Shown piece by piece: positions 1-64,000 of a stretch of 64,000 nt of DNA (position 1 is its first letter; each line of letters starts with the position of its first letter). A program made the translations under genes and the position numbers. The stretch is from Terribacillus sp. FSL K6-0262. GTDB lineage: Bacteria; Bacillota; Bacilli; Bacillales; Amphibacillaceae. Location of the stretch: assembly GCF_037977385.1 (NCBI RefSeq), contig NZ_CP150277.1, positions 2,581,001 to 2,645,000 on the forward strand, read 5' to 3'. The notes below the pieces were generated by a model. The model did no database searches. It saw only the letters and a program-made list of their open reading frames with translations, and was not told where the DNA came from.

Positions 1-732
1 GATTCCATCAACTACATGTTCCCGACTGTGGAAATCACAAAAGATGATGTGGAATCCAGCTGGGCTGGCCTTCGTCCGCTTATCCAAGAGGAAGGCAAGA
101 AACCGGGCGAGATTTCCCGTAAAGATGAAATCTTCGTTTCCGACAGCGGCTTGATTTCCATGGCCGGCGGTAAGCTGACTGGTTACCGCAAAATGGCAAT
201 CGAAGCAGTCAATCTTGTGGCTAAACAGTTCAAGGAAGAAGAAGGCATCCTTTATTCCGAATCCGATACGAAGAACCTGCCTATTTCTGGTGGGGAAGTC
301 GGCGGATCCAAAGGATTCGAACGCTTCAAAGAACGTAAAGTGGATGAAGGGAAAGCAATCGGACTTTCTGCTGAAGACGCATTGAAAATGGTAAGCCGCT
401 ACGGAGCGAATGTCGATAAAGTCTTCAGCCGCTTCGAAACATTGAAGGATGAAGCGAAAGCTGCCAATATCGATGCTCTTGTATTCGCACAGCTGCGTTA
501 TGCGATTGAAGAAGAACTGGCATACAAACCAGTCGATTTCTTCGTTCGACGCACAGGCGCGCTGCTATTCAACATCGACTTTGTTCATGCTAACAAAGAT
601 GCGGTTATTGATTACATGGCTGAAACATTGGGTTATACTGCTGAGCAGAAAGCAGAATATACACGTGAACTGGAAGTCTTGGCAAAAGAAGCAGTTGTAC
701 CAGTTAAAGAAGACGACTTGCAAACTGTTTGA
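1..732 (+). CDS. glpD: aerobic glycerol-3-phosphate dehydrogenase, C-terminal part
   Basis: The reading frame is open from base 1, so the gene begins upstream of the window and only about 243 C-terminal codons are present. The FAD-dependent enzyme oxidises glycerol-3-phosphate to dihydroxyacetone phosphate at the membrane and passes electrons to quinone. The segment GGKLTGYRKMA and the following helical C-terminal domain are typical of bacterial GlpD. The product ends in a charged tail and is followed directly by a strong terminator, so it is the last gene of its transcript. The family assignment is secure. The start and the FAD-binding N-terminus cannot be checked here. Confidence 0.93.
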   Translation, partial: DSINYMFPTVEITKDDVESSWAGLRPLIQEEGKKPGEISRKDEIFVSDSGLISMAGGKLTGYRKMAIEAVNLVAKQFKEEEGILYSESDTKNLPISGGEVGGSKGFERFKERKVDEGKAIGLSAEDALKMVSRYGANVDKVFSRFETLKDEAKAANIDALVFAQLRYAIEEELAYKPVDFFVRRTGALLFNIDFVHANKDAVIDYMAETLGYTAEQKAEYTRELEVLAKEAVVPVKEDDLQTV

Positions 733-746
733 TCATTCATCCAGGA

Positions 747-779
747 GACTGTTTCCCTTAGGGGGGACAGTCTTTTTTT
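747..779 (+). terminator. Rho-independent terminator after glpD
   Basis: AGACTGT pairs with ACAGTCT, with a C/G-rich inner stem, followed by a run of seven T residues. It lies 15 bases past the glpD stop. Confidence 0.85.
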
Positions 780-808
780 CTTAAGGTGTAGGACCGGGTG
801 TGGAAATA

Positions 809-817
809 TGATATACT
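809..817 (+). promoter_or_regulatory. extended -10 promoter for the TPR gene
   Basis: TGATATACT is an extended -10 element located 34 bases before the start codon at 851. No good -35 hexamer is visible at the right spacing, as is common for TGn promoters. Confidence 0.45.
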
Positions 818-850
818 TCATGGGATATCTAATGCAGTAGGAGGAAACAC

Positions 851-1858
851 ATGCAAACGCTGGAACCAGCAGAGCAGCAGGCACGACCGACTAACATCAT
901 CCCCTTCATACCGGAAGGAGATTTCTATTATACAAAGGGCATCGAGGCCTATCGGAACGGTAAGCTGGACAAAGCCATGAAATGGCTTGAAAAAGCGATC
1001 GAGAAGGAACCGACGGAAGTGATCTATCACTGCCAGAAGTCGGTTATTTTTACGGAAATGGGAGCATTCCATAAAGCGATTTATATCCTGGATGACATCA
1101 TCAAAGAGCATGGGGAGAGCTATGCCGAATGCTTCTACATGCTTGCCTATAATTATTCGAAGCTTGGTTATATGCATGATGCGGAGAAGTTCGCCAACTT
1201 GTATCTGGAGATGGATCCGGAAGGGGATTTCCGGCATCAGGCCGAGGAGCTGCTGACCTATGTGGAAGCCGAGGAAGAAGACGATGAGCTTTGGACGACA
1301 GAGGAAGAGGATGAGCTCATCATGTTCCAGGAGTCGGCTTTTTATTATTTGGAACGGGAAGAATGGCAGTTCGCTTTACCTATTTTGGAAGAAATGATGA
1401 GCATGTTCCCGGAGCATATGCTGGCAAAACATGAGTATGCCAAGGCGCTTTTCTATACTGGCAACCAGAAAGAAGCTGTGCGGATGGAAGAAGAGCATCT
1501 GGAGAGCGAGCAAGTCTCTGTCTACACCCATGTCAATCTTGCCGTGTTTTATCACGAAATGCGTTGCTTCGACCAACGGGATGAGCATCTTCGCCTGCTT
1601 CGTAATATTTTCCCGATTCATGAAGAGCAGCATCTGCGCATCGCATGCGCTTTTTCCATGACCGGCCATTATGAAGATGCGGTTGACCGCTTTCTCCATT
1701 TGGATAAAAGACGCGTGAAAGGACATGCTTCCTATTATAAGTGGTTCAGCTTGGCGGCAAAGAAGGCCGGTAATGAAGAATATGCCGAAAAGCTGTGGCA
1801 GGAAGGCAGCCGCAGATTCAGCCATTTGAACAAAGAGGATTTTCATTGGCTTTCCTGA
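851..1858 (+). CDS. yvcD: tetratricopeptide-repeat protein (YvcD-like)
   Basis: This 335-residue cytoplasmic protein is built from degenerate TPR helical pairs, one group at about residues 25-135 and a second at about 160-320. A very acidic linker around residues 138-155 separates them. There is no signal peptide or membrane segment. The position immediately upstream of trxB matches yvcD in Bacillus subtilis. TPR proteins of this type are scaffolds for protein contacts, and no enzymatic role is visible. The start is supported by the ribosome-binding site GTAGGAGG seven to eight bases upstream. The orthology rests on gene order and repeat type, and the function is unknown. Confidence 0.85.
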   Translation: MQTLEPAEQQARPTNIIPFIPEGDFYYTKGIEAYRNGKLDKAMKWLEKAIEKEPTEVIYHCQKSVIFTEMGAFHKAIYILDDIIKEHGESYAECFYMLAYNYSKLGYMHDAEKFANLYLEMDPEGDFRHQAEELLTYVEAEEEDDELWTTEEEDELIMFQESAFYYLEREEWQFALPILEEMMSMFPEHMLAKHEYAKALFYTGNQKEAVRMEEEHLESEQVSVYTHVNLAVFYHEMRCFDQRDEHLRLLRNIFPIHEEQHLRIACAFSMTGHYEDAVDRFLHLDKRRVKGHASYYKWFSLAAKKAGNEEYAEKLWQEGSRRFSHLNKEDFHWLS

Positions 1859-1951
1859 AGCAGCAGGCAGAAAAATGGACGTTGCAGAAAGAATCTTATA
1901 TGCTAACGAGTAGAGAGAACGACTGATATATAGACGGAAGGGGTCCTATAA

Positions 1952-2905
<954 letters not shown>

Positions 2906-2967
2906 GCGGGCCAGGCTTCCTTGTAAATGATTCTTAATGCTGCTGTAACATGGGCGACATAATCATT

Positions 2968-2976
2968 TGCTATACT
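2968..2976 (+). promoter_or_regulatory. extended -10 promoter of the candidate small RNA
   Basis: TGCTATACT is a perfect extended -10 element. Transcription would begin near 2983, exactly at the 5' strand of the first hairpin of the downstream RNA. The -35 region is poor. Confidence 0.5.
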
Positions 2977-2982
2977 GGTTTT

Positions 2983-3055
2983 AACTAATTGACCCCCTTT
3001 TAATAGATAAATTAGTTATTGGCATAGGTGCCTCGGCACCTATGCATTTTTTTTA
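2983..3055 (+). ncRNA. candidate C-rich trans-acting small RNA
   Basis: The sequence shows a promoter-like element, then TAACTAATT (2982-2990) pairing perfectly with AATTAGTTA (3010-3018). The intervening loop contains CCCCCTTTT (2993-3001), and an 11-bp perfect terminator stem follows at once. The predicted transcript is only about 72 nt with no open reading frame. C-rich single-stranded loops able to pair with AAAAGGGGG-like ribosome-binding sites are the hallmark of Gram-positive regulatory RNAs such as FsrA and RoxS/RsaE, but this sequence matches neither one as I recall them. The hairpins are observed. The regulatory role is inference. Confidence 0.5.
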
Positions 3056-3060
3056 TTTTT
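3022..3060 (+). terminator. terminator after trxB / candidate small RNA
   Basis: GCATAGGTGCC and GGCACCTATGC form a perfect 11-bp stem with a two-base centre, followed by eight T residues. Confidence 0.9.
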
Positions 3061-3109
3061 TGGGGAATGACGGCGATTATTGGCAAAGATTAAGGAAACA
3101 TATTACTGT

Positions 3110-3137
3110 TTGAAGCGAAACAGAAATAGTATAATAT
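3110..3137 (+). promoter_or_regulatory. probable sigma-A promoter of the yvcI-rapZ-yvcK-whiA operon
   Basis: TTGAAG (3110-3115) and TAATAT (3132-3137) are spaced by 16 bases. An overlapping TATAAT at 3130 would leave only 14. The downstream distance to the Nudix start is about 58 bases. Confidence 0.45.
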
Positions 3138-3194
3138 AGAGTGATGTGTAAAACGAATCGACATGTCCACTTACACAGAGAAAGAGGTGGAAGC

Positions 3195-3662
3195 ATGCAA
3201 CGAGTTGCAAACTGCATTTTGGCAGTTGATGATAAAGTTCTTTTATTGAAAAAACCGAGTAAAGGCTGGTACTCAGCTCCCGGCGGTAAAATGGAGCTGG
3301 GGGAGTCGGTCAAGGAAACCGCGGTCCGGGAATTTTGGGAAGAAACAGGCCTGACTGTACATGAACCGGAGCTTCGCGGTACATTTACTTTTGTTATAAA
3401 AAAAGACGAAAAAGTCATCCATGAATGGATGATGTTCACCTTTTTCGCCGAAGAATATACAGGTGAATTGCTTGAAGAAAGCCAGGAAGGCAAGCTGGAA
3501 TGGATAGATATCAAGAATATCAAGGATTTGCCGATGGCAGAGGGAGATCGGGATATATTCGCCCATATGTTCAGCACTGATGAGCCATTGTTCGGCACAT
3601 TCGTTTACACGGAGGATCGGCAGCTGCTGCAGTCGAAGCTGGATCCGACGACACCAGAATAA
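3195..3662 (+). CDS. yvcI: Nudix hydrolase (YvcI-like)
   Basis: This 155-residue protein carries a complete Nudix box, GKMELGE followed by REFWEETGL, at about residues 34-56, which binds Mg2+ and hydrolyses nucleoside diphosphate derivatives. It is often annotated as an 8-oxo-dGTP diphosphatase, but the exact substrate cannot be told from sequence. I chose the ATG at 3195 rather than an upstream in-frame ATG because AGAGGTGG lies four to five bases before it and the family starts here. It opens the conserved operon with rapZ, yvcK and whiA. Confidence 0.9.
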
Positions 3663-3676
3663 AACGGGGGATACGT

Positions 3677-4558
3677 ATGGAGAAACAGTTGAATGAAACG
3701 AAGCTCGTCATCATAACCGGTATGTCTGGAGCAGGCAAGACGGTTGCTGTCCAAAGTTTCGAGGATTTGGGCTACTATTGCGTGGATAATCTGCCTCCGG
3801 CGCTCCTGCCGACTTTCCTTGACTTGATGCGCGATGCGGCCAATGATATCAAAAAAGTCGCGCTGGTCATGGATTTACGGGGAAGGGAATTCTTTGACTC
3901 CTTGTTCGAAGCACTGGACAAGCTCACGATGGAGGATTGGCTGGAGCCGCAAGTACTTTTCCTCGATGCTAAGAATGAAGTTCTCGTAACCAGATATAAA
4001 GAAACGCGCAGGACACATCCGCTTGCACCGGAAGGACTTCCGCTCGAAGGCATACAGCAGGAGCGGGCATTGCTCGATCAGATGCGGGGAAGAGCCCAGT
4101 TCATCGTGGATACATCGACGCTGAAGCCGAAGCAGCTCCGTGAGAAGATCATGAAGCGCTTCAAGGATTCCGATTACGAAGAATTCACTGTCCAGATGCT
4201 GAGCTTCGGCTTTAAGTATGGTCTGCCGATCGATGCAGACCTTGTCTTTGATGTTCGCTTTCTCCCGAACCCGTTTTATGTGGAGAACCTCAGACCGCAG
4301 ACAGGATTGGATGAGCCGGTGTCTTCCTATGTGTTTAAATGGTCCGATACGCATACCTTCCTGCAGAAGCTGGAGGATATGCTCACCTTCATGCTGCCCC
4401 AGTACAGGAAGGAAGGAAAAAGCCAGCTCGTCATCGCCATTGGCTGTACAGGCGGACAGCATCGCTCGGTGGCCATTGCCGAGCATTTGGCGAAACGTTA
4501 CAGCGACAGCTATGCGACGCATGTGACGCACCGTGATGTAGAAAGGAAAAGCCACTGA
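3677..4558 (+). CDS. rapZ: RNase adapter / nucleotide-binding protein RapZ (YvcJ)
   Basis: This 293-residue P-loop protein has Walker A GMSGAGKT at residues 15-22 and the conserved DNLPP segment soon after. The C-terminal domain contains the family signature [10 protein letters not shown]. In E. coli RapZ binds the small RNA GlmZ and controls glucosamine-6-phosphate synthase. The Bacillus homologue YvcJ is a GTP/ATP-hydrolysing protein linked to competence, and its RNA role is less clear. Its stop overlaps the next start (TGATG), which suggests translational coupling to yvcK. Confidence 0.95.
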
Positions 4559-5502
4559 TGAAAAGAAAAAAAATAGTTGCAATCGGGGGCGGGACAGGCA
4601 TGCCTGTTTTGCTGCGAGGACTGAAGCAGCTTCCTGTGGATCTTTCGGCAATCGTCACGGTAGCTGATGATGGCGGCAGTTCGGGGAAATTGCGCACAGA
4701 GCTTGCGATGCCGGCCCCGGGGGATATCCGGAATGTCATCGCCGCATTGGCCGATGCAGAACCGATGCTGATCGATTTGTTCCAGCACCGGTTTAAAAAT
4801 GGCAATGGGTTATCCGGTCATTCCATGGGGAATCTGCTGCTGGCGGCAATGACTTCGATCGCCGGTGATTTTTATAACGGTATCAAGGAGATTTCACGGG
4901 TCCTGAAAGTGAAGGGGAATATATACCCGATTGCCAATCAGAACGTCGTGCTGCATGCGGAAATGACCGACGGCGAGATTGTGACCGGGGAATCCAATAT
5001 CCCGCTGGCGAATAAACGGATTAAACGGGTATTTGTCAGTCCGCTGCCCGTCAAGCCGCTTCCGGAAGCAATCGAGGCCATCAAGCAGGCTGATTTGATT
5101 GTTATCAGTCCGGGAAGCCTATATACAAGTGTCATGCCGAATCTGATCGTTCCGGAGATTGAGCATGCTTTAAGGGAAGCGCCAGGCAAAGTTGTCTATG
5201 TATGCAATGTGATGACACAATACGGGGAAACGACAGGTTATACAGCAGGTGATCATATCCAAGCCATCCATGATCACATTGGAGCCGATATTGTCTCGGC
5301 GATTGTCGTGAATAACAGCGCAATCGAGCAGGATATTCGGGAAAATTATGCAGAGGAGAACGCAGAGCCGGTCGTGTATGATATCAGCCGCCTGAAGTCT
5401 TTGGGACTTGAAGTGATCGAAGCTGATATCATTGACCATCAACAGCGGAAGCTCCGTCATGATACACACAAAATCGCCAAGCTGCTTTACGCGATGCTGT
5501 AA
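4558..5502 (+). CDS. yvcK: gluconeogenesis factor / UDP-sugar-binding protein YvcK
   Basis: This 314-residue protein of the UPF0052/CofD-like fold begins with the glycine-rich GGGTGM motif at residues 10-15 and carries the conserved DDGGSSG stretch. In B. subtilis YvcK binds UDP-GlcNAc, is needed for growth on gluconeogenic carbon sources, and influences cell shape through PBP1. The start overlaps the rapZ stop by one base. It sits in the standard rapZ-yvcK-whiA order, so assignment is firm even though the biochemical activity is only partly understood. Confidence 0.95.
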   Translation: MKRKKIVAIGGGTGMPVLLRGLKQLPVDLSAIVTVADDGGSSGKLRTELAMPAPGDIRNVIAALADAEPMLIDLFQHRFKNGNGLSGHSMGNLLLAAMTSIAGDFYNGIKEISRVLKVKGNIYPIANQNVVLHAEMTDGEIVTGESNIPLANKRIKRVFVSPLPVKPLPEAIEAIKQADLIVISPGSLYTSVMPNLIVPEIEHALREAPGKVVYVCNVMTQYGETTGYTAGDHIQAIHDHIGADIVSAIVVNNSAIEQDIRENYAEENAEPVVYDISRLKSLGLEVIEADIIDHQQRKLRHDTHKIAKLLYAML

Positions 5503-5536
5503 GCGCGCGGCGTGATAAAAAGGGGGGAAGAGCATC

Positions 5537-6487
5537 GTGAGCTTTGCATCAGAAATAAAAAAGGAATTGACGACCATTCCAATCGAAATGACGGACGTGA
5601 AAAGCGAGCTTGCGGCCTTGATCAGGATGAATGGCTCCGTCTCTTATTCGAGACAGGAATATACCCTGGATGTCCAGACGGAGAATGCGGCCATCGCAAG
5701 ACGTATATATACGCTGCTGAAGGCTATCTATCATCATCCAATCGAGCTGCTCGTCCGGAAGAAGATGAAATTGAAGAAGAACAATGTCTACATTGTACGA
5801 TTGAACAAGCAAGTGGATGACTTGCTGCGTCGTTTGGAAATACTCGAGGATCAATTCACTTTTGTCCGTACAATAGGCAACTCTTTTACCGACACATCCG
5901 AAAAGCGCAGAGCTTACCTGCGCGGTGCCTTTCTGGCAGGCGGATCGGTAAATAATCCGGAGACTTCTTCTTACCACCTGGAAATATTCAATACACATAA
6001 AGAACATAGTGATGCACTTTGTGAGCTGATGAATACATTCGACCTGCATGCTCGTAGTACAGAGCGGCGCAAGGGATTCATTACCTACTTAAAAGAAGCG
6101 GAGAAGATCACCGAGTTCCTTAATATCGCAGGCGCCCACAGTGCATTGCTGAAATTCGAGGATGTCCGGATTGTCCGTGATATGCGCAATTCGGTCAACC
6201 GCCTTGTCAATTGTGAAACAGCCAACCTCAATAAGACAATCGGTGCGGCCTTCCGTCAAGTGGAGAATATCAACTTCATCAAAAACACGGTCGGAATCGA
6301 AGCGCTGCCTGAGAAACTCCAGGAAATCGCTGAACTTAGGGTCCAGCATCAGGATGTATCTTTGAAGGAGCTTGGGGAATTGGTTTCCACGGGGAAGATC
6401 AGTAAATCGGGAATCAATCACCGCCTCCGCAAAATAGATGAATTCGCTGACAGACTTCGAAATGGGACATTCATTAAAAAGGCATAA
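5537..6487 (+). CDS. whiA: DNA-binding protein WhiA
   Basis: This 316-residue protein combines an N-terminal LAGLIDADG homing-endonuclease-like fold, here non-catalytic, with a C-terminal helix-turn-helix (about residues 255-310, containing [19 protein letters not shown]). WhiA controls sporulation genes in actinomycetes; in Bacillus it affects cell division and chromosome segregation. Translation starts at GTG 5537, eight bases after GGGGGGAAG. The N-terminus MSFASE matches the family. It is followed by a hairpin that separates it from crh. Confidence 0.95.
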
Positions 6488-6512
6488 GCAGGTATGAAGC
6501 ATATATAGCATG

Positions 6513-6521
6513 TGGTATACT
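6513..6521 (+). promoter_or_regulatory. extended -10 promoter for crh
   Basis: TGGTATACT is an extended -10 element. Initiation would fall near 6528, inside the left arm of the hairpin at 6523-6548, so transcripts from this promoter should escape that terminator. Confidence 0.4.
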
Positions 6522-6522
6522 A

Positions 6523-6555
6523 AGAAGACACTCATATGGGTGTTTTCTTTTTCAT
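6523..6555 (+). terminator. terminator between whiA and crh
   Basis: AGAAGACACTCAT pairs with the following ATGGGTGTTTTCT over 13 positions with two G-T pairs, then TTTTTC. It should end or attenuate read-through from the whiA operon. Confidence 0.7.
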
Positions 6556-6560
6556 GAATT

Positions 6561-6574
6561 TGATAGCGCTTACT
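6561..6574. promoter_or_regulatory. cre-like CcpA site upstream of crh
   Basis: TGATAGCGCTTACT matches the consensus TGWAANCGNTNWCA at 12 of 14 positions. It lies about 35-45 bases downstream of the predicted crh transcription start, a roadblock position. Confidence 0.35.
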
Positions 6575-6596
6575 TGGAAAATGGGAGGAATCACAT

Positions 6597-6863
6597 GTGA
6601 TCCAAAAAACGTTGCGTGTCACCCTGGATACTGGTTTGCAAGCCAGACCAGCGGCAAGCTTTGTCCAGCAAGCCAATCGTTATAGTGCCTCTGTCTATGT
6701 GGAAAAAGGGAACAAATCGGTCAATGCAAAAAGCATCATGGGGGTGATGAGTCTGGCCATTGCCCAGGAAGAATTGATCACTTTGAAAATTGATGGTCCA
6801 GATGAGGAGGAAGCCATGGAGGAGCTAGCTGCCTTCATTACCGCCCCGTCACAAGCCAGCTGA
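6597..6863 (+). CDS. crh: catabolite repression HPr-like protein Crh
   Basis: This 88-residue HPr paralogue has glutamine at position 15 (TGLQARPA) where HPr has the catalytic histidine, so it cannot carry phosphate from enzyme I to EIIs. The regulatory Ser46 in KSIMG is kept. HPrK/P phosphorylates this serine, and P-Ser-Crh then acts as a CcpA corepressor. The start is GTG 6597, preceded by GGGAGGAA. An ATG two bases earlier runs straight into a stop. True HPr is encoded at 58647-58913, so both CcpA cofactors are in this window. Confidence 0.96.
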   Translation: MIQKTLRVTLDTGLQARPAASFVQQANRYSASVYVEKGNKSVNAKSIMGVMSLAIAQEELITLKIDGPDEEEAMEELAAFITAPSQAS

Positions 6864-6871
6864 TCCACCTG

Positions 6872-6902
6872 AAAAGTCCTGAAATTATTCAGGACTTTTT
6901 TT
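6872..6902 (+). terminator. terminator after crh
   Basis: AAAGTCCTGAA pairs with TTCAGGACTTT around a four-base loop, followed by a T run. Confidence 0.9.
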
Positions 6903-6985
6903 CTGCTAAATTGTGGTAAGGGAAGCTTACCTAGTGTAGGCTATGTATTGTAAGATTTTTATGGAGAGAGAAAGGAGATCATATT

Positions 6986-7993
6986 TTGAACGCAAAACGT
7001 TGGATCGCGATCGGGATCGCTGCTTTCCTGCTGTTCGTGTCTGTCGGTTTCCAGACCTTGATTTCAGTCATCAATAGTAACTTTACAGAAGCGATTGATT
7101 CGGCAACGGGGAGCTCTTTCCTCAGTGAGGAAATCATCGAGGATGGAGATGCGATGAATCGGATAGCAGTGCTGAAAGTGGAAGGCACGATTCAGGATAC
7201 AGGAGAAGAAGCATCATTATTGGGAAGCGGTACATACAATCATGCAGCCTTTCTGGAGCAATTGGAGCAGGCTGGCCAGGACGATACAGTCGGCGGTGTC
7301 ATCATAGAAGTGAATAGCCCCGGAGGAGGCGTTGTCGAGAGTGCGGAAATTCACGATAAAGTCGTGGAGGTCCAGGAGGAATACGGAAAGCCTGTTTATG
7401 TGTCGATGGGTAACACGGCTGCTTCCGGCGGCTATTATCTGTCAGCCAGTGCCAACAAAATCGTGGCGCATCCAGCGACACTGACTGGTTCGATCGGTGT
7501 CATCATGTCCACACTCAATTATTCTGAGCTTGCCGATAAAATCGGCATCAAAGAAGAAGTCATCAAGAGTGCCGAGCACAAGGATATCATGTCCGGTGCA
7601 AGGGAAATGACCGATGAAGAAAGGGATATCCTGCAGTCCATCATCGATGATATGTATGCGGACTTCGTACAGGTCATCGTCGATGGACGGGGCATGCCGG
7701 AAGAAAAAGTACGTGAATTGGGTGATGGACGCGTATATTCCGGTAAACAGGCCTTGGAAAATGGTTTGGTCGATGACTTGGGGGATCTGGAAGATACGAT
7801 TGCCATGATGAAGAAAGACCAAGGACTCGAGGATGCGGAAGTGTTTGAATATACGGGAAGCGGCTTCGGTATGGGCTCCTTCTGGGCCACAGCTGCGAAG
7901 GATTGGTTTGTATCTGATTCCGATCTGCTTGGCATCAAGGAATTGATGGGCAAAACGAATTCACCGGAAGCTATGTATCTCTATACGGAATAG
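6986..7993 (+). CDS. sppA: signal peptide peptidase SppA
   Basis: This 335-residue serine protease of the ClpP/crotonase fold is anchored by one N-terminal membrane helix (about residues 7-30) with the catalytic domain outside. The Ser-Lys dyad is visible as S147 in TAASGGYY and K199 in SAEHKD, the same numbers as in B. subtilis SppA. SppA degrades cleaved signal peptides and is linked to resistance to lantibiotics and membrane stress. Translation starts at TTG 6986 after AAAGGAG. It forms a two-gene unit with the RDD protein 11 bases downstream, as in B. subtilis sppA-yteJ. Confidence 0.95.
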   Translation: MNAKRWIAIGIAAFLLFVSVGFQTLISVINSNFTEAIDSATGSSFLSEEIIEDGDAMNRIAVLKVEGTIQDTGEEASLLGSGTYNHAAFLEQLEQAGQDDTVGGVIIEVNSPGGGVVESAEIHDKVVEVQEEYGKPVYVSMGNTAASGGYYLSASANKIVAHPATLTGSIGVIMSTLNYSELADKIGIKEEVIKSAEHKDIMSGAREMTDEERDILQSIIDDMYADFVQVIVDGRGMPEEKVRELGDGRVYSGKQALENGLVDDLGDLEDTIAMMKKDQGLEDAEVFEYTGSGFGMGSFWATAAKDWFVSDSDLLGIKELMGKTNSPEAMYLYTE

Positions 7994-8004
7994 GAGGCGT
8001 TAGC

Positions 8005-8619
8005 ATGGATAAAGAAAAACGTGAGCATCCAGAAGAACTGACGTCACCCGATCAGGATATCTCCAGTACAGGGATACCGGAAGCTGCGGAATCTGACAGA
8101 CAGACAGAGTCAGATGCCCTATCCGATATGTATCAAGGGAAGGAAAAACTTGATGAGGAAGCGATGGAGCAGCCTGGGGCGGCATCTCCGGCGGCTGTGG
8201 CTGATAAACGCTATGCTGGATTTTGGATGCGTTTCTGGGCATATCTTGTCGATCTCATCGTTGTTTTCAGCCTGACGGGTTTGCTCGTCCAGCCTTTTAC
8301 GATGATAGACGCTTTTTATGAAGCGACGCTTTGGATATGGAGTGTCAGCGCTTTGCTTGGCGGAGTGATTTTCTTTGCTTATTTCCTGTTCATGACCAAA
8401 TGGCGCGGTCAGACTTTAGGAAAGATGATCTTCGGCTTACGCGTCATCCGGAAGGACGGAGGAGGCCTGTCCTGGTCGGATACGCTGATTCGGGAAGTGG
8501 TAGGCCGTTTCATCCACCGCTTGTTATTTTTGACCATCCTTTATGTGGTCGTGGCATTTACACCAAGGAAACAAGGTGTGCATGATTTCTTTGCAGATAC
8601 ACTTGTCATCCATGAATGA
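8005..8619 (+). CDS. yteJ: RDD-family membrane protein (YteJ-like)
   Basis: This 204-residue protein has an acidic, proline/glutamate-rich cytoplasmic N-terminus of about 70 residues. The RDD domain follows: RYAGFWMRFWAYLVD near residue 73, with membrane helices at about 83-103 and 113-133 and a third near 175. RDD proteins are small membrane proteins of poorly defined function, some involved in Na+/H+ exchange. The sppA-yteJ pairing is conserved in Bacillus and suggests a shared envelope-stress role. The start follows GGAGGCGTT. The gene ends in a terminator shared with clpP. Confidence 0.9.
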   Translation: MDKEKREHPEELTSPDQDISSTGIPEAAESDRQTESDALSDMYQGKEKLDEEAMEQPGAASPAAVADKRYAGFWMRFWAYLVDLIVVFSLTGLLVQPFTMIDAFYEATLWIWSVSALLGGVIFFAYFLFMTKWRGQTLGKMIFGLRVIRKDGGGLSWSDTLIREVVGRFIHRLLFLTILYVVVAFTPRKQGVHDFFADTLVIHE

Positions 8620-8620
8620 A

Positions 8621-8655
8621 AAAAGCCATCCAGCAATGCATGCTGGATGGCTTTT
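8621..8655. terminator. bidirectional terminator between yteJ and clpP
   Basis: AAAAGCCATCCAGCA and TGCTGGATGGCTTTT form a perfect 15-bp stem with a five-base loop. A/T-rich arms serve both converging genes. Confidence 0.92.
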
Positions 8656-8663
8656 CCTATGTC

Positions 8664-9251
8664 TTATGAAGGGCGTTTCTCCATTACTTTATCGATCAAG
8701 CCATAGTTAACCGCTTGTTCTGCTGTAAGGAAGTTATCACGGTCTGTATCGCGCTCGATTACTTCAAGCGGCTGACCGCTGCGCTCCGCCATGATTTCAT
8801 TCAATTTTTTGCGCATTTCGATGATGCGGCGAGCGTGGATTTCGATATCGCTTGCCTGACCTTGTGTACCGCCTAGAGGCTGGTGAATCATCACTTCACT
8901 GTTCGGAAGTGCATAGCGCATGCCTTTTTCACCGGCAGTCAATAGGAATGCACCCATGGAAGCCGCCATACCGATGCAGATAGTCGATACTTTCGGCTGA
9001 ATGAACTGCATTGTATCATAGATAGCCATACCTGCGGTGATGGATCCTCCTGGTGAGTTGATGTATAGGGAAATATCTTTTTCTGGATCTTCCGCAGCCA
9101 AGAATAATAGCTGGGAAACGATGCTGTTGGCAACATTATCATCGATTGCGCTGCCAAGCATGATGATCCGGTCTTTCAGCAGACGGGAGTAGATATCGTA
9201 AGCACGTTCTCCTCTGTTTGTCTGTTCGATAACTGTAGGAATTAGATTCAT
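8664..9251 (-). CDS. clpP: ATP-dependent Clp protease proteolytic subunit
   Basis: This 195-residue subunit of the tetradecameric ClpP protease has the catalytic triad S98 (GMAASMG), H123 (MIHQPLGG) and D172 (DTDRDNF). It degrades unfolded and regulatory proteins handed over by ClpC, ClpX or ClpE. The start at 9251 follows AAAGGAGGATC. The gene stands alone on the minus strand with its own promoter overlapped by a CtsR operator, so heat and protein stress should induce it. Confidence 0.98.
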
Positions 9252-9303
9252 GATAGATCCTCCTTTGGATATGAGCTCATTATGCTAAGTAATGACTAAC
9301 CTT

Positions 9304-9332
9304 ATCTTACCTAAAAGGTCAATAAAGGTCAA
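9304..9332 (-). promoter_or_regulatory. clpP sigma-A promoter
   Basis: On the minus strand TTGACC (9332-9327) and TAAGAT (9309-9304) are spaced by 17 bases, about 50 bases before the clpP start. Confidence 0.7.
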
Positions 9333-9333
9333 A
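9317..9333. promoter_or_regulatory. CtsR operator at clpP
   Basis: GGTCAAT-AAA-GGTCAAA is the heptad direct repeat recognised by CtsR (RGTCAAA-NAN-RGTCAAA), with one mismatch. It covers the -35 hexamer, so CtsR binding would block RNA polymerase until stress inactivates CtsR. Confidence 0.88.
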
Positions 9334-9551
9334 CAAAATACTTACTTTCTATCGCCTATTCCATGCTTCCCTAGTTGGAATGCAAATAAACGCCAGAAAT
9401 ACAGTATCCCGTTAACTTTGACTTTCAATCGATATTCTCCTGCAAATAAGTTTACTTTTCAATTTAATTACAGCTCCAGCAGATAGTTTAAATCATTTGC
9501 CATGGTGGAACGTTATCAGCGGAAAGCAAATAAACCGAAGGAGGCAACAAC

Positions 9552-10358
9552 ATGTTCAACCATTCGAAAGTACTACAATATCCCGCAAAACCGGATAAGC
9601 CAGACGCATTGTTTGCGAAGAAAATGCAGGAAATCCTGGGTGGACAGTTCGGTGAGATCACGGTAGCCCTCCAATACTTATTCCAAGGATGGAGTGCCCG
9701 CGGAGAAGAAAAATACAAGGATTTGATCATGGATACAGCTACCGAAGAGATCGGTCATGTCGAAATGATCGCAACGATGATTGCCCGCCTGCTTGATGGT
9801 GCACCTGTCAAAGAGCAGGAAGAGGCAGCGAAGGATCCTGTCATCGGGGCCATTCTGGGCGGCATGAACCCGCAGCACGCGATCGTTTCCGGTCTGGGGC
9901 CTCGCCCGACAGACAGCAACGGCGTCCCTTGGAACGCTGGCTATATCATCGCAAGCGGTAACCTCCTGGCAGACATCCGTGCCAACATCAATGCCGAGTC
10001 CCAGGGCCGGCTGCAGGTCGCCCGGTTATATGAAATGACGGAAGACCGAGGTGTACGCGATATGCTGTCCTTCCTCTTGGCACGTGATTCCATGCATCAA
10101 AATCAATGGATCGCCGCTGCCCGTGAATTGGAAGAGAAAAACGGTGTCATCGTACCAGGATCATTCCCAAAAGAGCTTGAAGCAGATGGATTCTCCCATA
10201 GCCTGATCAACTTCTCTGAAGGAGAAGACTCCAAAGAAGGCAGCTGGGCAAACGGGACAGCTCCGGACGGCGGTCAGTTCAACTATGAACAGACACCGAC
10301 AGCTCACGGCGAGAAACAAGAGCTGCAGCCGGCACCGGACTATATGTATCCGAAATAA
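9552..10358 (+). CDS. manganese catalase family protein (first copy)
   Basis: This 268-residue dimanganese catalase breaks hydrogen peroxide down to water and oxygen. All metal ligands known from the Lactobacillus plantarum enzyme can be placed: E35 (GEITVAL), E66 and H69 (EEIGHVEM), E149 (NAESQGR) and H182 (MHQNQW). The C-terminal 60 residues are polar and low in complexity, as in spore-associated relatives such as CotJC-like and YdbD proteins. The start follows AAGGAGGCAACAAC. The gene is monocistronic with its own terminator. A paralogue with the same layout lies at 24109-24945. Confidence 0.92.
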   Translation: MFNHSKVLQYPAKPDKPDALFAKKMQEILGGQFGEITVALQYLFQGWSARGEEKYKDLIMDTATEEIGHVEMIATMIARLLDGAPVKEQEEAAKDPVIGAILGGMNPQHAIVSGLGPRPTDSNGVPWNAGYIIASGNLLADIRANINAESQGRLQVARLYEMTEDRGVRDMLSFLLARDSMHQNQWIAAARELEEKNGVIVPGSFPKELEADGFSHSLINFSEGEDSKEGSWANGTAPDGGQFNYEQTPTAHGEKQELQPAPDYMYPK

Positions 10359-10380
10359 GCAATCCCATAGTAAACAAGTA

Positions 10381-10412
10381 AAAGGAACGGCCACGCGGCA
10401 GTTCCTTTTTTT
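10381..10412 (+). terminator. terminator after the first manganese catalase
   Basis: AAAGGAAC pairs with GTTCCTTT, with an inner GC-rich pairing, followed by seven T residues. Confidence 0.85.
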
Positions 10413-10435
10413 GCTGCGGTCTATCAATAAAGTAC

Positions 10436-10464
10436 TTGCATAAAAGAGTAAACTCCCGTATAAT
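10436..10464 (+). promoter_or_regulatory. tRNA-Arg promoter
   Basis: TTGCAT and consensus TATAAT are spaced by exactly 17 bases, with the tRNA 5' end 28 bases further downstream. Confidence 0.75.
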
Positions 10465-10492
10465 AATCGTTGTCACATTATTAATTACATAT

Positions 10493-10568
10493 GCGCTCGT
10501 AGCTCAGTTGGATAGAGCGGTGGTTTCCGGTACCACGTCTGCCGGGGGTTCGAATCCCTCCGAGCGCG
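10493..10568 (+). tRNA. tRNA-Arg (anticodon CCG)
   Basis: A full cloverleaf can be drawn. The acceptor stem GCGCTCG/CGAGCGC is 7 bp, the D stem is GCTC/GAGC, and the anticodon stem GTGGT/ACCAC encloses the loop TTCCGGT. The T arm is GGGGG-TTCGAAT-CCCTC. The anticodon CCG reads CGG arginine codons. CCA is not encoded. The variable region between the anticodon and T stems is GTCTGCC, seven bases, longer than the usual four or five for a class I tRNA. Confidence 0.95.
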
Positions 10569-10583
10569 CTGCTTAATATAGAG

Positions 10584-10626
10584 ATAGCAAGGGACTGGCA
10601 GTTTGCCGCCCCTTGCTATTTTTTGT
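10584..10626 (+). terminator. terminator after tRNA-Arg
   Basis: ATAGCAAGGG pairs with CCCTTGCTAT, followed by six T residues. Confidence 0.88.
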
Positions 10627-10628
10627 AT

Positions 10629-10811
10629 CTAAATTTGATTGAGAGCTAGCTTATCAGTTTCGACAAGCAATGATCCAGCAAATCCAAAGACAAAATCATG
10701 GTTTATATTCTTTAGGCAATAACGGATTTGAGCTGGGCTATTGAAATAATCTATTGGTACAGAATGAAACATTTCAATAAGAGCTGCGTACAACATTAAA
10801 GTGCATCTCAT
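10629..10811 (-). CDS. possible small hypothetical protein or gene remnant
   Basis: A 60-codon frame on the minus strand has mixed, protein-like composition and ordinary codon use, but no convincing ribosome-binding site before its ATG and no promoter. I do not recognise the sequence. It lies between the tRNA terminator and a small membrane-protein gene on the other strand. It could be the 3' remnant of a lost gene at a tRNA-proximal site, or chance. Confidence that it is expressed is low. Confidence 0.2.
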   Translation of the reverse strand: MRCTLMLYAALIEMFHSVPIDYFNSPAQIRYCLKNINHDFVFGFAGSLLVETDKLALNQI

Positions 10812-10844
10812 TTTCTGGTAAATATAGAAATAAGGAGAATTCTC

Positions 10845-11225
10845 ATGTTAAAAAGAGTGTCTTTGGTGTTTGTACTTTTCGTTTTAGCAATTGCTGCTTT
10901 ATTCTTGGCTGCTGCAAATCCTACAGGTCCGAATACGGTTTCGTTTGAGGAACCGATGATTATTTGGCTGAATGTTGGAATCATCGCTTCGCTGTTTTTG
11001 CCGCCTTTCATCTTATCGTTCTTCAGTCATCTCGCGGTGAAGATTGTTTCTGCTATTTACCAAGTTTTTATCGTCTTTGCTTTCTCTAGTCTTATTTTGG
11101 CAGGTTTATTGATTCCTAGTAATGCCGTCATCATTGTCGGAGCTCTTGGTGTCATTCTTGGTATCTGCAGTATCCTGGTCACTATTTTAACGGGGTTGAA
11201 AAAGGGGGATGCAGTCACGGAGTGA
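10845..11225 (+). CDS. small four-helix membrane protein, unknown function
   Basis: This 126-residue protein is almost entirely hydrophobic, with predicted membrane helices at about residues 5-24, 40-62, 67-88 and 93-117 and a short basic-acidic C-terminal tail. The start follows AAGGAG by eight bases. I do not recognise a named family. Its own terminator follows at 11242. The high hydrophobicity and small size resemble DUF-type inner-membrane proteins of Bacillaceae; no function is proposed. Confidence 0.7.
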   Translation: MLKRVSLVFVLFVLAIAALFLAAANPTGPNTVSFEEPMIIWLNVGIIASLFLPPFILSFFSHLAVKIVSAIYQVFIVFAFSSLILAGLLIPSNAVIIVGALGVILGICSILVTILTGLKKGDAVTE

Positions 11226-11241
11226 ACTTAAATGCACTAAA

Positions 11242-11279
11242 AATGCCCAGCATTTCTCTTTAGCGCTGGGTATTTTTTT
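11242..11279. terminator. convergent terminator
   Basis: AATGCCCAGC pairs with GCTGGGTATT (one G-T pair), followed by seven T residues on the plus strand. The stop of the minus-strand gene falls inside the hairpin. Confidence 0.85.
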
Positions 11280-11442
11280 GATTGTCCTTTGCTCTTTTCA
11301 CTGCCATGTAAATGACGATGATGAATAATAAGGCCGATAGCAGCCAAAGGAGAGCGGATAAGTCATCCAAGGTGCGAGGTAAGTTTGCAGCCATTAAAGG
11401 TAAGATGCCAGCCAGAAGTATCAGTGGAACCAAATGCTTGAT
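11260..11442 (-). CDS. small two-helix membrane protein with an apparent ATC start
   Basis: A 60-codon frame encodes two hydrophobic helices (about residues 4-18 and 28-48) and a basic tail. On this strand AAAAAGGAGG ends eight bases before an in-frame ATC, where an ATG would be expected. The next canonical start (TTG at 11433) is 17 bases from the ribosome-binding site. An upstream in-frame ATG at 11580 is not credible, because it lies beyond the promoter and inside a terminator palindrome. Either translation starts at ATC, as the related ATT does in infC, or the start codon has been mutated. Function is unknown. Confidence 0.5.
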   Translation of the reverse strand: MKHLVPLILLAGILPLMAANLPRTLDDLSALLWLLSALLFIIVIYMAVKRAKDNQKNTQR

Positions 11443-11485
11443 TGTAACCGCCTCCTTTTTCCATAAAAATCCTTTCCTTTTATTG

Positions 11486-11515
11486 ATGGTAGCATATCGT
11501 TCTGGAGTCTGACAA
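11486..11515 (-). promoter_or_regulatory. promoter of the small two-helix protein
   Basis: Minus-strand TTGTCA (11515-11510) and TACCAT (11491-11486) are spaced by 18 bases, with TG one base before the -10. Transcription would begin near 11479. Confidence 0.5.
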
Positions 11516-11530
11516 ATATCCTTGAGCTGG

Positions 11531-11565
11531 AATTCCCGCAAAATATTTTGCGGGAATTTTTTTAA
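11531..11565 (+). terminator. plus-strand terminator with no obvious upstream gene
   Basis: A perfect palindrome (14-bp arms, AATTCCCGCAAAAT and its complement) is followed by seven T residues on the plus strand only. No plus-strand gene lies between 11280 and 11530, so the transcript it ends is unexplained. Confidence 0.7.
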
Positions 11566-11638
11566 GATCTTGCTTGTCATCAGGAATTAATCCCAGATGC
11601 ATGCATACAGTGGAAGCATGAAGCGTATTCCATTACAT

Positions 11639-11651
11639 GTATACTAGTATC
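11639..11651. promoter_or_regulatory. putative GntR operator, site 1
   Basis: TGTATACTAGTAT contains the 10-bp palindrome ATACTAGTAT and overlaps a TATACT -10-like hexamer in front of the GntR gene. The identical 13-mer recurs at 12416-12428, the only other place I see it in the window. Confidence 0.6.
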
Positions 11652-11685
11652 GTTTTCCACAATCCATGATGAAGAGATGATCAAA

Positions 11686-12390
11686 ATGAACAAGCTGCCT
11701 GTACAGCGCAAGACATTAGCTTATGAAGTGTATGAATATCTATACGACAAAATCATCACCTTACAATACAAACCGGGGCAGATGATTTATGAGAGTGCAA
11801 TAGCCGAGGAACTGGGACTGAGCAGAACGCCTGTCAGGGAAGCGATTCAAATGCTTGCTTCAGAAGGGTTCCTGCAGATCATTCCGCAAAAGGGGAACCG
11901 GGTGAAGCATATATCGAAGAAAAAGGTGCAGGAAGCGCTCCAAGTCAGAAAGAGTCTGGAAGCTGTCGCTTTTATGGATGCTGCTGTCAAATGGAATGAA
12001 GCTGATGCAAGGATCAGTGCTTATAAGGCGGAATTAAGGCATATCATGGACCAGCAAAGGGATGCGGCAGAACGGGTGGATGTTGTTGGCTTTTACCGCT
12101 ATGATGAGGTTTTCCATGATAAAATCCTTGAAATATGCGGCAATCAGACCTTGGGAGAAATCGTACGTCAGGTGCGGGGACATGTGAATCGAATCCGTTA
12201 TTTGGAATTTTTTGAGACAAGGGAAATGGACCGTGTCATTCGTGATCATGAAGAGTTGATTGCGCTGATCCAAAATAATGATGCAGAAGGAGCTGTGCGG
12301 AGGCTTCATCAGCATCTCGACACAGCGGCCAGTCACTATGGCAGCATAATGGATAAGTATGCCGCATATTTTGAAGCTCACACTCCATAG
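11686..12390 (+). CDS. GntR-family (FadR/FCD subfamily) transcriptional regulator
   Basis: This protein of about 234 residues has an N-terminal winged helix (about 12-72, with the recognition segment LGLSRTPVREAI) and a C-terminal all-helical FCD ligand-binding domain. FCD regulators sense organic acids or sugar acids and usually repress adjacent catabolic genes. The ATG at 11686 is preferred because GAAGAG lies nine bases upstream; the in-frame ATG at 11677 would be only two bases away. Identical palindromes before this gene and before the next gene suggest autoregulation and control of the whole downstream cluster. Confidence 0.9.
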   Translation: MNKLPVQRKTLAYEVYEYLYDKIITLQYKPGQMIYESAIAEELGLSRTPVREAIQMLASEGFLQIIPQKGNRVKHISKKKVQEALQVRKSLEAVAFMDAAVKWNEADARISAYKAELRHIMDQQRDAAERVDVVGFYRYDEVFHDKILEICGNQTLGEIVRQVRGHVNRIRYLEFFETREMDRVIRDHEELIALIQNNDAEGAVRRLHQHLDTAASHYGSIMDKYAAYFEAHTP

Positions 12391-12415
12391 TGGAGCATAG
12401 TGTCATCCAATGACT

Positions 12416-12428
12416 TGTATACTAGTAT
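12416..12428. promoter_or_regulatory. putative GntR operator, site 2
   Basis: This is an exact copy of the 13-mer TGTATACTAGTAT found at 11639. It lies about 20 bases before the ATG of the first catabolic gene and overlaps a TATACT -10-like hexamer. Confidence 0.6.
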
Positions 12429-12448
12429 GCGAAAAGGAGAAGGACAGG

Positions 12449-13495
12449 ATGCAGATTGCTGTATTGGGGTTGAACCACGGATTCACATTGGCACAGCAGG
12501 CAAAAAAAATGGCTGGTCTTACATTGGCGGCAGTAGCTGGGAACAACGCTGATGCAAAAGAGCGGGCAAAGGAGCTGGATGTACCTTTATATGAAGATTA
12601 TAAGGAACTGATCGATACATGCTCGCTGGATGGAGTCATTATTACATTGCCGAATCACTTGCACAAGGAAGCTGTGGAATACTGTGCAGATAAAGGCTTG
12701 CATTGTCTGGTTGAAAAACCGATTGCCGATACAACGGCTGCAGCCCGGGAGATGATCGATCATTGCCGGGAGAAACGGGTGCAGCTTTTAGTTGGTCATC
12801 ATCGTCGTTACTCTGCTAAGATCAATCATTTGAAGCAGCTGCTGGAAACCAAGGTCATCGGAGATTTAATCGGGGTGAATATGGTGTGGGCCCTTGCCAA
12901 GGATCATGACTATTATAAAGAAGCTTGGCGGGTGAAGGCAGGAGGCGGTCCGCTGTTGATCAATGGCATACATGATTTGGATAACTTACTCTATGTTACC
13001 GGCCTTAAAATTGAAAGCGTTTACGCTGCCGGGCGGAATAAGATACGGTCGGCAGAAGTGGAGGATGCGGTCACGGCAATTCTGGAGGCGGAAGATGGGA
13101 CGGTCATCCATTATTTCCTGACTGACGGCGTGCCATCTCCTTGGTCTTATGAATTCAATCTAAAGGAAAATCCAATCTATCATTTTTATGAAGAGGATTG
13201 CTATCACTTTTTCGGGACAAAAGGGAGCTTGGCTTTTCCAAGCTTTCGCTGCTACCAATACAGGGAGGGAGCGTATGGCTGGAAGCATCCTTTGATGGAA
13301 ACGCAATACTTGCCGGTGGGGACTGTGGATCCAATCGCGGCAGAATTAGCCCACTTTGAAGATGTATTGAAAGGGGAAGCAGTTCCGCGCGTACCAGGAG
13401 AAGCGGGATTGAGGACCCTGGAGGTGCTGGAGGCCATCAACCTGTCCATTCGGGAGAAGAGAAGTGTGCCGCTTCGGGAGATTATAAGTTGTTAA
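12449..13495 (+). CDS. Gfo/Idh/MocA-family NAD(P)-dependent oxidoreductase
   Basis: This 348-residue enzyme has an N-terminal Rossmann fold (IAVLGLNHG; VEKPIA near residue 90, the diagnostic EKP of the family) and a C-terminal alpha/beta substrate domain. Members oxidise or reduce hydroxyl groups on sugars, inositols and sugar acids. The ATG at 12449 follows AAAAGGAGAAGG; an earlier in-frame ATG lies within the operator region and is unlikely. It is the first structural gene of the catabolic island. Substrate is unknown. A cre-like site lies inside the coding sequence at 13012. Confidence 0.88.
   Translation: MQIAVLGLNHGFTLAQQAKKMAGLTLAAVAGNNADAKERAKELDVPLYEDYKELIDTCSLDGVIITLPNHLHKEAVEYCADKGLHCLVEKPIADTTAAAREMIDHCREKRVQLLVGHHRRYSAKINHLKQLLETKVIGDLIGVNMVWALAKDHDYYKEAWRVKAGGGPLLINGIHDLDNLLYVTGLKIESVYAAGRNKIRSAEVEDAVTAILEAEDGTVIHYFLTDGVPSPWSYEFNLKENPIYHFYEEDCYHFFGTKGSLAFPSFRCYQYREGAYGWKHPLMETQYLPVGTVDPIAAELAHFEDVLKGEAVPRVPGEAGLRTLEVLEAINLSIREKRSVPLREIISC
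13012..13025. promoter_or_regulatory. intragenic cre-like site
   Basis: TGAAAGCGTTTACG matches the CcpA consensus at 13 of 14 positions. It lies inside the Gfo/Idh gene, suitable for a transcription roadblock. Confidence 0.5.
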
Positions 13496-13531
13496 ACACA
13501 ATCGTTCCATTCAGGAGAAGGCGGGGATTGG

Positions 13532-14533
13532 ATGAAGCAATTGTTTCTATTTTTGTCGTTGATTAGCATGGGACTTATTGTAAGCGCTTGCAATATTGGG
13601 ACTTCAGCAGAAAAAGAAGTGAAAGTCATGCGCCTTGCAAATGCCACTCCGGATGACCGTTCTTTGAGTAAGGCGCTCTATTTGTTTGAAGAGAAACTGG
13701 AGCAGGAAACGAATGGCTCCATTGATGTCGAAGTGTATACGAATAGCGTTATCGGGGGAGACAGGGAGGTATTTGAGGGGATGCAGCTGAACACGATCCA
13801 GGGGGCATCGATGTCGACAGGACCGATTGCACAATTTGCCGATGAGTTCAACGTTTTCGAGCTGCCATTTTTGTTTGCTGACGAGGAAGAAGCTTACCGT
13901 GTCTTGGATGGGGAAGTGGGGGAACGTCTGTTGGAGGAATTGGAGAGCCAAAACGTAGTCGGTTTGAATTATTGGGAAAATGGCTTCCGGATGCTGAGCA
14001 ATGATGTACGTGAAATCGACACGGTGGACGATGTCAAAGGAATCGATATCCGGACGTTGGAAAATGAGTGGCATATGGAGCTTTGGCGTGAACTGGGCGC
14101 CAACCCGACGCCGATGAACTACGGCGAATTGTATATTGGGCTGGAGCAAGGTACCGTCGATGCCCAGGAGAACCCAGTGGGTAATGTGGTAAACAGTCAT
14201 TTCTACGAGGTGCAGGACCATCTGACAATCACCAATCATATTTACAATGCGAGTCCTTTCATGGTGAGTAAGCCTTTTTGGGAGTCACTGACGAAGGAAG
14301 AACAGGCGGCAGTGGAACGCGTGGCGGACGAAGTGCAAAAGGAGCAGCGGAAAATGAATCGGCAGGAAGTCGAGGATAGCTTTGCCATTGTCGAAGAGAT
14401 GGGGATGAAGGTAACGGAACTGAGTGAAGAGGAACTGGAGCGTTTCCGGGAAGAAACCATGCCGGTTCGTGAAAGCTATATAGAAAAGTATGGAGATGAG
14501 TGGTTAAGGCAAATAGAGGCAGAAACCGATTGA
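13532..14533 (+). CDS. dctP: TRAP transporter solute-binding lipoprotein (DctP family)
   Basis: This 333-residue extracytoplasmic receptor begins with a lipoprotein signal peptide ending in VSAC (Cys20), so it is tethered to the outer membrane face. The DctP fold includes the segment ENGFRMLSND and the conserved arginine region GIDIRTLEN, where family members bind a ligand carboxylate. Together with the two membrane subunits downstream it forms a Na+-driven high-affinity importer for a carboxylated substrate. The start follows AGGAGAAGG. A 13/14 cre match lies within codons 16-21. Confidence 0.93.
   Translation: MKQLFLFLSLISMGLIVSACNIGTSAEKEVKVMRLANATPDDRSLSKALYLFEEKLEQETNGSIDVEVYTNSVIGGDREVFEGMQLNTIQGASMSTGPIAQFADEFNVFELPFLFADEEEAYRVLDGEVGERLLEELESQNVVGLNYWENGFRMLSNDVREIDTVDDVKGIDIRTLENEWHMELWRELGANPTPMNYGELYIGLEQGTVDAQENPVGNVVNSHFYEVQDHLTITNHIYNASPFMVSKPFWESLTKEEQAAVERVADEVQKEQRKMNRQEVEDSFAIVEEMGMKVTELSEEELERFREETMPVRESYIEKYGDEWLRQIEAETD
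13579..13592. promoter_or_regulatory. cre site within the 5' end of dctP
   Basis: TGTAAGCGCTTGCA matches TGWAANCGNTNWCA at 13 of 14 positions with a palindromic AAGCGCTT core. It sits about 48 bases into dctP. Confidence 0.6.
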
Positions 14534-14552
14534 TAGATAGAAGGAGGCTCTT

Positions 14553-15068
14553 ATGAAATCTATCCGATGGTGGAATCGATATACGGAGGAATGCATGATG
14601 GTCATTTTGCTGTCTGTCATGGTCGTCGTCATCACTGCACAAATCATGATGCGTTTTATCCTGGGATCATCTATTGGCTGGTCGGAAGAATTGGCTCGAT
14701 ACTGTTTTATCTGGCTTGTCTTTATCGGCATAAGCTATGGGGTGAAAAAACAGCGGCATATAAGAATCGATGCCATTTACCGATTGTTGAAAGGGAAGCA
14801 GCGAGTCATCCTCCAAATCATAGTAAATGTGCTGTTTCTGTCATTTGCTGTAATCCTATTGATTTATGGCGGCAAAATCAGTGCCCAGATTTTTCTGTGG
14901 GGACAGAGTTCACCGGCCTTGCAAATAAATATGGGGTTGGTTTATCTGGCAGCGCCTGTCGGCATGCTGCTTACATCCTGGCGGATCATACAGCAGCTGC
15001 TGCAGCAAATCCATATACTCCGCGGCAGGGAAGGGCTGTCCGATGCAGAGCAAACATCTGCATTATAA
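14553..15068 (+). CDS. dctQ: TRAP transporter small membrane subunit (DctQ family)
   Basis: This 171-residue protein has four predicted membrane helices (about residues 15-37, 47-66, 88-110 and 129-149). The conserved WSEELARY motif lies after the first helix, followed by the FIGISYGVKKQRHI loop typical of DctQ. It scaffolds the large DctM subunit. The start follows AAGGAGGCTC. The gene lies 19 bases after dctP and 32 before dctM, so the three are co-transcribed. Confidence 0.93.
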   Translation: MKSIRWWNRYTEECMMVILLSVMVVVITAQIMMRFILGSSIGWSEELARYCFIWLVFIGISYGVKKQRHIRIDAIYRLLKGKQRVILQIIVNVLFLSFAVILLIYGGKISAQIFLWGQSSPALQINMGLVYLAAPVGMLLTSWRIIQQLLQQIHILRGREGLSDAEQTSAL

Positions 15069-15100
15069 TGCTCGGAAATATGATATTGGGAGGGTGAGAA

Positions 15101-16375
15101 ATGTCTGCGATCATCATGTTTGGCAGCTTTGGCCTCTTGCTGGTGTTAAGCGTCCCGATTGGCATTGCACTGGCTTTGTCATCCATCGCTACGTTGCTAT
15201 ACGCACAGGATACGCCGTTGGAATTTTTAGCTCAAGGATTGGTCACCTCTATCGACTCCTTTCCGATCATGGCAGTGCCATTCTTTATTTTGGCTGGGGA
15301 GATCATGGGAAGGGGTGGGCTTTCCAAACGGTTGATCAAGGTAGCTGAATCAGTTGTCGGGAATATAAAAGGCGGATTTGCAATGACGACGATCATAACG
15401 TGTTTTTTCTTTGCGGCCATATCAGGATCTGGACCAGCAACTGTTGCAGCCGTGGGGGGAATCATGATTCCTGCAATGGTTCAGATGGGCTATGGCAAGC
15501 AGTTTGCAGCTGGCATCGTCGCGGCAGCGGGAACATTGGGAGTTATCGTGCCTCCAAGTATCCCGATGATTGTATACGGTGTCGCAAGCGGGACCTCGGT
15601 TGGTGATCTATTTATTGCTGGCATACTGCCAGGTCTTCTGATTGCTGTCCTGATGCTGCTATATGTCTATTTCTATGCCAGGAAGAATGGATACAGCGGA
15701 ACCGGGGAAGCTTTTTCCTTTAAACGATTGATACGGGCTGTCTGGGATGCAAAATGGGCGCTGATCGTACCTGTGATCATTTTAGGCGGGATATATGGCG
15801 GTTTCTTCACACCCACGGAAGCAGCTGTTGTCGCAGTTGTGTACGGCTTGATCGCCGGCATGCTGATCTATAAAGAATTGCGCCTGAAGGACTTGTATGA
15901 TGTATTTCGGAATGCGGCGCTGATGACAGTGACCATCATGGTCATTATCGGAGCGGCCACTGCATTCGGGAAAATCATGATCATTGAACAGATGCCTGCC
16001 AAGATTGCCGGCGGAATGCTGTCGATTTCCGACAATCCTGTCATCCTGATTTCCTTGATTGTGATCTTGCTGCTTTTCATCGGGATGGTAATGGATACAA
16101 CGGCAGCGATCATCATTTTCACCCCGCTATTGATGCCAGTCGGAATCGAGCTGGGATTCGATCCGGTACATTATGGATTGATCATCATCTTGGCGCTGAT
16201 CATCGGCTTCATCTCACCTCCTATCGGCGTCAATCTATTTGTTGCCAGCGAAATATCCGGCTTATCGATCATGAAAATATCGAAAGCCATCGTCCCTTAT
16301 ATCGCAGTCATGCTGCTTGCGTTGATTCTCATCATTCTCATTCCGGAAATAGCGCTGCTTCTATTGGGTGGATAG
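15101..16375 (+). CDS. dctM: TRAP transporter large membrane subunit (DctM family)
   Basis: This 424-residue subunit with about twelve membrane segments forms the Na+-coupled translocation path. Typical motifs are SGSGPATVAAVGGI near residue 108 and the VPPSIPMIVYGV repeat near 150. A second hairpin, FISPPIGVNLFV, lies near residue 369. The start follows GGAGGGTGAG. A 64-base gap separates it from the next gene, with no terminator visible, so the operon probably continues. Confidence 0.95.
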   Translation: MSAIIMFGSFGLLLVLSVPIGIALALSSIATLLYAQDTPLEFLAQGLVTSIDSFPIMAVPFFILAGEIMGRGGLSKRLIKVAESVVGNIKGGFAMTTIITCFFFAAISGSGPATVAAVGGIMIPAMVQMGYGKQFAAGIVAAAGTLGVIVPPSIPMIVYGVASGTSVGDLFIAGILPGLLIAVLMLLYVYFYARKNGYSGTGEAFSFKRLIRAVWDAKWALIVPVIILGGIYGGFFTPTEAAVVAVVYGLIAGMLIYKELRLKDLYDVFRNAALMTVTIMVIIGAATAFGKIMIIEQMPAKIAGGMLSISDNPVILISLIVILLLFIGMVMDTTAAIIIFTPLLMPVGIELGFDPVHYGLIIILALIIGFISPPIGVNLFVASEISGLSIMKISKAIVPYIAVMLLALILIILIPEIALLLLGG

Positions 16376-16439
16376 TATCAAACGGTCAAATGGCGGATCT
16401 TGCTTAAGAAGAATGAACAAACAGAAAGGTTGATTTCCT

Positions 16440-17270
16440 GTGAAGGATCAATTTTCATTGGCGCATCTGACAGCATTGGCATGTCCCCCTCCAACCCTCA
16501 CTTATATCGCAGCCAAGGCGGGTTTTGATTTTGTAAGCATCAGACCGATTTCTATGGGATTGAGGAATGAACCAGAGTATGACTTGGCCAATGACCGAAG
16601 GATGCTGAGACAAACAAAGACAGCATTGCGGGAAACTGGGCTGCAGGTACTGGATATCGAGCTTGCCAGAATAGTGGATGGCATGGATCCGAAACAGTAT
16701 GAACCGGCCTTTGAAGTCGGGGCGGAGCTGGGTGCCCGGCATGTGCTATGCAGTGTTTGGACGGATGATGCCGTCTTTGCAACGGAACGTTTTATTGAGC
16801 TATGTGAACTGGCAAAGGCGTATCATCTGTCGATAGAACTGGAATTCGTCCCTGTTGCCTCCATTGCCACATTGAATCAGGCTGTCGGCATGCTGCAAGC
16901 AGCCTCCCAGGAGAACGCAGGACTGATGATCGATGCTCATCATTTCCATCGGTCGAAGGAAAATATAAACGATCTCAAAGGTATACCTGCTGATTGGTTT
17001 CATATGTTTCATTTATGTGATGCAGAGAAGGAAATCCCAGCGTCAAAAGAGCGGATGATCCAGATCATGAGGGAGGAGCGCCTTTACGTCGGGGAGGGCG
17101 GGATCCCGATCAAAGAGATATTACAGGAGATCCCGAAAGTGCCGTATTCTTTAGAAATACCCCATTCAAGGCGGTCTGGGAATTTAGGCTTCGAAGAATA
17201 TGCAAGAAGGTGCTTACAGTCGGCAAAGGAATATATCAGTCTGAACCTTGATGACGTGAACATATACTAG
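16440..17270 (+). CDS. sugar phosphate isomerase/epimerase-like TIM-barrel protein
   Basis: This 276-residue protein of the xylose-isomerase-like AP-endonuclease-2 fold shows the metal-binding pattern of the family: a glutamate in ELEFVP, an aspartate-histidine in MIDAHHFH, a histidine in MFHLCD and a late glutamate in SLEIPHSRR. Members include inosose dehydratase/isomerase (IolE, IolI) and 3-dehydroshikimate dehydratase, so isomerisation or dehydration of a keto-sugar or cyclic keto acid is the likely role. Translation starts at GTG 16440 after AGAAAGG. The exact reaction cannot be read from sequence. Confidence 0.82.
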   Translation: MKDQFSLAHLTALACPPPTLTYIAAKAGFDFVSIRPISMGLRNEPEYDLANDRRMLRQTKTALRETGLQVLDIELARIVDGMDPKQYEPAFEVGAELGARHVLCSVWTDDAVFATERFIELCELAKAYHLSIELEFVPVASIATLNQAVGMLQAASQENAGLMIDAHHFHRSKENINDLKGIPADWFHMFHLCDAEKEIPASKERMIQIMREERLYVGEGGIPIKEILQEIPKVPYSLEIPHSRRSGNLGFEEYARRCLQSAKEYISLNLDDVNIY

Positions 17271-17295
17271 CATACAAGAATACGAGGTGAAATAT

Positions 17296-18123
17296 ATGGG
17301 CAGACGAAGTGCTTTGGAGCATTACAAGAATGGCGGAGCGTGGTGGGAAACGGAAATCAGTGACATCAAGAAAAATCAAATCATCCTCCGCGGAAAAAGG
17401 ATTGAAGATTTGATCGGAAATGTCAGCTATAGCCAGATGCTGTACTTTCTGCTGATAGGTAAGGAATTAACCGACCAGCAAGCTCGATTGTTTGAAAGTG
17501 TGCTCGTAGCCGGAGCCGACCATGGACCGCGAGCCCCATCGATAGCAGCAGCCAGGATGGCGGCAACATGCGGTGTGAGTTTTAACTCGGCGGTTGCCAG
17601 CGGCATCAATATGCTAGGGGATATTCATGGCGGAGCTGTGGAAGGAGCAATGGATCTCTTATATGAAACGAAGGAGGAGCTGTCTTCCAATACAAATGCT
17701 GTAGCGGACAAATTGCAGCAGTTCCTGTCAGCGGGGGAGAAGCTGCCTGGTTTTGGCCACCAGCTGCATGATCGGGATCCGCGTGTCGGGAGGCTGTACG
17801 ATTTGGCGCAAAAGGTGATCGACAGCGGCGAGATCAGCGGAGAATATCTGGCAATTCTCGAAGACTATCGGCAAAGCATGTCGGCGGTGAAAAAACGAGA
17901 GTTCACGGTCAATGTCGATGGTATCTCGGCGGCCATCCAATGTGAACTGGGCATTCCGGCAGAAGCGGCAAAAGGTATCTTCTCCCTCTCGCGAGGAATG
18001 GGGATTGTCGCACATGCATATGAGGAATTGATGCAAGGCACCTTGATCAAGGGGCCTTGCCCCAATGATGAGAAGCTTGTCAGATATACAGGTGATATAC
18101 CGAAAGACGCGCAAAAGGAGTGA
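17296..18123 (+). CDS. citryl-CoA-lyase-like protein of the citrate synthase superfamily
   Basis: This 275-residue protein resembles the C-terminal two thirds of citrate synthase. It has GDIHGGAVEGAM and, near residue 150, GFGHQLHDRDPR, which keeps the catalytic histidine and arginine neighbourhood. The protein is about 150 residues shorter than citrate synthase. This is the layout of Hydrogenobacter-type citryl-CoA lyase, which splits citryl-CoA to acetyl-CoA and oxaloacetate. With the CoA-transferase gene in the same operon, cleavage of an activated hydroxy-acyl-CoA is the natural reading. ATG 17296 is chosen because GAGGTGA lies five bases before it; a GTG at 17287 overlaps that site. Confidence 0.75.
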   Translation: MGRRSALEHYKNGGAWWETEISDIKKNQIILRGKRIEDLIGNVSYSQMLYFLLIGKELTDQQARLFESVLVAGADHGPRAPSIAAARMAATCGVSFNSAVASGINMLGDIHGGAVEGAMDLLYETKEELSSNTNAVADKLQQFLSAGEKLPGFGHQLHDRDPRVGRLYDLAQKVIDSGEISGEYLAILEDYRQSMSAVKKREFTVNVDGISAAIQCELGIPAEAAKGIFSLSRGMGIVAHAYEELMQGTLIKGPCPNDEKLVRYTGDIPKDAQKE

Positions 18124-18129
18124 GAGTGA

Positions 18130-19557
18130 ATGCGAAAGGCCAGACCATTCGTGAATGGGGTTTGGGTAGAGGATGAACGGGAGCCGATTCCGGTCATAGG
18201 TCCCTATCAGGGTGAAAAAATCGGTGTCCAATTAACAGCGGACAAAAACGAAGTCGATCAGGCACTGGAGGCAGCGTATCTCCAGAAGAAGAAGGTGGCA
18301 AATCTTTCACCTGCATTCCGTGCAAAGGTGCTGTATCGCGCGGCAGACCTGCTGGAGGAACGGAAGGAAATATTTGCGAATCTGATTGCAAAGGAAGTGG
18401 GAAAAGCACTGAAAAGCACACGCGATGAAGTTGCTCGTTCCATCGAAACATTGCAGCTGTCAGCGGAGGAAGCGAAACGGCTTTTCGGGGAGACGCTGCC
18501 GGGAGGGGCATCTGAACGAGGGCTATCTTCCATGGCTTTGACTTTCCGCGTCCCAACAGGAGTAGTGGCTGCGATCACTCCTTTTAATGCACCGCTGAAT
18601 TTGATTTGTCATAAGATCGGCCCGAGCTTTGCCGCTGGCAATGTCACCATCCTGAAACCTGCACCTCAAGCCCCCTTGATTGCAACGGCACTAGTGGAAT
18701 TGCTGCTGGAAGCCGGCATGCCCGCGCAGGCAATTCATATGGTCTTGGGCGGAAAAGAGATAGGGGAACAGATCGTACAGGATGCGCGCGTGAATCTCGT
18801 TTCATTCACGGGAGGCGTTCCGGGGGGCAGGCAAATCAGCCGGGATGCCGGGATGAAAAAGGTGCTGCTGGAGCTTGGCGGCAATGCAGGTACCATTGTT
18901 CATCAGGATGCCGATGTCGGGCGGGCAGCAGTCATTTGTGCGAAGACGGCATTCAGCAATTCCGGCCAAAGCTGTATTTCCGTCCAGCGTATCTATGTCC
19001 ATGAACGAATCTTCCAATCGTTTGTCGAAAAGCTGAAGCATGCTGCGGAAGGGCTTGTTGTCGGTGATCCGGAAGATGAGCGTACAGATGTCGGCTGTGT
19101 CGTAAATAGACAGACAGCTGAGCGGGTGAGGGGATGGATAGAGGAAGCAGTGGCAGAAGGAGCAGAGCTGATCTGCGGCGGGAGAGCAAACGGTGCCTCC
19201 ATCGAACCAGCAATATTGCTCAATCCAAAAAAACAAAGCAAGGTCGTGTGCCAGGAAGTATTTGGTCCTGTTGTCAGTGTGCTGCCGTATGGGGAGCTTG
19301 ATGAAGCCATCCAAGAGGTGAACGATTCGGTATTTGGTCTGCAAGCCGGCATTTTTTCAAATTCATTGGATGTCATCCGCAGGGCGGCAAAAGAGCTGGA
19401 TGTCGGCGGTGTTGTCATTAATGGATCGTCGAACTTCCGCCTGGATCACTGGCCGTATGGCGGGATAAAAGACAGCGGCATCGGCAGGGAAGGCCCGCGC
19501 TTTGCTGCAGAAGAGATGACAGAGCTGAAGATGATCGTACTGCAGGATTTGCTGTAG
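18130..19557 (+). CDS. NAD(P)+-dependent aldehyde dehydrogenase
   Basis: This 475-residue member of the aldehyde dehydrogenase superfamily has the catalytic glutamate in LELGGN (about residue 248) and the nucleophilic cysteine in NSGQSCIS (about 282). The N-terminal half carries the FTGG cofactor motif and ITPFNAPLN. The sequence is of the lactaldehyde/glyceraldehyde type rather than CoA-acylating methylmalonate semialdehyde dehydrogenase. It lies six bases after the lyase-like gene and would oxidise an aldehyde released in the pathway, perhaps by the next gene product. The substrate is unassigned. Confidence 0.9.
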   Translation: MRKARPFVNGVWVEDEREPIPVIGPYQGEKIGVQLTADKNEVDQALEAAYLQKKKVANLSPAFRAKVLYRAADLLEERKEIFANLIAKEVGKALKSTRDEVARSIETLQLSAEEAKRLFGETLPGGASERGLSSMALTFRVPTGVVAAITPFNAPLNLICHKIGPSFAAGNVTILKPAPQAPLIATALVELLLEAGMPAQAIHMVLGGKEIGEQIVQDARVNLVSFTGGVPGGRQISRDAGMKKVLLELGGNAGTIVHQDADVGRAAVICAKTAFSNSGQSCISVQRIYVHERIFQSFVEKLKHAAEGLVVGDPEDERTDVGCVVNRQTAERVRGWIEEAVAEGAELICGGRANGASIEPAILLNPKKQSKVVCQEVFGPVVSVLPYGELDEAIQEVNDSVFGLQAGIFSNSLDVIRRAAKELDVGGVVINGSSNFRLDHWPYGGIKDSGIGREGPRFAAEEMTELKMIVLQDLL

Positions 19558-19590
19558 GCAGAACAAGAAGAGCCAGGAGGGTATTCAATT

Positions 19591-21354
19591 ATGAAAAAAC
19601 TGATTTCGGAGCAGCTGGTCAAATACTTGGAATCCCGTGGTGTAAAGCATATTTTCGGACTATGCGGCCATACCAATATCGCAGTGCTGGCTGAATTGGA
19701 AAAAAGCTCGATCAAGTTCATCAATGTACGCCATGAGCAAATTGCCGCACATGCAGCAGATGGGTACGCCCGGGTGACAAAAAAGGCAGCAGTAGTACTG
19801 AGTCATCTAGGACCTGGTTTGACGAATGCTGCCACGGGTGTTGCCAATGCAGCCTTGGATTCCACGCCGATGGTTGTCATTGCAGGCGATGTACCGAGCT
19901 ATTACTACGGGAAACATCCGCATCAGGAAGTGAATATGCACGCTGACGGCGCTCAATATGAAATTTATCGTCCGTTCGTCAAACGAGCATGGCGCGTCGA
20001 TCAGGCAGAGCTTTTTCCGGAAATCCTTCAAAAAGCATTCCAGCTGGCAGAAAGCGGCCGCCCTGGTCCTGTCCTTATTTCTGTACCGATGGATATTTTC
20101 TCGACGAAAATCGAAGAAGGCCGTTTCGAGCGCTTGCACCATCATACCCAAGTGGTGGAAAGGCCTGGCTTGGATGAAGAGACAGCAGTGCGGATTGTGG
20201 AGAAATTGGCAAAGGCAGAGCGCCCGGTACTGTACGCCGGAGGCGGAATCATTCTGGCTGATGCCGCTTCCGAGCTGCAGGAATTCGTCGAGCATATGAA
20301 TATACCGGTCGCCCATTCCTTGATGGGCAAGGGTGCCCTGCCTGATGATCATGAGCTGACCCTGGGCATGACTGGTTTTTGGGGAACAAAATTCATCAAT
20401 GAGCAAACGAAGAATGCCGATTGCCTATTTGGGGCTGGCACCCGTTTTTCAGAAGCCGATTCAAGCTCCTGGTATGATGACGTAACCTTCCATTTTCCGA
20501 ATACAAAATTGATTCATATCGATATCGATCCAAATGAAATCGGCCGCAATTATCCAGCGGAAATTGGTGCGGTGGCTGACTTGAAAAAGGCTTTCCTTGC
20601 ATTGAATCGCGTGGCTAAGCGTTTATATCCGAACGGCATCAACCGAAATAAACACTTAAAAGAGATGATTTCCATTTATAGGAAATCATTGCGGGAGAGC
20701 ATCTCAAAAAATGTGAGCAGCACATCCTTCCCGATGAAGCCCGAGCGCATCCTGGCCGAGGTTCGTGATGTTCTGCCGCGGGATGCATATCTCACGACGG
20801 ATGTAGGCTGGAATAAAAATGGTGTCGGGCAGCAGTTCCCTATTTATACGCCAGGCTCCATTTTGACGCCAGGCGGTTTTGCCACGATGGGCTTTGGCAG
20901 TTCGGCTGCAATCGGGGCAAAAATAGCTGCACCTGAAAAAATAGTTGTTTCGCTGATAGGCGATGGCGGATTCGGACAAAATCCGTCTGTGCTCGCCACA
21001 GCAAAGGAAGAGAATATCCCGGTTGTTTGGGTTGTCATGAATAATAGTGCCTTTGGTACAATAGCCGGTTTGGAAATGGCACATTATGACACAACTTACG
21101 GAACACGATTCCAAGCGGATGGTAATAGCTATACACCGGACTTTGCCGCCATCGCGGAAGGATATGGCATAAAGGGGATCAAGATTGAAACCGCTGCGCA
21201 ATTCAAAGTTGCGCTGAAGGAGGCAATTGCCGCCAACGAACCAGTGGTGATCGATGTAGCGATGAAAAATGAGCCAGTCCCGACAGATGGGAAATGGAAT
21301 ATCAATGATATATATTCACCTGATGATGAGAGATCACATGTAAGCATTCCATGA
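19591..21354 (+). CDS. thiamine-diphosphate-dependent enzyme (acetolactate-synthase fold)
   Basis: This 587-residue protein has the three domains of the acetolactate-synthase/oxalyl-CoA-decarboxylase group. The N-terminal Pyr domain has the cofactor-activating glutamate in VRHEQIAAH (about residue 49). A central domain follows. The C-terminal PP domain has the ThDP/Mg motif GDGGFGQN near residue 457. Keeping the glutamate excludes glyoxylate carboligase. It may decarboxylate or ligate a 2-oxo acid or hydrolyse a cyclic dione like IolD. The start follows GGAGGGTATTC. No FAD role can be judged. Confidence 0.85.
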   Translation: MKKLISEQLVKYLESRGVKHIFGLCGHTNIAVLAELEKSSIKFINVRHEQIAAHAADGYARVTKKAAVVLSHLGPGLTNAATGVANAALDSTPMVVIAGDVPSYYYGKHPHQEVNMHADGAQYEIYRPFVKRAWRVDQAELFPEILQKAFQLAESGRPGPVLISVPMDIFSTKIEEGRFERLHHHTQVVERPGLDEETAVRIVEKLAKAERPVLYAGGGIILADAASELQEFVEHMNIPVAHSLMGKGALPDDHELTLGMTGFWGTKFINEQTKNADCLFGAGTRFSEADSSSWYDDVTFHFPNTKLIHIDIDPNEIGRNYPAEIGAVADLKKAFLALNRVAKRLYPNGINRNKHLKEMISIYRKSLRESISKNVSSTSFPMKPERILAEVRDVLPRDAYLTTDVGWNKNGVGQQFPIYTPGSILTPGGFATMGFGSSAAIGAKIAAPEKIVVSLIGDGGFGQNPSVLATAKEENIPVVWVVMNNSAFGTIAGLEMAHYDTTYGTRFQADGNSYTPDFAAIAEGYGIKGIKIETAAQFKVALKEAIAANEPVVIDVAMKNEPVPTDGKWNINDIYSPDDERSHVSIP

Positions 21355-21371
21355 GGAAGGAGGAAAAGACC

Positions 21372-22565
21372 ATGCCGACACCTTTGGCAGGTGTGAAAGT
21401 GCTTGATGTTTCCACAATGATTGCAGCACCATTCGGAACGGCTCTACTGGGGGACTTCGGAGCGGAAATTACCAAGGTGGAAATTCCGGGAAGAGGAGAT
21501 ACGTCAAGAAGTGTTGGTCCATTCAAGGATGATGAACCGCTGCGCTGGCCCGGCTTGTCCCGTAACAAAAAATCACTGACGCTGGATTTGCATAAAGCAG
21601 CTGGTGTGGAAATCATGAAAAAGCTGGCCGCGACCCATGATATCCTGGTGGAAAATTTTCGACCGGGGACACTGGAAAAATGGGGCGTCGGCTATGATGT
21701 CCTGAAAAAAATCAATCCGGATTTGATCATGATACGTGTTTCGGGCTACGGCCAGACTGGACCATACCGTGAAAAGGCAGGCTTCGGGACACCCGCGACA
21801 GCATTCAGCGGCTATACGTATTTACAAGGGTTCACAGACCGGCACCCGGTCAGTCCGCCTTTTTCCTTGACGGATTATATATGCGGAATCTATGTCGCCT
21901 TTGCTGCTGTCACTGCGCTGTATCACCGTGAAACGGATGTATCCGGCACCGGACAGATGATAGATATAGCACTCTATGAATCTGTTTTTCGCATGATGGA
22001 ATTTCTCGTGGCCGAATATGATCAGCTCGGGAAGATCCGGGAACGTTCCCCTGGTTTGGCAGGGCATTCTTCTCCTTCGGGAACCTTCAAGACGCAGGAT
22101 GGCCATTGGGTCGTGCTGGTTACGAGCACGGATACAACCTTCAATCGTCTGGCGGCTGCAATGGACCGTCCTGATTTATTGACAGACCGGCGCTATCATA
22201 CCAATGCCAGCCGGCTGGAAAATAATGAAGCAATCAATCAAATCGTTGCCGATTGGATCAGCGGTCTGCCGCGGGAGGCTTTATTGAAAAAGCTGGATGA
22301 ATTCGGGGTGCCGATCAGTCCGGTACTCAGCATAGCTGATATATTTGAAAATGAGCACTATCAGGCACGTGAAAATATCGTAGAAGTGAAGCATCCTCGA
22401 CTTGGTGCCATCAAAGTACCTGGTATTGTGCCAAAATTTGAAAAGACACCGGGAAGCATCCGTTCGATTGCACCGGACTTGGGAGAAAATAACGAGGAAA
22501 TCCTGAAGGAATTGGGTTATTCTCTTAAAGAGATAGAAGCGTTTAAACAAAACGGAGTTATATGA
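21372..22565 (+). CDS. class III CoA-transferase (CaiB/BaiF family)
   Basis: This 397-residue protein has the family start LAGVKVLDVSTM, the NFRPGTLEKWG segment and the catalytic aspartate in MIDIALYES (about residue 200). Such enzymes move CoA between carboxylic acids through an aspartyl-CoA thioester. In this island it would activate the imported or derived acid for retro-Claisen cleavage by the citryl-CoA-lyase-like protein. ATG 21372 is chosen because GGAAGGAGGAAAAG precedes it; an in-frame ATG at 21351 overlaps the previous stop. A strong terminator follows, ending the operon. Confidence 0.9.
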   Translation: MPTPLAGVKVLDVSTMIAAPFGTALLGDFGAEITKVEIPGRGDTSRSVGPFKDDEPLRWPGLSRNKKSLTLDLHKAAGVEIMKKLAATHDILVENFRPGTLEKWGVGYDVLKKINPDLIMIRVSGYGQTGPYREKAGFGTPATAFSGYTYLQGFTDRHPVSPPFSLTDYICGIYVAFAAVTALYHRETDVSGTGQMIDIALYESVFRMMEFLVAEYDQLGKIRERSPGLAGHSSPSGTFKTQDGHWVVLVTSTDTTFNRLAAAMDRPDLLTDRRYHTNASRLENNEAINQIVADWISGLPREALLKKLDEFGVPISPVLSIADIFENEHYQARENIVEVKHPRLGAIKVPGIVPKFEKTPGSIRSIAPDLGENNEEILKELGYSLKEIEAFKQNGVI

Positions 22566-22612
22566 ACCATAAGAAAAGGGAATGAAGAGGTACATCTTTC
22601 CTTTCGTATAAC

Positions 22613-22655
22613 AATCAGCAAGGGTGAGGCAATCTGCCATCCTTGCTGATTTTTC
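22613..22655 (+). terminator. terminator ending the catabolic island
   Basis: AATCAGCAAGG pairs perfectly with CCTTGCTGATT, followed by TTTTTC. Confidence 0.9.
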
Positions 22656-22688
22656 TTTCTTCTTGCATCATTGAGTCCTTCTGACTGC

Positions 22689-22716
22689 TTTACAAAGTAA
22701 TGGAAACGACTATAAT
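22689..22716 (+). promoter_or_regulatory. promoter of the MFS exporter gene
   Basis: TTTACA and consensus TATAAT are spaced by 16 bases. The transcript would have a leader of about 90 nt before the GTG start. Confidence 0.7.
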
Positions 22717-22755
22717 GAAAAATATATTAATTAACTAAACTTAACTTTTTGGAGA

Positions 22756-22791
22756 ATGATGCTATACGCAAAAGCGTGGAGTATGCTCTAG
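22756..22791 (+). CDS. possible leader peptide upstream of the MFS exporter
   Basis: Within the exporter leader, GGAG is followed by two adjacent ATG codons and a frame of 11 codons ending in TAG, 21 bases before the exporter start. The frame spans a small ACGC-AAAA-GCGT hairpin. Short leader peptides control some drug-efflux and resistance genes. Spacing from GGAG to ATG is short (one or four bases), so this is only a suggestion. Confidence 0.2.
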   Translation: MMLYAKAWSML

Positions 22792-22812
22792 CTGCAGAAG
22801 GGGAAATGATCT

Positions 22813-24018
22813 GTGAAGAAGCCAATAAAAGAGCAAAAGTCGGTATTGATTATTTTATTGAGTAATTTGTTCATCGCATTTTTAGGGATGGGGCTTATCA
22901 TACCGGTCATGCCGTCCTTTATGGATATCATGCATCTATCGGGCAAGACGATGGGGTATCTTGTCGCTGCCTTTGCTGGTGCGCAATTAATTATGTCTCC
23001 GTTCGCCGGCCGTTGGGTGGACCGATACGGAAGGAAGAAACTCATCACCGCGGGTTTGTTCCTTTTCGCTGTTTCCGAGCTGCTTTTCGGGCTGGCGACG
23101 CATGTTTGGCTGCTGTATTTATCCAGGATTCTGGGAGGGATCAGTGCTTCTTTCATCATGCCTGGTGTCACAGCGTATGTAGCCGATATCACCACGAATA
23201 AAGAACGCCCGAAAGCAATGGGGTATATTTCCGCGGCCATCAGCATGGGTTTTATCATCGGACCCGGCCTTGGCGGGTATATCGCTGAATATGGTATTCG
23301 CATGCCTTTTTATGTTGCTGCCGGCATTGCATTCCTGGCCTGCTTCCTCTCTGTTTTCATACTGAAGGAGCCTCTGTCCAAGGAACAGCTGGCTGAAATT
23401 GCGGCAAGTAAAAAAGGGACCAGCTTTGTCTTGGATTTGAAAAAATCATTGAATCCTATTTATTTCATTGCCTTTTTCATTGTATTTGTCCTGGCTTTCG
23501 GATTATCAACGTATGAAACGGTGTTCAGTTTGTTTTCCGATCACAAGTTCGGCTTTACGCCAAAGGACATAGCCGCGATCATCACGATCAGTTCGATTTT
23601 CGGTGTGATTGTGCAGGTCCTGTTATTCGGCAAAATGGTCGATCTTATGGGAGAGAAGCTGCTGATACAAGCATGCTTGATAATCGGCGGCATTCTGGCA
23701 ATTGCATCAACCTTGATATCCAGCTTTATCATAGTGCTGGCGGTAACCTGCTTCATCTTTCTGGCATTCGATTTATTGCGCCCTGCACTTACGACATTCC
23801 TCTCCAGGACTGCCGGGAAGGAGCAAGGCTTTGTTGCCGGCATGAATTCGACTTATACAAGCTTGGGAAATATCATCGGCCCGGCACTGGGAGGAATCCT
23901 TTTCGATATCGATATTCATTTTCCTTATTTGTTTTCTGCGGTTATTTTGCTTTTTGGTCTCGTGATAACCTTCAGATGGAAAGGGAATGAGCAGCAAGAA
24001 TCAGTGCTGGAAAATTGA
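22813..24018 (+). CDS. MFS multidrug exporter (DHA1, NorA/Blt-like)
   Basis: This 401-residue protein with twelve predicted membrane segments carries the MFS loop signature GRWVDRYGRKK between helices 2 and 3 (about residues 66-76). The antiporter motif C region GPGLGGYIAEYG in helix 5 is the mark of drug/H+ antiporters. It probably exports hydrophobic drugs or a metabolite. Translation starts at GTG 22813 after AGAAGGGG. It is transcribed alone from its own promoter. Substrates cannot be predicted. Confidence 0.88.
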   Translation: MKKPIKEQKSVLIILLSNLFIAFLGMGLIIPVMPSFMDIMHLSGKTMGYLVAAFAGAQLIMSPFAGRWVDRYGRKKLITAGLFLFAVSELLFGLATHVWLLYLSRILGGISASFIMPGVTAYVADITTNKERPKAMGYISAAISMGFIIGPGLGGYIAEYGIRMPFYVAAGIAFLACFLSVFILKEPLSKEQLAEIAASKKGTSFVLDLKKSLNPIYFIAFFIVFVLAFGLSTYETVFSLFSDHKFGFTPKDIAAIITISSIFGVIVQVLLFGKMVDLMGEKLLIQACLIIGGILAIASTLISSFIIVLAVTCFIFLAFDLLRPALTTFLSRTAGKEQGFVAGMNSTYTSLGNIIGPALGGILFDIDIHFPYLFSAVILLFGLVITFRWKGNEQQESVLEN

Positions 24019-24108
24019 CCGCCTCCGATTACGGTCGATATTGGCATACTTTCGCTCCGCTGCTCATATAATCCTGCGTTGGATAAAATCAAAAGAGGTG
24101 GGGAAAGC

Positions 24109-24945
24109 ATGTTCTATCACATCAAAGAACTGCAATACCAAGCTAAGCCATCTAAGCCGGATCCGGTTTTTGCGAGACAGCTGCAGGAAGTATTGGGCGG
24201 ACAGTATGGTGAGATCACAGTTGCGATGCAGTATCTTACCCAAGGGTGGAATTCAAGAGCTGACGATAAGTACCGGGATTTGTTATTGGATACAGGAACA
24301 GAGGAACTCGCTCATATCGAAATGCTGGCAACCATGATAGCACGATTGCTGGATGACGCTCCTTTCGAGGATCAAAAGAATGCCTATGAAACAGATCCGG
24401 CATTGAATGCCATTTTGGGCGGAACGAATCCGCAGCATGGAATTGTGGCGGGTCTTGGAGCCATGGCGGCAGACGCAGCGGGTTATCCATGGAATGCTAA
24501 ATATATCATCTCCAGCGGAAACCTGCTTGCCGATTTCCGGGCCAACTTGAATGCGGAATCCCAGGGGCGCCTGCAAGTGACACGCCTGTATGGTATGACG
24601 GATGATCCGGGTGTGCGTGATATGCTGTCCTTCCTGATTGCACGGGATACCATGCATCAGAACCAGTGGGCTGCGGCGATCAAGGAATTGGAGGAAAGAG
24701 AAGGAGACATCGTCGTACCGACGACGTTCCCAAGAAGATTGGAAAAAGGGGAAGTGGCATATACGTTATTCAACTTCTCCCGCGGCGATGCCAGCTCGAA
24801 AGGACGCTGGGCAAGCGGACCGAGTATGGACAGCAGGGGTCAATTCCATTATGTAGCGGAGCCGGAACCATTTGCCGGAGCACCGAAGCTCAAACCAGCT
24901 CCCTTCCTCTATCATAATACAATGCCGCCGAAATCGATGATGTAA
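24109..24945 (+). CDS. manganese catalase family protein (second copy)
   Basis: This 278-residue paralogue of the protein encoded at 9552 has the metal ligands in the same places: E35 (GEITVAM), E66 and H69 (EELAHIEM), the NAESQGR glutamate and the MHQNQW histidine. It should dismutate hydrogen peroxide in the same way. ATG 24109 follows AAGAGGTGGGG; an in-frame ATG at 24079 lies upstream of that ribosome-binding site. A TATAAT hexamer at 24067 may belong to its promoter, but no -35 is well spaced. It has its own terminator. Confidence 0.92.
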   Translation: MFYHIKELQYQAKPSKPDPVFARQLQEVLGGQYGEITVAMQYLTQGWNSRADDKYRDLLLDTGTEELAHIEMLATMIARLLDDAPFEDQKNAYETDPALNAILGGTNPQHGIVAGLGAMAADAAGYPWNAKYIISSGNLLADFRANLNAESQGRLQVTRLYGMTDDPGVRDMLSFLIARDTMHQNQWAAAIKELEEREGDIVVPTTFPRRLEKGEVAYTLFNFSRGDASSKGRWASGPSMDSRGQFHYVAEPEPFAGAPKLKPAPFLYHNTMPPKSMM

Positions 24946-24952
24946 GATACTG

Positions 24953-24979
24953 GACGTACAGCTTGTACGTCTTTTTTTA
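24953..24979 (+). terminator. terminator after the second manganese catalase
   Basis: GACGTACA pairs with TGTACGTC, followed by seven T residues. Confidence 0.88.
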
Positions 24980-25048
24980 ATGGGTCGTTATCAAATGCAC
25001 AACCATTCTTGTCCGCATAGTATGCAGTACAAGAAGGAGGTGTGACTC

Positions 25049-25333
25049 ATGGATCCGATTCAAAATGAGACAATGTATCAAGTGCTTGTATTTGCGACGA
25101 TCCTTGCTCCGATCGTGACTGCAGTCATGGAGCTGGTGAAACGGACCTTTCCTCGTTTTGCACCCTACCATGCCATCCTTAGCGTTGTTGTCGGTGCGCT
25201 GCTTGGTGCGGCTGCTTATCCGTTTACGGACTTCGAGCTTGCTGCCAGGTTATGGGCAGGCGGAATTGCCGGCCTGGCCAGTACAGGTCTGTATAATACG
25301 CTCTTTACCAGAAAGCCTCCGCAGGATAGATAG
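25049..25333 (+). CDS. orphan phage-type holin (A118 Hol118-like)
   Basis: This 94-residue protein has two hydrophobic helices (about residues 10-28 and 42-59) and a C-terminal glycine/alanine-rich segment, LWAGGIAGLASTGLYNTLF. That segment resembles the end of Listeria phage A118-type holins as I recall them. A very strong ribosome-binding site, AAGAAGGAGGTG, precedes the ATG. Holins make membrane pores that release a muralytic enzyme, but no endolysin or other phage gene is nearby. It may be a prophage relic or a domesticated pore/export protein. The family call is moderately sure. Confidence 0.65.
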   Translation: MDPIQNETMYQVLVFATILAPIVTAVMELVKRTFPRFAPYHAILSVVVGALLGAAAYPFTDFELAARLWAGGIAGLASTGLYNTLFTRKPPQDR

Positions 25334-25385
25334 TTTCAATGAGCCGGGAAAAGGAATAGTGAATAGTTGTGGGGGAGCCCTATTC

Positions 25386-25584
25386 ATGAAAAACTATTAC
25401 TGGGAAACCTTTTATTTCTATTCCTGCCTGGCTGCGGATCGACTTGGAAAGCGAGCATCTGTCTGACGAGGGACAAGATGTAAGCCTGACCCGGGATGAT
25501 ACGGATATCCATGCATGTGCAGATGGCGGTTATGTGGAAGTTCGTTATGATGATGCAGGTGGTGGAGAACAGCAAGCTGTATAG
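25386..25584 (+). pseudogene. frameshifted small lipoprotein gene
   Basis: After GGGGGAG, an ATG at 25386 opens a frame that ends early. Shifting frame at the run of five A residues just after the start gives a classic lipoprotein signal, LLLGNLLFLFLPGC. A second shift near 25435 gives an uninterrupted acidic tail (starting DLESEHLSDEGQD) to a TAG at 25582. Two single-base losses therefore explain the present sequence. The mature part is not a family I know. It follows the orphan holin by about 50 bases and shares its terminator. Confidence 0.45.
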
Positions 25585-25688
25585 GAAGAATTGGATGGCG
25601 GCAGTTAGGAGCGTCATGACAGGATGCAGGAAGAAAAGGAAAATCTGACAAAAGGGAATATGAAGAAGAGAATGGAGGATGAATGCGG

Positions 25689-25719
25689 CGGGCTTCAGCA
25701 GAAGCCCGTCATTATTTTT
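25689..25719 (+). terminator. terminator after the holin/lipoprotein pair
   Basis: CGGGCTTC pairs with GAAGCCCG around AGCA, followed by a T-rich tail (TCATTATTTTT). Confidence 0.65.
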
Positions 25720-26263
25720 GCATATAGATAAAAACAAGATGGTCTGTCCACTGACCGTTTTCAAAAATGAACCCCTTACGAATACATTCAAAACGCATGC
25801 CGACGCTTTTGGCTAATGCTATTGACTGCGGGTTATCCAAATTGATATGTGCTTCGACACGCTGATAGCGAAGCTCCGTCATGGCAGCTTCAAGCGCCAA
25901 TCGCACTGCAGCCTTGCCGTAACCATTTCCCCAATATTGATTATGGATAGTGTAGCCGATCCTTCCCCATTGAAAATCATCCCGCGCCAATGTTGAAAAA
26001 TCAATCATGCCAAGATGAGCACCGTCGGCTTGTCTGAACACGGCAAAGACATATGCCTTGTCATCAGCAGCGAGCTGCTGATGCTTGTCCACTAAAGCAG
26101 AAAACCATGTAGCTGTACATCCTGTCATATCGGGCAGCCCAGGATCATGGGGATGCTGGGAAAATTTACGCCGGCTGAAGCCGCTGAACCATTTGGAGTA
26201 GTCCGCCTTGGAGAGCGGCCGTATCAGGATCCCATCTGCATTTGCACGGAAATCAAAAGTCAC
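25712..26263 (-). CDS. GNAT family N-acetyltransferase (RimJ/RimL type)
   Basis: This 183-residue acetyl-CoA-dependent acetyltransferase has the acetyl-CoA loop region YWGNGYGKAAVRLALEAA and the helix NPQSIALAKSVGMRFECIR, both typical of the RimJ/RimL group that acetylates protein N-termini or antibiotics. The real start is most likely GTG 26263, preceded by GGGGGAGGTGG; the frame is open further upstream but lacks a ribosome-binding site there. It is transcribed alone. The acceptor substrate is unknown. Confidence 0.85.
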   Translation of the reverse strand: MTFDFRANADGILIRPLSKADYSKWFSGFSRRKFSQHPHDPGLPDMTGCTATWFSALVDKHQQLAADDKAYVFAVFRQADGAHLGMIDFSTLARDDFQWGRIGYTIHNQYWGNGYGKAAVRLALEAAMTELRYQRVEAHINLDNPQSIALAKSVGMRFECIRKGFIFENGQWTDHLVFIYMQK

Positions 26264-26325
26264 TTCGTCCACCTCCCCCTTTACTATACCAGCAAATTCC
26301 ATGTTTGCCCTCGGACAGTTTGACC

Positions 26326-26355
26326 ATACACTCTTCCATGCAGCTGCATAGCTTA
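26326..26355 (+). promoter_or_regulatory. possible sporulation-type promoter before the acidic-protein pair
   Basis: CATAGCTTA (26347-26355) fits the CATA-NNN-TA -10 element of the mother-cell sigma factors E and K, with ATACAC 15 bases upstream. No good sigma-A promoter is seen. Weak evidence. Confidence 0.25.
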
Positions 26356-26396
26356 TAACTGTAAGACGATAACAATTCAAAAAGGAGGAATCACCC

Positions 26397-26699
26397 ATGG
26401 GAGAAAAATGGGAGAAAAAACATAAATTCGAAGGGGGAAATCAAACGATGAGCTACGACAAACATCGCCGTGATGATGATGATCAATTTGAAAGCGTAGA
26501 GGACACTGTCGAATCTGAAAGCAAATCCAAAAATAAGAACGAAAATTACAATTACAACTATGCAAAAGTTATCAAAAGCGGTAACGCATATGTAAATGTA
26601 AAAGCAAAATCCGATGCGGATGTAGAAGACGTGGCAGATATTGAAGATGACGAAGATAACGGCCATCGTGATCGCCACAGCCGCAAAAAGTGTAAATAA
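26397..26699 (+). CDS. small highly charged protein, unknown function
   Basis: This 100-residue hydrophilic protein has no signal or membrane segment. It begins basic, runs through clusters of aspartate, glutamate and serine, has an asparagine/tyrosine repeat (NYNYNY), and ends DRHSRKKCK. The low-complexity, repetitive make-up resembles spore-coat or other self-assembling proteins, but no named family is recognised. ATG 26397 follows AAAGGAGGAATC. A second possible start, ATG 26448, also has a good site (GAAGGGGG). It is paired with the next gene 25 bases downstream. Confidence 0.6.
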   Translation: MGEKWEKKHKFEGGNQTMSYDKHRRDDDDQFESVEDTVESESKSKNKNENYNYNYAKVIKSGNAYVNVKAKSDADVEDVADIEDDEDNGHRDRHSRKKCK

Positions 26700-26724
26700 T
26701 ATCAATTAAAAAAGGAGAAGGACG

Positions 26725-27027
26725 ATGAGCAATCTTAGAAAATACGAAAATAAGAATCCCTTCAGCAGAGAAGAAAACAAGAATCCTTTCAGCAGAAATG
26801 AAAATAGTTCCAACGTTGCATATAGCGGCAACTCGGATGTAGACGTAATTGTAGAAGTGAATACGATGCCGATCGCATATGCCATGCTATGTTCCTTGCG
26901 TGCAACGAAACAGATATCCGAGTTCGAATTCGAAGATGCTGTCAGGAAATTGAAGAAACTTGTAGATGAGGATCGCAGCTATAATCATAATGATCCAAAA
27001 ACAGCTAAAATCTATCATTTAGAATAG
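26725..27027 (+). CDS. small protein with an NPFSR repeat, unknown function
   Basis: This 100-residue protein opens with two copies of KNPFSREEN/KNPFSRNEN. An SGNSDVDVIVEVNT segment follows, recalling SGNAYVNVKA of its neighbour, and then a helical C-terminal half containing MLCSLRATKQIS. It has no signal peptide. The start follows AAAAGGAGAAGG. The shared beta-like valine motif and tandem placement suggest the two proteins act together, possibly in the spore coat. That role is inference only. Confidence 0.6.
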   Translation: MSNLRKYENKNPFSREENKNPFSRNENSSNVAYSGNSDVDVIVEVNTMPIAYAMLCSLRATKQISEFEFEDAVRKLKKLVDEDRSYNHNDPKTAKIYHLE

Positions 27028-27152
27028 TCGTATAGAGACAGCACCCCCGCTAGGCTGCGCCGCCAATGGCGGGAATGCTGATAGCAGCTTTCTGCTTCAT
27101 CTTATGTGAACAATCGTCCTAATGTTACTTGTCTGCTCATTTTCTTCTCCAT

Positions 27153-27177
27153 GCCAGCCTGTTCGGGCTGGCTTTTT
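27153..27177 (+). terminator. terminator after the acidic-protein pair
   Basis: GCCAGCC pairs with GGCTGGC, followed by five T residues, about 125 bases after the last stop. A GC-rich stretch between (27045-27077) can form weaker hairpins. Confidence 0.7.
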
Positions 27178-27185
27178 ACATAGAA

Positions 27186-27211
27186 GAAGCGCCCCCTTTA
27201 AGGAGCGCTTC
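27186..27211 (-). terminator. terminator of the PII-AmtB operon
   Basis: GAAGCGC pairs with GCGCTTC with inner GG/CC pairs, just after the minus-strand stop. The T tract is short. Confidence 0.55.
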
Positions 27212-27213
27212 CG

Positions 27214-27564
27214 TTACAAGGCTGCAGGACCTTGTTTTCCTGTATTGATATCGATCGTTTGCTGGATCGGATAGACGAATATTTTTCCGTCACCTGCTTT
27301 ACCAGTATGAAGCGCACTTTTTGCTGCTTCGATGACATCATCCACTGGAACTGCGCTGACGACGATTTCGACTTTCAGCCGATCAAATACATTCTGCACT
27401 TTCTTGACGCCGCGGTATAACTCCGTATAGCCTTCTTCCAGGCCGCAGCCTTGCACGTGGGAGAACGTCATGCCGGATACCCCGATTTCAGCCATTTTCA
27501 TTTTGAAAACTTCAAGATCTGCTGAGTTCCTTGTGATGATCTCAACCTTGAACATGTCACTCAT
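27214..27564 (-). CDS. glnK: PII-family nitrogen regulatory protein (NrgB/GlnK)
   Basis: This 116-residue PII protein has the T-loop region TELYRGVKK and the B-loop KAGDGKIFV, both used for ATP/ADP and 2-oxoglutarate sensing. The T-loop matches Bacillus NrgB. Trimers dock on the ammonium channel AmtB, encoded just upstream, and gate it or recruit TnrA according to nitrogen state. The start at 27564 follows AAAGGAGGAACG. The gene lies 24 bases after amtB in the order seen in B. subtilis nrgAB, though here amtB is transcribed first on the minus strand. Confidence 0.93.
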   Translation of the reverse strand: MSDMFKVEIITRNSADLEVFKMKMAEIGVSGMTFSHVQGCGLEEGYTELYRGVKKVQNVFDRLKVEIVVSAVPVDDVIEAAKSALHTGKAGDGKIFVYPIQQTIDINTGKQGPAAL

Positions 27565-27588
27565 ATACCGTTCCTCCTTTTAGATTGA

Positions 27589-28806
27589 TCAATCCTGGTA
27601 GGCACGTTCGCCGTGCATCGTCAGATCAAGACCTTTTGCTTCTTCTTCTTCTGTGGCACGTGCTTTGAAGATGAGGTTGACGATGGAGATCAAGATGAAT
27701 GTCACAACCCCGACAAAGGCGAATGTTGCAATGATGGCAACTACCTGTCTCCATAATAGATCAATACCGCCGCCATAGAAAAGGCCATTGTGCTCGACGA
27801 TTGCATTGATGGAGTCGCTTGCGAACAAGCCAGTCGCGATGCCGCCCCATGTACCGCCCACTGCATGCAATCCAAAGGCATCGAGTGCGTCATCATAACC
27901 AAGCTTCTGCTTCAGCCAGCCGACGCCCCAGAAGCAGACGATGCCGCCGATCAAGCCGATTGGAATGCTGGCAAGCGGGGAGACGAATCCAGCGGCAGGG
28001 GTGATGGCAACCAGCCCGGCGATCGCACCGGATACAGCTCCAAGCAGTGTCGGCTTTTTATTGATGATCCATTCAATGATCATCCATCCAAGTACACCAG
28101 CTGCTGCAGCAGTATTCGTATTGATAAAGGCGTACATTGCTACATCATCGAAAGCAAGTTCGCTGCCGACGTTGAATCCAAACCATCCGAACCAAAGCAA
28201 TGCGCCGCCGATCAATGTGAAAATCAAGTTATGCGGTGCAGTGGAGCCGGCATTTTTACGTTTGCCGATGACGATTGCAACAACCAACCCAGCAAGACCG
28301 GAGGAGATATGGACAACGTTTCCGCCTGCGAAATCAAGCGCGCCCATTTCTGCGATCCAGCCGCCGCCCCAAACCCAGTGTGCCAGCGGGGAATAAACGA
28401 TGAGGACCCAAAGAACTGTGAATAGAATGAATGCTGGAAAACGAATGCGTTCTGCATATGCGCCGGACACGATGGCTGTTGTCAGAATCGCAAATGTCAT
28501 TTGGAACATCATGAATAAGTTGAATGGAATTGTATGTCCGGAGTCTGCGTTTGGATCGAAACCAACGTTATTCAGCCCGAAATAATCCAATCCCCCAATA
28601 ATTCCGTTACCTGGTGAGAATGCCAGGGAAAAGCCGACAATGATCCAAATGATCGAAACGATTGCCATTGTCGTAAAGCTGTGCATCGTTGTGCTCAGCA
28701 CATTCTTGCTTCTTACCAACCCGCCGTAGAAGAGTGCGAGTGCCGGTGTCATCAACCATACGAGGACGGTTGCGACGAACATGAATACCGTATTGGCCAT
28801 ATCCAT
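27589..28806 (-). CDS. amtB: ammonium transporter AmtB (NrgA)
   Basis: This 405-residue protein with eleven membrane helices has the twin-histidine pore sequences (DFAGGNVVHISSG with the first histidine, AFGLHAVGG with the second) and the Amt start segment LMTPALALFYGGLV. It conducts ammonium when nitrogen is scarce. The start is ATG 28806, following AGGGGG. An in-frame ATG further upstream would add residues not found in the family and lacks a ribosome-binding site. It is co-transcribed with the PII gene. Confidence 0.95.
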   Translation of the reverse strand: MDMANTVFMFVATVLVWLMTPALALFYGGLVRSKNVLSTTMHSFTTMAIVSIIWIIVGFSLAFSPGNGIIGGLDYFGLNNVGFDPNADSGHTIPFNLFMMFQMTFAILTTAIVSGAYAERIRFPAFILFTVLWVLIVYSPLAHWVWGGGWIAEMGALDFAGGNVVHISSGLAGLVVAIVIGKRKNAGSTAPHNLIFTLIGGALLWFGWFGFNVGSELAFDDVAMYAFINTNTAAAAGVLGWMIIEWIINKKPTLLGAVSGAIAGLVAITPAAGFVSPLASIPIGLIGGIVCFWGVGWLKQKLGYDDALDAFGLHAVGGTWGGIATGLFASDSINAIVEHNGLFYGGGIDLLWRQVVAIIATFAFVGVVTFILISIVNLIFKARATEEEEAKGLDLTMHGERAYQD

Positions 28807-28860
28807 TTTCTCTACCCCCTGAATGCCTTCTTTATTATTTGAAAATTTAAATCTTTTTTC

Positions 28861-28888
28861 ATTATAAGTGCCCTGCAAAAAAATGTAA
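28861..28888 (-). promoter_or_regulatory. possible amtB promoter
   Basis: Minus-strand TTACAT (28888-28883) and consensus TATAAT (28866-28861) are spaced by 16 bases. A TnrA/GlnR-like half-matched palindrome lies further upstream (28954-28970), but its distance is unusual. Confidence 0.4.
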
Positions 28889-29130
28889 CAAACTTGTCAG
28901 GATATCTTACGTGAATATTTCTGACCAAGTTGTGTAAGTGTTTACAGATTATTTGTCATAAAGCGTCACCAAAATAAGGTCTCCTATAGAAAGATGGGAA
29001 ATGCGGGGCGATTTGTCCTCTTTGATTAACGGGAATGGAAGAGGGAGGGGAGTACATCTGCATCGGTGGTTTGACAGTAATTGTAAAGCATGATAGAATA
29101 ATTAACGTCTTCAATATTTGAGTAACTTTA

Positions 29131-29158
29131 TTGAAGATCTCTGGCATTCTGCTATAGT
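29131..29158 (+). promoter_or_regulatory. promoter of the structured RNA
   Basis: TTGAAG and TATAGT are spaced by 16 bases, with TG one base before the -10. Start of transcription is predicted near 29165, right before the first paired element of the RNA. Confidence 0.7.
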
Positions 29159-29164
29159 TTTAAT

Positions 29165-29353
29165 CAGAAGTACTTATTCAGACTGGAGCGGCCAAGGAGC
29201 CGTAAGGATGCAATAGAGGTAGGGATTGCATCGTTTAAGTGAAAACTACCATGTGGAACAAGTACCGCGGCAGGAGAATGTATTAGGCATTCTCGCATAA
29301 CAATAGAAAAAGTTACATTTTAAGCCCCGCATCGGCAATTGCCGATGCGGGGC
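29165..29353 (+). ncRNA. unassigned structured RNA with a three-way junction and pseudoknot
   Basis: No open frame of note exists here, but pairing is extensive. P1 is 29170-29179 with 29256-29265 (nine pairs, one A-C mismatch). P2 is CGGC/GCCG at 29189-29202. P3 is GATGCAAT/ATTGCATC at 29207-29232. The P3 loop GGTAG (29218-29222) is complementary to CTACC (29246-29250) before P1 closes, a possible pseudoknot. P4 is GAGAATG/CATTCTC at 29274-29294. A perfect 30-base palindrome (29324-29353) ends the unit but has no T tract. It lies between amtB and the S-box of metX. I cannot match it to 6S, tmRNA, SRP RNA, RNase P or a known riboswitch. A trans-acting RNA or a new cis-regulator are both open. 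Confidence 0.55.
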
Positions 29354-29402
29354 GTCCAAATTTCCGGGAAGAATATCCTGATGGAAATTTCAGAATTTAT
29401 AG

Positions 29403-29432
29403 TTGACTCCTATAAGAACCCCATGCTACAAT
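29403..29432 (+). promoter_or_regulatory. promoter of the metX sulfur operon
   Basis: TTGACT and TACAAT are spaced by 18 bases, with an extended TGC before the -10. It lies about 20 bases before the S-box. Confidence 0.75.
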
Positions 29433-29455
29433 CCTGTTAACAAATCAATAGCAAG

Positions 29456-29568
29456 CTCTTATCAAGAGAGGCGGAGGGACTGGCCCGATGATGCCCGGCA
29501 ACCTGCAAGCAGAAATGCTTTTAAGGTGCTAATTCCTGAAAGTGCGCAGAGCACTTTAGAGATGAGAG
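29456..29568 (+). promoter_or_regulatory. SAM-I (S-box) riboswitch, first copy
   Basis: P1 is CTCTTATC with GATGAGAG. The classic S-box blocks are all present in order: AGAGAGGCGGAGGGA, CTGGCCC, GATGATGCCCGGCAACC and AAGGTGCTAATTCC. SAM binding favours the downstream terminator and so turns off metX when SAM is plentiful. Confidence 0.95.
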
Positions 29569-29587
29569 AGACATGTCGGTACATATT

Positions 29588-29617
29588 GCCACCCTGTCCT
29601 CTCAGGGTGGCTTTTTT
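29588..29617 (+). terminator. S-box-controlled terminator upstream of metX
   Basis: GCCACCCTG pairs with CAGGGTGGC, followed by six T residues. It forms the expression platform of the first S-box. Confidence 0.93.
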
Positions 29618-29634
29618 AGTTGGGGGGAGGAAGC

Positions 29635-30714
29635 ATGCGGAGAATGGATTTACAACAGTCATACCAAACCGGCAAACTTCTCATCGGGGATATTGTGCTT
29701 GAATCAGGCAATATCCTGCCAAACGTCGAGGTGGCTTTTGAAAAAAGCGGACCCGCTTCGGGAGAAACGGTGCTTGTCTGTCATGCGTTGACGGGAGATC
29801 AGTTTGCAATCGGAACTGATGCAGCAACTGGATGGTGGAATGGATTGCTGCAGCCGGGCGGATACATCGATACCCGCCGATACCAAGTGATTACATTCAA
29901 TGTATTGGGCGGGTGCAATGGGACAACGAGTGCATTGTCGGTAAACCCGGATTCGGGAAGCAGGTATGCGGCAGCCTTTCCGGCAATAACGATCAGGGAC
30001 ATGGTTTTGGTGCAGCGTCTTGCCTTGGAGAAACTGGGAATTGCTCATCTAAAGGCAGTAATCGGCGGATCATTGGGAGGGATGCAAGTACTGGAATGGG
30101 GCGTCATGTACCCTGATTTCATGGATGTGCTGATTCCGCTCGCAGCAACCCCCTTTGTGAGTGATTATGCGATTGCGTATAACCATTTGGCTAAGACAGC
30201 CATCACCTCCGATCCCGATTGGAACGATGGATACTATACACCGGACAGATTACCTGCGGCCGGTCTCGGACTTGCGCGGATGGTGGGGATGCTTACTTAC
30301 CGTTCCGACCATCAATATAATGAACGTTTCCGCCGTGCTGCCTCCCGGAGGGATGATGCAGCTTACGAGGTGGAATCGTATTTGAACTATCAAGGAGAGA
30401 AGCTGGTCAATCGCTTTGATGCCAACTGCTATATGACTTTATTGGAAGCGATGAACAGTCATGATATCGGCAGGGGAAGAGGAGGATGGCAAGCAGCCGC
30501 CCGGAGAATAGACGCAATTGTGCTGACATTCGGATTTTCAAGAGATCTGCTATTTCCTCCAGAGGAGATAAGCCGCTTTGCTGCGGCAGTTCCAAGGGGA
30601 AGGCATGTGGATGTGGATACAATCTATGGGCATGATGGTTTTCTGCTGGAGTTCGAGAAGTGGGGACACCATATCAGGGAGGTACTCGAGCAGCCGATGA
30701 AAATTTCATATTGA
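29635..30714 (+). CDS. metX: homoserine O-acetyltransferase MetX
   Basis: This 359-residue alpha/beta-hydrolase-fold acyltransferase has the nucleophile in GGSLGGMQ (about residue 144) and the catalytic histidine in YGHDGFLLE near the C-terminus. It uses acetyl-CoA (or, in some relatives, succinyl-CoA) to acylate homoserine, committing it to methionine synthesis. ATG 29635 is chosen because GGGGGGAGG lies just upstream; an in-frame ATG at 29620 overlaps the ribosome-binding site. The gene is governed by an S-box. A second S-box begins at the base after its stop codon. Confidence 0.92.
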   Translation: MRRMDLQQSYQTGKLLIGDIVLESGNILPNVEVAFEKSGPASGETVLVCHALTGDQFAIGTDAATGWWNGLLQPGGYIDTRRYQVITFNVLGGCNGTTSALSVNPDSGSRYAAAFPAITIRDMVLVQRLALEKLGIAHLKAVIGGSLGGMQVLEWGVMYPDFMDVLIPLAATPFVSDYAIAYNHLAKTAITSDPDWNDGYYTPDRLPAAGLGLARMVGMLTYRSDHQYNERFRRAASRRDDAAYEVESYLNYQGEKLVNRFDANCYMTLLEAMNSHDIGRGRGGWQAAARRIDAIVLTFGFSRDLLFPPEEISRFAAAVPRGRHVDVDTIYGHDGFLLEFEKWGHHIREVLEQPMKISY

Positions 30715-30820
30715 CTTATCAAGAGAGGTGGAGGGACTGGCCCGATGAAACCCGGCAACCTGTAAGCGGAAATGGCTTTTAAGGTGCTACATCCAGCAAA
30801 CGGAAGTTTGGGAGATAAGG
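30715..30820 (+). promoter_or_regulatory. SAM-I (S-box) riboswitch, second copy
   Basis: P1 is CTTATC with GATAAG. The conserved blocks AGAGAGGTGGAGGGA, CTGGCCC, GATGAAACCCGGCAACC and AAGGTGCTACATCC follow. It starts immediately after the metX stop, so it can act on read-through transcripts and terminate them before metY. Confidence 0.95.
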
Positions 30821-30836
30821 AGTTTCGTGCATAAGC

Positions 30837-30866
30837 AGCAGCTTCTTACCGGGAGCTGCTTTTTTC
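30837..30866 (+). terminator. S-box-controlled terminator upstream of metY
   Basis: AGCAGCT pairs with AGCTGCT, followed by six T residues, directly after the second S-box. Confidence 0.88.
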
Positions 30867-30893
30867 ATCTATATAAACTGGAGGAATGACAAA

Positions 30894-32684
30894 ATGACAG
30901 ATCAAGTATATAAAGCAGAAACACTAGCATTGCATGGCGGGCAAGCGCCGGATCCGACGACAGGCTCAAGAGCGGTGCCGCTTTACCAGACCACTTCTTA
31001 CTTGTTCCATGATACAGATCATGCAGAGCGTCTATTCGCACTGGATGAGCCGGGAAATATCTATTCCCGAATCGGCAACCCTACCGTCGATGTTCTGGAA
31101 AAACGAATTGCTTTGCTGGAAGATGGCGTCGCAGCAGTCGGTGTTGCATCCGGAATGGCAGCCATCAGCTACAGCATCCTCAATCTGGCAAGCGCCGGGG
31201 ATGAAATCGTAGCAGCAACGAATTTATACGGAGGGACGTATAACCTATTCCAGACTACGCTCCCTCGCTACGGAATCACTGTCAAATTCGTCGATCCGAC
31301 CGATCCGGAGGCATTCCGCGCGGCGATCACAGACAAAACAAAAGCTGTATTTGCAGAAATCATCGGAAATCCCAGCCTGCATGTGCTGGATGTGGAAGCA
31401 GTCGCGGAAGTGGCACATGATGCCGGGATCCCCCTCATTGTCGACAGTACGTTTGCCACACCTATCCTTAGCAAACCGATAACGCTTGGTGCGGATATCG
31501 TCGTGCACAGTGCAACGAAATGGATCGGCGGTCATGGTACTTCCATCGGGGGATTGATCGTCGATGGGGGCCGATTTGATTGGAATTCACCGAAGTTTCC
31601 GACATTCACCGAGCCGGATCCGAGTTACAATGGCATCCGCTATGCATTTGACTTCGGTACGCTTGCTTTCAGTACAAAATTGCGTGTCCAATTGCTGCGC
31701 GATCTTGGGGCTGCCCTTAGTCCGTTCAATGCATGGCAGCTGATCCAAGGCTTGGAGACATTGCATTTACGAGTGGAACGCCATGTACAAAATGCAGAAA
31801 AGCTGGCAGATTACCTTGAACGGCATCCGGCAGTCGATTGGGTCGCTTATCCGGGGCTCAGCAGCCATCCATCCCATGAAATCGCCAAAAGAGTGCTTCC
31901 ATCCGGTGCTGGTTCCATTGTCAACTTTGGCATCAAGGGAGGCAGGGAAGCTGGTGCTGCTTTGATCAATAATGTCGCCCTTTGGTCCCATGTTGCCAAT
32001 GTGGGCGATGCCAAATCATTGATCATCCACCCTGCCTCCACGACACATCTGCAGCTGGATGCCGAGGGATTGGCAGCTACGGGGGTAAAAGAGGAATTGG
32101 TGCGGCTGTCCGTCGGGATTGAAGCAGTGGATGATCTTATCCATGATTTGGATCGTGCATTGGAGAAGGCTACTGGAATCCGTTCGGAATCCCGGAAAAT
32201 CGTGATCAATGATGAAGCTGTCATCCGGGAAGCGCTCGGCAGTGCAACGGATGCCCAAGGGCGCCAAAAAACGATTGCAGTAGTAGGGCTGAGCAGCAAG
32301 GAGCAGCGTCCAAGCAATCGTTTGGCTCGGAAGATGCAGCGCCTCGGTTACAAAATCATCCCGGTAAATCCTGCCGAAACAACTGTCCTGGGAGAGAAAG
32401 CTTACCCGGATTTGAAAAGTGTACCAGGGAAAATCGATATAGCCCAAATCTTCCGCAGTCCGGAAGCGGCTGTGGAGCTGGCAAAGGAAGCAGCCGAGGT
32501 CCGTCCGGAAATATTCTGGCTGCAGGAAGGTGTCGTCTCCCCGGAAGCAGCCGCGATTGCGCGTGAAGCGGGATTGGAAGTGGTCCACAACCGCTGCACC
32601 TATAAAGAAGCGCAGCGCTTGCGCGGAACGATCAGCACCTATGCATGCGAACTGGATGATAAAGGAGTAGCAATCGATGAATAA
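30894..32684 (+). CDS. metY: O-acetylhomoserine sulfhydrylase fused to a CoA-binding domain
   Basis: Residues 1-428 are a full-length MetY of the Cys/Met-metabolism PLP family: SRIGNPTVD near 58, YGGTYNLF near 112 and the PLP lysine K209 in SATKW. It makes homocysteine from O-acetylhomoserine and sulfide and releases acetate. After a short linker, residues 458-575 form a second domain of the CoA_binding_2 (YccU-like) Rossmann type: [32 protein letters not shown] and the conserved cysteine C568 in NRCTY. MetY proteins are normally about 430 residues, so this is a fusion. The start follows GGAGGAATG, and the 3' end overlaps the next gene by eight bases. Confidence 0.92.
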
Positions 32685-33678
32685 GATTCCCCTCATAGAT
32701 AAAAGAAGTTTACTAGCTTTACTCAGCGTTTTAGCGGTTGTCTTCCTGGCAGCCTGCGGTAATTCAAGCTCAGCATCAGGAGACCTTAAACAGATTCGTT
32801 TGGATTACGCCTATTATTCCCCGGCCAGCTTGGTGATCAAAAATAAAGGCTGGGCAGAAGAAGCGTTCAAGGATCAAGGCATCGAGGTGACTTGGACACT
32901 AAGTCAAGGGAGCAACAAGGCACTGGAATTCCTGAACAGCAACAGTGTGGATTTTGGTTCCACAGCAGGCAGTGCGGCCTTGCTCGCCAAGGCGAATGGC
33001 AATCCGATAAAAGGTATATACCTGGCATCGAAGCCGGAGTGGACAGCATTGGTCACAACAAAGGATAGCGACATCAAGGAGCCGGCCGATCTCAAGGGGA
33101 AAAAGGTAGCCGCAACTGTCGGTACCGATCCATATATCTTCCTGCAGCGTTCCTTGCAGGAAGCAGGTCTGGATGAACAAGATGTCCAAATCGTCAATTT
33201 GCAGCATGCCGATGGAGCGAGTGCGCTGCTTTCCGGTGATGTGGATGTATGGGCAGGCCTTGATCCCCATATGGCAAAGCTGGAATTGGAAAGTGATACG
33301 CAATTATTCTATCGAAACGAAGATTTCAACACTTATAATTTCCTGAATGTCCGCGAAGAATTCGCTGAGAATCATCCCGAAGAAGTGAAGGAAGTCTTGA
33401 AGCTTTATGACAAAGCAAGGGCCTGGATCGAAGAAAATCCGGAAGAGACAGCTGAAATTGTTGCCAAAGAGGCAAATATCAGCCAGGAAGTAGCAGCAAA
33501 GCAGCTGGAACGTAATGATTTCTCGGAATCCGTCCCGGGTGATACCCAGCGGGAGATCCTGAATCAATCAGGTGCTGTCCTGGAAAAAGCGAATCTATGG
33601 AAAGGCAGCAAAGATGTAGCGGAAACGGTGGATAGTTATATCGAACCGAAATACGCAGAAGATCTTGGGGAGGAATGA
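32677..33678 (+). CDS. ssuA: aliphatic sulfonate ABC transporter substrate-binding lipoprotein (SsuA-like)
   Basis: This 333-residue extracytoplasmic lipoprotein has a signal peptide ending LAAC (Cys27). The NMT1/SsuA-type two-lobed fold shows the motifs [14 protein letters not shown] near the start and [17 protein letters not shown] in the first lobe. It should deliver sulfonates or related organosulfur compounds to the permease. The gene begins inside the 3' end of metY, so translation is coupled. Location in an S-box operon supports a sulfur-supply role; ligand identity is inferred. Confidence 0.88.
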
Positions 33679-33684
33679 TGATTT

Positions 33685-34461
33685 ATGTGGAAGAAATTAA
33701 GGACGCATCCTGCACTGCTTGGTTCCTTGCTGCCGATTGTCCTGCTGGCAGCGTGGGAAGTATTGAGCAGGGCAGGAGTCATTCCTGCCTATCAGCTTCC
33801 TGCCCCGAGTAAGATCCTGTCAACGATCATCGCTTATTTGCAGGATGGCACTCTGCAGGATCATGTATTGCTTACCGTTTACCGTTTATTCATCGGTTTC
33901 ATCATCGGAACCGCAGCAGCTATCCTTTTGGGAACCCTTGTAGGTTATTCGGAGCTTGCCGAAAAGTTTTTTGATCCGCTGATTCAAGCGTTCCGTTCGA
34001 TACCTTCACTGGCGTGGGTGCCTTTATTCATCCTCTGGATGGGGATCGGCGAACCGTCGAAGGTGACATTGATCGCGGTCGGCGTATTCTTCCCGGTCTA
34101 TTTGAACATCGTCGATGGGATTCGCGGCGTTGATCGTAAGCTGATCGAAGTAGGAAGGATGTATGGGCTGGATGGGATGGCTCTCGTAAGAAGGATCATC
34201 CTTCCTGCATCATTGCCTTCTTTCCTTACCGGATTGCGCAGTGGTCTTGGCCTGGGGTGGATGTTCGTCGTTGCTGCGGAAATCATGGGTGCCAGCCAAG
34301 GGCTTGGCTATCTTCTTATTTTAGGGCAGAACACATACGCTCCCGATGTGATCATTGCCAGCATTTTCTTGTTTGCCCTGCTTGGGAAATTGACGGATTG
34401 GGTGTTGAAGCTCATCCAGAAACGATCACTTCATTGGCAGGATACCGTATTAGCGAAATGA
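33685..34461 (+). CDS. ssuC: aliphatic sulfonate ABC transporter permease (SsuC-like)
   Basis: This 258-residue BPD-type inner-membrane protein has six predicted helices and the EAA loop EVGRMYGLDGMALVRRIILPASLP (about residues 155-178) that contacts the ATPase. It starts six bases after the binding-protein gene and is followed closely by the ATPase gene. It forms the channel for sulfonate import. Sequence and context agree on the SsuC/TauC group. Confidence 0.93.
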   Translation: MWKKLRTHPALLGSLLPIVLLAAWEVLSRAGVIPAYQLPAPSKILSTIIAYLQDGTLQDHVLLTVYRLFIGFIIGTAAAILLGTLVGYSELAEKFFDPLIQAFRSIPSLAWVPLFILWMGIGEPSKVTLIAVGVFFPVYLNIVDGIRGVDRKLIEVGRMYGLDGMALVRRIILPASLPSFLTGLRSGLGLGWMFVVAAEIMGASQGLGYLLILGQNTYAPDVIIASIFLFALLGKLTDWVLKLIQKRSLHWQDTVLAK

Positions 34462-34477
34462 CAAGGGAGGATTCAGC

Positions 34478-35230
34478 ATGACATTGCAAGTGGATAAGCT
34501 GGGAAGGCGTTTTGGGGAAAAGCAGGTTATACAGCAAGTGAATTTCACAGTCGGAAAAGGAGAAATCGTCAGCCTTCTCGGTACAAGCGGCTGCGGTAAA
34601 AGTACAGTCCTGCGGGCCCTGGCCGGACTGGATCCGGATTATGAAGGGAACATCACCATCCCATCCGACCAGCGTGTCGGGTTTATCTTTCAGGAGCCGC
34701 GGCTCTTGCCGTGGAAAACGGTATTGGCCAATGCCGCTTTCGGCTTGAATGGCGACCGGAAAAACAATGAAGAAAAAGCTCGCCGGTATTTGGAGCTGGT
34801 AGGGCTGAAGGAAGCAGAAAAACTATATCCGCGTGAGCTTTCGGGAGGGATGGCACAGCGGGCTGCCATTGCCCGCGCCCTTGTCACGGAACCGGATATC
34901 CTGCTGCTGGATGAGCCATTCAGTGCATTGGATGCATTCACAAAGATGCAGCTGCAAGAGCTCCTCTTGAAGATTTGGGAGGAATTCGGCACGACGATCA
35001 TCCTCGTCACGCATGATATCGACGAAGCCCTGTATTTGAGCGATCGTGTCTTGCTTTTACAAGGCAGGCCATCCACGTTGGCAAAGGATCTGAAAATAGC
35101 ATTATCAAGGCCGCGCTCCCGCGGCAGTGCGGCACTCGGAAAATGGAAGGAAGACATACTGGATTTACTGGAAGGGAAGGAACAGATTTATGACTATAAC
35201 CTTGTCACCGAAATCGGACAGAAAGCATAA
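34478..35230 (+). CDS. ssuB: aliphatic sulfonate ABC transporter ATPase (SsuB-like)
   Basis: This 250-residue ABC ATPase has Walker A GTSGCGKST (about residues 35-43), Q-loop FQEPRLLP, signature LSGGMAQR, Walker B ILLLDEP and the switch histidine in LVTHDIDEA. FQEPRLLPW is characteristic of the nitrate/sulfonate/taurine group. The start follows AAGGGAGGATTC. Its 3' end overlaps the next gene by 41 bases. Confidence 0.95.
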   Translation: MTLQVDKLGRRFGEKQVIQQVNFTVGKGEIVSLLGTSGCGKSTVLRALAGLDPDYEGNITIPSDQRVGFIFQEPRLLPWKTVLANAAFGLNGDRKNNEEKARRYLELVGLKEAEKLYPRELSGGMAQRAAIARALVTEPDILLLDEPFSALDAFTKMQLQELLLKIWEEFGTTIILVTHDIDEALYLSDRVLLLQGRPSTLAKDLKIALSRPRSRGSAALGKWKEDILDLLEGKEQIYDYNLVTEIGQKA

Positions 35231-36875
35231 TCTGCCAAGCTATCAAGAGGCAGTGAGCAGTCACGACTGGAAAGCGCTTGAAGAAGAACTGCTCAGCAGA
35301 AAAAACGGAAAATGCAACGCTTCCTATGAAGCTGTCGACCGCCATGTAGCAGAAGGCTATGGCGCAAAGACTGCATTGCATTATGTGAAGGACGGAGTGC
35401 TGGAATCCAGTCTGACATTTGCGGAACTGCAGCAAAAAATCGAACACTATGCAAAAGTCCTCCGCTCGCATGGTGTAGCCAAAGGAGACCGTGTTTTCAT
35501 CTTTCTTCCGAAAAATCCCGAATGCTATGTTGCCATCTTGGCAACGATCCGGATCGGTGCCATTGCGGGACCGCTGTTCGAGGCATTCATGGAAGATGCT
35601 GTACGGGATCGTATCAATGATTGCGGCGGTACCCTGCTCATTACAGATCAGGATTTGATCAAGCGGGTACCTGCAGAGGATATCCCTTCCTTGAAGGAAA
35701 TCCTATTAATAGAAGACATGAATGCCGCTCAGCCCGATTCGTCCATTTCCGGAGACGTGGAGTGGGTTGACAAAGAAGACGGTCTGCTGATTCATTACAC
35801 AAGCGGTTCGACCGGGAAGCCGAAGGGCGTGCTGCATGTACATCGTTCTTTGATCCATCATGCTATTTCGGGGAAATGGGTACTGGATATACAGGATGAT
35901 GATGTCTATTGGTGCACCTCCCATCCAGGCTGGGTCACGGGTAGCGTTTATGGGCTCTTCGCCCCTTGGCTGAACAGGGCGACAATCGTCATTCAAGGAG
36001 GGAGATTCAAGGCGGAATCTTGGTATAAAATCATTGAAGACCTGAAAGTGACGACACTTTACAGCGCCCCGACTGCTTTTCGTCTGCTGAAAGCAAAAGG
36101 TGATTTGTATAAGGATTATGATCTTTCCAGCTTGCGTCACATCCTCAGTGTCGGAGAGCCGCTCAATCCGGAAGTCATCACATGGGCTTGGGAAAACTTG
36201 CAGCTGCGAATCCATGATACGTGGTGGATGACGGAAACGGGTGGGCATATCATCGTCAACCTGCCCTCGGAACCTATTAAGCCTGGTTCGATGGGACGTG
36301 CATTCCCAGGTATCCAGGTCGGCATCCTGGATGAAGAAGGGAACGAATTGCCGCCCAATACGATTGGCCAGCTGGCCGTCAAGACTCCATGGCCAGGACT
36401 GATGCATGATATCTGGGGCGACAGGGGCAAGTATGATAGTTACTTTGTCTATCCAGGCTGGTATATTTCCGGGGATTTGGCTTTGAAGGATGAAGACGGT
36501 TATATCTTTTTCCAAGGACGGAATGACGATATGATCAATTCCTCCGGGGAGCGAATCGGACCATTCGAAGTGGAAAGCAAGCTGATTGAACATCCCGCTG
36601 TGGCAGAAGCGGGTGTGATCGGGAAACCCGATCCTGTCCGCGGGGAGATCGTCAAAGCATTCATCACATTGCGTGATGGCTATGAGGAGACACCGGAGCT
36701 GCTCGAATCACTGCGTTTGTTCGTCCGCAAAAACCTGGCCGCCCATGCTGCGCCGAGAGAGATCGAAGTGATGGAAGAGCTGCCTAAAACACAAATCAGC
36801 GGAAAGATTTTGCGCCGGCAATTGAAGCAGTGGGAATTGGAAAAAGAATTAGCTTTAAAAACGCCTTCCGAATGA
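35190..36875 (+). CDS. AMP-forming acetyl-CoA synthetase-like enzyme
   Basis: This 561-residue member of the ANL superfamily is closest in layout to Bacillus AcsA (about 570 residues). It has the P-loop YTSGSTGKPKG, the A5 motif WWMTETGG, the hinge ISGDLALKDEDGY and the C-terminal active lysine in TQISGKILRR. It should activate acetate or a short carboxylate to the CoA thioester. ATG 35190 follows GAAGGGAAGG and overlaps ssuB in another frame. Placement in the S-box sulfur operon is unusual for acsA. Acetate, a by-product of MetY, is the likely substrate, but propionate or a sulfonate-derived acid cannot be excluded. Confidence 0.85.
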   Translation: MTITLSPKSDRKHNLPSYQEAVSSHDWKALEEELLSRKNGKCNASYEAVDRHVAEGYGAKTALHYVKDGVLESSLTFAELQQKIEHYAKVLRSHGVAKGDRVFIFLPKNPECYVAILATIRIGAIAGPLFEAFMEDAVRDRINDCGGTLLITDQDLIKRVPAEDIPSLKEILLIEDMNAAQPDSSISGDVEWVDKEDGLLIHYTSGSTGKPKGVLHVHRSLIHHAISGKWVLDIQDDDVYWCTSHPGWVTGSVYGLFAPWLNRATIVIQGGRFKAESWYKIIEDLKVTTLYSAPTAFRLLKAKGDLYKDYDLSSLRHILSVGEPLNPEVITWAWENLQLRIHDTWWMTETGGHIIVNLPSEPIKPGSMGRAFPGIQVGILDEEGNELPPNTIGQLAVKTPWPGLMHDIWGDRGKYDSYFVYPGWYISGDLALKDEDGYIFFQGRNDDMINSSGERIGPFEVESKLIEHPAVAEAGVIGKPDPVRGEIVKAFITLRDGYEETPELLESLRLFVRKNLAAHAAPREIEVMEELPKTQISGKILRRQLKQWELEKELALKTPSE

Positions 36876-36890
36876 GGAGGGCGTTTTTAA
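36856..36890 (+). terminator. terminator ending the sulfur operon
   Basis: AAAAACGCC pairs with GGCGTTTTT, with TTCC/GGAG inside. The stop codon of the synthetase lies in the loop region. Confidence 0.88.
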
Positions 36891-36972
36891 AAGCACTTGT
36901 TCTTATATTTCCCGCTCACTAGGGCCGTTGATGTCATTTCCGAAACGAACCTTCTGTATATTACGTAAGCCC

Positions 36973-38007
36973 TTAAGCTTGATTTCCCACCTGGTTGGTC
37001 ATTGTTCCAGAATGACCATTTCCTGACTCTGTTTGGGCGTCTTGTTCGAATTTATAGCCTTTTTTCTCCAAACGTTTCACCAAGAAACCGACATAGAGCG
37101 GAAGCAGGACTGCTGTGGTCACAACTGAGGCGGCAACCTGTACTGTAGCTATGTCCACTACGGATGCAAAGCTTGCATTAGCTGCTGCGATCGCTGCTGG
37201 TGTCGCTACTGCATTACCAGCAGTTGAACCTTCTGCTGCACCAACAATCGGATTCCATTTGAGAGCCTTGAACACGAAGTAGCCGGCAGTACCTGTTACG
37301 AATACAGTCAACAGCCCAAGGATGATACCGCTTAAACCACCTTCGATAATGGATCGGAAATCGATGCTCATTCCGAGTGCAAAAGCAAAGAATGGTATCA
37401 GCATGGAGCTTCCTCGTTCAAGGAACTGACGCATATTTTCATCTAAATTACCAAGAACCATACCGACAACGATGGGAAGAAGTACGGCGATGAAGGAAGT
37501 GATCGAGAATAAACCGTTTACAAAACCCATCGCGCCGAAGACGGACAAGGCAACCATTGTAAGGAAAGGGCCATCATTGAGTGCCAATAAAGAATAAGCC
37601 GCTCTGTCTTCTTTGCTGCCGTATTGACCGACAAGTGCAACGAACATTCCGCCGTTACTGTTAGTCATTGCTGCAATCATGGCGATAGGCGCAATACCCA
37701 GCCACAATCCGTCTTCTCCTGCAAACAGGATGGCAAGCAATCCGAATAATGCTCCGACTGCCCATTTAGTGAATAGTAATGTAGCTCCTTTTCCTAAAGA
37801 ACGACCAAATGATTTCAAATTGATTTGTGCCCCGGTGCATAAAAGGAACAATGCAATCAGTGTGGAAGCACCATCGACAAACAATGCTTGCGTAAAGTTT
37901 CCTATACGAAGCAAATCAGGAGCAAATGTGTTTAAAACTGCGGCGAGCAATAAGGGAACAACCATCATTCCGCCGGGGATTCTTTCTAACGTAGCCTTGA
38001 TTTTCAT
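36973..38007 (-). CDS. kdgT: 2-keto-3-deoxygluconate permease family transporter (KdgT)
   Basis: This 344-residue protein with about ten membrane segments carries the KdgT signatures TNSNGGMFVALVGQYG and AAEGSTAGNAVATPAAIAA. KdgT moves 2-keto-3-deoxygluconate with protons, and relatives serve other sugar acids. The start follows AAAAGGGTGTC. It lies downstream of the regulator gene on the same strand, separated by a terminator. It has its own promoter region with two cre-like sites. Neighbouring acid-sugar kinase and PdxA2 genes suggest it imports a four-carbon acid sugar such as D-threonate, which is inference. Confidence 0.88.
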   Translation of the reverse strand: MKIKATLERIPGGMMVVPLLLAAVLNTFAPDLLRIGNFTQALFVDGASTLIALFLLCTGAQINLKSFGRSLGKGATLLFTKWAVGALFGLLAILFAGEDGLWLGIAPIAMIAAMTNSNGGMFVALVGQYGSKEDRAAYSLLALNDGPFLTMVALSVFGAMGFVNGLFSITSFIAVLLPIVVGMVLGNLDENMRQFLERGSSMLIPFFAFALGMSIDFRSIIEGGLSGIILGLLTVFVTGTAGYFVFKALKWNPIVGAAEGSTAGNAVATPAAIAAANASFASVVDIATVQVAASVVTTAVLLPLYVGFLVKRLEKKGYKFEQDAQTESGNGHSGTMTNQVGNQA

Positions 38008-38051
38008 ACAGACACCCTTTTCTATAGTTTCATTTTGAAACGTTTTTGGAT

Positions 38052-38065
38052 ATTAACCGCTTTCA
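38052..38065. promoter_or_regulatory. cre-like site upstream of kdgT (proximal)
   Basis: Read on the minus strand, TGAAAGCGGTTAAT matches the cre consensus at 12 of 14 positions. Confidence 0.35.
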
Positions 38066-38074
38066 AATATTTAT

Positions 38075-38088
38075 TGTAAATGCTTACA
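38075..38088. promoter_or_regulatory. cre-like site upstream of kdgT (distal)
   Basis: TGTAAATGCTTACA is near-palindromic and matches the cre consensus at 13 of 14 positions. It would lie just downstream of the predicted kdgT transcription start. Confidence 0.5.
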
Positions 38089-38107
38089 CCAATTAATACA
38101 AGATATA

Positions 38108-38135
38108 TTTATAAAATAGTTGCAAAAATAAACAA
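38108..38135 (-). promoter_or_regulatory. possible kdgT promoter
   Basis: Minus-strand TTGTTT (38135-38130) and TATAAA (38113-38108) are spaced by 16 bases. A GTTGCAA element (38119-38125) within the spacer resembles repeats before the acid-sugar kinase. Confidence 0.4.
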
Positions 38136-38180
38136 AAATGAATTCGGGTTAGAAAGGATGTTTTGTGTGGTGAATAATGC

Positions 38181-38216
38181 AATAAGAGGCAGCTCAGATA
38201 CGAGCTGCCTCTTATT
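38181..38216 (-). terminator. terminator after the PrpR_N-type regulator
   Basis: AATAAGAGGCAGCTC and its exact complement form a 15-bp stem with a six-base loop, just past the minus-strand stop. Confidence 0.85.
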
Positions 38217-38223
38217 GTATTGG

Positions 38224-39957
38224 TTAGGATTGCAGCTTACGCCATAAGGTAGAGCGATTGATACCCAATCGCGCAGCTGTTTTGGATTTATTGTAATTTT
38301 CTTCTTTCAGAACTGCCTTTATCACTTTTTTTTCTATTTCCTCAAGCGTTCCTGTTAAGGAGAGAGGAGTGTCTGTATGTGTTTCTGCGCTTATGGCTTG
38401 AAGCAGTGTTTCTACGGAGGCTGTTTCGATATAAAACCCGTCTGCCTCTGCTACAAGCTGTTTGATGGCTGTTGTCAGCTGCCTGATGTTCCCTGGCCAT
38501 TCGAATTCGCGCAATAAAGCTGATGCACCTTCCCTGAAGCCTACTATTTGTCTTCCGTGTTCCGTATTGAAATAGGAGATAAGGTAATGCGCCCATGATT
38601 CGATATCCTCCTTCCGCTCCCTGAGTGGGGGGATTTCAATCATTGCTCGGCTGAATACAGATTGAAAAGTGTCATCATCCTGAAACATGAATCTGTATTT
38701 CTCTTGTTCCATACCAGCTATAAGCCGAGGGCCCGTTACCCTTTCCTTGAGGGTGTCCGCCAAAGCATGAATTCTGTCATTGCTTACATTTTCGAGATTG
38801 ATCAGATAGCATGTACCAAAGTGCTCGTTTGTCAATACAGAATGGATAGTCGTTTTCCAAGAACCTGCAGGGATTTCATCGCATACGACAGTGGCAAATG
38901 GATGGTGTGAATTGCTGCTTCTCCGGTGTATTTCCTTGGCTGCCGTGCTTTTTCCGACTCCATTTTCGCCGATCAACAAGACAGGCAGGCTGTGATCCGA
39001 TGCTGCTTGTATTTTTTTATGAACTGTTTGGATCTCTTTACTCGAACCGATCCTGTCCATGCCTGCGGTCACTTCTTCAATATAAATTCCTTGATTCCCG
39101 TCTGTTCGAATCGGTGTATCTGTTATTTTGATCCAGCACAATCCCTCTTTAAACGGCAAGAAGAGAATGTCGAATGTACTTTCGTTCGTTGTAACCATTT
39201 TCCTGTTTTTGGTGTTTGTATCCATGCAAGCCAATGCTGCGTTGCGAATTTGTCTGAACGCTGTTCCCATTTTCCGGATAAACTGGTCGGCGGCATGATT
39301 TTGCTCTGCGATATTTCCATTGGCATCAAGCAGGATATAAGCATTTTGTTCGTTTCTCAGCAATTCCTTATATCGCTGTATCTCTTTCTGCATGCCGTTC
39401 GCCAGTTCGTATATTTGTATGGCTTCTTCAAAAGAATCGTGTACTGCTTCCGTCCCTGAAGTGATCAGTATGCCGTGAAGACCGATTTTTTTTGCTGTTT
39501 CGACAGTGATGGTATCCCCGATGATCGATGTAATGCCCGCTTCCTGTAAGTCAGTCAAAGTAGCGTGGACTTCTGTGCCGCTGTCGATTTCGACTGTTTT
39601 GATATCCATGTCCAGGAGGCTGGCGATTGTCCTTGCTCCTTGTGCTACATTGGAGAAGCCGACGATGGCGCTTTTGCCCGGATAGCCATCCGCAAGGGTC
39701 AAGACCTTCAATACATCATAACCCGAGACTTTCACTTCAATTACCGGTATGGGGACGCTTTTCTTTATGTATCGAGCAGTTCCTCCTCTGCTGATGATCA
39801 AATCATATTGCTGGTATGTTTCTTTCGCATAACGCACTCCTTCTTCCAGATCGCCGACCAATACATCTATATCTAAATCAGGGAAATCATCCTTCATGGT
39901 GTTGACCAATTCTTTTAATCCGTTATAAGGGGCGATAAACAATATTTTTATGCTCAT
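38224..39957 (-). CDS. PrpR_N/PAS/AAA+/Fis-type regulator lacking GAFTGA
   Basis: This 577-residue protein has an N-terminal PrpR_N sensor (about 1-190), a PAS segment (about 195-290), an AAA+ domain (about 310-500, Walker A GENGVGKST) and a C-terminal Fis-type helix-turn-helix (NYNKSKTAARLGINRSTLWRKL). The GAFTGA loop needed to remodel sigma-54 polymerase is missing. The segment expected to hold it reads WKTTIHSVL, and the promoters nearby look sigma-A-like. It therefore probably regulates without sigma-54 activation. ATG 39957 follows AAAGGAG. It is divergent from the kinase-pdxA2 operon and is their likely regulator. Confidence 0.82.
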   Translation of the reverse strand: MSIKILFIAPYNGLKELVNTMKDDFPDLDIDVLVGDLEEGVRYAKETYQQYDLIISRGGTARYIKKSVPIPVIEVKVSGYDVLKVLTLADGYPGKSAIVGFSNVAQGARTIASLLDMDIKTVEIDSGTEVHATLTDLQEAGITSIIGDTITVETAKKIGLHGILITSGTEAVHDSFEEAIQIYELANGMQKEIQRYKELLRNEQNAYILLDANGNIAEQNHAADQFIRKMGTAFRQIRNAALACMDTNTKNRKMVTTNESTFDILFLPFKEGLCWIKITDTPIRTDGNQGIYIEEVTAGMDRIGSSKEIQTVHKKIQAASDHSLPVLLIGENGVGKSTAAKEIHRRSSNSHHPFATVVCDEIPAGSWKTTIHSVLTNEHFGTCYLINLENVSNDRIHALADTLKERVTGPRLIAGMEQEKYRFMFQDDDTFQSVFSRAMIEIPPLRERKEDIESWAHYLISYFNTEHGRQIVGFREGASALLREFEWPGNIRQLTTAIKQLVAEADGFYIETASVETLLQAISAETHTDTPLSLTGTLEEIEKKVIKAVLKEENYNKSKTAARLGINRSTLWRKLQS

Positions 39958-40076
39958 GTTTTCTCCTTTGTTCAGCAACTTATCTACAAATCATTCTAAC
40001 CTTAGCATAATACACGGAACGAAATAATTCACTTCCCATGAAGGGTTATAGATTTACTTTGCGAGAGTAGAAAGCT

Positions 40077-40105
40077 TTGTCTTGAAATGAAATTCGTTTT
40101 ATAAT
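40077..40105 (+). promoter_or_regulatory. promoter of the acid-sugar kinase operon
   Basis: TTGTCT and consensus TATAAT are spaced by exactly 17 bases. The leader is about 178 nt. Three ATGCAA/TTGCAT repeats at 40101-40110, 40127-40134 and 40189-40196 lie at or after the promoter. Confidence 0.55.
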
Positions 40106-40256
40106 GCAACGTTACTTTTGTGTTTAGATGCAATTATTATCTCGATGTATTCTTTTTAGCAGGTTTTATATAAATATAACCAAAAAATGTTGCATAATAA
40201 ATCACTAACTATTACAATGGCATTAGATTCAAACATTAAATAATTTTTATGGTTTT

Positions 40257-40270
40257 TGAAAACGGTAACA
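40257..40270. promoter_or_regulatory. cre site upstream of the acid-sugar kinase
   Basis: TGAAAACGGTAACA is a 14/14 match to TGWAANCGNTNWCA, placed in the leader just before the ribosome-binding site. CcpA repression by roadblock is expected. Confidence 0.75.
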
Positions 40271-40289
40271 AAATAGGGGTGACTTCAAT

Positions 40290-41588
40290 TTGAAATTAGC
40301 AATCATTGCCGACGATCTGACTGGGGCAAATGACAGCGGAGTCCAGCTGGCAAAAGAAGGACTGAATACGGCAGTATTTCTTGAACGGGATTATGCAGCT
40401 GCGAAAGATGCAGAGGCTGTAGTATTCGATACGGACAGCCGTTCCATAGAACCAGGAACAGCTTTTGATAAAATAAAATCGATTACTGAGTTTTTGATCG
40501 ATGCAGGATTTGATTTTATTTACAAAAAGATAGACTCCACTATGAGAGGAAATGTCGGAAAGGAAATCAAGGCATTCGGGGATGCAATCCAAACCGATTT
40601 CATCATCATTGCACCAGGCTACCCAAGGAATGGGAGGACGGTGGTGAGAGGTAATCACTATCTCCATGGTGTTTTGCTGCATGAAACAGAAATAGCCAAT
40701 GACCCGAAAACACCTGTGGCTGAGGCGCATATACCCACGCTCATAAAGAAAGACATAGGAGAAGAGATCGGATTGATCACCCTGGATGTTCTCCGATCGG
40801 AAAAAGAGCAGCTGAAGGACTTACTGGATGCGTACAAACAGCGAGGCATCAAATATATAGTGGCGGATTCTGAGCAGGAGAAAGACCTGGAACTGCTGCT
40901 GGAGCATACGAAGAGCCTGTCTCATTCCATTTCATGGGCAGGGTCTGCCGGTTTGGCGAGTTATCTGCCATCCTTCTATGATTTGAAAAGTGAAAAGAAA
41001 CGGGAACTTATCATTCCTCTGCATAATAAGCAGGTGCTGACTGTCGTAGGAAGCGTGAATAAAAATTCCAGAAGACAGCTTGAGATTTTACTGGCGGATA
41101 CAACGACAAAAGGAATCTGTCTGGATTCTGCCAAAGCAGTTTCTTCTATAGAAGAAAGAGAAAGGGAAATAAGGCGAGTGATCTCCTTGGCAAAGGAAGC
41201 GGCTGATGAAGGGCTGGATCCTGCGATTTATACGGCGGGAAGCGAAAATGATATCGCGAAGGCCAGGGAATTAGGCGGAAAGCTCGGTTTGGATAGGACG
41301 CAAGTCAGCAACGAGATTGTAAAAATGCTTGGTGAAGTGATAGCGGCACTTGTAGAAAAGGGAACTTTTCAAGGTCTTGTCATGACAGGAGGCGATACAG
41401 CAAAACAGGTTTGTGATTTGCTGGATACGAACGGATTCGTTTTATATGACGAATTGGAAACTGGTGTGCCGATATCCTCCTTCATCGGCAGGGAAGACAT
41501 GTTCGTGATCACGAAAGCGGGCGGATTCGGTAAAGAAACCGTATTTAAGGATGCAATCAAAAAACTAAGAGGGGTTGTGCATGTATGA
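40290..41588 (+). CDS. four-carbon acid sugar kinase (DUF1537 family, DtnK-like)
   Basis: This 432-residue protein has the N-terminal substrate-binding domain (IADDLTGANDSGVQLA, YKKIDSTMRGNVG, APGYPRNGRT) and the C-terminal nucleotide-binding domain (SWAGSAGLA; VMTGGDTAKQV). DUF1537 proteins phosphorylate D-threonate, L-threonate or D-erythronate at O4. It starts at TTG 40290 after AGGGGTGAC and overlaps pdxA2 by four bases. With only PdxA2 beside it and no erythronate/threonate dehydrogenase or epimerase genes, D-threonate is the likeliest substrate. Confidence 0.9.
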   Translation: MKLAIIADDLTGANDSGVQLAKEGLNTAVFLERDYAAAKDAEAVVFDTDSRSIEPGTAFDKIKSITEFLIDAGFDFIYKKIDSTMRGNVGKEIKAFGDAIQTDFIIIAPGYPRNGRTVVRGNHYLHGVLLHETEIANDPKTPVAEAHIPTLIKKDIGEEIGLITLDVLRSEKEQLKDLLDAYKQRGIKYIVADSEQEKDLELLLEHTKSLSHSISWAGSAGLASYLPSFYDLKSEKKRELIIPLHNKQVLTVVGSVNKNSRRQLEILLADTTTKGICLDSAKAVSSIEEREREIRRVISLAKEAADEGLDPAIYTAGSENDIAKARELGGKLGLDRTQVSNEIVKMLGEVIAALVEKGTFQGLVMTGGDTAKQVCDLLDTNGFVLYDELETGVPISSFIGREDMFVITKAGGFGKETVFKDAIKKLRGVVHV

Positions 41589-42598
41589 ATACAAAACCGG
41601 TAATTGGTATTACGATGGGCGATGCAGCTGGAATCGGTCCGGAAATCATTGTGAAAGCATTGATGGATGAGGAAATATACGGGGAAAGTCAGCCGATTGT
41701 CATCGGGGATGCAAAGATATTGAAGCGCGCTTTGGGGATTGTGGGATCAAATGCAGAAATCAATAGTATAGAAGAAGTCAGTCAAGCGAAAAATGAATTC
41801 AATGTCATAGATGTAGTTGACCTTGACGTGCTTCCGGAGGATTTGGCATTCGGGGAGGTTTCTGCACTGGCGGGTGATGCTGCATACAAATATTTGGAGA
41901 AGGCAGTCGCTTTAGCCAAAGCAAAAGAGATTGATTCTATATGTACAGCTCCGCTGAATAAAGAAGCGCTTCATAAAGGCGGGCATCTTTACCCTGGGCA
42001 TACAGAAATCCTGGCGGCGCTTACCGATACAGAGGATTTTTCCATGATGCTGACGACACCGAATCTCAAGGTGATTCACTTGACGACCCACGTCGGTTTA
42101 ATAGAAGCGATTAATCGGATAAATCCTGACAGGACTTATAAAGTGCTGAAGCTAGCACATGATACCCTGACAGCGGCAGGGAAGGAACGGCCGAAAATTG
42201 CTGTCTGCGGTATTAACCCGCATGCGGGAGAGAATGGTCTGTTTGGTAATGGGGAAGAAGAGGAGAAGCTTGTGCCTGGTATACAGAAAGCTCGCGAAGA
42301 GGGCATCGATGCCTCGGGACCTTATCCTGCCGATACTTTGTTCTTCCGGGCTGGCCGGGGTGATTTTGATATCGTTGTCGCTTGTTACCATGATCAGGGA
42401 CATGCCCCGATAAAAGTGATGGGTATCGAAGACGGCGTCAATATCACCGTTGGACTCAAGGGCGGGATCATTCGCACCTCGGTGGATCACGGAACAGCAT
42501 TTGATATTGCAGGTAAGAATATTGCGGATTCGAAAAGCATGAAGGCTGCAATTACTGCAGCTGTCGAATTAGCGCCTAAACGTGATATGCAGACCTGA
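41585..42598 (+). CDS. pdxA2: PdxA2-type 4-phospho-acid-sugar dehydrogenase
   Basis: This 337-residue protein of the isocitrate-dehydrogenase-like PdxA family has the start PVIGITMGDAAGIGPEI, the metal-binding histidine in HLYPGHTE and the second metal site in CYHDQGHAPIKV. PdxA itself acts in vitamin B6 synthesis. Paralogues placed next to DUF1537 kinases oxidise and decarboxylate D-threonate-4-phosphate to dihydroxyacetone phosphate. The ATGA overlap with the kinase indicates coupled translation. The B6 role is unlikely because Bacillus makes PLP with PdxST. Confidence 0.9.
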   Translation: MNTKPVIGITMGDAAGIGPEIIVKALMDEEIYGESQPIVIGDAKILKRALGIVGSNAEINSIEEVSQAKNEFNVIDVVDLDVLPEDLAFGEVSALAGDAAYKYLEKAVALAKAKEIDSICTAPLNKEALHKGGHLYPGHTEILAALTDTEDFSMMLTTPNLKVIHLTTHVGLIEAINRINPDRTYKVLKLAHDTLTAAGKERPKIAVCGINPHAGENGLFGNGEEEEKLVPGIQKAREEGIDASGPYPADTLFFRAGRGDFDIVVACYHDQGHAPIKVMGIEDGVNITVGLKGGIIRTSVDHGTAFDIAGKNIADSKSMKAAITAAVELAPKRDMQT

Positions 42599-42614
42599 AA
42601 AATGTAGTGCCGAC

Positions 42615-42648
42615 AAAAAAGAATCTTCTTTTGGAAGATTCTTTTTTG
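42615..42648 (+). terminator. terminator after pdxA2
   Basis: AAAAAAGAATCTTC pairs with GAAGATTCTTTTTT around a short loop. Confidence 0.92.
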
Positions 42649-42701
42649 TGTCTGAAAGTATTTGCAGGATGTCAATAACAGAAGTTTTTTATCGAAATCA
42701 T

Positions 42702-42715
42702 TGGAAGCGATTGCA
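42702..42715. promoter_or_regulatory. weak cre-like site in the MATE upstream region
   Basis: TGGAAGCGATTGCA matches the cre consensus at 12 of 14 positions. The 280-base gap also holds the MATE promoter. I see no gene in it. Confidence 0.25.
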
Positions 42716-42813
42716 AAAATACCTGATGGAATGATGATTTTTTTAGTAAAAAGCGTTTGTTTACTGCTGGCCGGGGTATATAAAATAATTTTTGGCTTTT
42801 TTAAACAAAGCCC

Positions 42814-42844
42814 TTTACATTCTCAAAAAAAGGATTAATATAGA
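42814..42844 (+). promoter_or_regulatory. promoter of the MATE gene
   Basis: TTTACA with TATAGA 19 bases later (overlapping alternatives at 16-17), 36 bases before the start codon. Confidence 0.4.
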
Positions 42845-42879
42845 GTGAGTTTGATTTTAAACGAAAAGGAGAATGTCTG

Positions 42880-44244
42880 TTGGGTAATCCAACTTCTACA
42901 TCTGAGCAAACGTTGTTTCGTATCTCTTGGCCACTGTTTATTGAATTGGCCCTTCATATGGGAATGGGTATCGTTGCTACACTGATGCTGAGTCATTACT
43001 CAGATTTAGCTGCTGCCGGAGTCGGCGTAGCCAATCAGCTGATTAGCATTTTTATTTTGGTTTTTAACGTCACGTCTATTGCCTCCATGATCATCATCGG
43101 CCAGAAGCTCGGTGCGGAAGATTTGGCGCATGCCCGGCAGACAGCCCGGACAGCATTCGGCATGAACTTCTGGTTCGGTTTGATCGTTTCTGCTGTCGTC
43201 GTATTGTTCGGTTCAGTATTTCTTGGTTTCTTCGATTTGAAAGGTGATACGCTTGCATATGCGACTACCTTTGTGAAAATAAGCGGGGCATCTTTGTTTT
43301 TGGAATCTTTGTCCTTGACGCTGAGTGCGATCCTGCGTGCCAATGGCCGTACAAAAGTATCCATGGTCGTGGCGGTCTTGATGAATGTATTGAGTGTGAT
43401 AGGTTATATAGTAGCGATTTTTGGGTTGTTCGGTATGCCGGTGACGGGAGTTATCGGAGTATCTTGGACAATCGTCATTGCCCGTATTTTTGCGGTGGTT
43501 GTATTGTTCTACTTTGTTTCTCGTTTCTTGGCGATTCGCTTCACCGGAACGAATCTGATCAAGATGCATGTGAAAGATATCAAGGATATCCTTGTCATCG
43601 GTGTGCCATCAGCGGCGGAAAATCTTTCTTACCAGTATTCCCAAATTGTCATCACGGCAATCGTGGCGAATTTCGGGGATGCTTCCCTGGCAGCGCGTGT
43701 GTATATCAATAATATTTCCATGCTCTGCTATTTGTTCACCATGTCCATTGCCGAAGGTACGCAGCTGCTTGTGTCCCGCTATATCGGAGGCGGGCAGTTC
43801 GATAGGGCGCTGAAGCGCGGATTGCGCACTTTGAAGATTGCCATGATTGCATCTTTCATTGTTTCCATGGCCTTCGCTTTGACAGGTGCGCCCATCCTGC
43901 AAATGTTCACCGAAGATCCCGCTATTTTAGCGGTAGGGATCCCGATTCTTTGGGCGGTCGCGTTCACCGAACCTGGCCGCGCGATGAATATTGTGTTAAT
44001 GAGCTCCCTTAAATCGGCAGGTGATGCAAAATTCCCTGCTGTCATCGGTGTCATCAGCATGTGGGGGGGTGCTGTACTCTTCAGCTATATACTGGGCGTA
44101 TCCTTCGGTCTCGGATTGCTTGGAGTCTGGATTGCAATGGGGATCGATGAATGGTTCCGCGGGATATTTGCTTATCGCAGATGGCGTTCCCGTCCTTGGG
44201 AAAAGAAAGCACAAGCAGCAGTCCCGGAAACTGCTCTAACATGA
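42880..44244 (+). CDS. MATE-family efflux transporter
   Basis: This 454-residue protein with twelve predicted membrane helices in two repeats has the MATE-type start LFRISWPLFIELAL and the loop MIIIGQKLGAED. The second repeat begins near residue 240 (VIGVPSAAENLSYQYSQ). It uses a Na+ or H+ gradient to expel cationic compounds. Translation starts at TTG 42880 after AAAAGGAGAATG. It stands alone between two terminators, and its substrates are unknown. Confidence 0.92.
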   Translation: MGNPTSTSEQTLFRISWPLFIELALHMGMGIVATLMLSHYSDLAAAGVGVANQLISIFILVFNVTSIASMIIIGQKLGAEDLAHARQTARTAFGMNFWFGLIVSAVVVLFGSVFLGFFDLKGDTLAYATTFVKISGASLFLESLSLTLSAILRANGRTKVSMVVAVLMNVLSVIGYIVAIFGLFGMPVTGVIGVSWTIVIARIFAVVVLFYFVSRFLAIRFTGTNLIKMHVKDIKDILVIGVPSAAENLSYQYSQIVITAIVANFGDASLAARVYINNISMLCYLFTMSIAEGTQLLVSRYIGGGQFDRALKRGLRTLKIAMIASFIVSMAFALTGAPILQMFTEDPAILAVGIPILWAVAFTEPGRAMNIVLMSSLKSAGDAKFPAVIGVISMWGGAVLFSYILGVSFGLGLLGVWIAMGIDEWFRGIFAYRRWRSRPWEKKAQAAVPETALT

Positions 44245-44253
44245 TTATAGAAG

Positions 44254-44283
44254 AAAGGCATCGACTTCAGGTCGGTGCCTTTT
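44254..44283 (+). terminator. terminator after the MATE gene
   Basis: AAAGGCATCGAC pairs with GTCGGTGCCTTT (one G-T pair), followed by a short T run. Confidence 0.88.
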
Positions 44284-44345
44284 TGTTATGAAAATGTTAA
44301 GTTAAATAAATATATGAATAAATTGTTTTTTTCGGTTGATTTAAG

Positions 44346-44374
44346 TTGAATGTAGAGGGTCTTACTGTTATGAT
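44346..44374 (+). promoter_or_regulatory. cggR-gapA operon promoter
   Basis: TTGAAT and TATGAT are spaced by 17 bases. The CggR operator lies immediately downstream of the predicted start. Confidence 0.65.
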
Positions 44375-44406
44375 AATCCTGCAAGAGGAATTTTTTTTAT
44401 AGCAAG

Positions 44407-44441
44407 TGGGACAATATATGACATACCGGGACATTTTTGAC
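44407..44441. promoter_or_regulatory. CggR operator
   Basis: TGGGAC-N6-TGAC-N4-CGGGAC-N5-TGAC reproduces the tandem CGGGAC/TGTC arrangement known for Bacillus CggR, with the two GGGAC blocks 20 bases apart. CggR bound here blocks transcription until fructose-1,6-bisphosphate accumulates. Confidence 0.85.
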
Positions 44442-44472
44442 CCATTTGGCTTTAGTAAAGAAGGGGTATGTT

Positions 44473-45504
44473 ATGCGATCAATAATTGATCTACAAAAAA
44501 AGCTTTTCCCTGATGTCCTGACAATTATGCAGCGAAGATACGGCATCCTGCAATTCGTTAAGACAATGGGACCGCTGGGACGTCGCACCCTTGCTGAAAA
44601 CATGAATCTTGCAGAACGGGTAGTCAGAGGTGAAATCGAGTTCCTGCAGAACCAAGGATTGATCTACACGACGACAAAAGGAGTGCAGATCACCGAGGAT
44701 GGACTTGAAGTTCACGAGCAATTGAAAGCTTTTATGCTTGAAGCCTCTGAAATAAGTGTTTTGGAACAGCGTGTCCGGGAAACACTAGGAATAGATAATT
44801 GTATTGTCGTCCCCGGTAATAGTGATACCCAGGATTGGGTAAAACAAGAGATGGGAAAACGGTGTGCCCAGCTTCTGGAAGGGATGCTGCATCCGAACTA
44901 CACGGTTGCAGTGACGGGAGGCACCACGATGGCAGCGCTGGCAGCAGCGATGCCGCCGATACATACAGCTGAGAATGTCATGTTCGTGCCTGCACGCGGA
45001 GGTATCGGCGAGCAGGTGGAAAACGAAGCGAATACGATTTGTGCGGCCATGGCAAAACGTGCCAGAAGTCAGTACAGACTGCTGTATGTTCCTGATCCGA
45101 TCGGGGAAGAATCTTATCAGACAATTATCGAAGAGCCTTCCGTCAAGGAAGTCCTGTCCATCATCAACCGTTCGAATGTGGTCATCCACGGTATCGGTGA
45201 CGCCATGACGATGGCGAAACGGAGACGGACGCCTGCACCGCTTGTTGCGAAAATCCAAAGTGGTGTCGCAGTAAGTGAGGCATTTGGTTATTACTTCGAT
45301 GCTGAGGGGAATGTGGTCCATCGTGTACGGACGGTCGGATTGCAGCTTGAGGACTTGGATAAAGCAGAACATGTAATAGCTATTGCAGGCGGTGCCTCGA
45401 AAGCTCGTGCAATCGCCTCATATTTCAAACTGGGACAGAACAATATCCTGGTGACCGATGAGGCGGCAGCGAACCAGTTAATAAAGGATCATCAGACCCT
45501 TTAA
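44473..45504 (+). CDS. cggR: central glycolytic genes regulator CggR
   Basis: This 343-residue SorC/DeoR-family repressor has an N-terminal winged helix (about residues 28-75, MGPLGRRTLAENMNLAERVVRGE) and a sugar-phosphate-binding domain from about residue 90, containing VTGGTTMAALA and IVIAIAGGASKA-like segments. It represses itself and the five downstream glycolytic genes, with fructose-1,6-bisphosphate as inducer. ATG 44473 follows AAGAAGGGG. An in-frame ATG at 44437 lies inside the operator and is rejected. Length fits the 340-residue B. subtilis protein. Confidence 0.96.
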   Translation: MRSIIDLQKKLFPDVLTIMQRRYGILQFVKTMGPLGRRTLAENMNLAERVVRGEIEFLQNQGLIYTTTKGVQITEDGLEVHEQLKAFMLEASEISVLEQRVRETLGIDNCIVVPGNSDTQDWVKQEMGKRCAQLLEGMLHPNYTVAVTGGTTMAALAAAMPPIHTAENVMFVPARGGIGEQVENEANTICAAMAKRARSQYRLLYVPDPIGEESYQTIIEEPSVKEVLSIINRSNVVIHGIGDAMTMAKRRRTPAPLVAKIQSGVAVSEAFGYYFDAEGNVVHRVRTVGLQLEDLDKAEHVIAIAGGASKARAIASYFKLGQNNILVTDEAAANQLIKDHQTL

Positions 45505-46542
<1,038 letters not shown>

Positions 46543-46562
46543 TTGTAAATAAGCAATGGTAG

Positions 46563-46597
46563 AAAGGGAGGGAGGAGCACCTCCCTCCCTTTTGGCC
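46563..46597 (+). terminator. hairpin between gapA and pgk
   Basis: AAAGGGAGGGAGG pairs with CCTCCCTCCCTTT, followed by only four T residues then GG. It is probably a partial terminator or mRNA-end stabiliser, giving gapA more transcript than pgk. Confidence 0.7.
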
Positions 46598-46681
46598 TAT
46601 GCCTGTTCTTCTTATCTGCCAATCGCGAATGCATATAAGGGTACAGATACATAGGTAACAAGTATTCGAGGAGGCGTAGAT

Positions 46682-47863
46682 ATGAACAAGAAATCAATCC
46701 GCGATATCGATGTGGCTGGCAAGAAGGTTTTCTGCCGTGTGGATTTCAACGTTCCAATGGAAAATGGCACCGTGACCGATGATACACGGATCAAGGCTGC
46801 CCTTCCGACAATCAAGCATCTTGTCGAGCAAGGTGCAAAAGTGATCCTGGCAAGCCACCTTGGCCGCCCGAAAGGCGAAGTGAAGGAAGACTTGCGTTTG
46901 GATCCCGTGGCACAGCGTCTGAGCGACTTGCTGGATAAGGAAGTCGCAAAAGTGGATCAAGTGCATGGTGAAGAAGTGAACCAAGCCGTAGCAAGCCTTG
47001 CTGATGGCGATGTACTTCTTATCGAGAACGTCCGCTTCGAGCCGGGTGAAGAAAAGAATGATCCGGAATTGGCAAAAGCATTTGCTTCCTTGGCTGATGT
47101 TTATGTGAATGATGCTTTCGGCGCTGCACACCGTGCGCATGCTTCCACTGCAGGCATTGCGGAGCATCTCCCGGCAGTAGCTGGTCTTTTGCTTGAACGT
47201 GAATTGGAAGTGCTGGGTAAAGCGCTATCTGATCCGGAACGTCCATTTACCGCAATCATCGGCGGGGCGAAAGTCAAAGACAAAATCGGTGTCATCGATA
47301 ACTTGCTCGACAAAGTCGACAACTTGATCATCGGCGGCGGCCTTTCTTATACTTTCGTGAAAGCACGCGGTTTCGAAATCGGAAAATCCTTGCTGGAAGA
47401 AGATAAAATCGAGTTGGCGAAGGAATTCATGCAGAAGGCAAAAGACAAAGGCGTCAACATGGTGATGCCTGTCGATGTCATCGTAGCAGATGACTTCTCC
47501 GAGGATGCAAACAAGCGTGAAGTAAGTATCGAAGAAATCCCTGCAGATTGGGAAGCACTTGATATCGGACCGAAAACACGCGAAAAATACAAACAAATCG
47601 TCCAAGATTCCAAATTGATCATCTGGAACGGACCAATGGGCGTATTCGAGCTTAACGCGTTCTCCGGCGGTACGAAAGCAGTCGGTGAAGCACTGGCCGA
47701 AGGGGAAGGATTCTCCATCATCGGCGGCGGTGACTCAGCTGCAGCTGTAGAGAAATTCGGCCTGGCGGACAAAATGGATCATATCTCCACAGGCGGCGGA
47801 GCCAGCCTTGAATTCATGGAAGGTAAAGAACTTCCTGGCGTAGCTGCACTGGACGATAAATAA
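46682..47863 (+). CDS. pgk: phosphoglycerate kinase
   Basis: This 393-residue two-lobed kinase has the N-terminal substrate site [21 protein letters not shown], and the C-terminal nucleotide loop GGGDSAAAV. It makes ATP and 3-phosphoglycerate from 1,3-bisphosphoglycerate. The start follows GAGGAGG. It is the third gene of the glycolytic operon, 21 bases before tpiA. Confidence 0.98.
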
Positions 47864-47884
47864 TAGACGAAGGGATGGGAAACA

Positions 47885-48643
47885 ATGCGTAAAAACGTAA
47901 TCGCAGGAAACTGGAAAATGAACAAAACAATTTCCGAAGCAAAGGAATTCATCGAAGCGACAAAAGCGAAGATTCCATCCAGTGACAAAGTGGAAGCAAT
48001 CGTTTGTTCACCAGCATTGTACTTGACTGAATTGGTGAAGCAAACAGAAGGCACAGACCTTAAGATTGCTGCTCAAACGATGCACTACGAAGAAAGCGGC
48101 GCCTTCACTGGTGAAATCAGCCCGGCAGCACTAAAAAGCATCGGCGTTGAATATGCGGTGATCGGTCACTCCGAGCGTCGTGAGTATTACAACGAAACGG
48201 ATGAATCTGTAAACAAAAAGACACATGCAGCATTGCAGCATGGCATCACTCCGATCGTCTGCATCGGTGAAACGCTTGAAGAGCGCGAAGGCGATAAAAC
48301 GAATGAAGTAGTCGGCGGCCAAGTAGAAAAAGCATTGGAAGGCCTTTCTGCTGAACAAGTAGCAAAAGTCATCCTTGCTTACGAGCCTGTATGGGCTATC
48401 GGTACCGGCAAAACTGCAACAGCACAGCAAGCGAATGAAGTCTGCACCTTCATCCGTAATGTTGTGAGTGAGAAAGTTTCCGCTGAAGCAGCTGACGCTG
48501 TACGCATCCAATACGGGGGAAGCGTAAAGCCGGCAAATGTGGATGAACTTCTTGCAGAATCAGATATCGACGGCGCTTTGGTCGGCGGTGCAAGCCTGGA
48601 AGCAGATTCCTTCCTAGCGCTTGTGGAGGCTGGTGCAAAATGA
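47885..48643 (+). CDS. tpiA: triosephosphate isomerase
   Basis: This 252-residue TIM barrel has the catalytic lysine in GNWKMN (K13 region), the electrophilic histidine in IGHSERR, the base glutamate in [11 protein letters not shown] and the phosphate loop YGGSVKP. It interconverts dihydroxyacetone phosphate and glyceraldehyde-3-phosphate. Its stop overlaps the gpmI start (ATGA). Confidence 0.98.
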
Positions 48644-50178
48644 GTCAGGACAAACTAGCTGCCCTTATCATCCTTGATGGATTCGGTATCCGCGATGAGG
48701 AAAAGGGTAATGCAGTGAAGCATGCCAAAAAGCCGAACTTCGACCGTTATTGGAACAAGTATCCGCATAACCAGCTTACGGCAAGCGGAGAGGCGGTTGG
48801 CTTGCCTGATGGCCAGATGGGGAATTCCGAGGTAGGTCACTTGAATATCGGTGCCGGACGCATCGTATACCAAAGCCTTACCCGTGTGAATAAATCCATC
48901 AAAGAAGGAGACTTCTATGAAAATGAAGTGCTGGTGAATGCAGTCGAGCATGCGAAAAAGAACGATAAGAGTCTGCACCTCTTCGGTCTTTTATCCAACG
49001 GCGGCGTACACAGTCACATTGATCATATGTTCGCTCTCCTTGAGCTTGCCCAAAAGCATGGATTGGAAAAAGTATACATCCACGGCTTCCTCGACGGTCG
49101 TGATGTCGGTCAGCGCAGTGCAAAGGAATTCATCGACCAGACAGAAGCGAAAATCAAGGAAATCGGGGTCGGGAAGATTGCAACGCTTACCGGACGCTAT
49201 TATTCCATGGACCGCGACAAACGCTGGGATCGTGTAAAAAAAGCGTACGATGCAATGGTTTATGGGGAAGGCCCTGCATACAAGAGCCCGTACGATGTCA
49301 TCGAAGATTCCTATAAAAATGAAATCTATGATGAATTCGTGCTTCCATCTGTCATTACAGAGGAAAACGGCGAACCGGTAGCGAAAATACAGGATGATGA
49401 TTCCATCATCTTCTATAACTTCCGTCCGGACCGTGCCATCCAGATTTCACGGACATTCGCAAACAAAGACTTCCGTGACTTTGATAGAGGCGAACATCCG
49501 CCTGTTATCAACCAGTTTGTCTGCATGACGAATTTCAGTGAGACAGTGGACGGCGATGTAGCGTACAAGCCGGTCAACTTGGATAACACAATCGGTGAAG
49601 TGCTTTCCCAGAACAATATCAAACAGCTGCGTATTGCCGAAACAGAGAAGTTCCCGCATGTGACGTTCTTCATGAGCGGCGGACGCGAAGAGAAGTTCCC
49701 TGGTGAAGATCGTATCCTGATCGACAGCCCGAAAGTTGCGACATACGACCTGAAGCCTGAAATGAGTGCATATGAAGTGACGGACGCGTTACTCGATGAC
49801 TTGGATCAGGACAAGCACCAAGCGATCATCCTGAACTTCGCCAATCCGGACATGGTTGGACACTCCGGCATGCTGGAGCCGACTGTGAAAGCAATCGAAG
49901 CAGTTGACGAATGCCTAGGCAAAATCGTCGACAAAATCATTGAAAAAGGCGGTCATGCCATCATCACGGCTGACCACGGCAACTCGGATGAAGTAGTCAC
50001 ATTGGAAGATAAACCAATGACTGCCCATACAACGAATCCGGTTCCGGTAATCGTGACGAAAGAAGGCGTCGAGCTCCGCAGCGGCGGTATCCTTGCCGAC
50101 TTGTCACCAACCCTGTTGGATCTATTGGATGTCGAGAAACCAGAAGAAATGACAGGCTCAAGCCTAATCAAAAAATAA
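48640..50178 (+). CDS. gpmI: 2,3-bisphosphoglycerate-independent phosphoglycerate mutase
   Basis: This 512-residue Mn2+-dependent alkaline-phosphatase-superfamily enzyme has the first metal site in LIILDGFG, the phospho-serine in MGNSEVGH (about S62) and the late metal ligands in [10 protein letters not shown] and [10 protein letters not shown]. It converts 3- to 2-phosphoglycerate and depends on Mn2+ and pH. Start overlaps the tpiA stop by four bases. Confidence 0.98.
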
Positions 50179-50191
50179 GAGGAGAGAATGA

Positions 50192-51481
<1,290 letters not shown>

Positions 51482-51487
51482 TTCATC

Positions 51488-51524
51488 AAGAGGATGAGCG
51501 AATTTGAGCTCATCCTCTTTTTAT
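51488..51524 (+). terminator. terminator after eno
   Basis: AAGAGGATGAGC pairs with GCTCATCCTCTT, followed by five T residues. Confidence 0.93.
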
Positions 51525-51652
51525 ATGCAAATACATTTCCGTTGCTTTAGTAAACAAGGGGCGGTATCATGAAAATGGAAAGCGTTTTCAAACATAAATG
51601 GAAGGATCATTGTAAGCATATCCAAAAGCTTATTGAGTTAAGGAGGAATCGC

Positions 51653-52396
51653 ATGTCAAATCAGTTTCCGGTATTGAAGGGTGCGGAGGCATTTTACTAT
51701 GAGGGAAATGAAATAGGGATTCTCCTATCCCATGGTTTTACAGGATCCACCCAGAGTATGCGCCCATTGGGAGAGGCGTATGCCAAAGCAGGCTACACTG
51801 TCTGCGGTCCGCGGCTTTACGGGCATGGGACGCATTATGAAGATATGGAACAAACCTCTCATGAGGACTGGATAGCATCCGTTGAAGAGGGCTATCATTG
51901 GCTGAAGGAGCGATGTGACACAATCTTTGTTACCGGGCTGTCAATGGGAGGCACGCTGTCTTTATATATGGCAGAGAATCATCCTGATATCCGTGCCATC
52001 ATTCCAATCAATGCAGCTGTATCGGTGCCATCGATGGAGAGTGTGCACGAGCTGCAAGATGTAAGATTTCTGGATGCAATCGGTTCTGACATCAAAAAAA
52101 CCGGAATAAAAGAGCTAGCTTATGAAAAGACTCCTGTGCGATCTGTTAAGGAAATACTGCAGTTAATGGAAGCGGTTAAAAGGGATCTTTCCAAGGTGAC
52201 ATGTCCAGCGCTCATCTTTGTTTCCGATGAAGATCATGTAGTCCCTCCAGTCAATGCCAAACTCATTCACGATGCAATCGGGTCTGAGAGAAAAGCAATA
52301 TATCCTTTGCATGATAGCTATCATGTTGCCACCCTTGATCATGATCAGCAAATCATTATAGATAAAACCCTTGCATTCATTGAGGGGAATTTATGA
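51653..52396 (+). CDS. carboxylesterase (Est30-like alpha/beta hydrolase), first copy
   Basis: This 247-residue serine esterase has the oxyanion HGFTGS near residue 24, the nucleophile in GLSMGG (about S95), the aspartate in SDEDHVVPP and the histidine in DSYHVAT. Est30-type enzymes cleave short-chain carboxyl esters in the cytoplasm; the biological substrate is unknown. ATG 51653 is taken because AAGGAGGAATCGC precedes it. Two earlier in-frame ATG codons lack a ribosome-binding site. A paralogue lies beside secG at 63137. Confidence 0.9.
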   Translation: MSNQFPVLKGAEAFYYEGNEIGILLSHGFTGSTQSMRPLGEAYAKAGYTVCGPRLYGHGTHYEDMEQTSHEDWIASVEEGYHWLKERCDTIFVTGLSMGGTLSLYMAENHPDIRAIIPINAAVSVPSMESVHELQDVRFLDAIGSDIKKTGIKELAYEKTPVRSVKEILQLMEAVKRDLSKVTCPALIFVSDEDHVVPPVNAKLIHDAIGSERKAIYPLHDSYHVATLDHDQQIIIDKTLAFIEGNL

Positions 52397-52447
52397 TTTT
52401 ATTTTCCATGCGTTTTTTATAAGCAGGGGCCGAAAGCAATTATTTCG

Positions 52448-52477
52448 AGGATGAGCAGAGCTGCTCATTCTTTTTTG
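52448..52477 (+). terminator. terminator after the first esterase
   Basis: GGATGAGCAG pairs with CTGCTCATTC around a two-base centre, followed by six T residues. Confidence 0.85.
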
Positions 52478-52584
52478 TGTGATAAAAGCTATGCAATTCT
52501 AAAAGATATTCTTTTCGTTCCGTATCCAATAATAGAAAAGAGGCTTTTACAGTGTTTTCGATTCTTTATGAAGCAAAACACTTG

Positions 52585-52614
52585 TTGACCTGACAGACAG
52601 GCTGATAATATAGA
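52585..52614 (+). promoter_or_regulatory. promoter of the short-chain dehydrogenase gene
   Basis: TTGACC and TATAGA are spaced by 18 bases, 36 bases before the ATG. Confidence 0.6.
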
Positions 52615-52649
52615 GCGAATGGGTTCATATAAGGAGGAATACATATAAC

Positions 52650-53366
52650 ATGGCACAATCATTACAAGGAAAACGAGCTATCATTACAGGCGGCGGACGT
52701 GGTATCGGACGCGCCTTGGCAGAGGCATTGGCAGCTGAGGGTGCCCATATCGGCTTGATCGGCCGTACGGAAGAACATGTAAAAGCAGTAGCGGAAGGAC
52801 TTGAAAACAAGGTCAAGACAGCTTATGCAGCAGCGGATGTTTCCAGCCTGGACGAGGTCACTGCAGCAATCGATAAGCTGAAAGGAGAGCTTGGCGGAGT
52901 TGATATCCTCATCAATAATGCCGGCATCGCGAAGTTTGGCGGATTCCTGGACCTTGATCCAGAGGAATGGAAACAAATCATCGATGTGAACCTGATGGGT
53001 GTTTACAATGTCACTCGCGCGGTACTTCCGGATTTGATCGAACAGCAATCCGGTGACATCATCAATATTTCATCCACTGCCGGCCAGAAAGGAGCACCAG
53101 CTACCAGTGCGTATAGTGCATCGAAGTTCGGTGTCCTTGGTTTGACTGAATCCCTGGCAATGGAAGTACGCAAGCATAATATCCGTGTAACTGCCCTGAC
53201 ACCAAGTACAGTGGCAACTGATTTGGCATATGAAAATAAACTGACTGACGGAAACCCCGAAAAAGTCATGCAGCCAGAGGATATTGCCGAATTTGTTGTG
53301 GCACAGCTGAAATTGAATAGTCGTACATTCATTAAATCCGCCGGCTTGTGGTCCACTAATCCATAA
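52650..53366 (+). CDS. short-chain dehydrogenase/reductase (FabG-like)
   Basis: This 238-residue classical SDR has the cofactor motif TGGGRGIG at residues 13-20, the NNAG segment near 89, the catalytic serine in NISSTAG, and YSASK with tyrosine and lysine near 150-154. It reduces a keto group or oxidises an alcohol with NAD(P)H. It resembles 3-oxoacyl-ACP reductases, but it is not in a fatty-acid operon, so the natural substrate is open. The start follows AAGGAGG. It is monocistronic between its own promoter and terminator. Confidence 0.88.
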
Positions 53367-53374
53367 TAGCTTGC

Positions 53375-53417
53375 AACGGGACATTCGATCATTTGATCAT
53401 CGAATGTCCCGTTTTTA
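53375..53417 (+). terminator. terminator after the short-chain dehydrogenase
   Basis: AACGGGACATTCGAT and its exact complement form a 15-bp stem with a nine-base loop, followed by five T residues. Confidence 0.93.
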
Positions 53418-53570
53418 TTTTGGGAAGGTGGCTGTATCATCCGTTTGGACTCAAACATCAGTGACTCTATTCAAATAGCCGGCATTCGAATGTATAAGAC
53501 ATTCAGAATATACCATCCATACGTTTGAGCAAGTTTATGAAATCAGCGACTGATTTCCGATGTTTTCATT

Positions 53571-53693
53571 CTAGTCCTTGTCTTCGGAATCCTTGAGAGG
53601 GCGTTCAATCTTTTCTTTCTTCATATGATCGTACAGAAGTTTTGTCGATGGGCAATCCCCCTGATCTACAGGTATTTCTAAAGCACGGTTTAC
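53571..53693 (-). pseudogene. possible 3' gene fragment downstream of bla
   Basis: A minus-strand frame of 40 codons reads as ordinary protein (ALEIPVDQGDCPSTK, then a lysine/glutamate-rich tail) and ends in TAG at 53571. It has no start codon or ribosome-binding site and is preceded in frame by a TAG. It is in the same frame as bla but two stops beyond it. It may be the end of a lost gene. I do not recognise it. The rest of 53418-53708 shows no gene. Confidence 0.3.
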
Positions 53694-53708
53694 GCTCTAA
53701 TATCCCTT

Positions 53709-54611
53709 TCATTCCTCAGCAGATAGGATGGAGACAGCTTCTTCGGCAGCCTTTGCAATCAAAGCATCATCATATTTTGCGTCGGCTTCATCACGGCTAG
53801 ACATGACAGCCATTATAATTGGGTCGCTATCAGGCGGCCAAAGGACGGCAATATCGTTTCTTGTCCCATAAGCCCCGGCACCGGTTTTGTCGCCGACTTC
53901 CCACTCCTCGGGGACACCAGCCTTAATCAGGGCGTCTCCTGTTGTATTGCCTTTTAACCAATCAATAAGAAGCTGGCGTTTTTCAGCAGGAAGGCTGTCT
54001 CCTAAGGTAAAGGCTCGGAGGCTTTCTGCCAAGGCTTTTGGTGTGCTGGTATCTTGTGTTTCACCTGGTTTTACATTATTTAATTCCGGCTCGATCCTGG
54101 AAGGTTCTGTCACTTGATCGCCGATATCCCGCAATGCTTGTTTAAGACCATCCGGACCGCCGATTTCCTCAAATATCAAATTGGCAGCAGTGTTATCGCT
54201 GTAACTGACAGAGGCCTCGCCCAGCTCTTTTAATGTCATACCAGAATCGATATGTTTTTCGGTGATTGGATTGTAGTTTACCAGATCATCGCGGGTATAC
54301 ATGATTTTTTTATCAAGGTCTTTAAGCGAGTTCTGCTGCAATAGAACGGCTGCGGACAAAGCTTTATGCGTTGAAGCAAAGCCAAATCGTTCATTTTCCC
54401 GGTAAGCAGCTGTTTTCCCGGAACCAGTATCAATGGCATAGACGCCCAAGTGCGCATCGTAAGCCTTTTCTAAGTCGGCAAACGGCTCCTGGGCATCTTC
54501 TGCAGCTTGAACGGAGGAACTTGTATCAGAACCCTCATTGGTGCTGCTGGAGCAGCCAGCCAGCAAACAAAAAGCGAATAGTGCACTAAATAAGCAGGTT
54601 GAAATTTTCAT
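53709..54611 (-). CDS. bla: class A beta-lactamase, lipoprotein form
   Basis: This 300-residue serine beta-lactamase has a lipoprotein signal ending LLAGC (Cys20), so it is membrane-tethered outside the cell. All class A motifs are present: S80-T-H-K83, S138-D-N, E174-P-E-L-N (omega loop) and K242-T-G. It hydrolyses penicillins; wider activity cannot be judged from sequence. ATG 54611 follows AAAGGAGAAGAAAA. An upstream extension of the frame crosses the operators and is rejected. It is divergent from blaR1-blaI and controlled by BlaI. Confidence 0.95.
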   Translation of the reverse strand: MKISTCLFSALFAFCLLAGCSSSTNEGSDTSSSVQAAEDAQEPFADLEKAYDAHLGVYAIDTGSGKTAAYRENERFGFASTHKALSAAVLLQQNSLKDLDKKIMYTRDDLVNYNPITEKHIDSGMTLKELGEASVSYSDNTAANLIFEEIGGPDGLKQALRDIGDQVTEPSRIEPELNNVKPGETQDTSTPKALAESLRAFTLGDSLPAEKRQLLIDWLKGNTTGDALIKAGVPEEWEVGDKTGAGAYGTRNDIAVLWPPDSDPIIMAVMSSRDEADAKYDDALIAKAAEEAVSILSAEE

Positions 54612-54635
54612 TTTTCTTCTCCTTTCCGTATTTGG

Positions 54636-54667
54636 ATTACAACTGTAGTCAATATTACATTTGTAAT
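54636..54667. promoter_or_regulatory. tandem BlaI operators between bla and blaR1
   Basis: ATTACAACTGTAGT (54636-54649) and ATTACATTTGTAAT (54654-54667) are two dyads of the TACA/TGTA type recognised by BlaI/MecI, 18 bases centre to centre. A further TGTCAACTGTAA at 54674-54685 may be a third half-matched site. Confidence 0.75.
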
Positions 54668-54726
54668 CTAGAGCTGTCAACTGTAAAATGGAAGTTATAA
54701 ACGATGGACGAGAGGAGGAAAGGAAA

Positions 54727-56490
54727 GTGACATTGGTTCGATTGCTGCTGGTATTGACATTATCTTCTGCTACGATAGGGATCATTTTCTTCATTCGACG
54801 GTTTCTTGCTGCGCACCTCGCCCCAGCGTGGCGATATTATTTATGGTTTTTCGTGCTGGGAGCTTTATTTCTTCCTTTCTTGCCATTTAAGCGTTTCGGT
54901 ATGGCAGAACCAATATCCATGCACAAAATGACTGGACACAATGCTGTAAATCATTCCATTTTATCTGGTCCATCCAATACTGGCTGGATGAATGACTTTG
55001 GAAGTTCTGTCACGCGTATGGATGTTTCCCTATTGGATCGGCTGATCAATGGTATCTGGATATCCGGTTTGGTTATAGGCATTTTAGCCGTTTCCTTCAC
55101 GCTGTGGAAACTGATGAAGCTAGTGAGGAGTGCACATCCCATACGTGATGAGGGAATAAACGAGCTGTTTGGGCATTGCAAAGTACAGCTATCCATACGG
55201 AAAAAAATCAAGCTGAAACAGTCTTCTTCGGTTACGTCCCCATTCATTTTCGGGCTGTTCCAAACATATCTGATTCTGCCGGCCACAGTTGAAAAAGAAG
55301 GTGTGACAAGGGAATTAAAGCATGTCCTGCTTCATGAATTGCATCATTATAAAAGCAGACATGTGCATTGGAATTATCTCTTTTTGCTGGCTCGAATCCT
55401 ACACTGGTTCAACCCGCTCGTGTGGCATGCATGGAAGGAAATGCGGCTGGACCGTGAAATAGCCTGTGATGCTGCAGTGATGAAATCCTTGAATGATGTT
55501 GAAGAGAATTTGGATTATGGAAGGACGATCTTGTATTATGCTGAAAAATCGAAACAGCTAAGGCTCGATCAGTTTATCCATCCAATCATCAGTTCCAAGA
55601 GTCATCTGAAGCAGCGGATTCTGTATATAGCAGCCGGAGGCTTTCCTGCGAAGAAGCGTATCAGGAAGAGCGTGGCTATATTGATTATACTGGGGCTCGT
55701 TGTGACGATACAGGTGCCGGCGTTCCGTGCGGCAGCTTTCCCGGATGATCAATATCATATCCAGGGCAAAGATGTGGAGGAAGAGGACTTAAGCGACTTC
55801 CTCAAGGGAGATAGCAGCAGCTTCGTTTTATACAGCATGCAAAAAGACAAGTATTATGTCCATAATATAGAGCAGAGCGCCCAAAGAGTTTCCCCTAATT
55901 CCACTTATAAGATATATAGTGCTTTAACAGCTTTGGAAGAAGGTATCATCCGTCCAGGAGCTACAAATAGGAATTGGGATGGAAACAATTATGAATATGG
56001 GACCTGGAACCAAAATCAAGACTTGCAATCTGCCATGCGTAATTCGGTTACGTGGTACTTCCAAGATCTTGATCAGCAGGTAGGGAAGCAGCAGATACAA
56101 AAGTTGTTAGCTGAATATCATTATGGGAATGAGGATATATCCGGAGGAATGAGAGACTTTTGGCTGGAGTCATCCTTAAGGATATCTCCATTCGAACAAG
56201 TGGAGCTGCTGCGGAATTTTTATCGGAATGAATTCGGCGCTGCTCCCGAAAACATCAAGGAAGTCAAAGCATCATTGATGCTGGCGCAAAAACATGGAGC
56301 TGTGCTTTACGGGAAAACCGGAACTGGCATTGTGAACGGTAAAGCCGCGAATGGCTGGTTCATCGGCTTTGTAGAAACAAATTCGGATACTTATTTTTTC
56401 GCAACGAATTTAAGGGACGGAAATGCAACGGGAAGCAAAGCAGCAGAAATCACACTAAGGATATTAAAAGAGAAGCAGATTTATCAATAG
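54727..56490 (+). CDS. blaR1: beta-lactam sensor/signal transducer BlaR1
   Basis: This 587-residue protein has four N-terminal membrane helices, a cytoplasmic M56 zinc protease with H203-E-L-H-H207, and a further helix near 315-332. The extracellular penicillin-binding sensor has S392-T-Y-K395, SVTW and KTGTG. Acylation of Ser392 by a beta-lactam activates the protease and leads to loss of BlaI. GTG 54727 is chosen because GAGAGGAGGAAAGG precedes it and the length fits the family. The gene is 13 bases before blaI. Confidence 0.93.
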   Translation: MTLVRLLLVLTLSSATIGIIFFIRRFLAAHLAPAWRYYLWFFVLGALFLPFLPFKRFGMAEPISMHKMTGHNAVNHSILSGPSNTGWMNDFGSSVTRMDVSLLDRLINGIWISGLVIGILAVSFTLWKLMKLVRSAHPIRDEGINELFGHCKVQLSIRKKIKLKQSSSVTSPFIFGLFQTYLILPATVEKEGVTRELKHVLLHELHHYKSRHVHWNYLFLLARILHWFNPLVWHAWKEMRLDREIACDAAVMKSLNDVEENLDYGRTILYYAEKSKQLRLDQFIHPIISSKSHLKQRILYIAAGGFPAKKRIRKSVAILIILGLVVTIQVPAFRAAAFPDDQYHIQGKDVEEEDLSDFLKGDSSSFVLYSMQKDKYYVHNIEQSAQRVSPNSTYKIYSALTALEEGIIRPGATNRNWDGNNYEYGTWNQNQDLQSAMRNSVTWYFQDLDQQVGKQQIQKLLAEYHYGNEDISGGMRDFWLESSLRISPFEQVELLRNFYRNEFGAAPENIKEVKASLMLAQKHGAVLYGKTGTGIVNGKAANGWFIGFVETNSDTYFFATNLRDGNATGSKAAEITLRILKEKQIYQ

Positions 56491-56503
56491 GAGAGTGGGG
56501 AAA

Positions 56504-56878
56504 ATGTCGAAACAGTTTCCGAATATATCCGAATCAGAGTGGGAAATAATGAAAGTGCTTTGGAAGAATTCGCCTCTGACAGCAAATGAGGTGGTGGAAG
56601 CTATCGATAAGGCGGACTGGAAGCCCAAAACGATACGTACACTGCTGGATCGCCTTACAAAAAAGAAAGTTGTAGGTGTAAATAAAGAACATAGAGTATA
56701 TACCTTTTATCCGCTGTATGCAGAGAGTGAATATCAGCGTGCCGAGGCTAAAACCTTTATCGATCGTATTTACGGAGGGACGATGAAGTCCATGCTGGCT
56801 CAGTTTATTGAAGAGGATGCATTATCGGAGGAGGAAATGAAGGAGCTCCGCCAGATGCTGGAGAAAAAAAGTGAGTGA
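56504..56878 (+). CDS. blaI: penicillinase repressor BlaI
   Basis: This 124-residue winged-helix repressor has WEIMKVLWKNSPLTANEVVEAI and the recognition helix WKPKTIRTLLDRL. The C-terminal dimerisation helix follows. In Staphylococcus BlaI is cut between Asn101 and Phe102; the matching position here reads MLAQFIEE, with Gln before Phe. ATG 56504 is used; a GTG nine bases earlier overlaps the ribosome-binding site AGGAGAG. It represses bla and its own operon until BlaR1 is triggered. Confidence 0.93.
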   Translation: MSKQFPNISESEWEIMKVLWKNSPLTANEVVEAIDKADWKPKTIRTLLDRLTKKKVVGVNKEHRVYTFYPLYAESEYQRAEAKTFIDRIYGGTMKSMLAQFIEEDALSEEEMKELRQMLEKKSE

Positions 56879-56892
56879 TGTTCACTATAAAG

Positions 56893-56927
56893 AAAACAGC
56901 TCCCCCGTTGCTGGGAGAGCTGTTTTT
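56893..56927. terminator. convergent terminator between blaI and ptsI
   Basis: AAAACAGCTC pairs with GAGCTGTTTT with additional C/G pairs inside, A-rich on one side and T-rich on the other. Confidence 0.85.
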
Positions 56928-58641
56928 ATTGTGCAGTTCTTTGACGGACAAGCTGTTCCACTTCATCTGCAGTGCTGAGAGCCAATGCTTCTTGACTCAG
57001 TTCCTGCATCTCGGCTTTGGATAGCTTCGTGATTTGTGTTCTTGCCGGCAGGATGCTGGTTGCGCTCATGCTGAACTCATCAAGGCCAAGGCCGAGAAGA
57101 AGCGGGATTGCAATTGCATCGCCTGCCATTTCCCCGCACATGCCAGCCCATTTTCCTTCAGCATGTGCTGCCTCGATGACATTATGCACAAGGTTCAGGA
57201 TAGCTGGGTGGTATGGCTGGTACAAGTAGCTTACGCGTTCATTCATGCGGTCAGCTGCCATGGTGTACTGGATCAAGTCGTTTGTGCCGACGCTGAAGAA
57301 ATCTACTTCCTTCGCAAATTGCTTCGCAGCAACCGCAGTGGAAGGGATCTCGACCATGATACCGATTTCGATGGAATCGGAGACTTCCGCGCCTTCAGCA
57401 GTAAGCTTATCTTTTTCTTCGAGAAGGATGGCTTTTGCTTGGCGGAATTCCTCCAAAGTAGCGATCATCGGGAACATGATTTTAAGGTTTCCGTATACGC
57501 TTGCACGCAAGAGGGCACGAAGCTGCACACGGAAGATATCATCGCGTTCCAGGCAAAGGCGGATGGCGCGGTAGCCAAGGAAAGGGTTCATTTCCTTCGG
57601 AAGCTGCAGGTAGCTAAGCTCTTTATCGCCGCCGATGTCCAATGTACGAACAACAACAGGCTTGTCTCCCATTTGCTCAAGTACGGCTTTATAGGATTCG
57701 AACTGCTCCTCTTCACTAGGAAGCTCACTTTTGCCCATGTAAAGGAATTCAGTACGGTAAAGGCCGACACCTTCGCCTCCATTGTTTTGAACGCCAGTGA
57801 CGTCTTCTGGCGTACCGATATTGGCAACAAGCTCTACATGGACGCCATCTGTTGTAACGGTAGGTTCATTTTTCAGTTTCGCCCATTCTTGTTTTTGCTG
57901 TTCGAAAGCTGCTTGTTTCGCTTTGTAAGTCGCTAGTTCATCTTCTGTCGGATCGACAATGACAGTGCCTTCGATGCCGTCAACGATGATCATGGCGTCA
58001 CTTGCAGCGGAAGTCGTGATCGACTTCGTACCGACGACAGCAGGAATCTCAAGGGAGCGGGCCATGATGGCGGAATGGGAAGTACGTCCGCCGATGTCGG
58101 TTGTAAACCCTTTCACAAACTGCTTGTTGAGCTGTGCTGTATCCGATGGAGTCAGGTCCTCTGCAATAATGATAACTTCTTCATCTATAAGTGCAGGATC
58201 AGGGAAGGAAACCTGAAGCAAGTGCGCCATGACGCGTTTTGTGACATCCTGGATGTCAGCTGCTCGTTCTTTCATATATTCATTGTCCATGCTGCGGAAC
58301 ATGTCGATGAACATCGTAGCTGTCTCATCAAGGGCAGCTTCTGCATTGATGCTGTTATTGCGGATATTGTCTTTGACAGGGTTGATCAGTTCGGGATCTG
58401 CCAAGACAAGCAAATGAGCCGAGAAAATCTCGGCATGCTCGTCGCCAAGTGACACACGGGCATTCTCACGGATTTTCTCCAGCTCTTGTTTGCTGATCTC
58501 GAGGGCAGCATCCAAACGGCTGATCTCTTCTTCCGCATTTGCAACAGTCGTCTTATCGAAAGAGAGGTCTGGCACAGCCAAATGGTATGCTTTTGCAATC
58601 GCAATACCATTTGAAGCTGCGATTCCGTTTATCATGCTCAT
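56926..58641 (-). CDS. ptsI: PTS enzyme I (phosphoenolpyruvate-protein phosphotransferase)
   Basis: This 571-residue enzyme has the phospho-histidine in [12 protein letters not shown] (about H190), the PEP-binding [12 protein letters not shown] region and the C-terminal catalytic cysteine in GMCGEMAGD. It takes phosphate from PEP and passes it to His15 of HPr. The start at 58641 is five bases after the ptsH stop, with GGGAG inside the ptsH end as ribosome-binding site. Here ptsHI follows the fructose operon rather than ptsG. Confidence 0.97.
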
Positions 58642-58646
58642 ACGGA

Positions 58647-58913
58647 TTATTCTCCCAGGCCTTCGCTTTTGATAGTTTCCGCAATTGTATTGACTGCTTC
58701 TTCAGCGTCGTCGCCTTCAGCAGAGATTGTGATTTCAGCACCCTGTGGAATACCAAGGCTCATAACACCCATGATAGATTTAAGGTTGACGCTCTTGCCG
58801 TTGTATGCAAGCTGGATATCGGATTTGAAGCCGCCTGCTTTATTCACTAAGATTGTAGCCGGACGAGCGTGTACGCCAGTCTCATCTGTAATTGTCATTG
58901 TTTTTTCTGCCAT
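58647..58913 (-). CDS. ptsH: phosphocarrier protein HPr
   Basis: This 88-residue phosphocarrier has His15 in TGVHARPA, the PTS phosphorylation site, and Ser46 in KSIMG, the HPrK/P regulatory site. It transfers phosphate from enzyme I to all PTS EIIA domains, and P-Ser-HPr is the main CcpA corepressor. ATG 58913 follows TTTGGAGGTA; a longer frame upstream has no ribosome-binding site. A 21-base tandem repeat lies just before the gene. Confidence 0.98.
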
Positions 58914-58938
58914 GGTAAATACCTCCAAAGATTAAGTT

Positions 58939-58982
58939 TTATGTGAATGCTTTCATTCTTGTTATGTGAATGCTTTCATTCT
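58939..58982. repeat. tandem 21-bp repeat with cre-like cores upstream of ptsH
   Basis: Two perfect copies of a 21-base unit (58939-58959 and 58962-58982) are separated by two bases. On the minus strand each contains TGAAAGCATTCACA, 13 of 14 to the cre consensus (core CA in place of CG). They lie just downstream of the predicted ptsH promoter. Confidence 0.8.
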
Positions 58983-58989
58983 ATCTTAT

Positions 58990-59017
58990 TTTATACTTTT
59001 CTTAGGTCTTTTTTCAA
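58990..59017 (-). promoter_or_regulatory. ptsHI promoter within the 3' end of fruA
   Basis: Minus-strand TTGAAA (59017-59012) and TATAAA (58995-58990) are spaced by 16 bases. It would let ptsHI be expressed apart from the fructose genes. Confidence 0.6.
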
Positions 59018-60895
59018 TAGTCCTACAATAATAGCTGTGACAAAAGCACCGATTATGATGGAAAGGAAGTAGAGCAATGGATTTCCATCGACCAAACTTG
59101 CTGAGATTATGCCGCCGTGCGGTGCGTTCAACCCGATTTCGAAGAAGGCAGACAGACCGCCGGCTACTGCGGCACCGATTGCTGTTGCCGGAATGACACG
59201 AAGCGGGTCGGCAGCTGCGAATGGAATGACACCCTCCGAGATGAAGAACGCGCCAAGCACGTATGCTGTTTTACCTGTTTCTCTTTCCTGCTTCGTGAAC
59301 TTGTTGCGGAATAGGCTTGTCGCAAGTGCGAGTCCCAGTGGCGGTACCATACCGCCGGCCATGACGGCTGCCATGAATTCCAGGTTGCCTGCATCCAGCA
59401 TCGCAATGCCGAAAGTGTATGCCGCTTTGTTGATCGGTCCGCCCATATCGATAGCCATCATCGCACCAAGCACGAGTCCTACCAATACCAGGTTAGTGCC
59501 GCCAAGCCCCTCCAGGAAATCGGAAAGCGCTACATATACTTGAGTCAATGTCGGGTTGATCAACAGCATGATCATACCGGTGATGAAAATGCTCAATACC
59601 GGGAAGAAGAGAATCGTTTTCAAGCCTTCCAATACGGCTGGGAGACCGGAAAGTGCCTTCTTGATGCCAAGTGTCACATAACCTGCCAGGAAACCGGCGA
59701 TCAGACCGCCAAGGAATCCGGAGCTGGTTGCATCTCCATGGCCATAGGTCACAGCAATCAAACCGCCGATTGCACCTGGAGCGAAACCAGGTTTATCAGC
59801 AATGCTGCTGGAAATGAAACCTGCCAGTACGGGAACGATCAGGAAGAACGCCTGATTGCTTCCGATTTCATTCAGCATCTCTGCAAAACGGCTGTCAGGG
59901 AACAACTCTCCGAAAAGGATGCTGAGAGCAATCAGGATACCGCCGCCGACAACGAATGGAAGCATGTTGGAAACACCATTCATGATGTGCTTGTAGAATC
60001 CGGAACGCTGTTCTTTCTGACCGCCTTCTGCAGCAGCTTCTGAGCTGCGTCCGCTGTTATGGTGGACTGGTGCATCCTGGGCCAGTGCTTTTTCAATCAA
60101 TTCTTTCGGTATTTTCAAGGCGCGCCCTACTGGAACCTGCAAGACGTGCTTCCCTTCGAATGGGCTGAGATCGACATTGACATCGGCTGCAACGATGATT
60201 GCTGTTGCTTCTTTGATGTCTTCGTCAGTCAGGCGGTTCTTGATTCCGCCAGCTCCATTTGTCTGGACTTTGATCGGGACATTCATTTCTGCTGCTGTCT
60301 GTTTCAGCTTATCGGCTGCCATGAACGTATGGGCGATACCGGTAGGGCATGCAGTGATGGCAAGTACTTTGCCTTTTGAGCCTGATGCATCCTGTGCCTG
60401 TTCTGCTGCTGGGCTTTCTTGTTCTTCTTCGCCAAGCTCTTCTTTTTCCTTGGCATCGATGATGGTCATGATCTCTTCTTCCGTCTTTGCATTTTCAATG
60501 CTTGAACGGAATGTGCTGTCCATCAAGAAAGAAGAAAGCCGGGATAATGTTTCCAGATGTGTCTGGTTTGCCCCCTCAGAAGCCGCGATCATGAAGAATA
60601 GATGGGATGGCTGGCCATCCAGTGCTTCATAGTCCAGTCCTTCTTCTGAACGGCCAAAAGCAATTGCCGGAATTTTGACGGCAGCTGATTTACCGTGCGG
60701 AATGGCAATACCTTCGCCGATTCCTGTCGTGGACTGTGCTTCACGCGCAAGGATTGCTTCCCTGAATCCTGCTTTATCGTTCAGTTTGCCAGCTTCGTCC
60801 AGCTTGGAAACAAGCTCTTCGATGACATCCGCTTTGGATTGGGACTTTAGCTGCAAAATGATAGTATCTTTGGTTAAAAGTTCTGTAATTCGCAT
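58991..60895 (-). CDS. fruA: PTS fructose transporter subunit IIABC
   Basis: This 634-residue membrane protein has EIIA first (about 1-150, His67 in AIPHGKS) and then EIIB (about 175-275, Cys183 in TACPTGIAHT). EIIC follows from about 300 to the end, with eight or more helices. It imports fructose as fructose-1-phosphate. ATG 60895 follows AGAGGGGTG; a GTG nine bases upstream overlaps that site. It lies 14 bases after fruK. The ptsHI promoter lies at its 3' end. Confidence 0.96.
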   Translation of the reverse strand: MRITELLTKDTIILQLKSQSKADVIEELVSKLDEAGKLNDKAGFREAILAREAQSTTGIGEGIAIPHGKSAAVKIPAIAFGRSEEGLDYEALDGQPSHLFFMIAASEGANQTHLETLSRLSSFLMDSTFRSSIENAKTEEEIMTIIDAKEKEELGEEEQESPAAEQAQDASGSKGKVLAITACPTGIAHTFMAADKLKQTAAEMNVPIKVQTNGAGGIKNRLTDEDIKEATAIIVAADVNVDLSPFEGKHVLQVPVGRALKIPKELIEKALAQDAPVHHNSGRSSEAAAEGGQKEQRSGFYKHIMNGVSNMLPFVVGGGILIALSILFGELFPDSRFAEMLNEIGSNQAFFLIVPVLAGFISSSIADKPGFAPGAIGGLIAVTYGHGDATSSGFLGGLIAGFLAGYVTLGIKKALSGLPAVLEGLKTILFFPVLSIFITGMIMLLINPTLTQVYVALSDFLEGLGGTNLVLVGLVLGAMMAIDMGGPINKAAYTFGIAMLDAGNLEFMAAVMAGGMVPPLGLALATSLFRNKFTKQERETGKTAYVLGAFFISEGVIPFAAADPLRVIPATAIGAAVAGGLSAFFEIGLNAPHGGIISASLVDGNPLLYFLSIIIGAFVTAIIVGLLKKDLRKV

Positions 60896-60909
60896 AGGTA
60901 ACACCCCTC

Positions 60910-61821
60910 TTAGATAGATGTGAGCTTGACTTGGCTTACTAATTCTTCTATATATTGTCTTTCGCCAAGATCGTCACTGAAAGCTGTAGCACTTCCTGCT
61001 GCCACCGCATAGGTGAATGCTTGCTCGTAATTGCCCGATTTTTCAAATGCGGCCAAAAACCCTGCGACCATGCTGTCGCCAGCGCCGACGGAGTTTTTCA
61101 CTGTGCCTTTTGGAGTCTCGGCTTTCCAGGCATGATCTTTATTCACGAAGATCGCACCTTCACCGCCCATTGACACAATGACATTATCGATGCCGGTATC
61201 ATGCAGTTTCCGTGCGTAGCTGACGATTTCTTCAATGGAAGAGATCGTCGTGTCGAATAGCTCCCCCAGTTCATGATGGTTCGGCTTGACAAGGAACATA
61301 CGCTTGCCGATTAAATCCCGAAGCGCAGCACTTGAAGTATCCGCAATGAACCTGGTGCCATTTCCTTCACAGATATCCGCCATCCGAGCATAAATATCTG
61401 CCGGTACGGAGCCGGGTGCATTGCCTGCAGCTACGAGAGCATCATTTTTACCGAGGCCTCTGATCTGTTCGAAAAGCAAGTCTAGCTGCTCTGTCGCAAT
61501 GGATGGTCCTGGTCCGTTGATTTCTGTTTCGGCGCCGGATTTCAGTTTTACATTGACGCGTGTCGGTTCATTTATTTCAATGAATTGATGCGCAATGCCG
61601 GCGCTTTCCAGTGTTTCCTTGATGAAGGCGCCTGTAAAGCCGCCGATATATCCTAATGCCGTCGTTTCCACATCCAAACGCTTCAGCAAACGGGAAACAT
61701 TGATCCCTTTCCCGCCGGCGAAATAGGCTGTTTGTGTGGCGCGATTCAGATCTCCTGCCTCAAAACCGTCCACGTGCATGATGTAATCGATGGATGGGTT
61801 CAGCGTGCATGTGTAATTCAT
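60910..61821 (-). CDS. fruK: 1-phosphofructokinase
   Basis: This 303-residue PfkB-family sugar kinase has GGKGINVSRLL near residue 37 and the catalytic GAGDSMVAGF with the base aspartate near 247. It phosphorylates fructose-1-phosphate, the product of FruA, to fructose-1,6-bisphosphate. That product is also the inducer of CggR and an activator of HPrK/P. The start overlaps the fruR stop by four bases (ATGA). Confidence 0.96.
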   Translation of the reverse strand: MNYTCTLNPSIDYIMHVDGFEAGDLNRATQTAYFAGGKGINVSRLLKRLDVETTALGYIGGFTGAFIKETLESAGIAHQFIEINEPTRVNVKLKSGAETEINGPGPSIATEQLDLLFEQIRGLGKNDALVAAGNAPGSVPADIYARMADICEGNGTRFIADTSSAALRDLIGKRMFLVKPNHHELGELFDTTISSIEEIVSYARKLHDTGIDNVIVSMGGEGAIFVNKDHAWKAETPKGTVKNSVGAGDSMVAGFLAAFEKSGNYEQAFTYAVAAGSATAFSDDLGERQYIEELVSQVKLTSI

Positions 61822-62570
61822 GAGTCCACAACCTTTATTGATGTAAGTTTCTTGTAAGCAGTCAGTTGTTTCGAGCTGGCATGGTCGACGATAAGCTTTG
61901 TTTCTGTCAAATCAGCTATATGTGCAAAGGCAGTCTTATCCAGCTTGCTCCTGTCAGCCAAAACGAATGTTTCATTCGATCGAAGCAAGGCCTGCCGCTT
62001 GATGGCAGCTTCTTCTGGATCTGGCGTAGTGCAGCCATTGTCTGGATGGACGCCGTTTGTACCGAGGAAACATTTATCGAAACTGTATTGGGTGAGTGCG
62101 GTCATCGCACCCCTGCCGATTAAAGTTCTCGTTTTATCCTTTACTAAACCGCCTGTCACATACACAGTGATGTCCTTTTCATAAAGTGCCTCCAAATGAG
62201 TCAAACCATTTGTGACGACGGTTACATTTCTGCCTGTCAAGAAGGGGATCATCTGATATGTCGTCGTACCGGCGTCGAGGAAGATGCATTCATCTTGTCC
62301 GACGAGACTGGCAGCGTATGCTGCGATTAGGTGCTTTCCGGTCCGGTTTTGCGTCTCTTTCTCGGTATAGCTCATTTCATATCTTAAAGAAGATACTGTC
62401 GTCGCGCCGCCATGGACCCGCTGAAGCAGCTTCTGCTTTTCTAGTTCGATCAAATCCCGGCGTATTGTCGAGACGGAAGCGCCTGTTGATTCCACGAACT
62501 CTGGAATCGTGACAACGCGCTGTTCTTGCAGCATCTGCAGGATCATTTCCTGCCGCTCAGGTGTAAGCAT
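61818..62570 (-). CDS. fruR: DeoR-family fructose operon repressor FruR
   Basis: This 250-residue regulator has an N-terminal DeoR winged helix (FVESTGASVSTIRRDLIELEKQ, about residues 22-43) and a DeoRC sensor domain with FLDAGTTTYQ. It represses the fru operon until fructose-1-phosphate builds up. ATG 62570 is preferred because AGGAGGAGG ends eight bases before it. The in-frame ATG at 62576 is only two bases from the ribosome-binding site. Confidence 0.94.
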   Translation of the reverse strand: MLTPERQEMILQMLQEQRVVTIPEFVESTGASVSTIRRDLIELEKQKLLQRVHGGATTVSSLRYEMSYTEKETQNRTGKHLIAAYAASLVGQDECIFLDAGTTTYQMIPFLTGRNVTVVTNGLTHLEALYEKDITVYVTGGLVKDKTRTLIGRGAMTALTQYSFDKCFLGTNGVHPDNGCTTPDPEEAAIKRQALLRSNETFVLADRSKLDKTAFAHIADLTETKLIVDHASSKQLTAYKKLTSIKVVDS

Positions 62571-62599
62571 TTCCATTACCTCCTCCTGAACTTAAGTCC

Positions 62600-62628
62600 A
62601 CTATAAAGGAAACGGTTTCACCTTGCAA
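62600..62628 (-). promoter_or_regulatory. fruRKA promoter with a cre-like spacer
   Basis: Minus-strand TTGCAA (62628-62623) and TATAGT (62605-62600) are spaced by 17 bases. The spacer holds TGAAACCGTTTCCT (62620-62607), 12 of 14 to the cre consensus, so CcpA could block the promoter directly. Confidence 0.7.
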
Positions 62629-62718
62629 CCAAAAAAATTCAAAAAACGCCATAAAAATTCAAATTTCTTAAAAACTGTTCAAGATTTTGTCAGAACTTGC
62701 AGGGCGGACAAGAACATC

Positions 62719-62748
62719 TTGCCAATTATCTGACACGTATGCTACAGT
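62719..62748 (+). promoter_or_regulatory. secG promoter
   Basis: TTGCCA and TACAGT are spaced by 18 bases, with TGC before the -10, about 36 bases before secG. Confidence 0.55.
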
Positions 62749-62783
62749 TGACATAGGTATTTGCCGTTATAGGAGGTGCTGGG

Positions 62784-63017
62784 ATGCAGACAACTTTAGT
62801 AGTTCTATTAATAATCGATGCCATCGCGCTGATTGCGTTAGTCCTTTTACAATCTGGTAAGAGTGCAGGTCTGTCCGGAGCTATTTCCGGAGGAGCTGAG
62901 CAATTATTTGGAAAGCAGAAGGCCCGTGGTTTGGACTTGTTCCTCCATCGTGCAACAATCGTTACAGGAGTCATTCTTTTTGTATTGACGTTCCTTTTGG
63001 CGTATGTCCTGCAGTAA
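62784..63017 (+). CDS. secG: preprotein translocase subunit SecG
   Basis: This 77-residue protein has two membrane helices (about residues 3-20 and 54-74) joined by a loop with the conserved [13 protein letters not shown] segment. It stimulates protein export through SecYE. The start follows ATAGGAGGTGC. The order secG, esterase, rnr is the one known in Bacillus. Confidence 0.95.
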
Positions 63018-63136
63018 TCGAATAGCCAATTCCATCCCTCGTCACAACTTCTGTGGTGGGGGATTATTTATTCCCGGGGAAGGGAAAACTAGTTCGGAAA
63101 TCTACAATATAAATAGTCATAACAGGGGAGATACAT

Positions 63137-63892
63137 ATGGTCACAATGAAACAGCCAGAGCCGTTCACATTCGAGGGGAAAGGAGATCGCGCTGTGCTGC
63201 TGCTGCATGGTTTCACCGGCCATTCAGCGGATGTCCGGATGATGGGGCGTTTTCTTGCAGGCAAAGGGTATACCGCTCACGCGCCTATCTATCGCGGACA
63301 TGGGAAAACACCGGATGATATCGTCGCTTCCAATTCTGATGAATGGTGGGAGGATGTACAGAATGCTTATCGGTATCTGAAGGATAAGGGATATGAAAAG
63401 ATTGCTGTAGCTGGTTTGTCACTGGGCGGGGTACTCAGCTTGAAGCTGGCCTACTCCTATCCGGTGAAGGGCGTCATCACGATGTGTTCGCCGATGTTTT
63501 TCGATAATGAAGCCCAACTGAACAAAGGCTTCAAGCTATATGCGAAACAGCATAAACAGCTGCAGGGAAAAGATGAGCAGACCATCGAACAGGAATTGGC
63601 AGAATTGATGGAGGCGCCCGCGACTGCAGATATGTTTCAGCGCCTGGGGGCCTTCATCACGGATGTAAGCAAGCATGTCGACGAAATCTACGCACCTCTT
63701 TTCGTGGTACAAGCTACAGAAGATCAAATGATCAATACGGATAGTGCCAACTATATTTATGAAAACGCGGAATCCGATTGGAAGGAGATCAAGTGGTACG
63801 AGAATTCTTCCCACGTGATTACGATGGGAAAAGAAAAAGAGCAGCTGCATGAGGATGTATATCAGTTTCTCGAATCGCTTGATTGGGAATAG
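63137..63892 (+). CDS. est: carboxylesterase (Est30/YvaK-like), second copy
   Basis: This 251-residue alpha/beta hydrolase has the oxyanion HGFTGH near residue 24, the nucleophile in GLSLGG (about S96), the acid residue in QATEDQMI and the histidine in SSHVITM. It hydrolyses short-chain esters. Location between secG and rnr is that of B. subtilis yvaK and of Geobacillus Est30. The start follows ACAGGGGAG. It is a paralogue of the protein encoded at 51653, with clear differences. Confidence 0.93.
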   Translation: MVTMKQPEPFTFEGKGDRAVLLLHGFTGHSADVRMMGRFLAGKGYTAHAPIYRGHGKTPDDIVASNSDEWWEDVQNAYRYLKDKGYEKIAVAGLSLGGVLSLKLAYSYPVKGVITMCSPMFFDNEAQLNKGFKLYAKQHKQLQGKDEQTIEQELAELMEAPATADMFQRLGAFITDVSKHVDEIYAPLFVVQATEDQMINTDSANYIYENAESDWKEIKWYENSSHVITMGKEKEQLHEDVYQFLESLDWE

Positions 63893-63934
63893 TTCATACT
63901 AGATGAAAAAAGCCGAAAAGAAGGTGAAGCAATA

Positions 63935-64000
63935 ATGGACGAAATAAAGCAGAAGATATTGGCTTATTTCAAAGAAAACGCGGCTAAGCCGTTGACAGTC
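63935..64000 (+). CDS. rnr: ribonuclease R, N-terminal fragment
   Basis: Only the first 22 codons are inside the window. They read as the RNase R N-terminal helical domain (ILAYFKENAAKPLTV), which fits the secG-est-rnr order of Bacillus. GAAGGTGAAG lies before the ATG. RNase R is a processive 3'-5' exoribonuclease that degrades structured RNA and works with SmpB/tmRNA. Confidence 0.8.
   Translation, partial: MDEIKQKILAYFKENAAKPLTV

Follow-up and report, generated by a model that had tools for sequence, protein, structure and literature searches.

A predicted RNA gene of the Bacilli on the strand opposite to the Rfam family BsrC

What is encoded between the ammonium transporter gene and the methionine genes of Terribacillus sp. 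FSL K6-0262? In the window, i.e. the whole 64,000-nucleotide stretch of DNA that was analysed, a sequence-only reading had proposed for this region a structured RNA on the + strand that resembled a riboswitch aptamer or an abundant regulatory RNA. The structured RNA on the + strand was borne out by our analysis, with compensatory changes in its helices P1, P2 and P3, while the promoter, the closing stem and the pseudoknot that had been drawn for it had to be corrected.

The locus and its Rfam match

The features that define the locus are the following.

27589-28878, - strand: ammonium transporter gene (PF00909), flanking the RNA locus
29071-29099, + strand: sigma-A type promoter TTGACA-17-TAGAAT, 11 of 12 matches, best + strand site of the locus, with transcription predicted to begin near 29106
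about 29106-29353, + strand: predicted RNA gene of the extended type, about 245 nt from promoter to terminal hairpin, with predicted ends
29158-29244, - strand: match to Rfam BsrC (RF01410), 76.2 bits (gathering score 38), on the antisense strand of the predicted RNA
29456-29568, + strand: SAM riboswitch (RF00162), before the acetyltransferase-like gene
29620-30714: putative homoserine acetyltransferase-like gene (PF00561), other flank of the RNA locus
30713-30821, + strand: SAM riboswitch (RF00162), before the next methionine gene

The described position of the RNA between the ammonium transporter and methionine genes is correct for the window. No locus outside the own genus showed these neighbours, and they say nothing about the function of the RNA. 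A DNA search of the own genome returned a single copy of the stretch, apart from self-matches of its palindrome. Further downstream, at 30894-32684, the window contains a Cys/Met PLP enzyme with a fused C-terminal CoA-binding domain (PF01053 + PF13380).

It had been stated that the RNA fits no known class. Its reverse complement, however, matches Rfam BsrC at twice the gathering cut-off and covers 87 of 87 model positions (cmscan). The Rfam scan that had been suggested therefore yielded a confident match, but on the opposite strand; on the + strand of the RNA locus, nothing was found above the cut-off. The only + strand match listed up to E = 10, RAGATH-12 (RF03149), reached 16.8 bits compared to a gathering score of 75 and was taken as a chance match.

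RF01410 describes the reverse complement of the same conserved element and was also found in our Bacillus subtilis control, but it differs from the RNA studied here in several respects. It models the opposite strand, which by comparison would not be the transcribed one, and spans 87 nt instead of about 245 nt for the window RNA. Moreover, its consensus is a single hairpin with closing pairs and lacks P1, P3, P0 and PX, although P1 and P3 covary. Judged by this comparison, the window RNA is an extended, re-oriented variant of the family that Rfam holds as BsrC. The two SAM riboswitches nearby are likewise structured RNAs, but no SAM match was detected by Rfam at 28950-29450; SAM riboswitches are cis-acting leaders of methionine genes. 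6S RNA and similar housekeeping regulatory RNAs resemble it as stand-alone genes that are broadly distributed in a class and have two types in one genome, but Rfam shows no match to them at the RNA locus.

Core structure, covariation and the two types

By comparison of homologues, the core is shown to be a three-way junction (P1, P2a/P2 and P3) with a nearly invariant purine-rich loop. Its elements in the window, all on the + strand, are listed below; P2 and P3 correspond to the two enclosed hairpins of the sequence-only reading.

29172-29176, +: 5' strand of P1 (ACUUA), pairing with 29236-29240; four of five pairs changed on both sides, 94.0% of cells paired
29236-29240, +: 3' strand of P1, pairing with 29172-29176
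29183-29184, +: P2a, CU pairing with AG at 29205-29206; 97% paired, U-A to A-U in 9 rows
29188-29203, +: P2 hairpin (29188-29192/29199-29203), with covariation
29207-29232, +: P3 hairpin (29207-29214/29225-29232) with loop L3 (AGAGGUAGGG, 29215-29224)

Covariation was analysed in two alignments. Alignment A1 contains 23 of 32 loci, as the window copies L001 and L002 and the near-duplicates L004, L015, L017, L018, L019, L022 and L023 were excluded, and was not fitted to R1, the + strand core model that was built from it. Alignment A2 contains 100 of 139 loci, about one per genome; it was fitted to R1 and leans towards it. In A1, 95.2% of the cells were paired, 15 of 19 pairs were changed on both sides and the covariation was 0.514 compared to 0.252 after shuffling. 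RNAalifold applied to this alignment (MAFFT) returned the same P1, P2 and P3, with one isolated pair added and one terminal pair missing. In A2, 93.3% of the cells were paired and the covariation was 0.616, compared to 0.265 in shuffled and 0.08-0.15 in slid alignments, but pairs changed on both sides were not clearly more numerous than in the shuffles (16 vs 14.1; reached by 66 of 500 shuffles). Within P3, seven of eight pairs were changed on both sides and 96.9% of the cells were paired (A2).

The unpaired bases of the core are highly conserved. Loop L3 has the consensus AGAGGYAGGG, with eight loop columns conserved at 97-100% and columns 54, 55, 58, 59 and 65-67 at 100 of 100. J1/2 contains two further conserved unpaired segments, UC (98 of 100 each) and, beside P2a, GG (100); a single G of L2 (100) and the G that follows P3 (99) are conserved as well.

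The elements outside the core, again on the + strand of the window, are as follows.

29107-29138, +: 5' hairpin (29107-29116/29129-29138), loop with GUAAC; MFE and compensating changes in six sister loci
29122-29129, +: 5' strand of P0 (GUAACUUU), long-range pairing with 29309-29316
29142-29145, +: conserved UGGC of the junction, in 36 of 39 loci with YCGCGG
29147-29152, +: 5' strand of PX (UUCUGC), pairing with 29253-29258
29253-29258, +: 3' strand of PX (GUGGAA), pairing with 29147-29152
29264-29270, +: conserved junction element ACCGCGG; 39 of 100 loci carry YCGCGG immediately 3' of the core
29274-29294, +: P4 hairpin (29274-29280/29288-29294), compensating changes in sister loci
29309-29316, +: 3' strand of P0 (AAAGUUAC), pairing with 29122-29129
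29324-29353, +: terminal GC-rich hairpin, perfect palindrome without U tract, probable RNA end

The originally assigned promoter (TTGAAG-16-TATAGT, 29131-29158) shows 9 of 12 matches as opposed to 11 of 12 at 29071-29099. It also overlaps the conserved UGGC and PX, and relatives have their own promoter-like sites upstream of both. From the corrected promoter, the predicted length increases from the earlier figure of about 190 nt to about 245 nt.

The earlier closing stem, presumably GTACTT/AAGTAC of the MFE structure (29170-29175/29260-29265), has all 6 pairs in the two own-genus loci of the set; in 44 other extended loci, 2.4 of the 6 are retained on average, and only one of these 44 has 5 or more. 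In the same comparison, the covarying stem 29172-29176/29236-29240 keeps 4.9 of 5 pairs. A covariation check had been proposed for P1, P3 and the pseudoknot: the corrected P1 and P3 covary, but the pseudoknot GGTAG/CTACC does not. All five of its pairs are present only in the two own-genus loci and in L016, L029 and L082, out of 46 loci. The complementarity of loop and linker amounts to a mean of 2.1 compared to 1.5 for shuffled linkers, and as the GGTAG side hardly varies, it provides no compensatory evidence.

The fourth hairpin is present in the sequence and corresponds to P4. The 30-base palindrome without a T tract is also present, but only the window has it in perfect form; in six sister loci, the terminal hairpin is retained with G-U changes that preserve its pairs. 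With this palindrome (29164-29353), the folding energy corresponds to z = -6.5, whereas the RNA without it (29106-29323) is ordinary in this respect (z = -1.8; 10 of 200 shuffles were as good). The evidence for the structure is thus the covariation, not the folding energy.

By comparison of its sequences, the family comprises two types, a core-only type and an extended type with P0, PX and the UGGC/ACCGCGG junction; the window copy is of the extended type. For P0, real combinations of 5' and 3' strands were more stable than mismatched ones (-16.9 vs -13.8 kcal/mol, p = 3e-6, 43 loci), with a p-value that is optimistic owing to related loci. The same limitation applies to PX, in which the bases after UGGC pair with GURGAA (-6.03 vs -4.77 kcal/mol for mismatched strands, n = 43, p = 9e-4), also within 20 hand-picked divergent loci (-5.26 vs -3.23, p = 8e-5). 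Whole-helix exchanges in PX were observed in L087 (AACUGUG/CACAGUU) and in L074. L015 was dropped from the extended alignment, and L020 and L118 are contained in it without UGGC. In all four Bacillus-like genomes for which both copies were read (G028, G040, G076 and G291), the two copies differ in type, one being core-only and one extended, which offers a natural comparison of the two types within single genomes.

Sense strand, gene neighbourhood and distribution

A G-U pair on one strand appears as a C-A mismatch on the other strand. With one terminal pair left out, the helices of the 100 homologues in A2 contain 213 G-U and 11 C-A cells, and row by row, 91 homologues favour the + strand, 3 speak against it and 6 are equal. 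When all 21 pairs are counted, the numbers are 238 and 64; 53 of these C-A cells stem from the one terminal P2 pair (columns 30-36). Alignment A1, which was not fitted to the model, shows 56 G-U and 1 A-C without the same pair. Promoter-like sites point in the same direction. A promoter score of at least 9 was found on the + strand in 50 of 101 loci (the A2 loci and L118) and on the other strand in 8. The mean score was 8.64 on the + strand, while the value of 6.11 on the other strand equals that of shuffled upstream DNA (6.28). Similarly, terminator scores of at least 14 were detected in 40 of 98 loci on the + strand compared to 6 on the other strand (three loci did not have enough flanking sequence). 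In about half of the loci, these thresholds are not reached by any promoter-like or terminator-like site.

Because G-U/C-A ratios, promoters and terminators all favour the + strand, RF01410 would, by comparison, be the antisense of the RNA. The opposite reading takes BsrC, as modelled by Rfam, for an sRNA of the minus strand and the + strand structure for its mere mirror image. It can draw on the Rfam match of 76.2 bits on the minus strand and on the name, which is carried by papers based on Rfam. Considering the asymmetries given above, and promoter scores of at least 9 in 18 loci as opposed to 1 on the minus strand among 34 (28 named and six Bacillus-like loci), with most of the 18 being the same homologous site, located 21-22 nt ahead of the core, we regard this reading as highly improbable. 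The second alternative, a metabolite riboswitch or another leader acting on the next gene, appears equally improbable. The compact junction core with its invariant loops and the SAM riboswitches next door would be compatible with such a function. Nevertheless, no more than 53 of 98 loci share their strand with the nearest downstream gene, and these genes differ, so that the RNA is not the leader of a conserved gene set. Furthermore, the methionine gene of the window has its own promoter-like site (29403-29432, ahead of the acetyltransferase-like gene) and its own SAM riboswitch.

The upstream side gives a similar picture, with the nearest gene on the same strand in 52 of 96 loci; on both sides, ORFs were called mechanically. 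The neighbours are diverse, and recurrent ones are lineage-specific. A CarD-like gene (ydeB type) is a neighbour in 7 of 100 loci; among the named loci it is one in 21 of 28, a figure biased by the search pattern. In 9 of 100 loci, the fetched stretch includes cvfB. For both, one representative was named by Pfam, and neighbour clustering of named loci covered the 28 stretches searched with R1. Since the neighbours vary between lineages and their orientation is random, we consider the locus an RNA gene and not a riboswitch; of the two functions initially suggested, this supports the regulatory RNA only. The features expected of a stand-alone sRNA gene were found, namely a conserved structure with compensatory changes as well as a promoter and a terminator of its own on the sense strand, the terminator being weak in the window for want of a U tract. 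Overall, a stand-alone sRNA gene with its own sigma-A promoter, as opposed to a cis-acting switch, is probably the best explanation. We have high confidence in the claims for an RNA gene, its sense strand and its homology taken together, which are based on sequence comparison.

Published data on BsrC come from several sources. Rfam-based papers treat BsrC as an sRNA, although the passages concerned do not allow the detected strand to be read. In B. subtilis, the passage in PMC2784878 describes the bsrC segment as joined with the upstream gene. The peak 'bsrC' stands in the first row of an sRNA table in PMC3574147 with an RPKM ratio of 53.6 with Hfq, and expression of BsrC in the vegetative phase is cited in PMC4634765; the strand is stated in neither passage. 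For Paenibacillus riograndensis, a transcript of 322 nt (688,067-687,745, strand given as minus) has been assigned to BsrC by means of Rfam (PMC5670726). As these passages do not settle which strand of the element was detected, an antisense transcript of the RNA may exist. We found no paper under 'RF01410' in the literature and saw no description of the RNA in the accessible parts of PMC8632094, which deals with structured RNAs; 'bsrC' in PMC11805744 is a strain name and not an sRNA. Core-only copies follow a gene of the ydeB type or, in one genome, of the ydaG type that is encoded on the same strand; for B. subtilis 168, copies are reported at cspC-ydeB and ydaG-ydaH. Given such same-strand upstream genes and the joined segment in B. 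subtilis (PMC2784878), these copies may be partly derived from 3'-UTRs.

The core model R1 matched 214 of 398 genomes and 79 of 145 genera of the class, in a search with stricter filters in which weak matches are lost. In a sample of the phylum, 7 of 199 genomes matched, all of them belonging to the same class. RF01410 matched 37 of 41 genomes, including the own genome, and 28 of 32 genera, as well as 1 of 14 control genomes (Bacillus subtilis). Named carriers identified by an exact pattern (49 stretches) include Bacillus spizizenii, B. halotolerans, Neobacillus, Fictibacillus, Peribacillus, Metabacillus, Lysinibacillus and Paenibacillus, and all 28 of these stretches that were searched with R1 gave a match. 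Hence, by sequence comparison, the RNA family spans the class Bacilli, and its only Rfam entry, BsrC, models the complementary strand and captures one hairpin.

Some records deserve a separate comment. The stretch with the RNA in OR846590.1 (L189, Enterococcus phage Efs 1-1-1) reads as a bacterial chromosome. For this record, carriage by a phage was rejected, as the match is located among genes that are by eye of chromosomal type, in an unannotated record marked as unverified; it was taken as host DNA. Based on this stretch and on loci such as L110 and L119, we infer that Enterococcus-like genomes carry the RNA. An IMG/VR contig listed as viral (L191) contains a Bacillus-type core-only copy at 6965-7042, whereas a second IMG/VR contig (L192) shows the pattern only. 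The 1.44-Mb megaplasmid of Niallia taxi (NZ_CP102590.1) carries a copy of the core (L190, 2995-3072, 94.4 bits). Two records titled Pseudomonas sp. ISL-84 (L145) and Chryseobacterium sp. ISL-80 (L159) match the RNA pattern, the former also R1 with 91.1 bits; since these names lie outside the Bacilli, the records are probably mislabelled or contaminated.

Possible role and candidate partners

A trans-acting regulatory RNA is the most likely interpretation. Conserved unpaired loops usually mark a binding surface, which is why we favour an RNA that would act in trans and present L3. With reasonable though not full confidence, we suggest that the RNA from 29106-29353 (+) acts in trans. By analogy with other stand-alone regulatory RNAs, the folded core would present L3 to a protein or RNA partner, and the chances that the contact is made through L3 may be about even. 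The extended type could additionally present its UGGC/ACCGCGG junction to a partner. The presence of the RNA in 79 of the 145 sampled genera of the class that contains Bacillus subtilis makes it likely that it does something general. On present evidence, strand-specific probes, knock-downs and RNA-seq counts based on RF01410 would miss the RNA, because the database entry points to the wrong strand. With strand, length, promoter and helices corrected, its function becomes directly testable.

Three uses of the outer junction were considered. In the first, UGGC and YCGCGG would be used within the molecule, as a 3-bp helix UGG/YCG beside PX, with the remainder serving as a protein site. In L117, if so aligned, G to A occurs together with C to U, and C/U variation elsewhere keeps a G-U pair; yet this is a single compensated case, and most loci have C opposite A at the position that follows, which makes the helix unlikely. 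In the second, the RNA would face the ribosome: UGGC and UACCGCGGY would pair with 16S rRNA near 516-521 and 524-532 (530 loop), in an order that fits a three-way junction with P0. It may be speculated that the extended type would clamp the 530 loop between the strands of the outer junction, with P0 as third arm, and act on 30S assembly or on resting ribosomes. If true, this would be a Bacilli-wide housekeeping RNA hidden by an antisense catalogue entry, with a core-only paralogue without the clamp arm in the same genomes. Both segments are complementary to neighbouring stretches of the own 16S rRNA. CGCGG is followed by C or U, both of which can pair with G, in 39 of 39 loci, and a U is found two positions ahead in 27 of 39; the first Y of YCGCGG was set by the search pattern and does not count as evidence. 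Matches of at least 8 nt to the complement of the 530 loop occur in 35 of 100 loci, compared to about 0.7 of 100 shuffled flanks and 11 of 390 far windows, a count driven by the conserved 7-mer itself. A Paenibacillus-like genus has a different 10-nt match to the 530 loop, which is kept in 6 of 8 further loci but lost in the other two and can, by eye, sit in a local hairpin. On the other hand, the longest match of the ACCGCGG segment in the own 16S rRNA is 9 nt at another site and is equalled by 5% of shuffles, and the UGGC segment does no better than chance (43%). PX accounts for the base that follows UGGC, and neither element is present in most core-only members. The position, the restriction to C or U after CGCGG and the excess over far windows thus hint at a pairing of the extended junction with rRNA, but on the own 16S and 23S rRNA the complementarity lies close to chance; we give only a slim chance to the ribosome-facing reading, and a similarly slim one to the clamp. 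A literature search joining 530 loop, small RNA and Bacillus returned no paper. The third possibility, a T-box-like contact with tRNA, would build on ACCGCGG being the same heptamer as the T-box motif. No Rfam T-box match up to E = 10 was found at 28950-29450, and within GUGGAA, the UGG takes part in the PX pairing and is replaced by UAG in L029, L030, L065, L072 and L079, so that we attach hardly any probability to this contact. A trans-acting RNA that would present L3 remains our preferred interpretation.

With regard to rRNA pairing of the conserved segments in general, L3 and three other segments were at or near chance on the own 16S and 23S rRNA. The J1/2 segment ATTCAGACTGG (29176-29186) has a 9-nt complement in the own 23S rRNA, which is reached by 3% of shuffles. 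Besides eight full copies, the genome contains two adjacent partial LSU rRNA matches (G000:C1:1148705-1149926, model positions 1689-2035 and 2045-2912), i.e. a broken or partial 23S rRNA.
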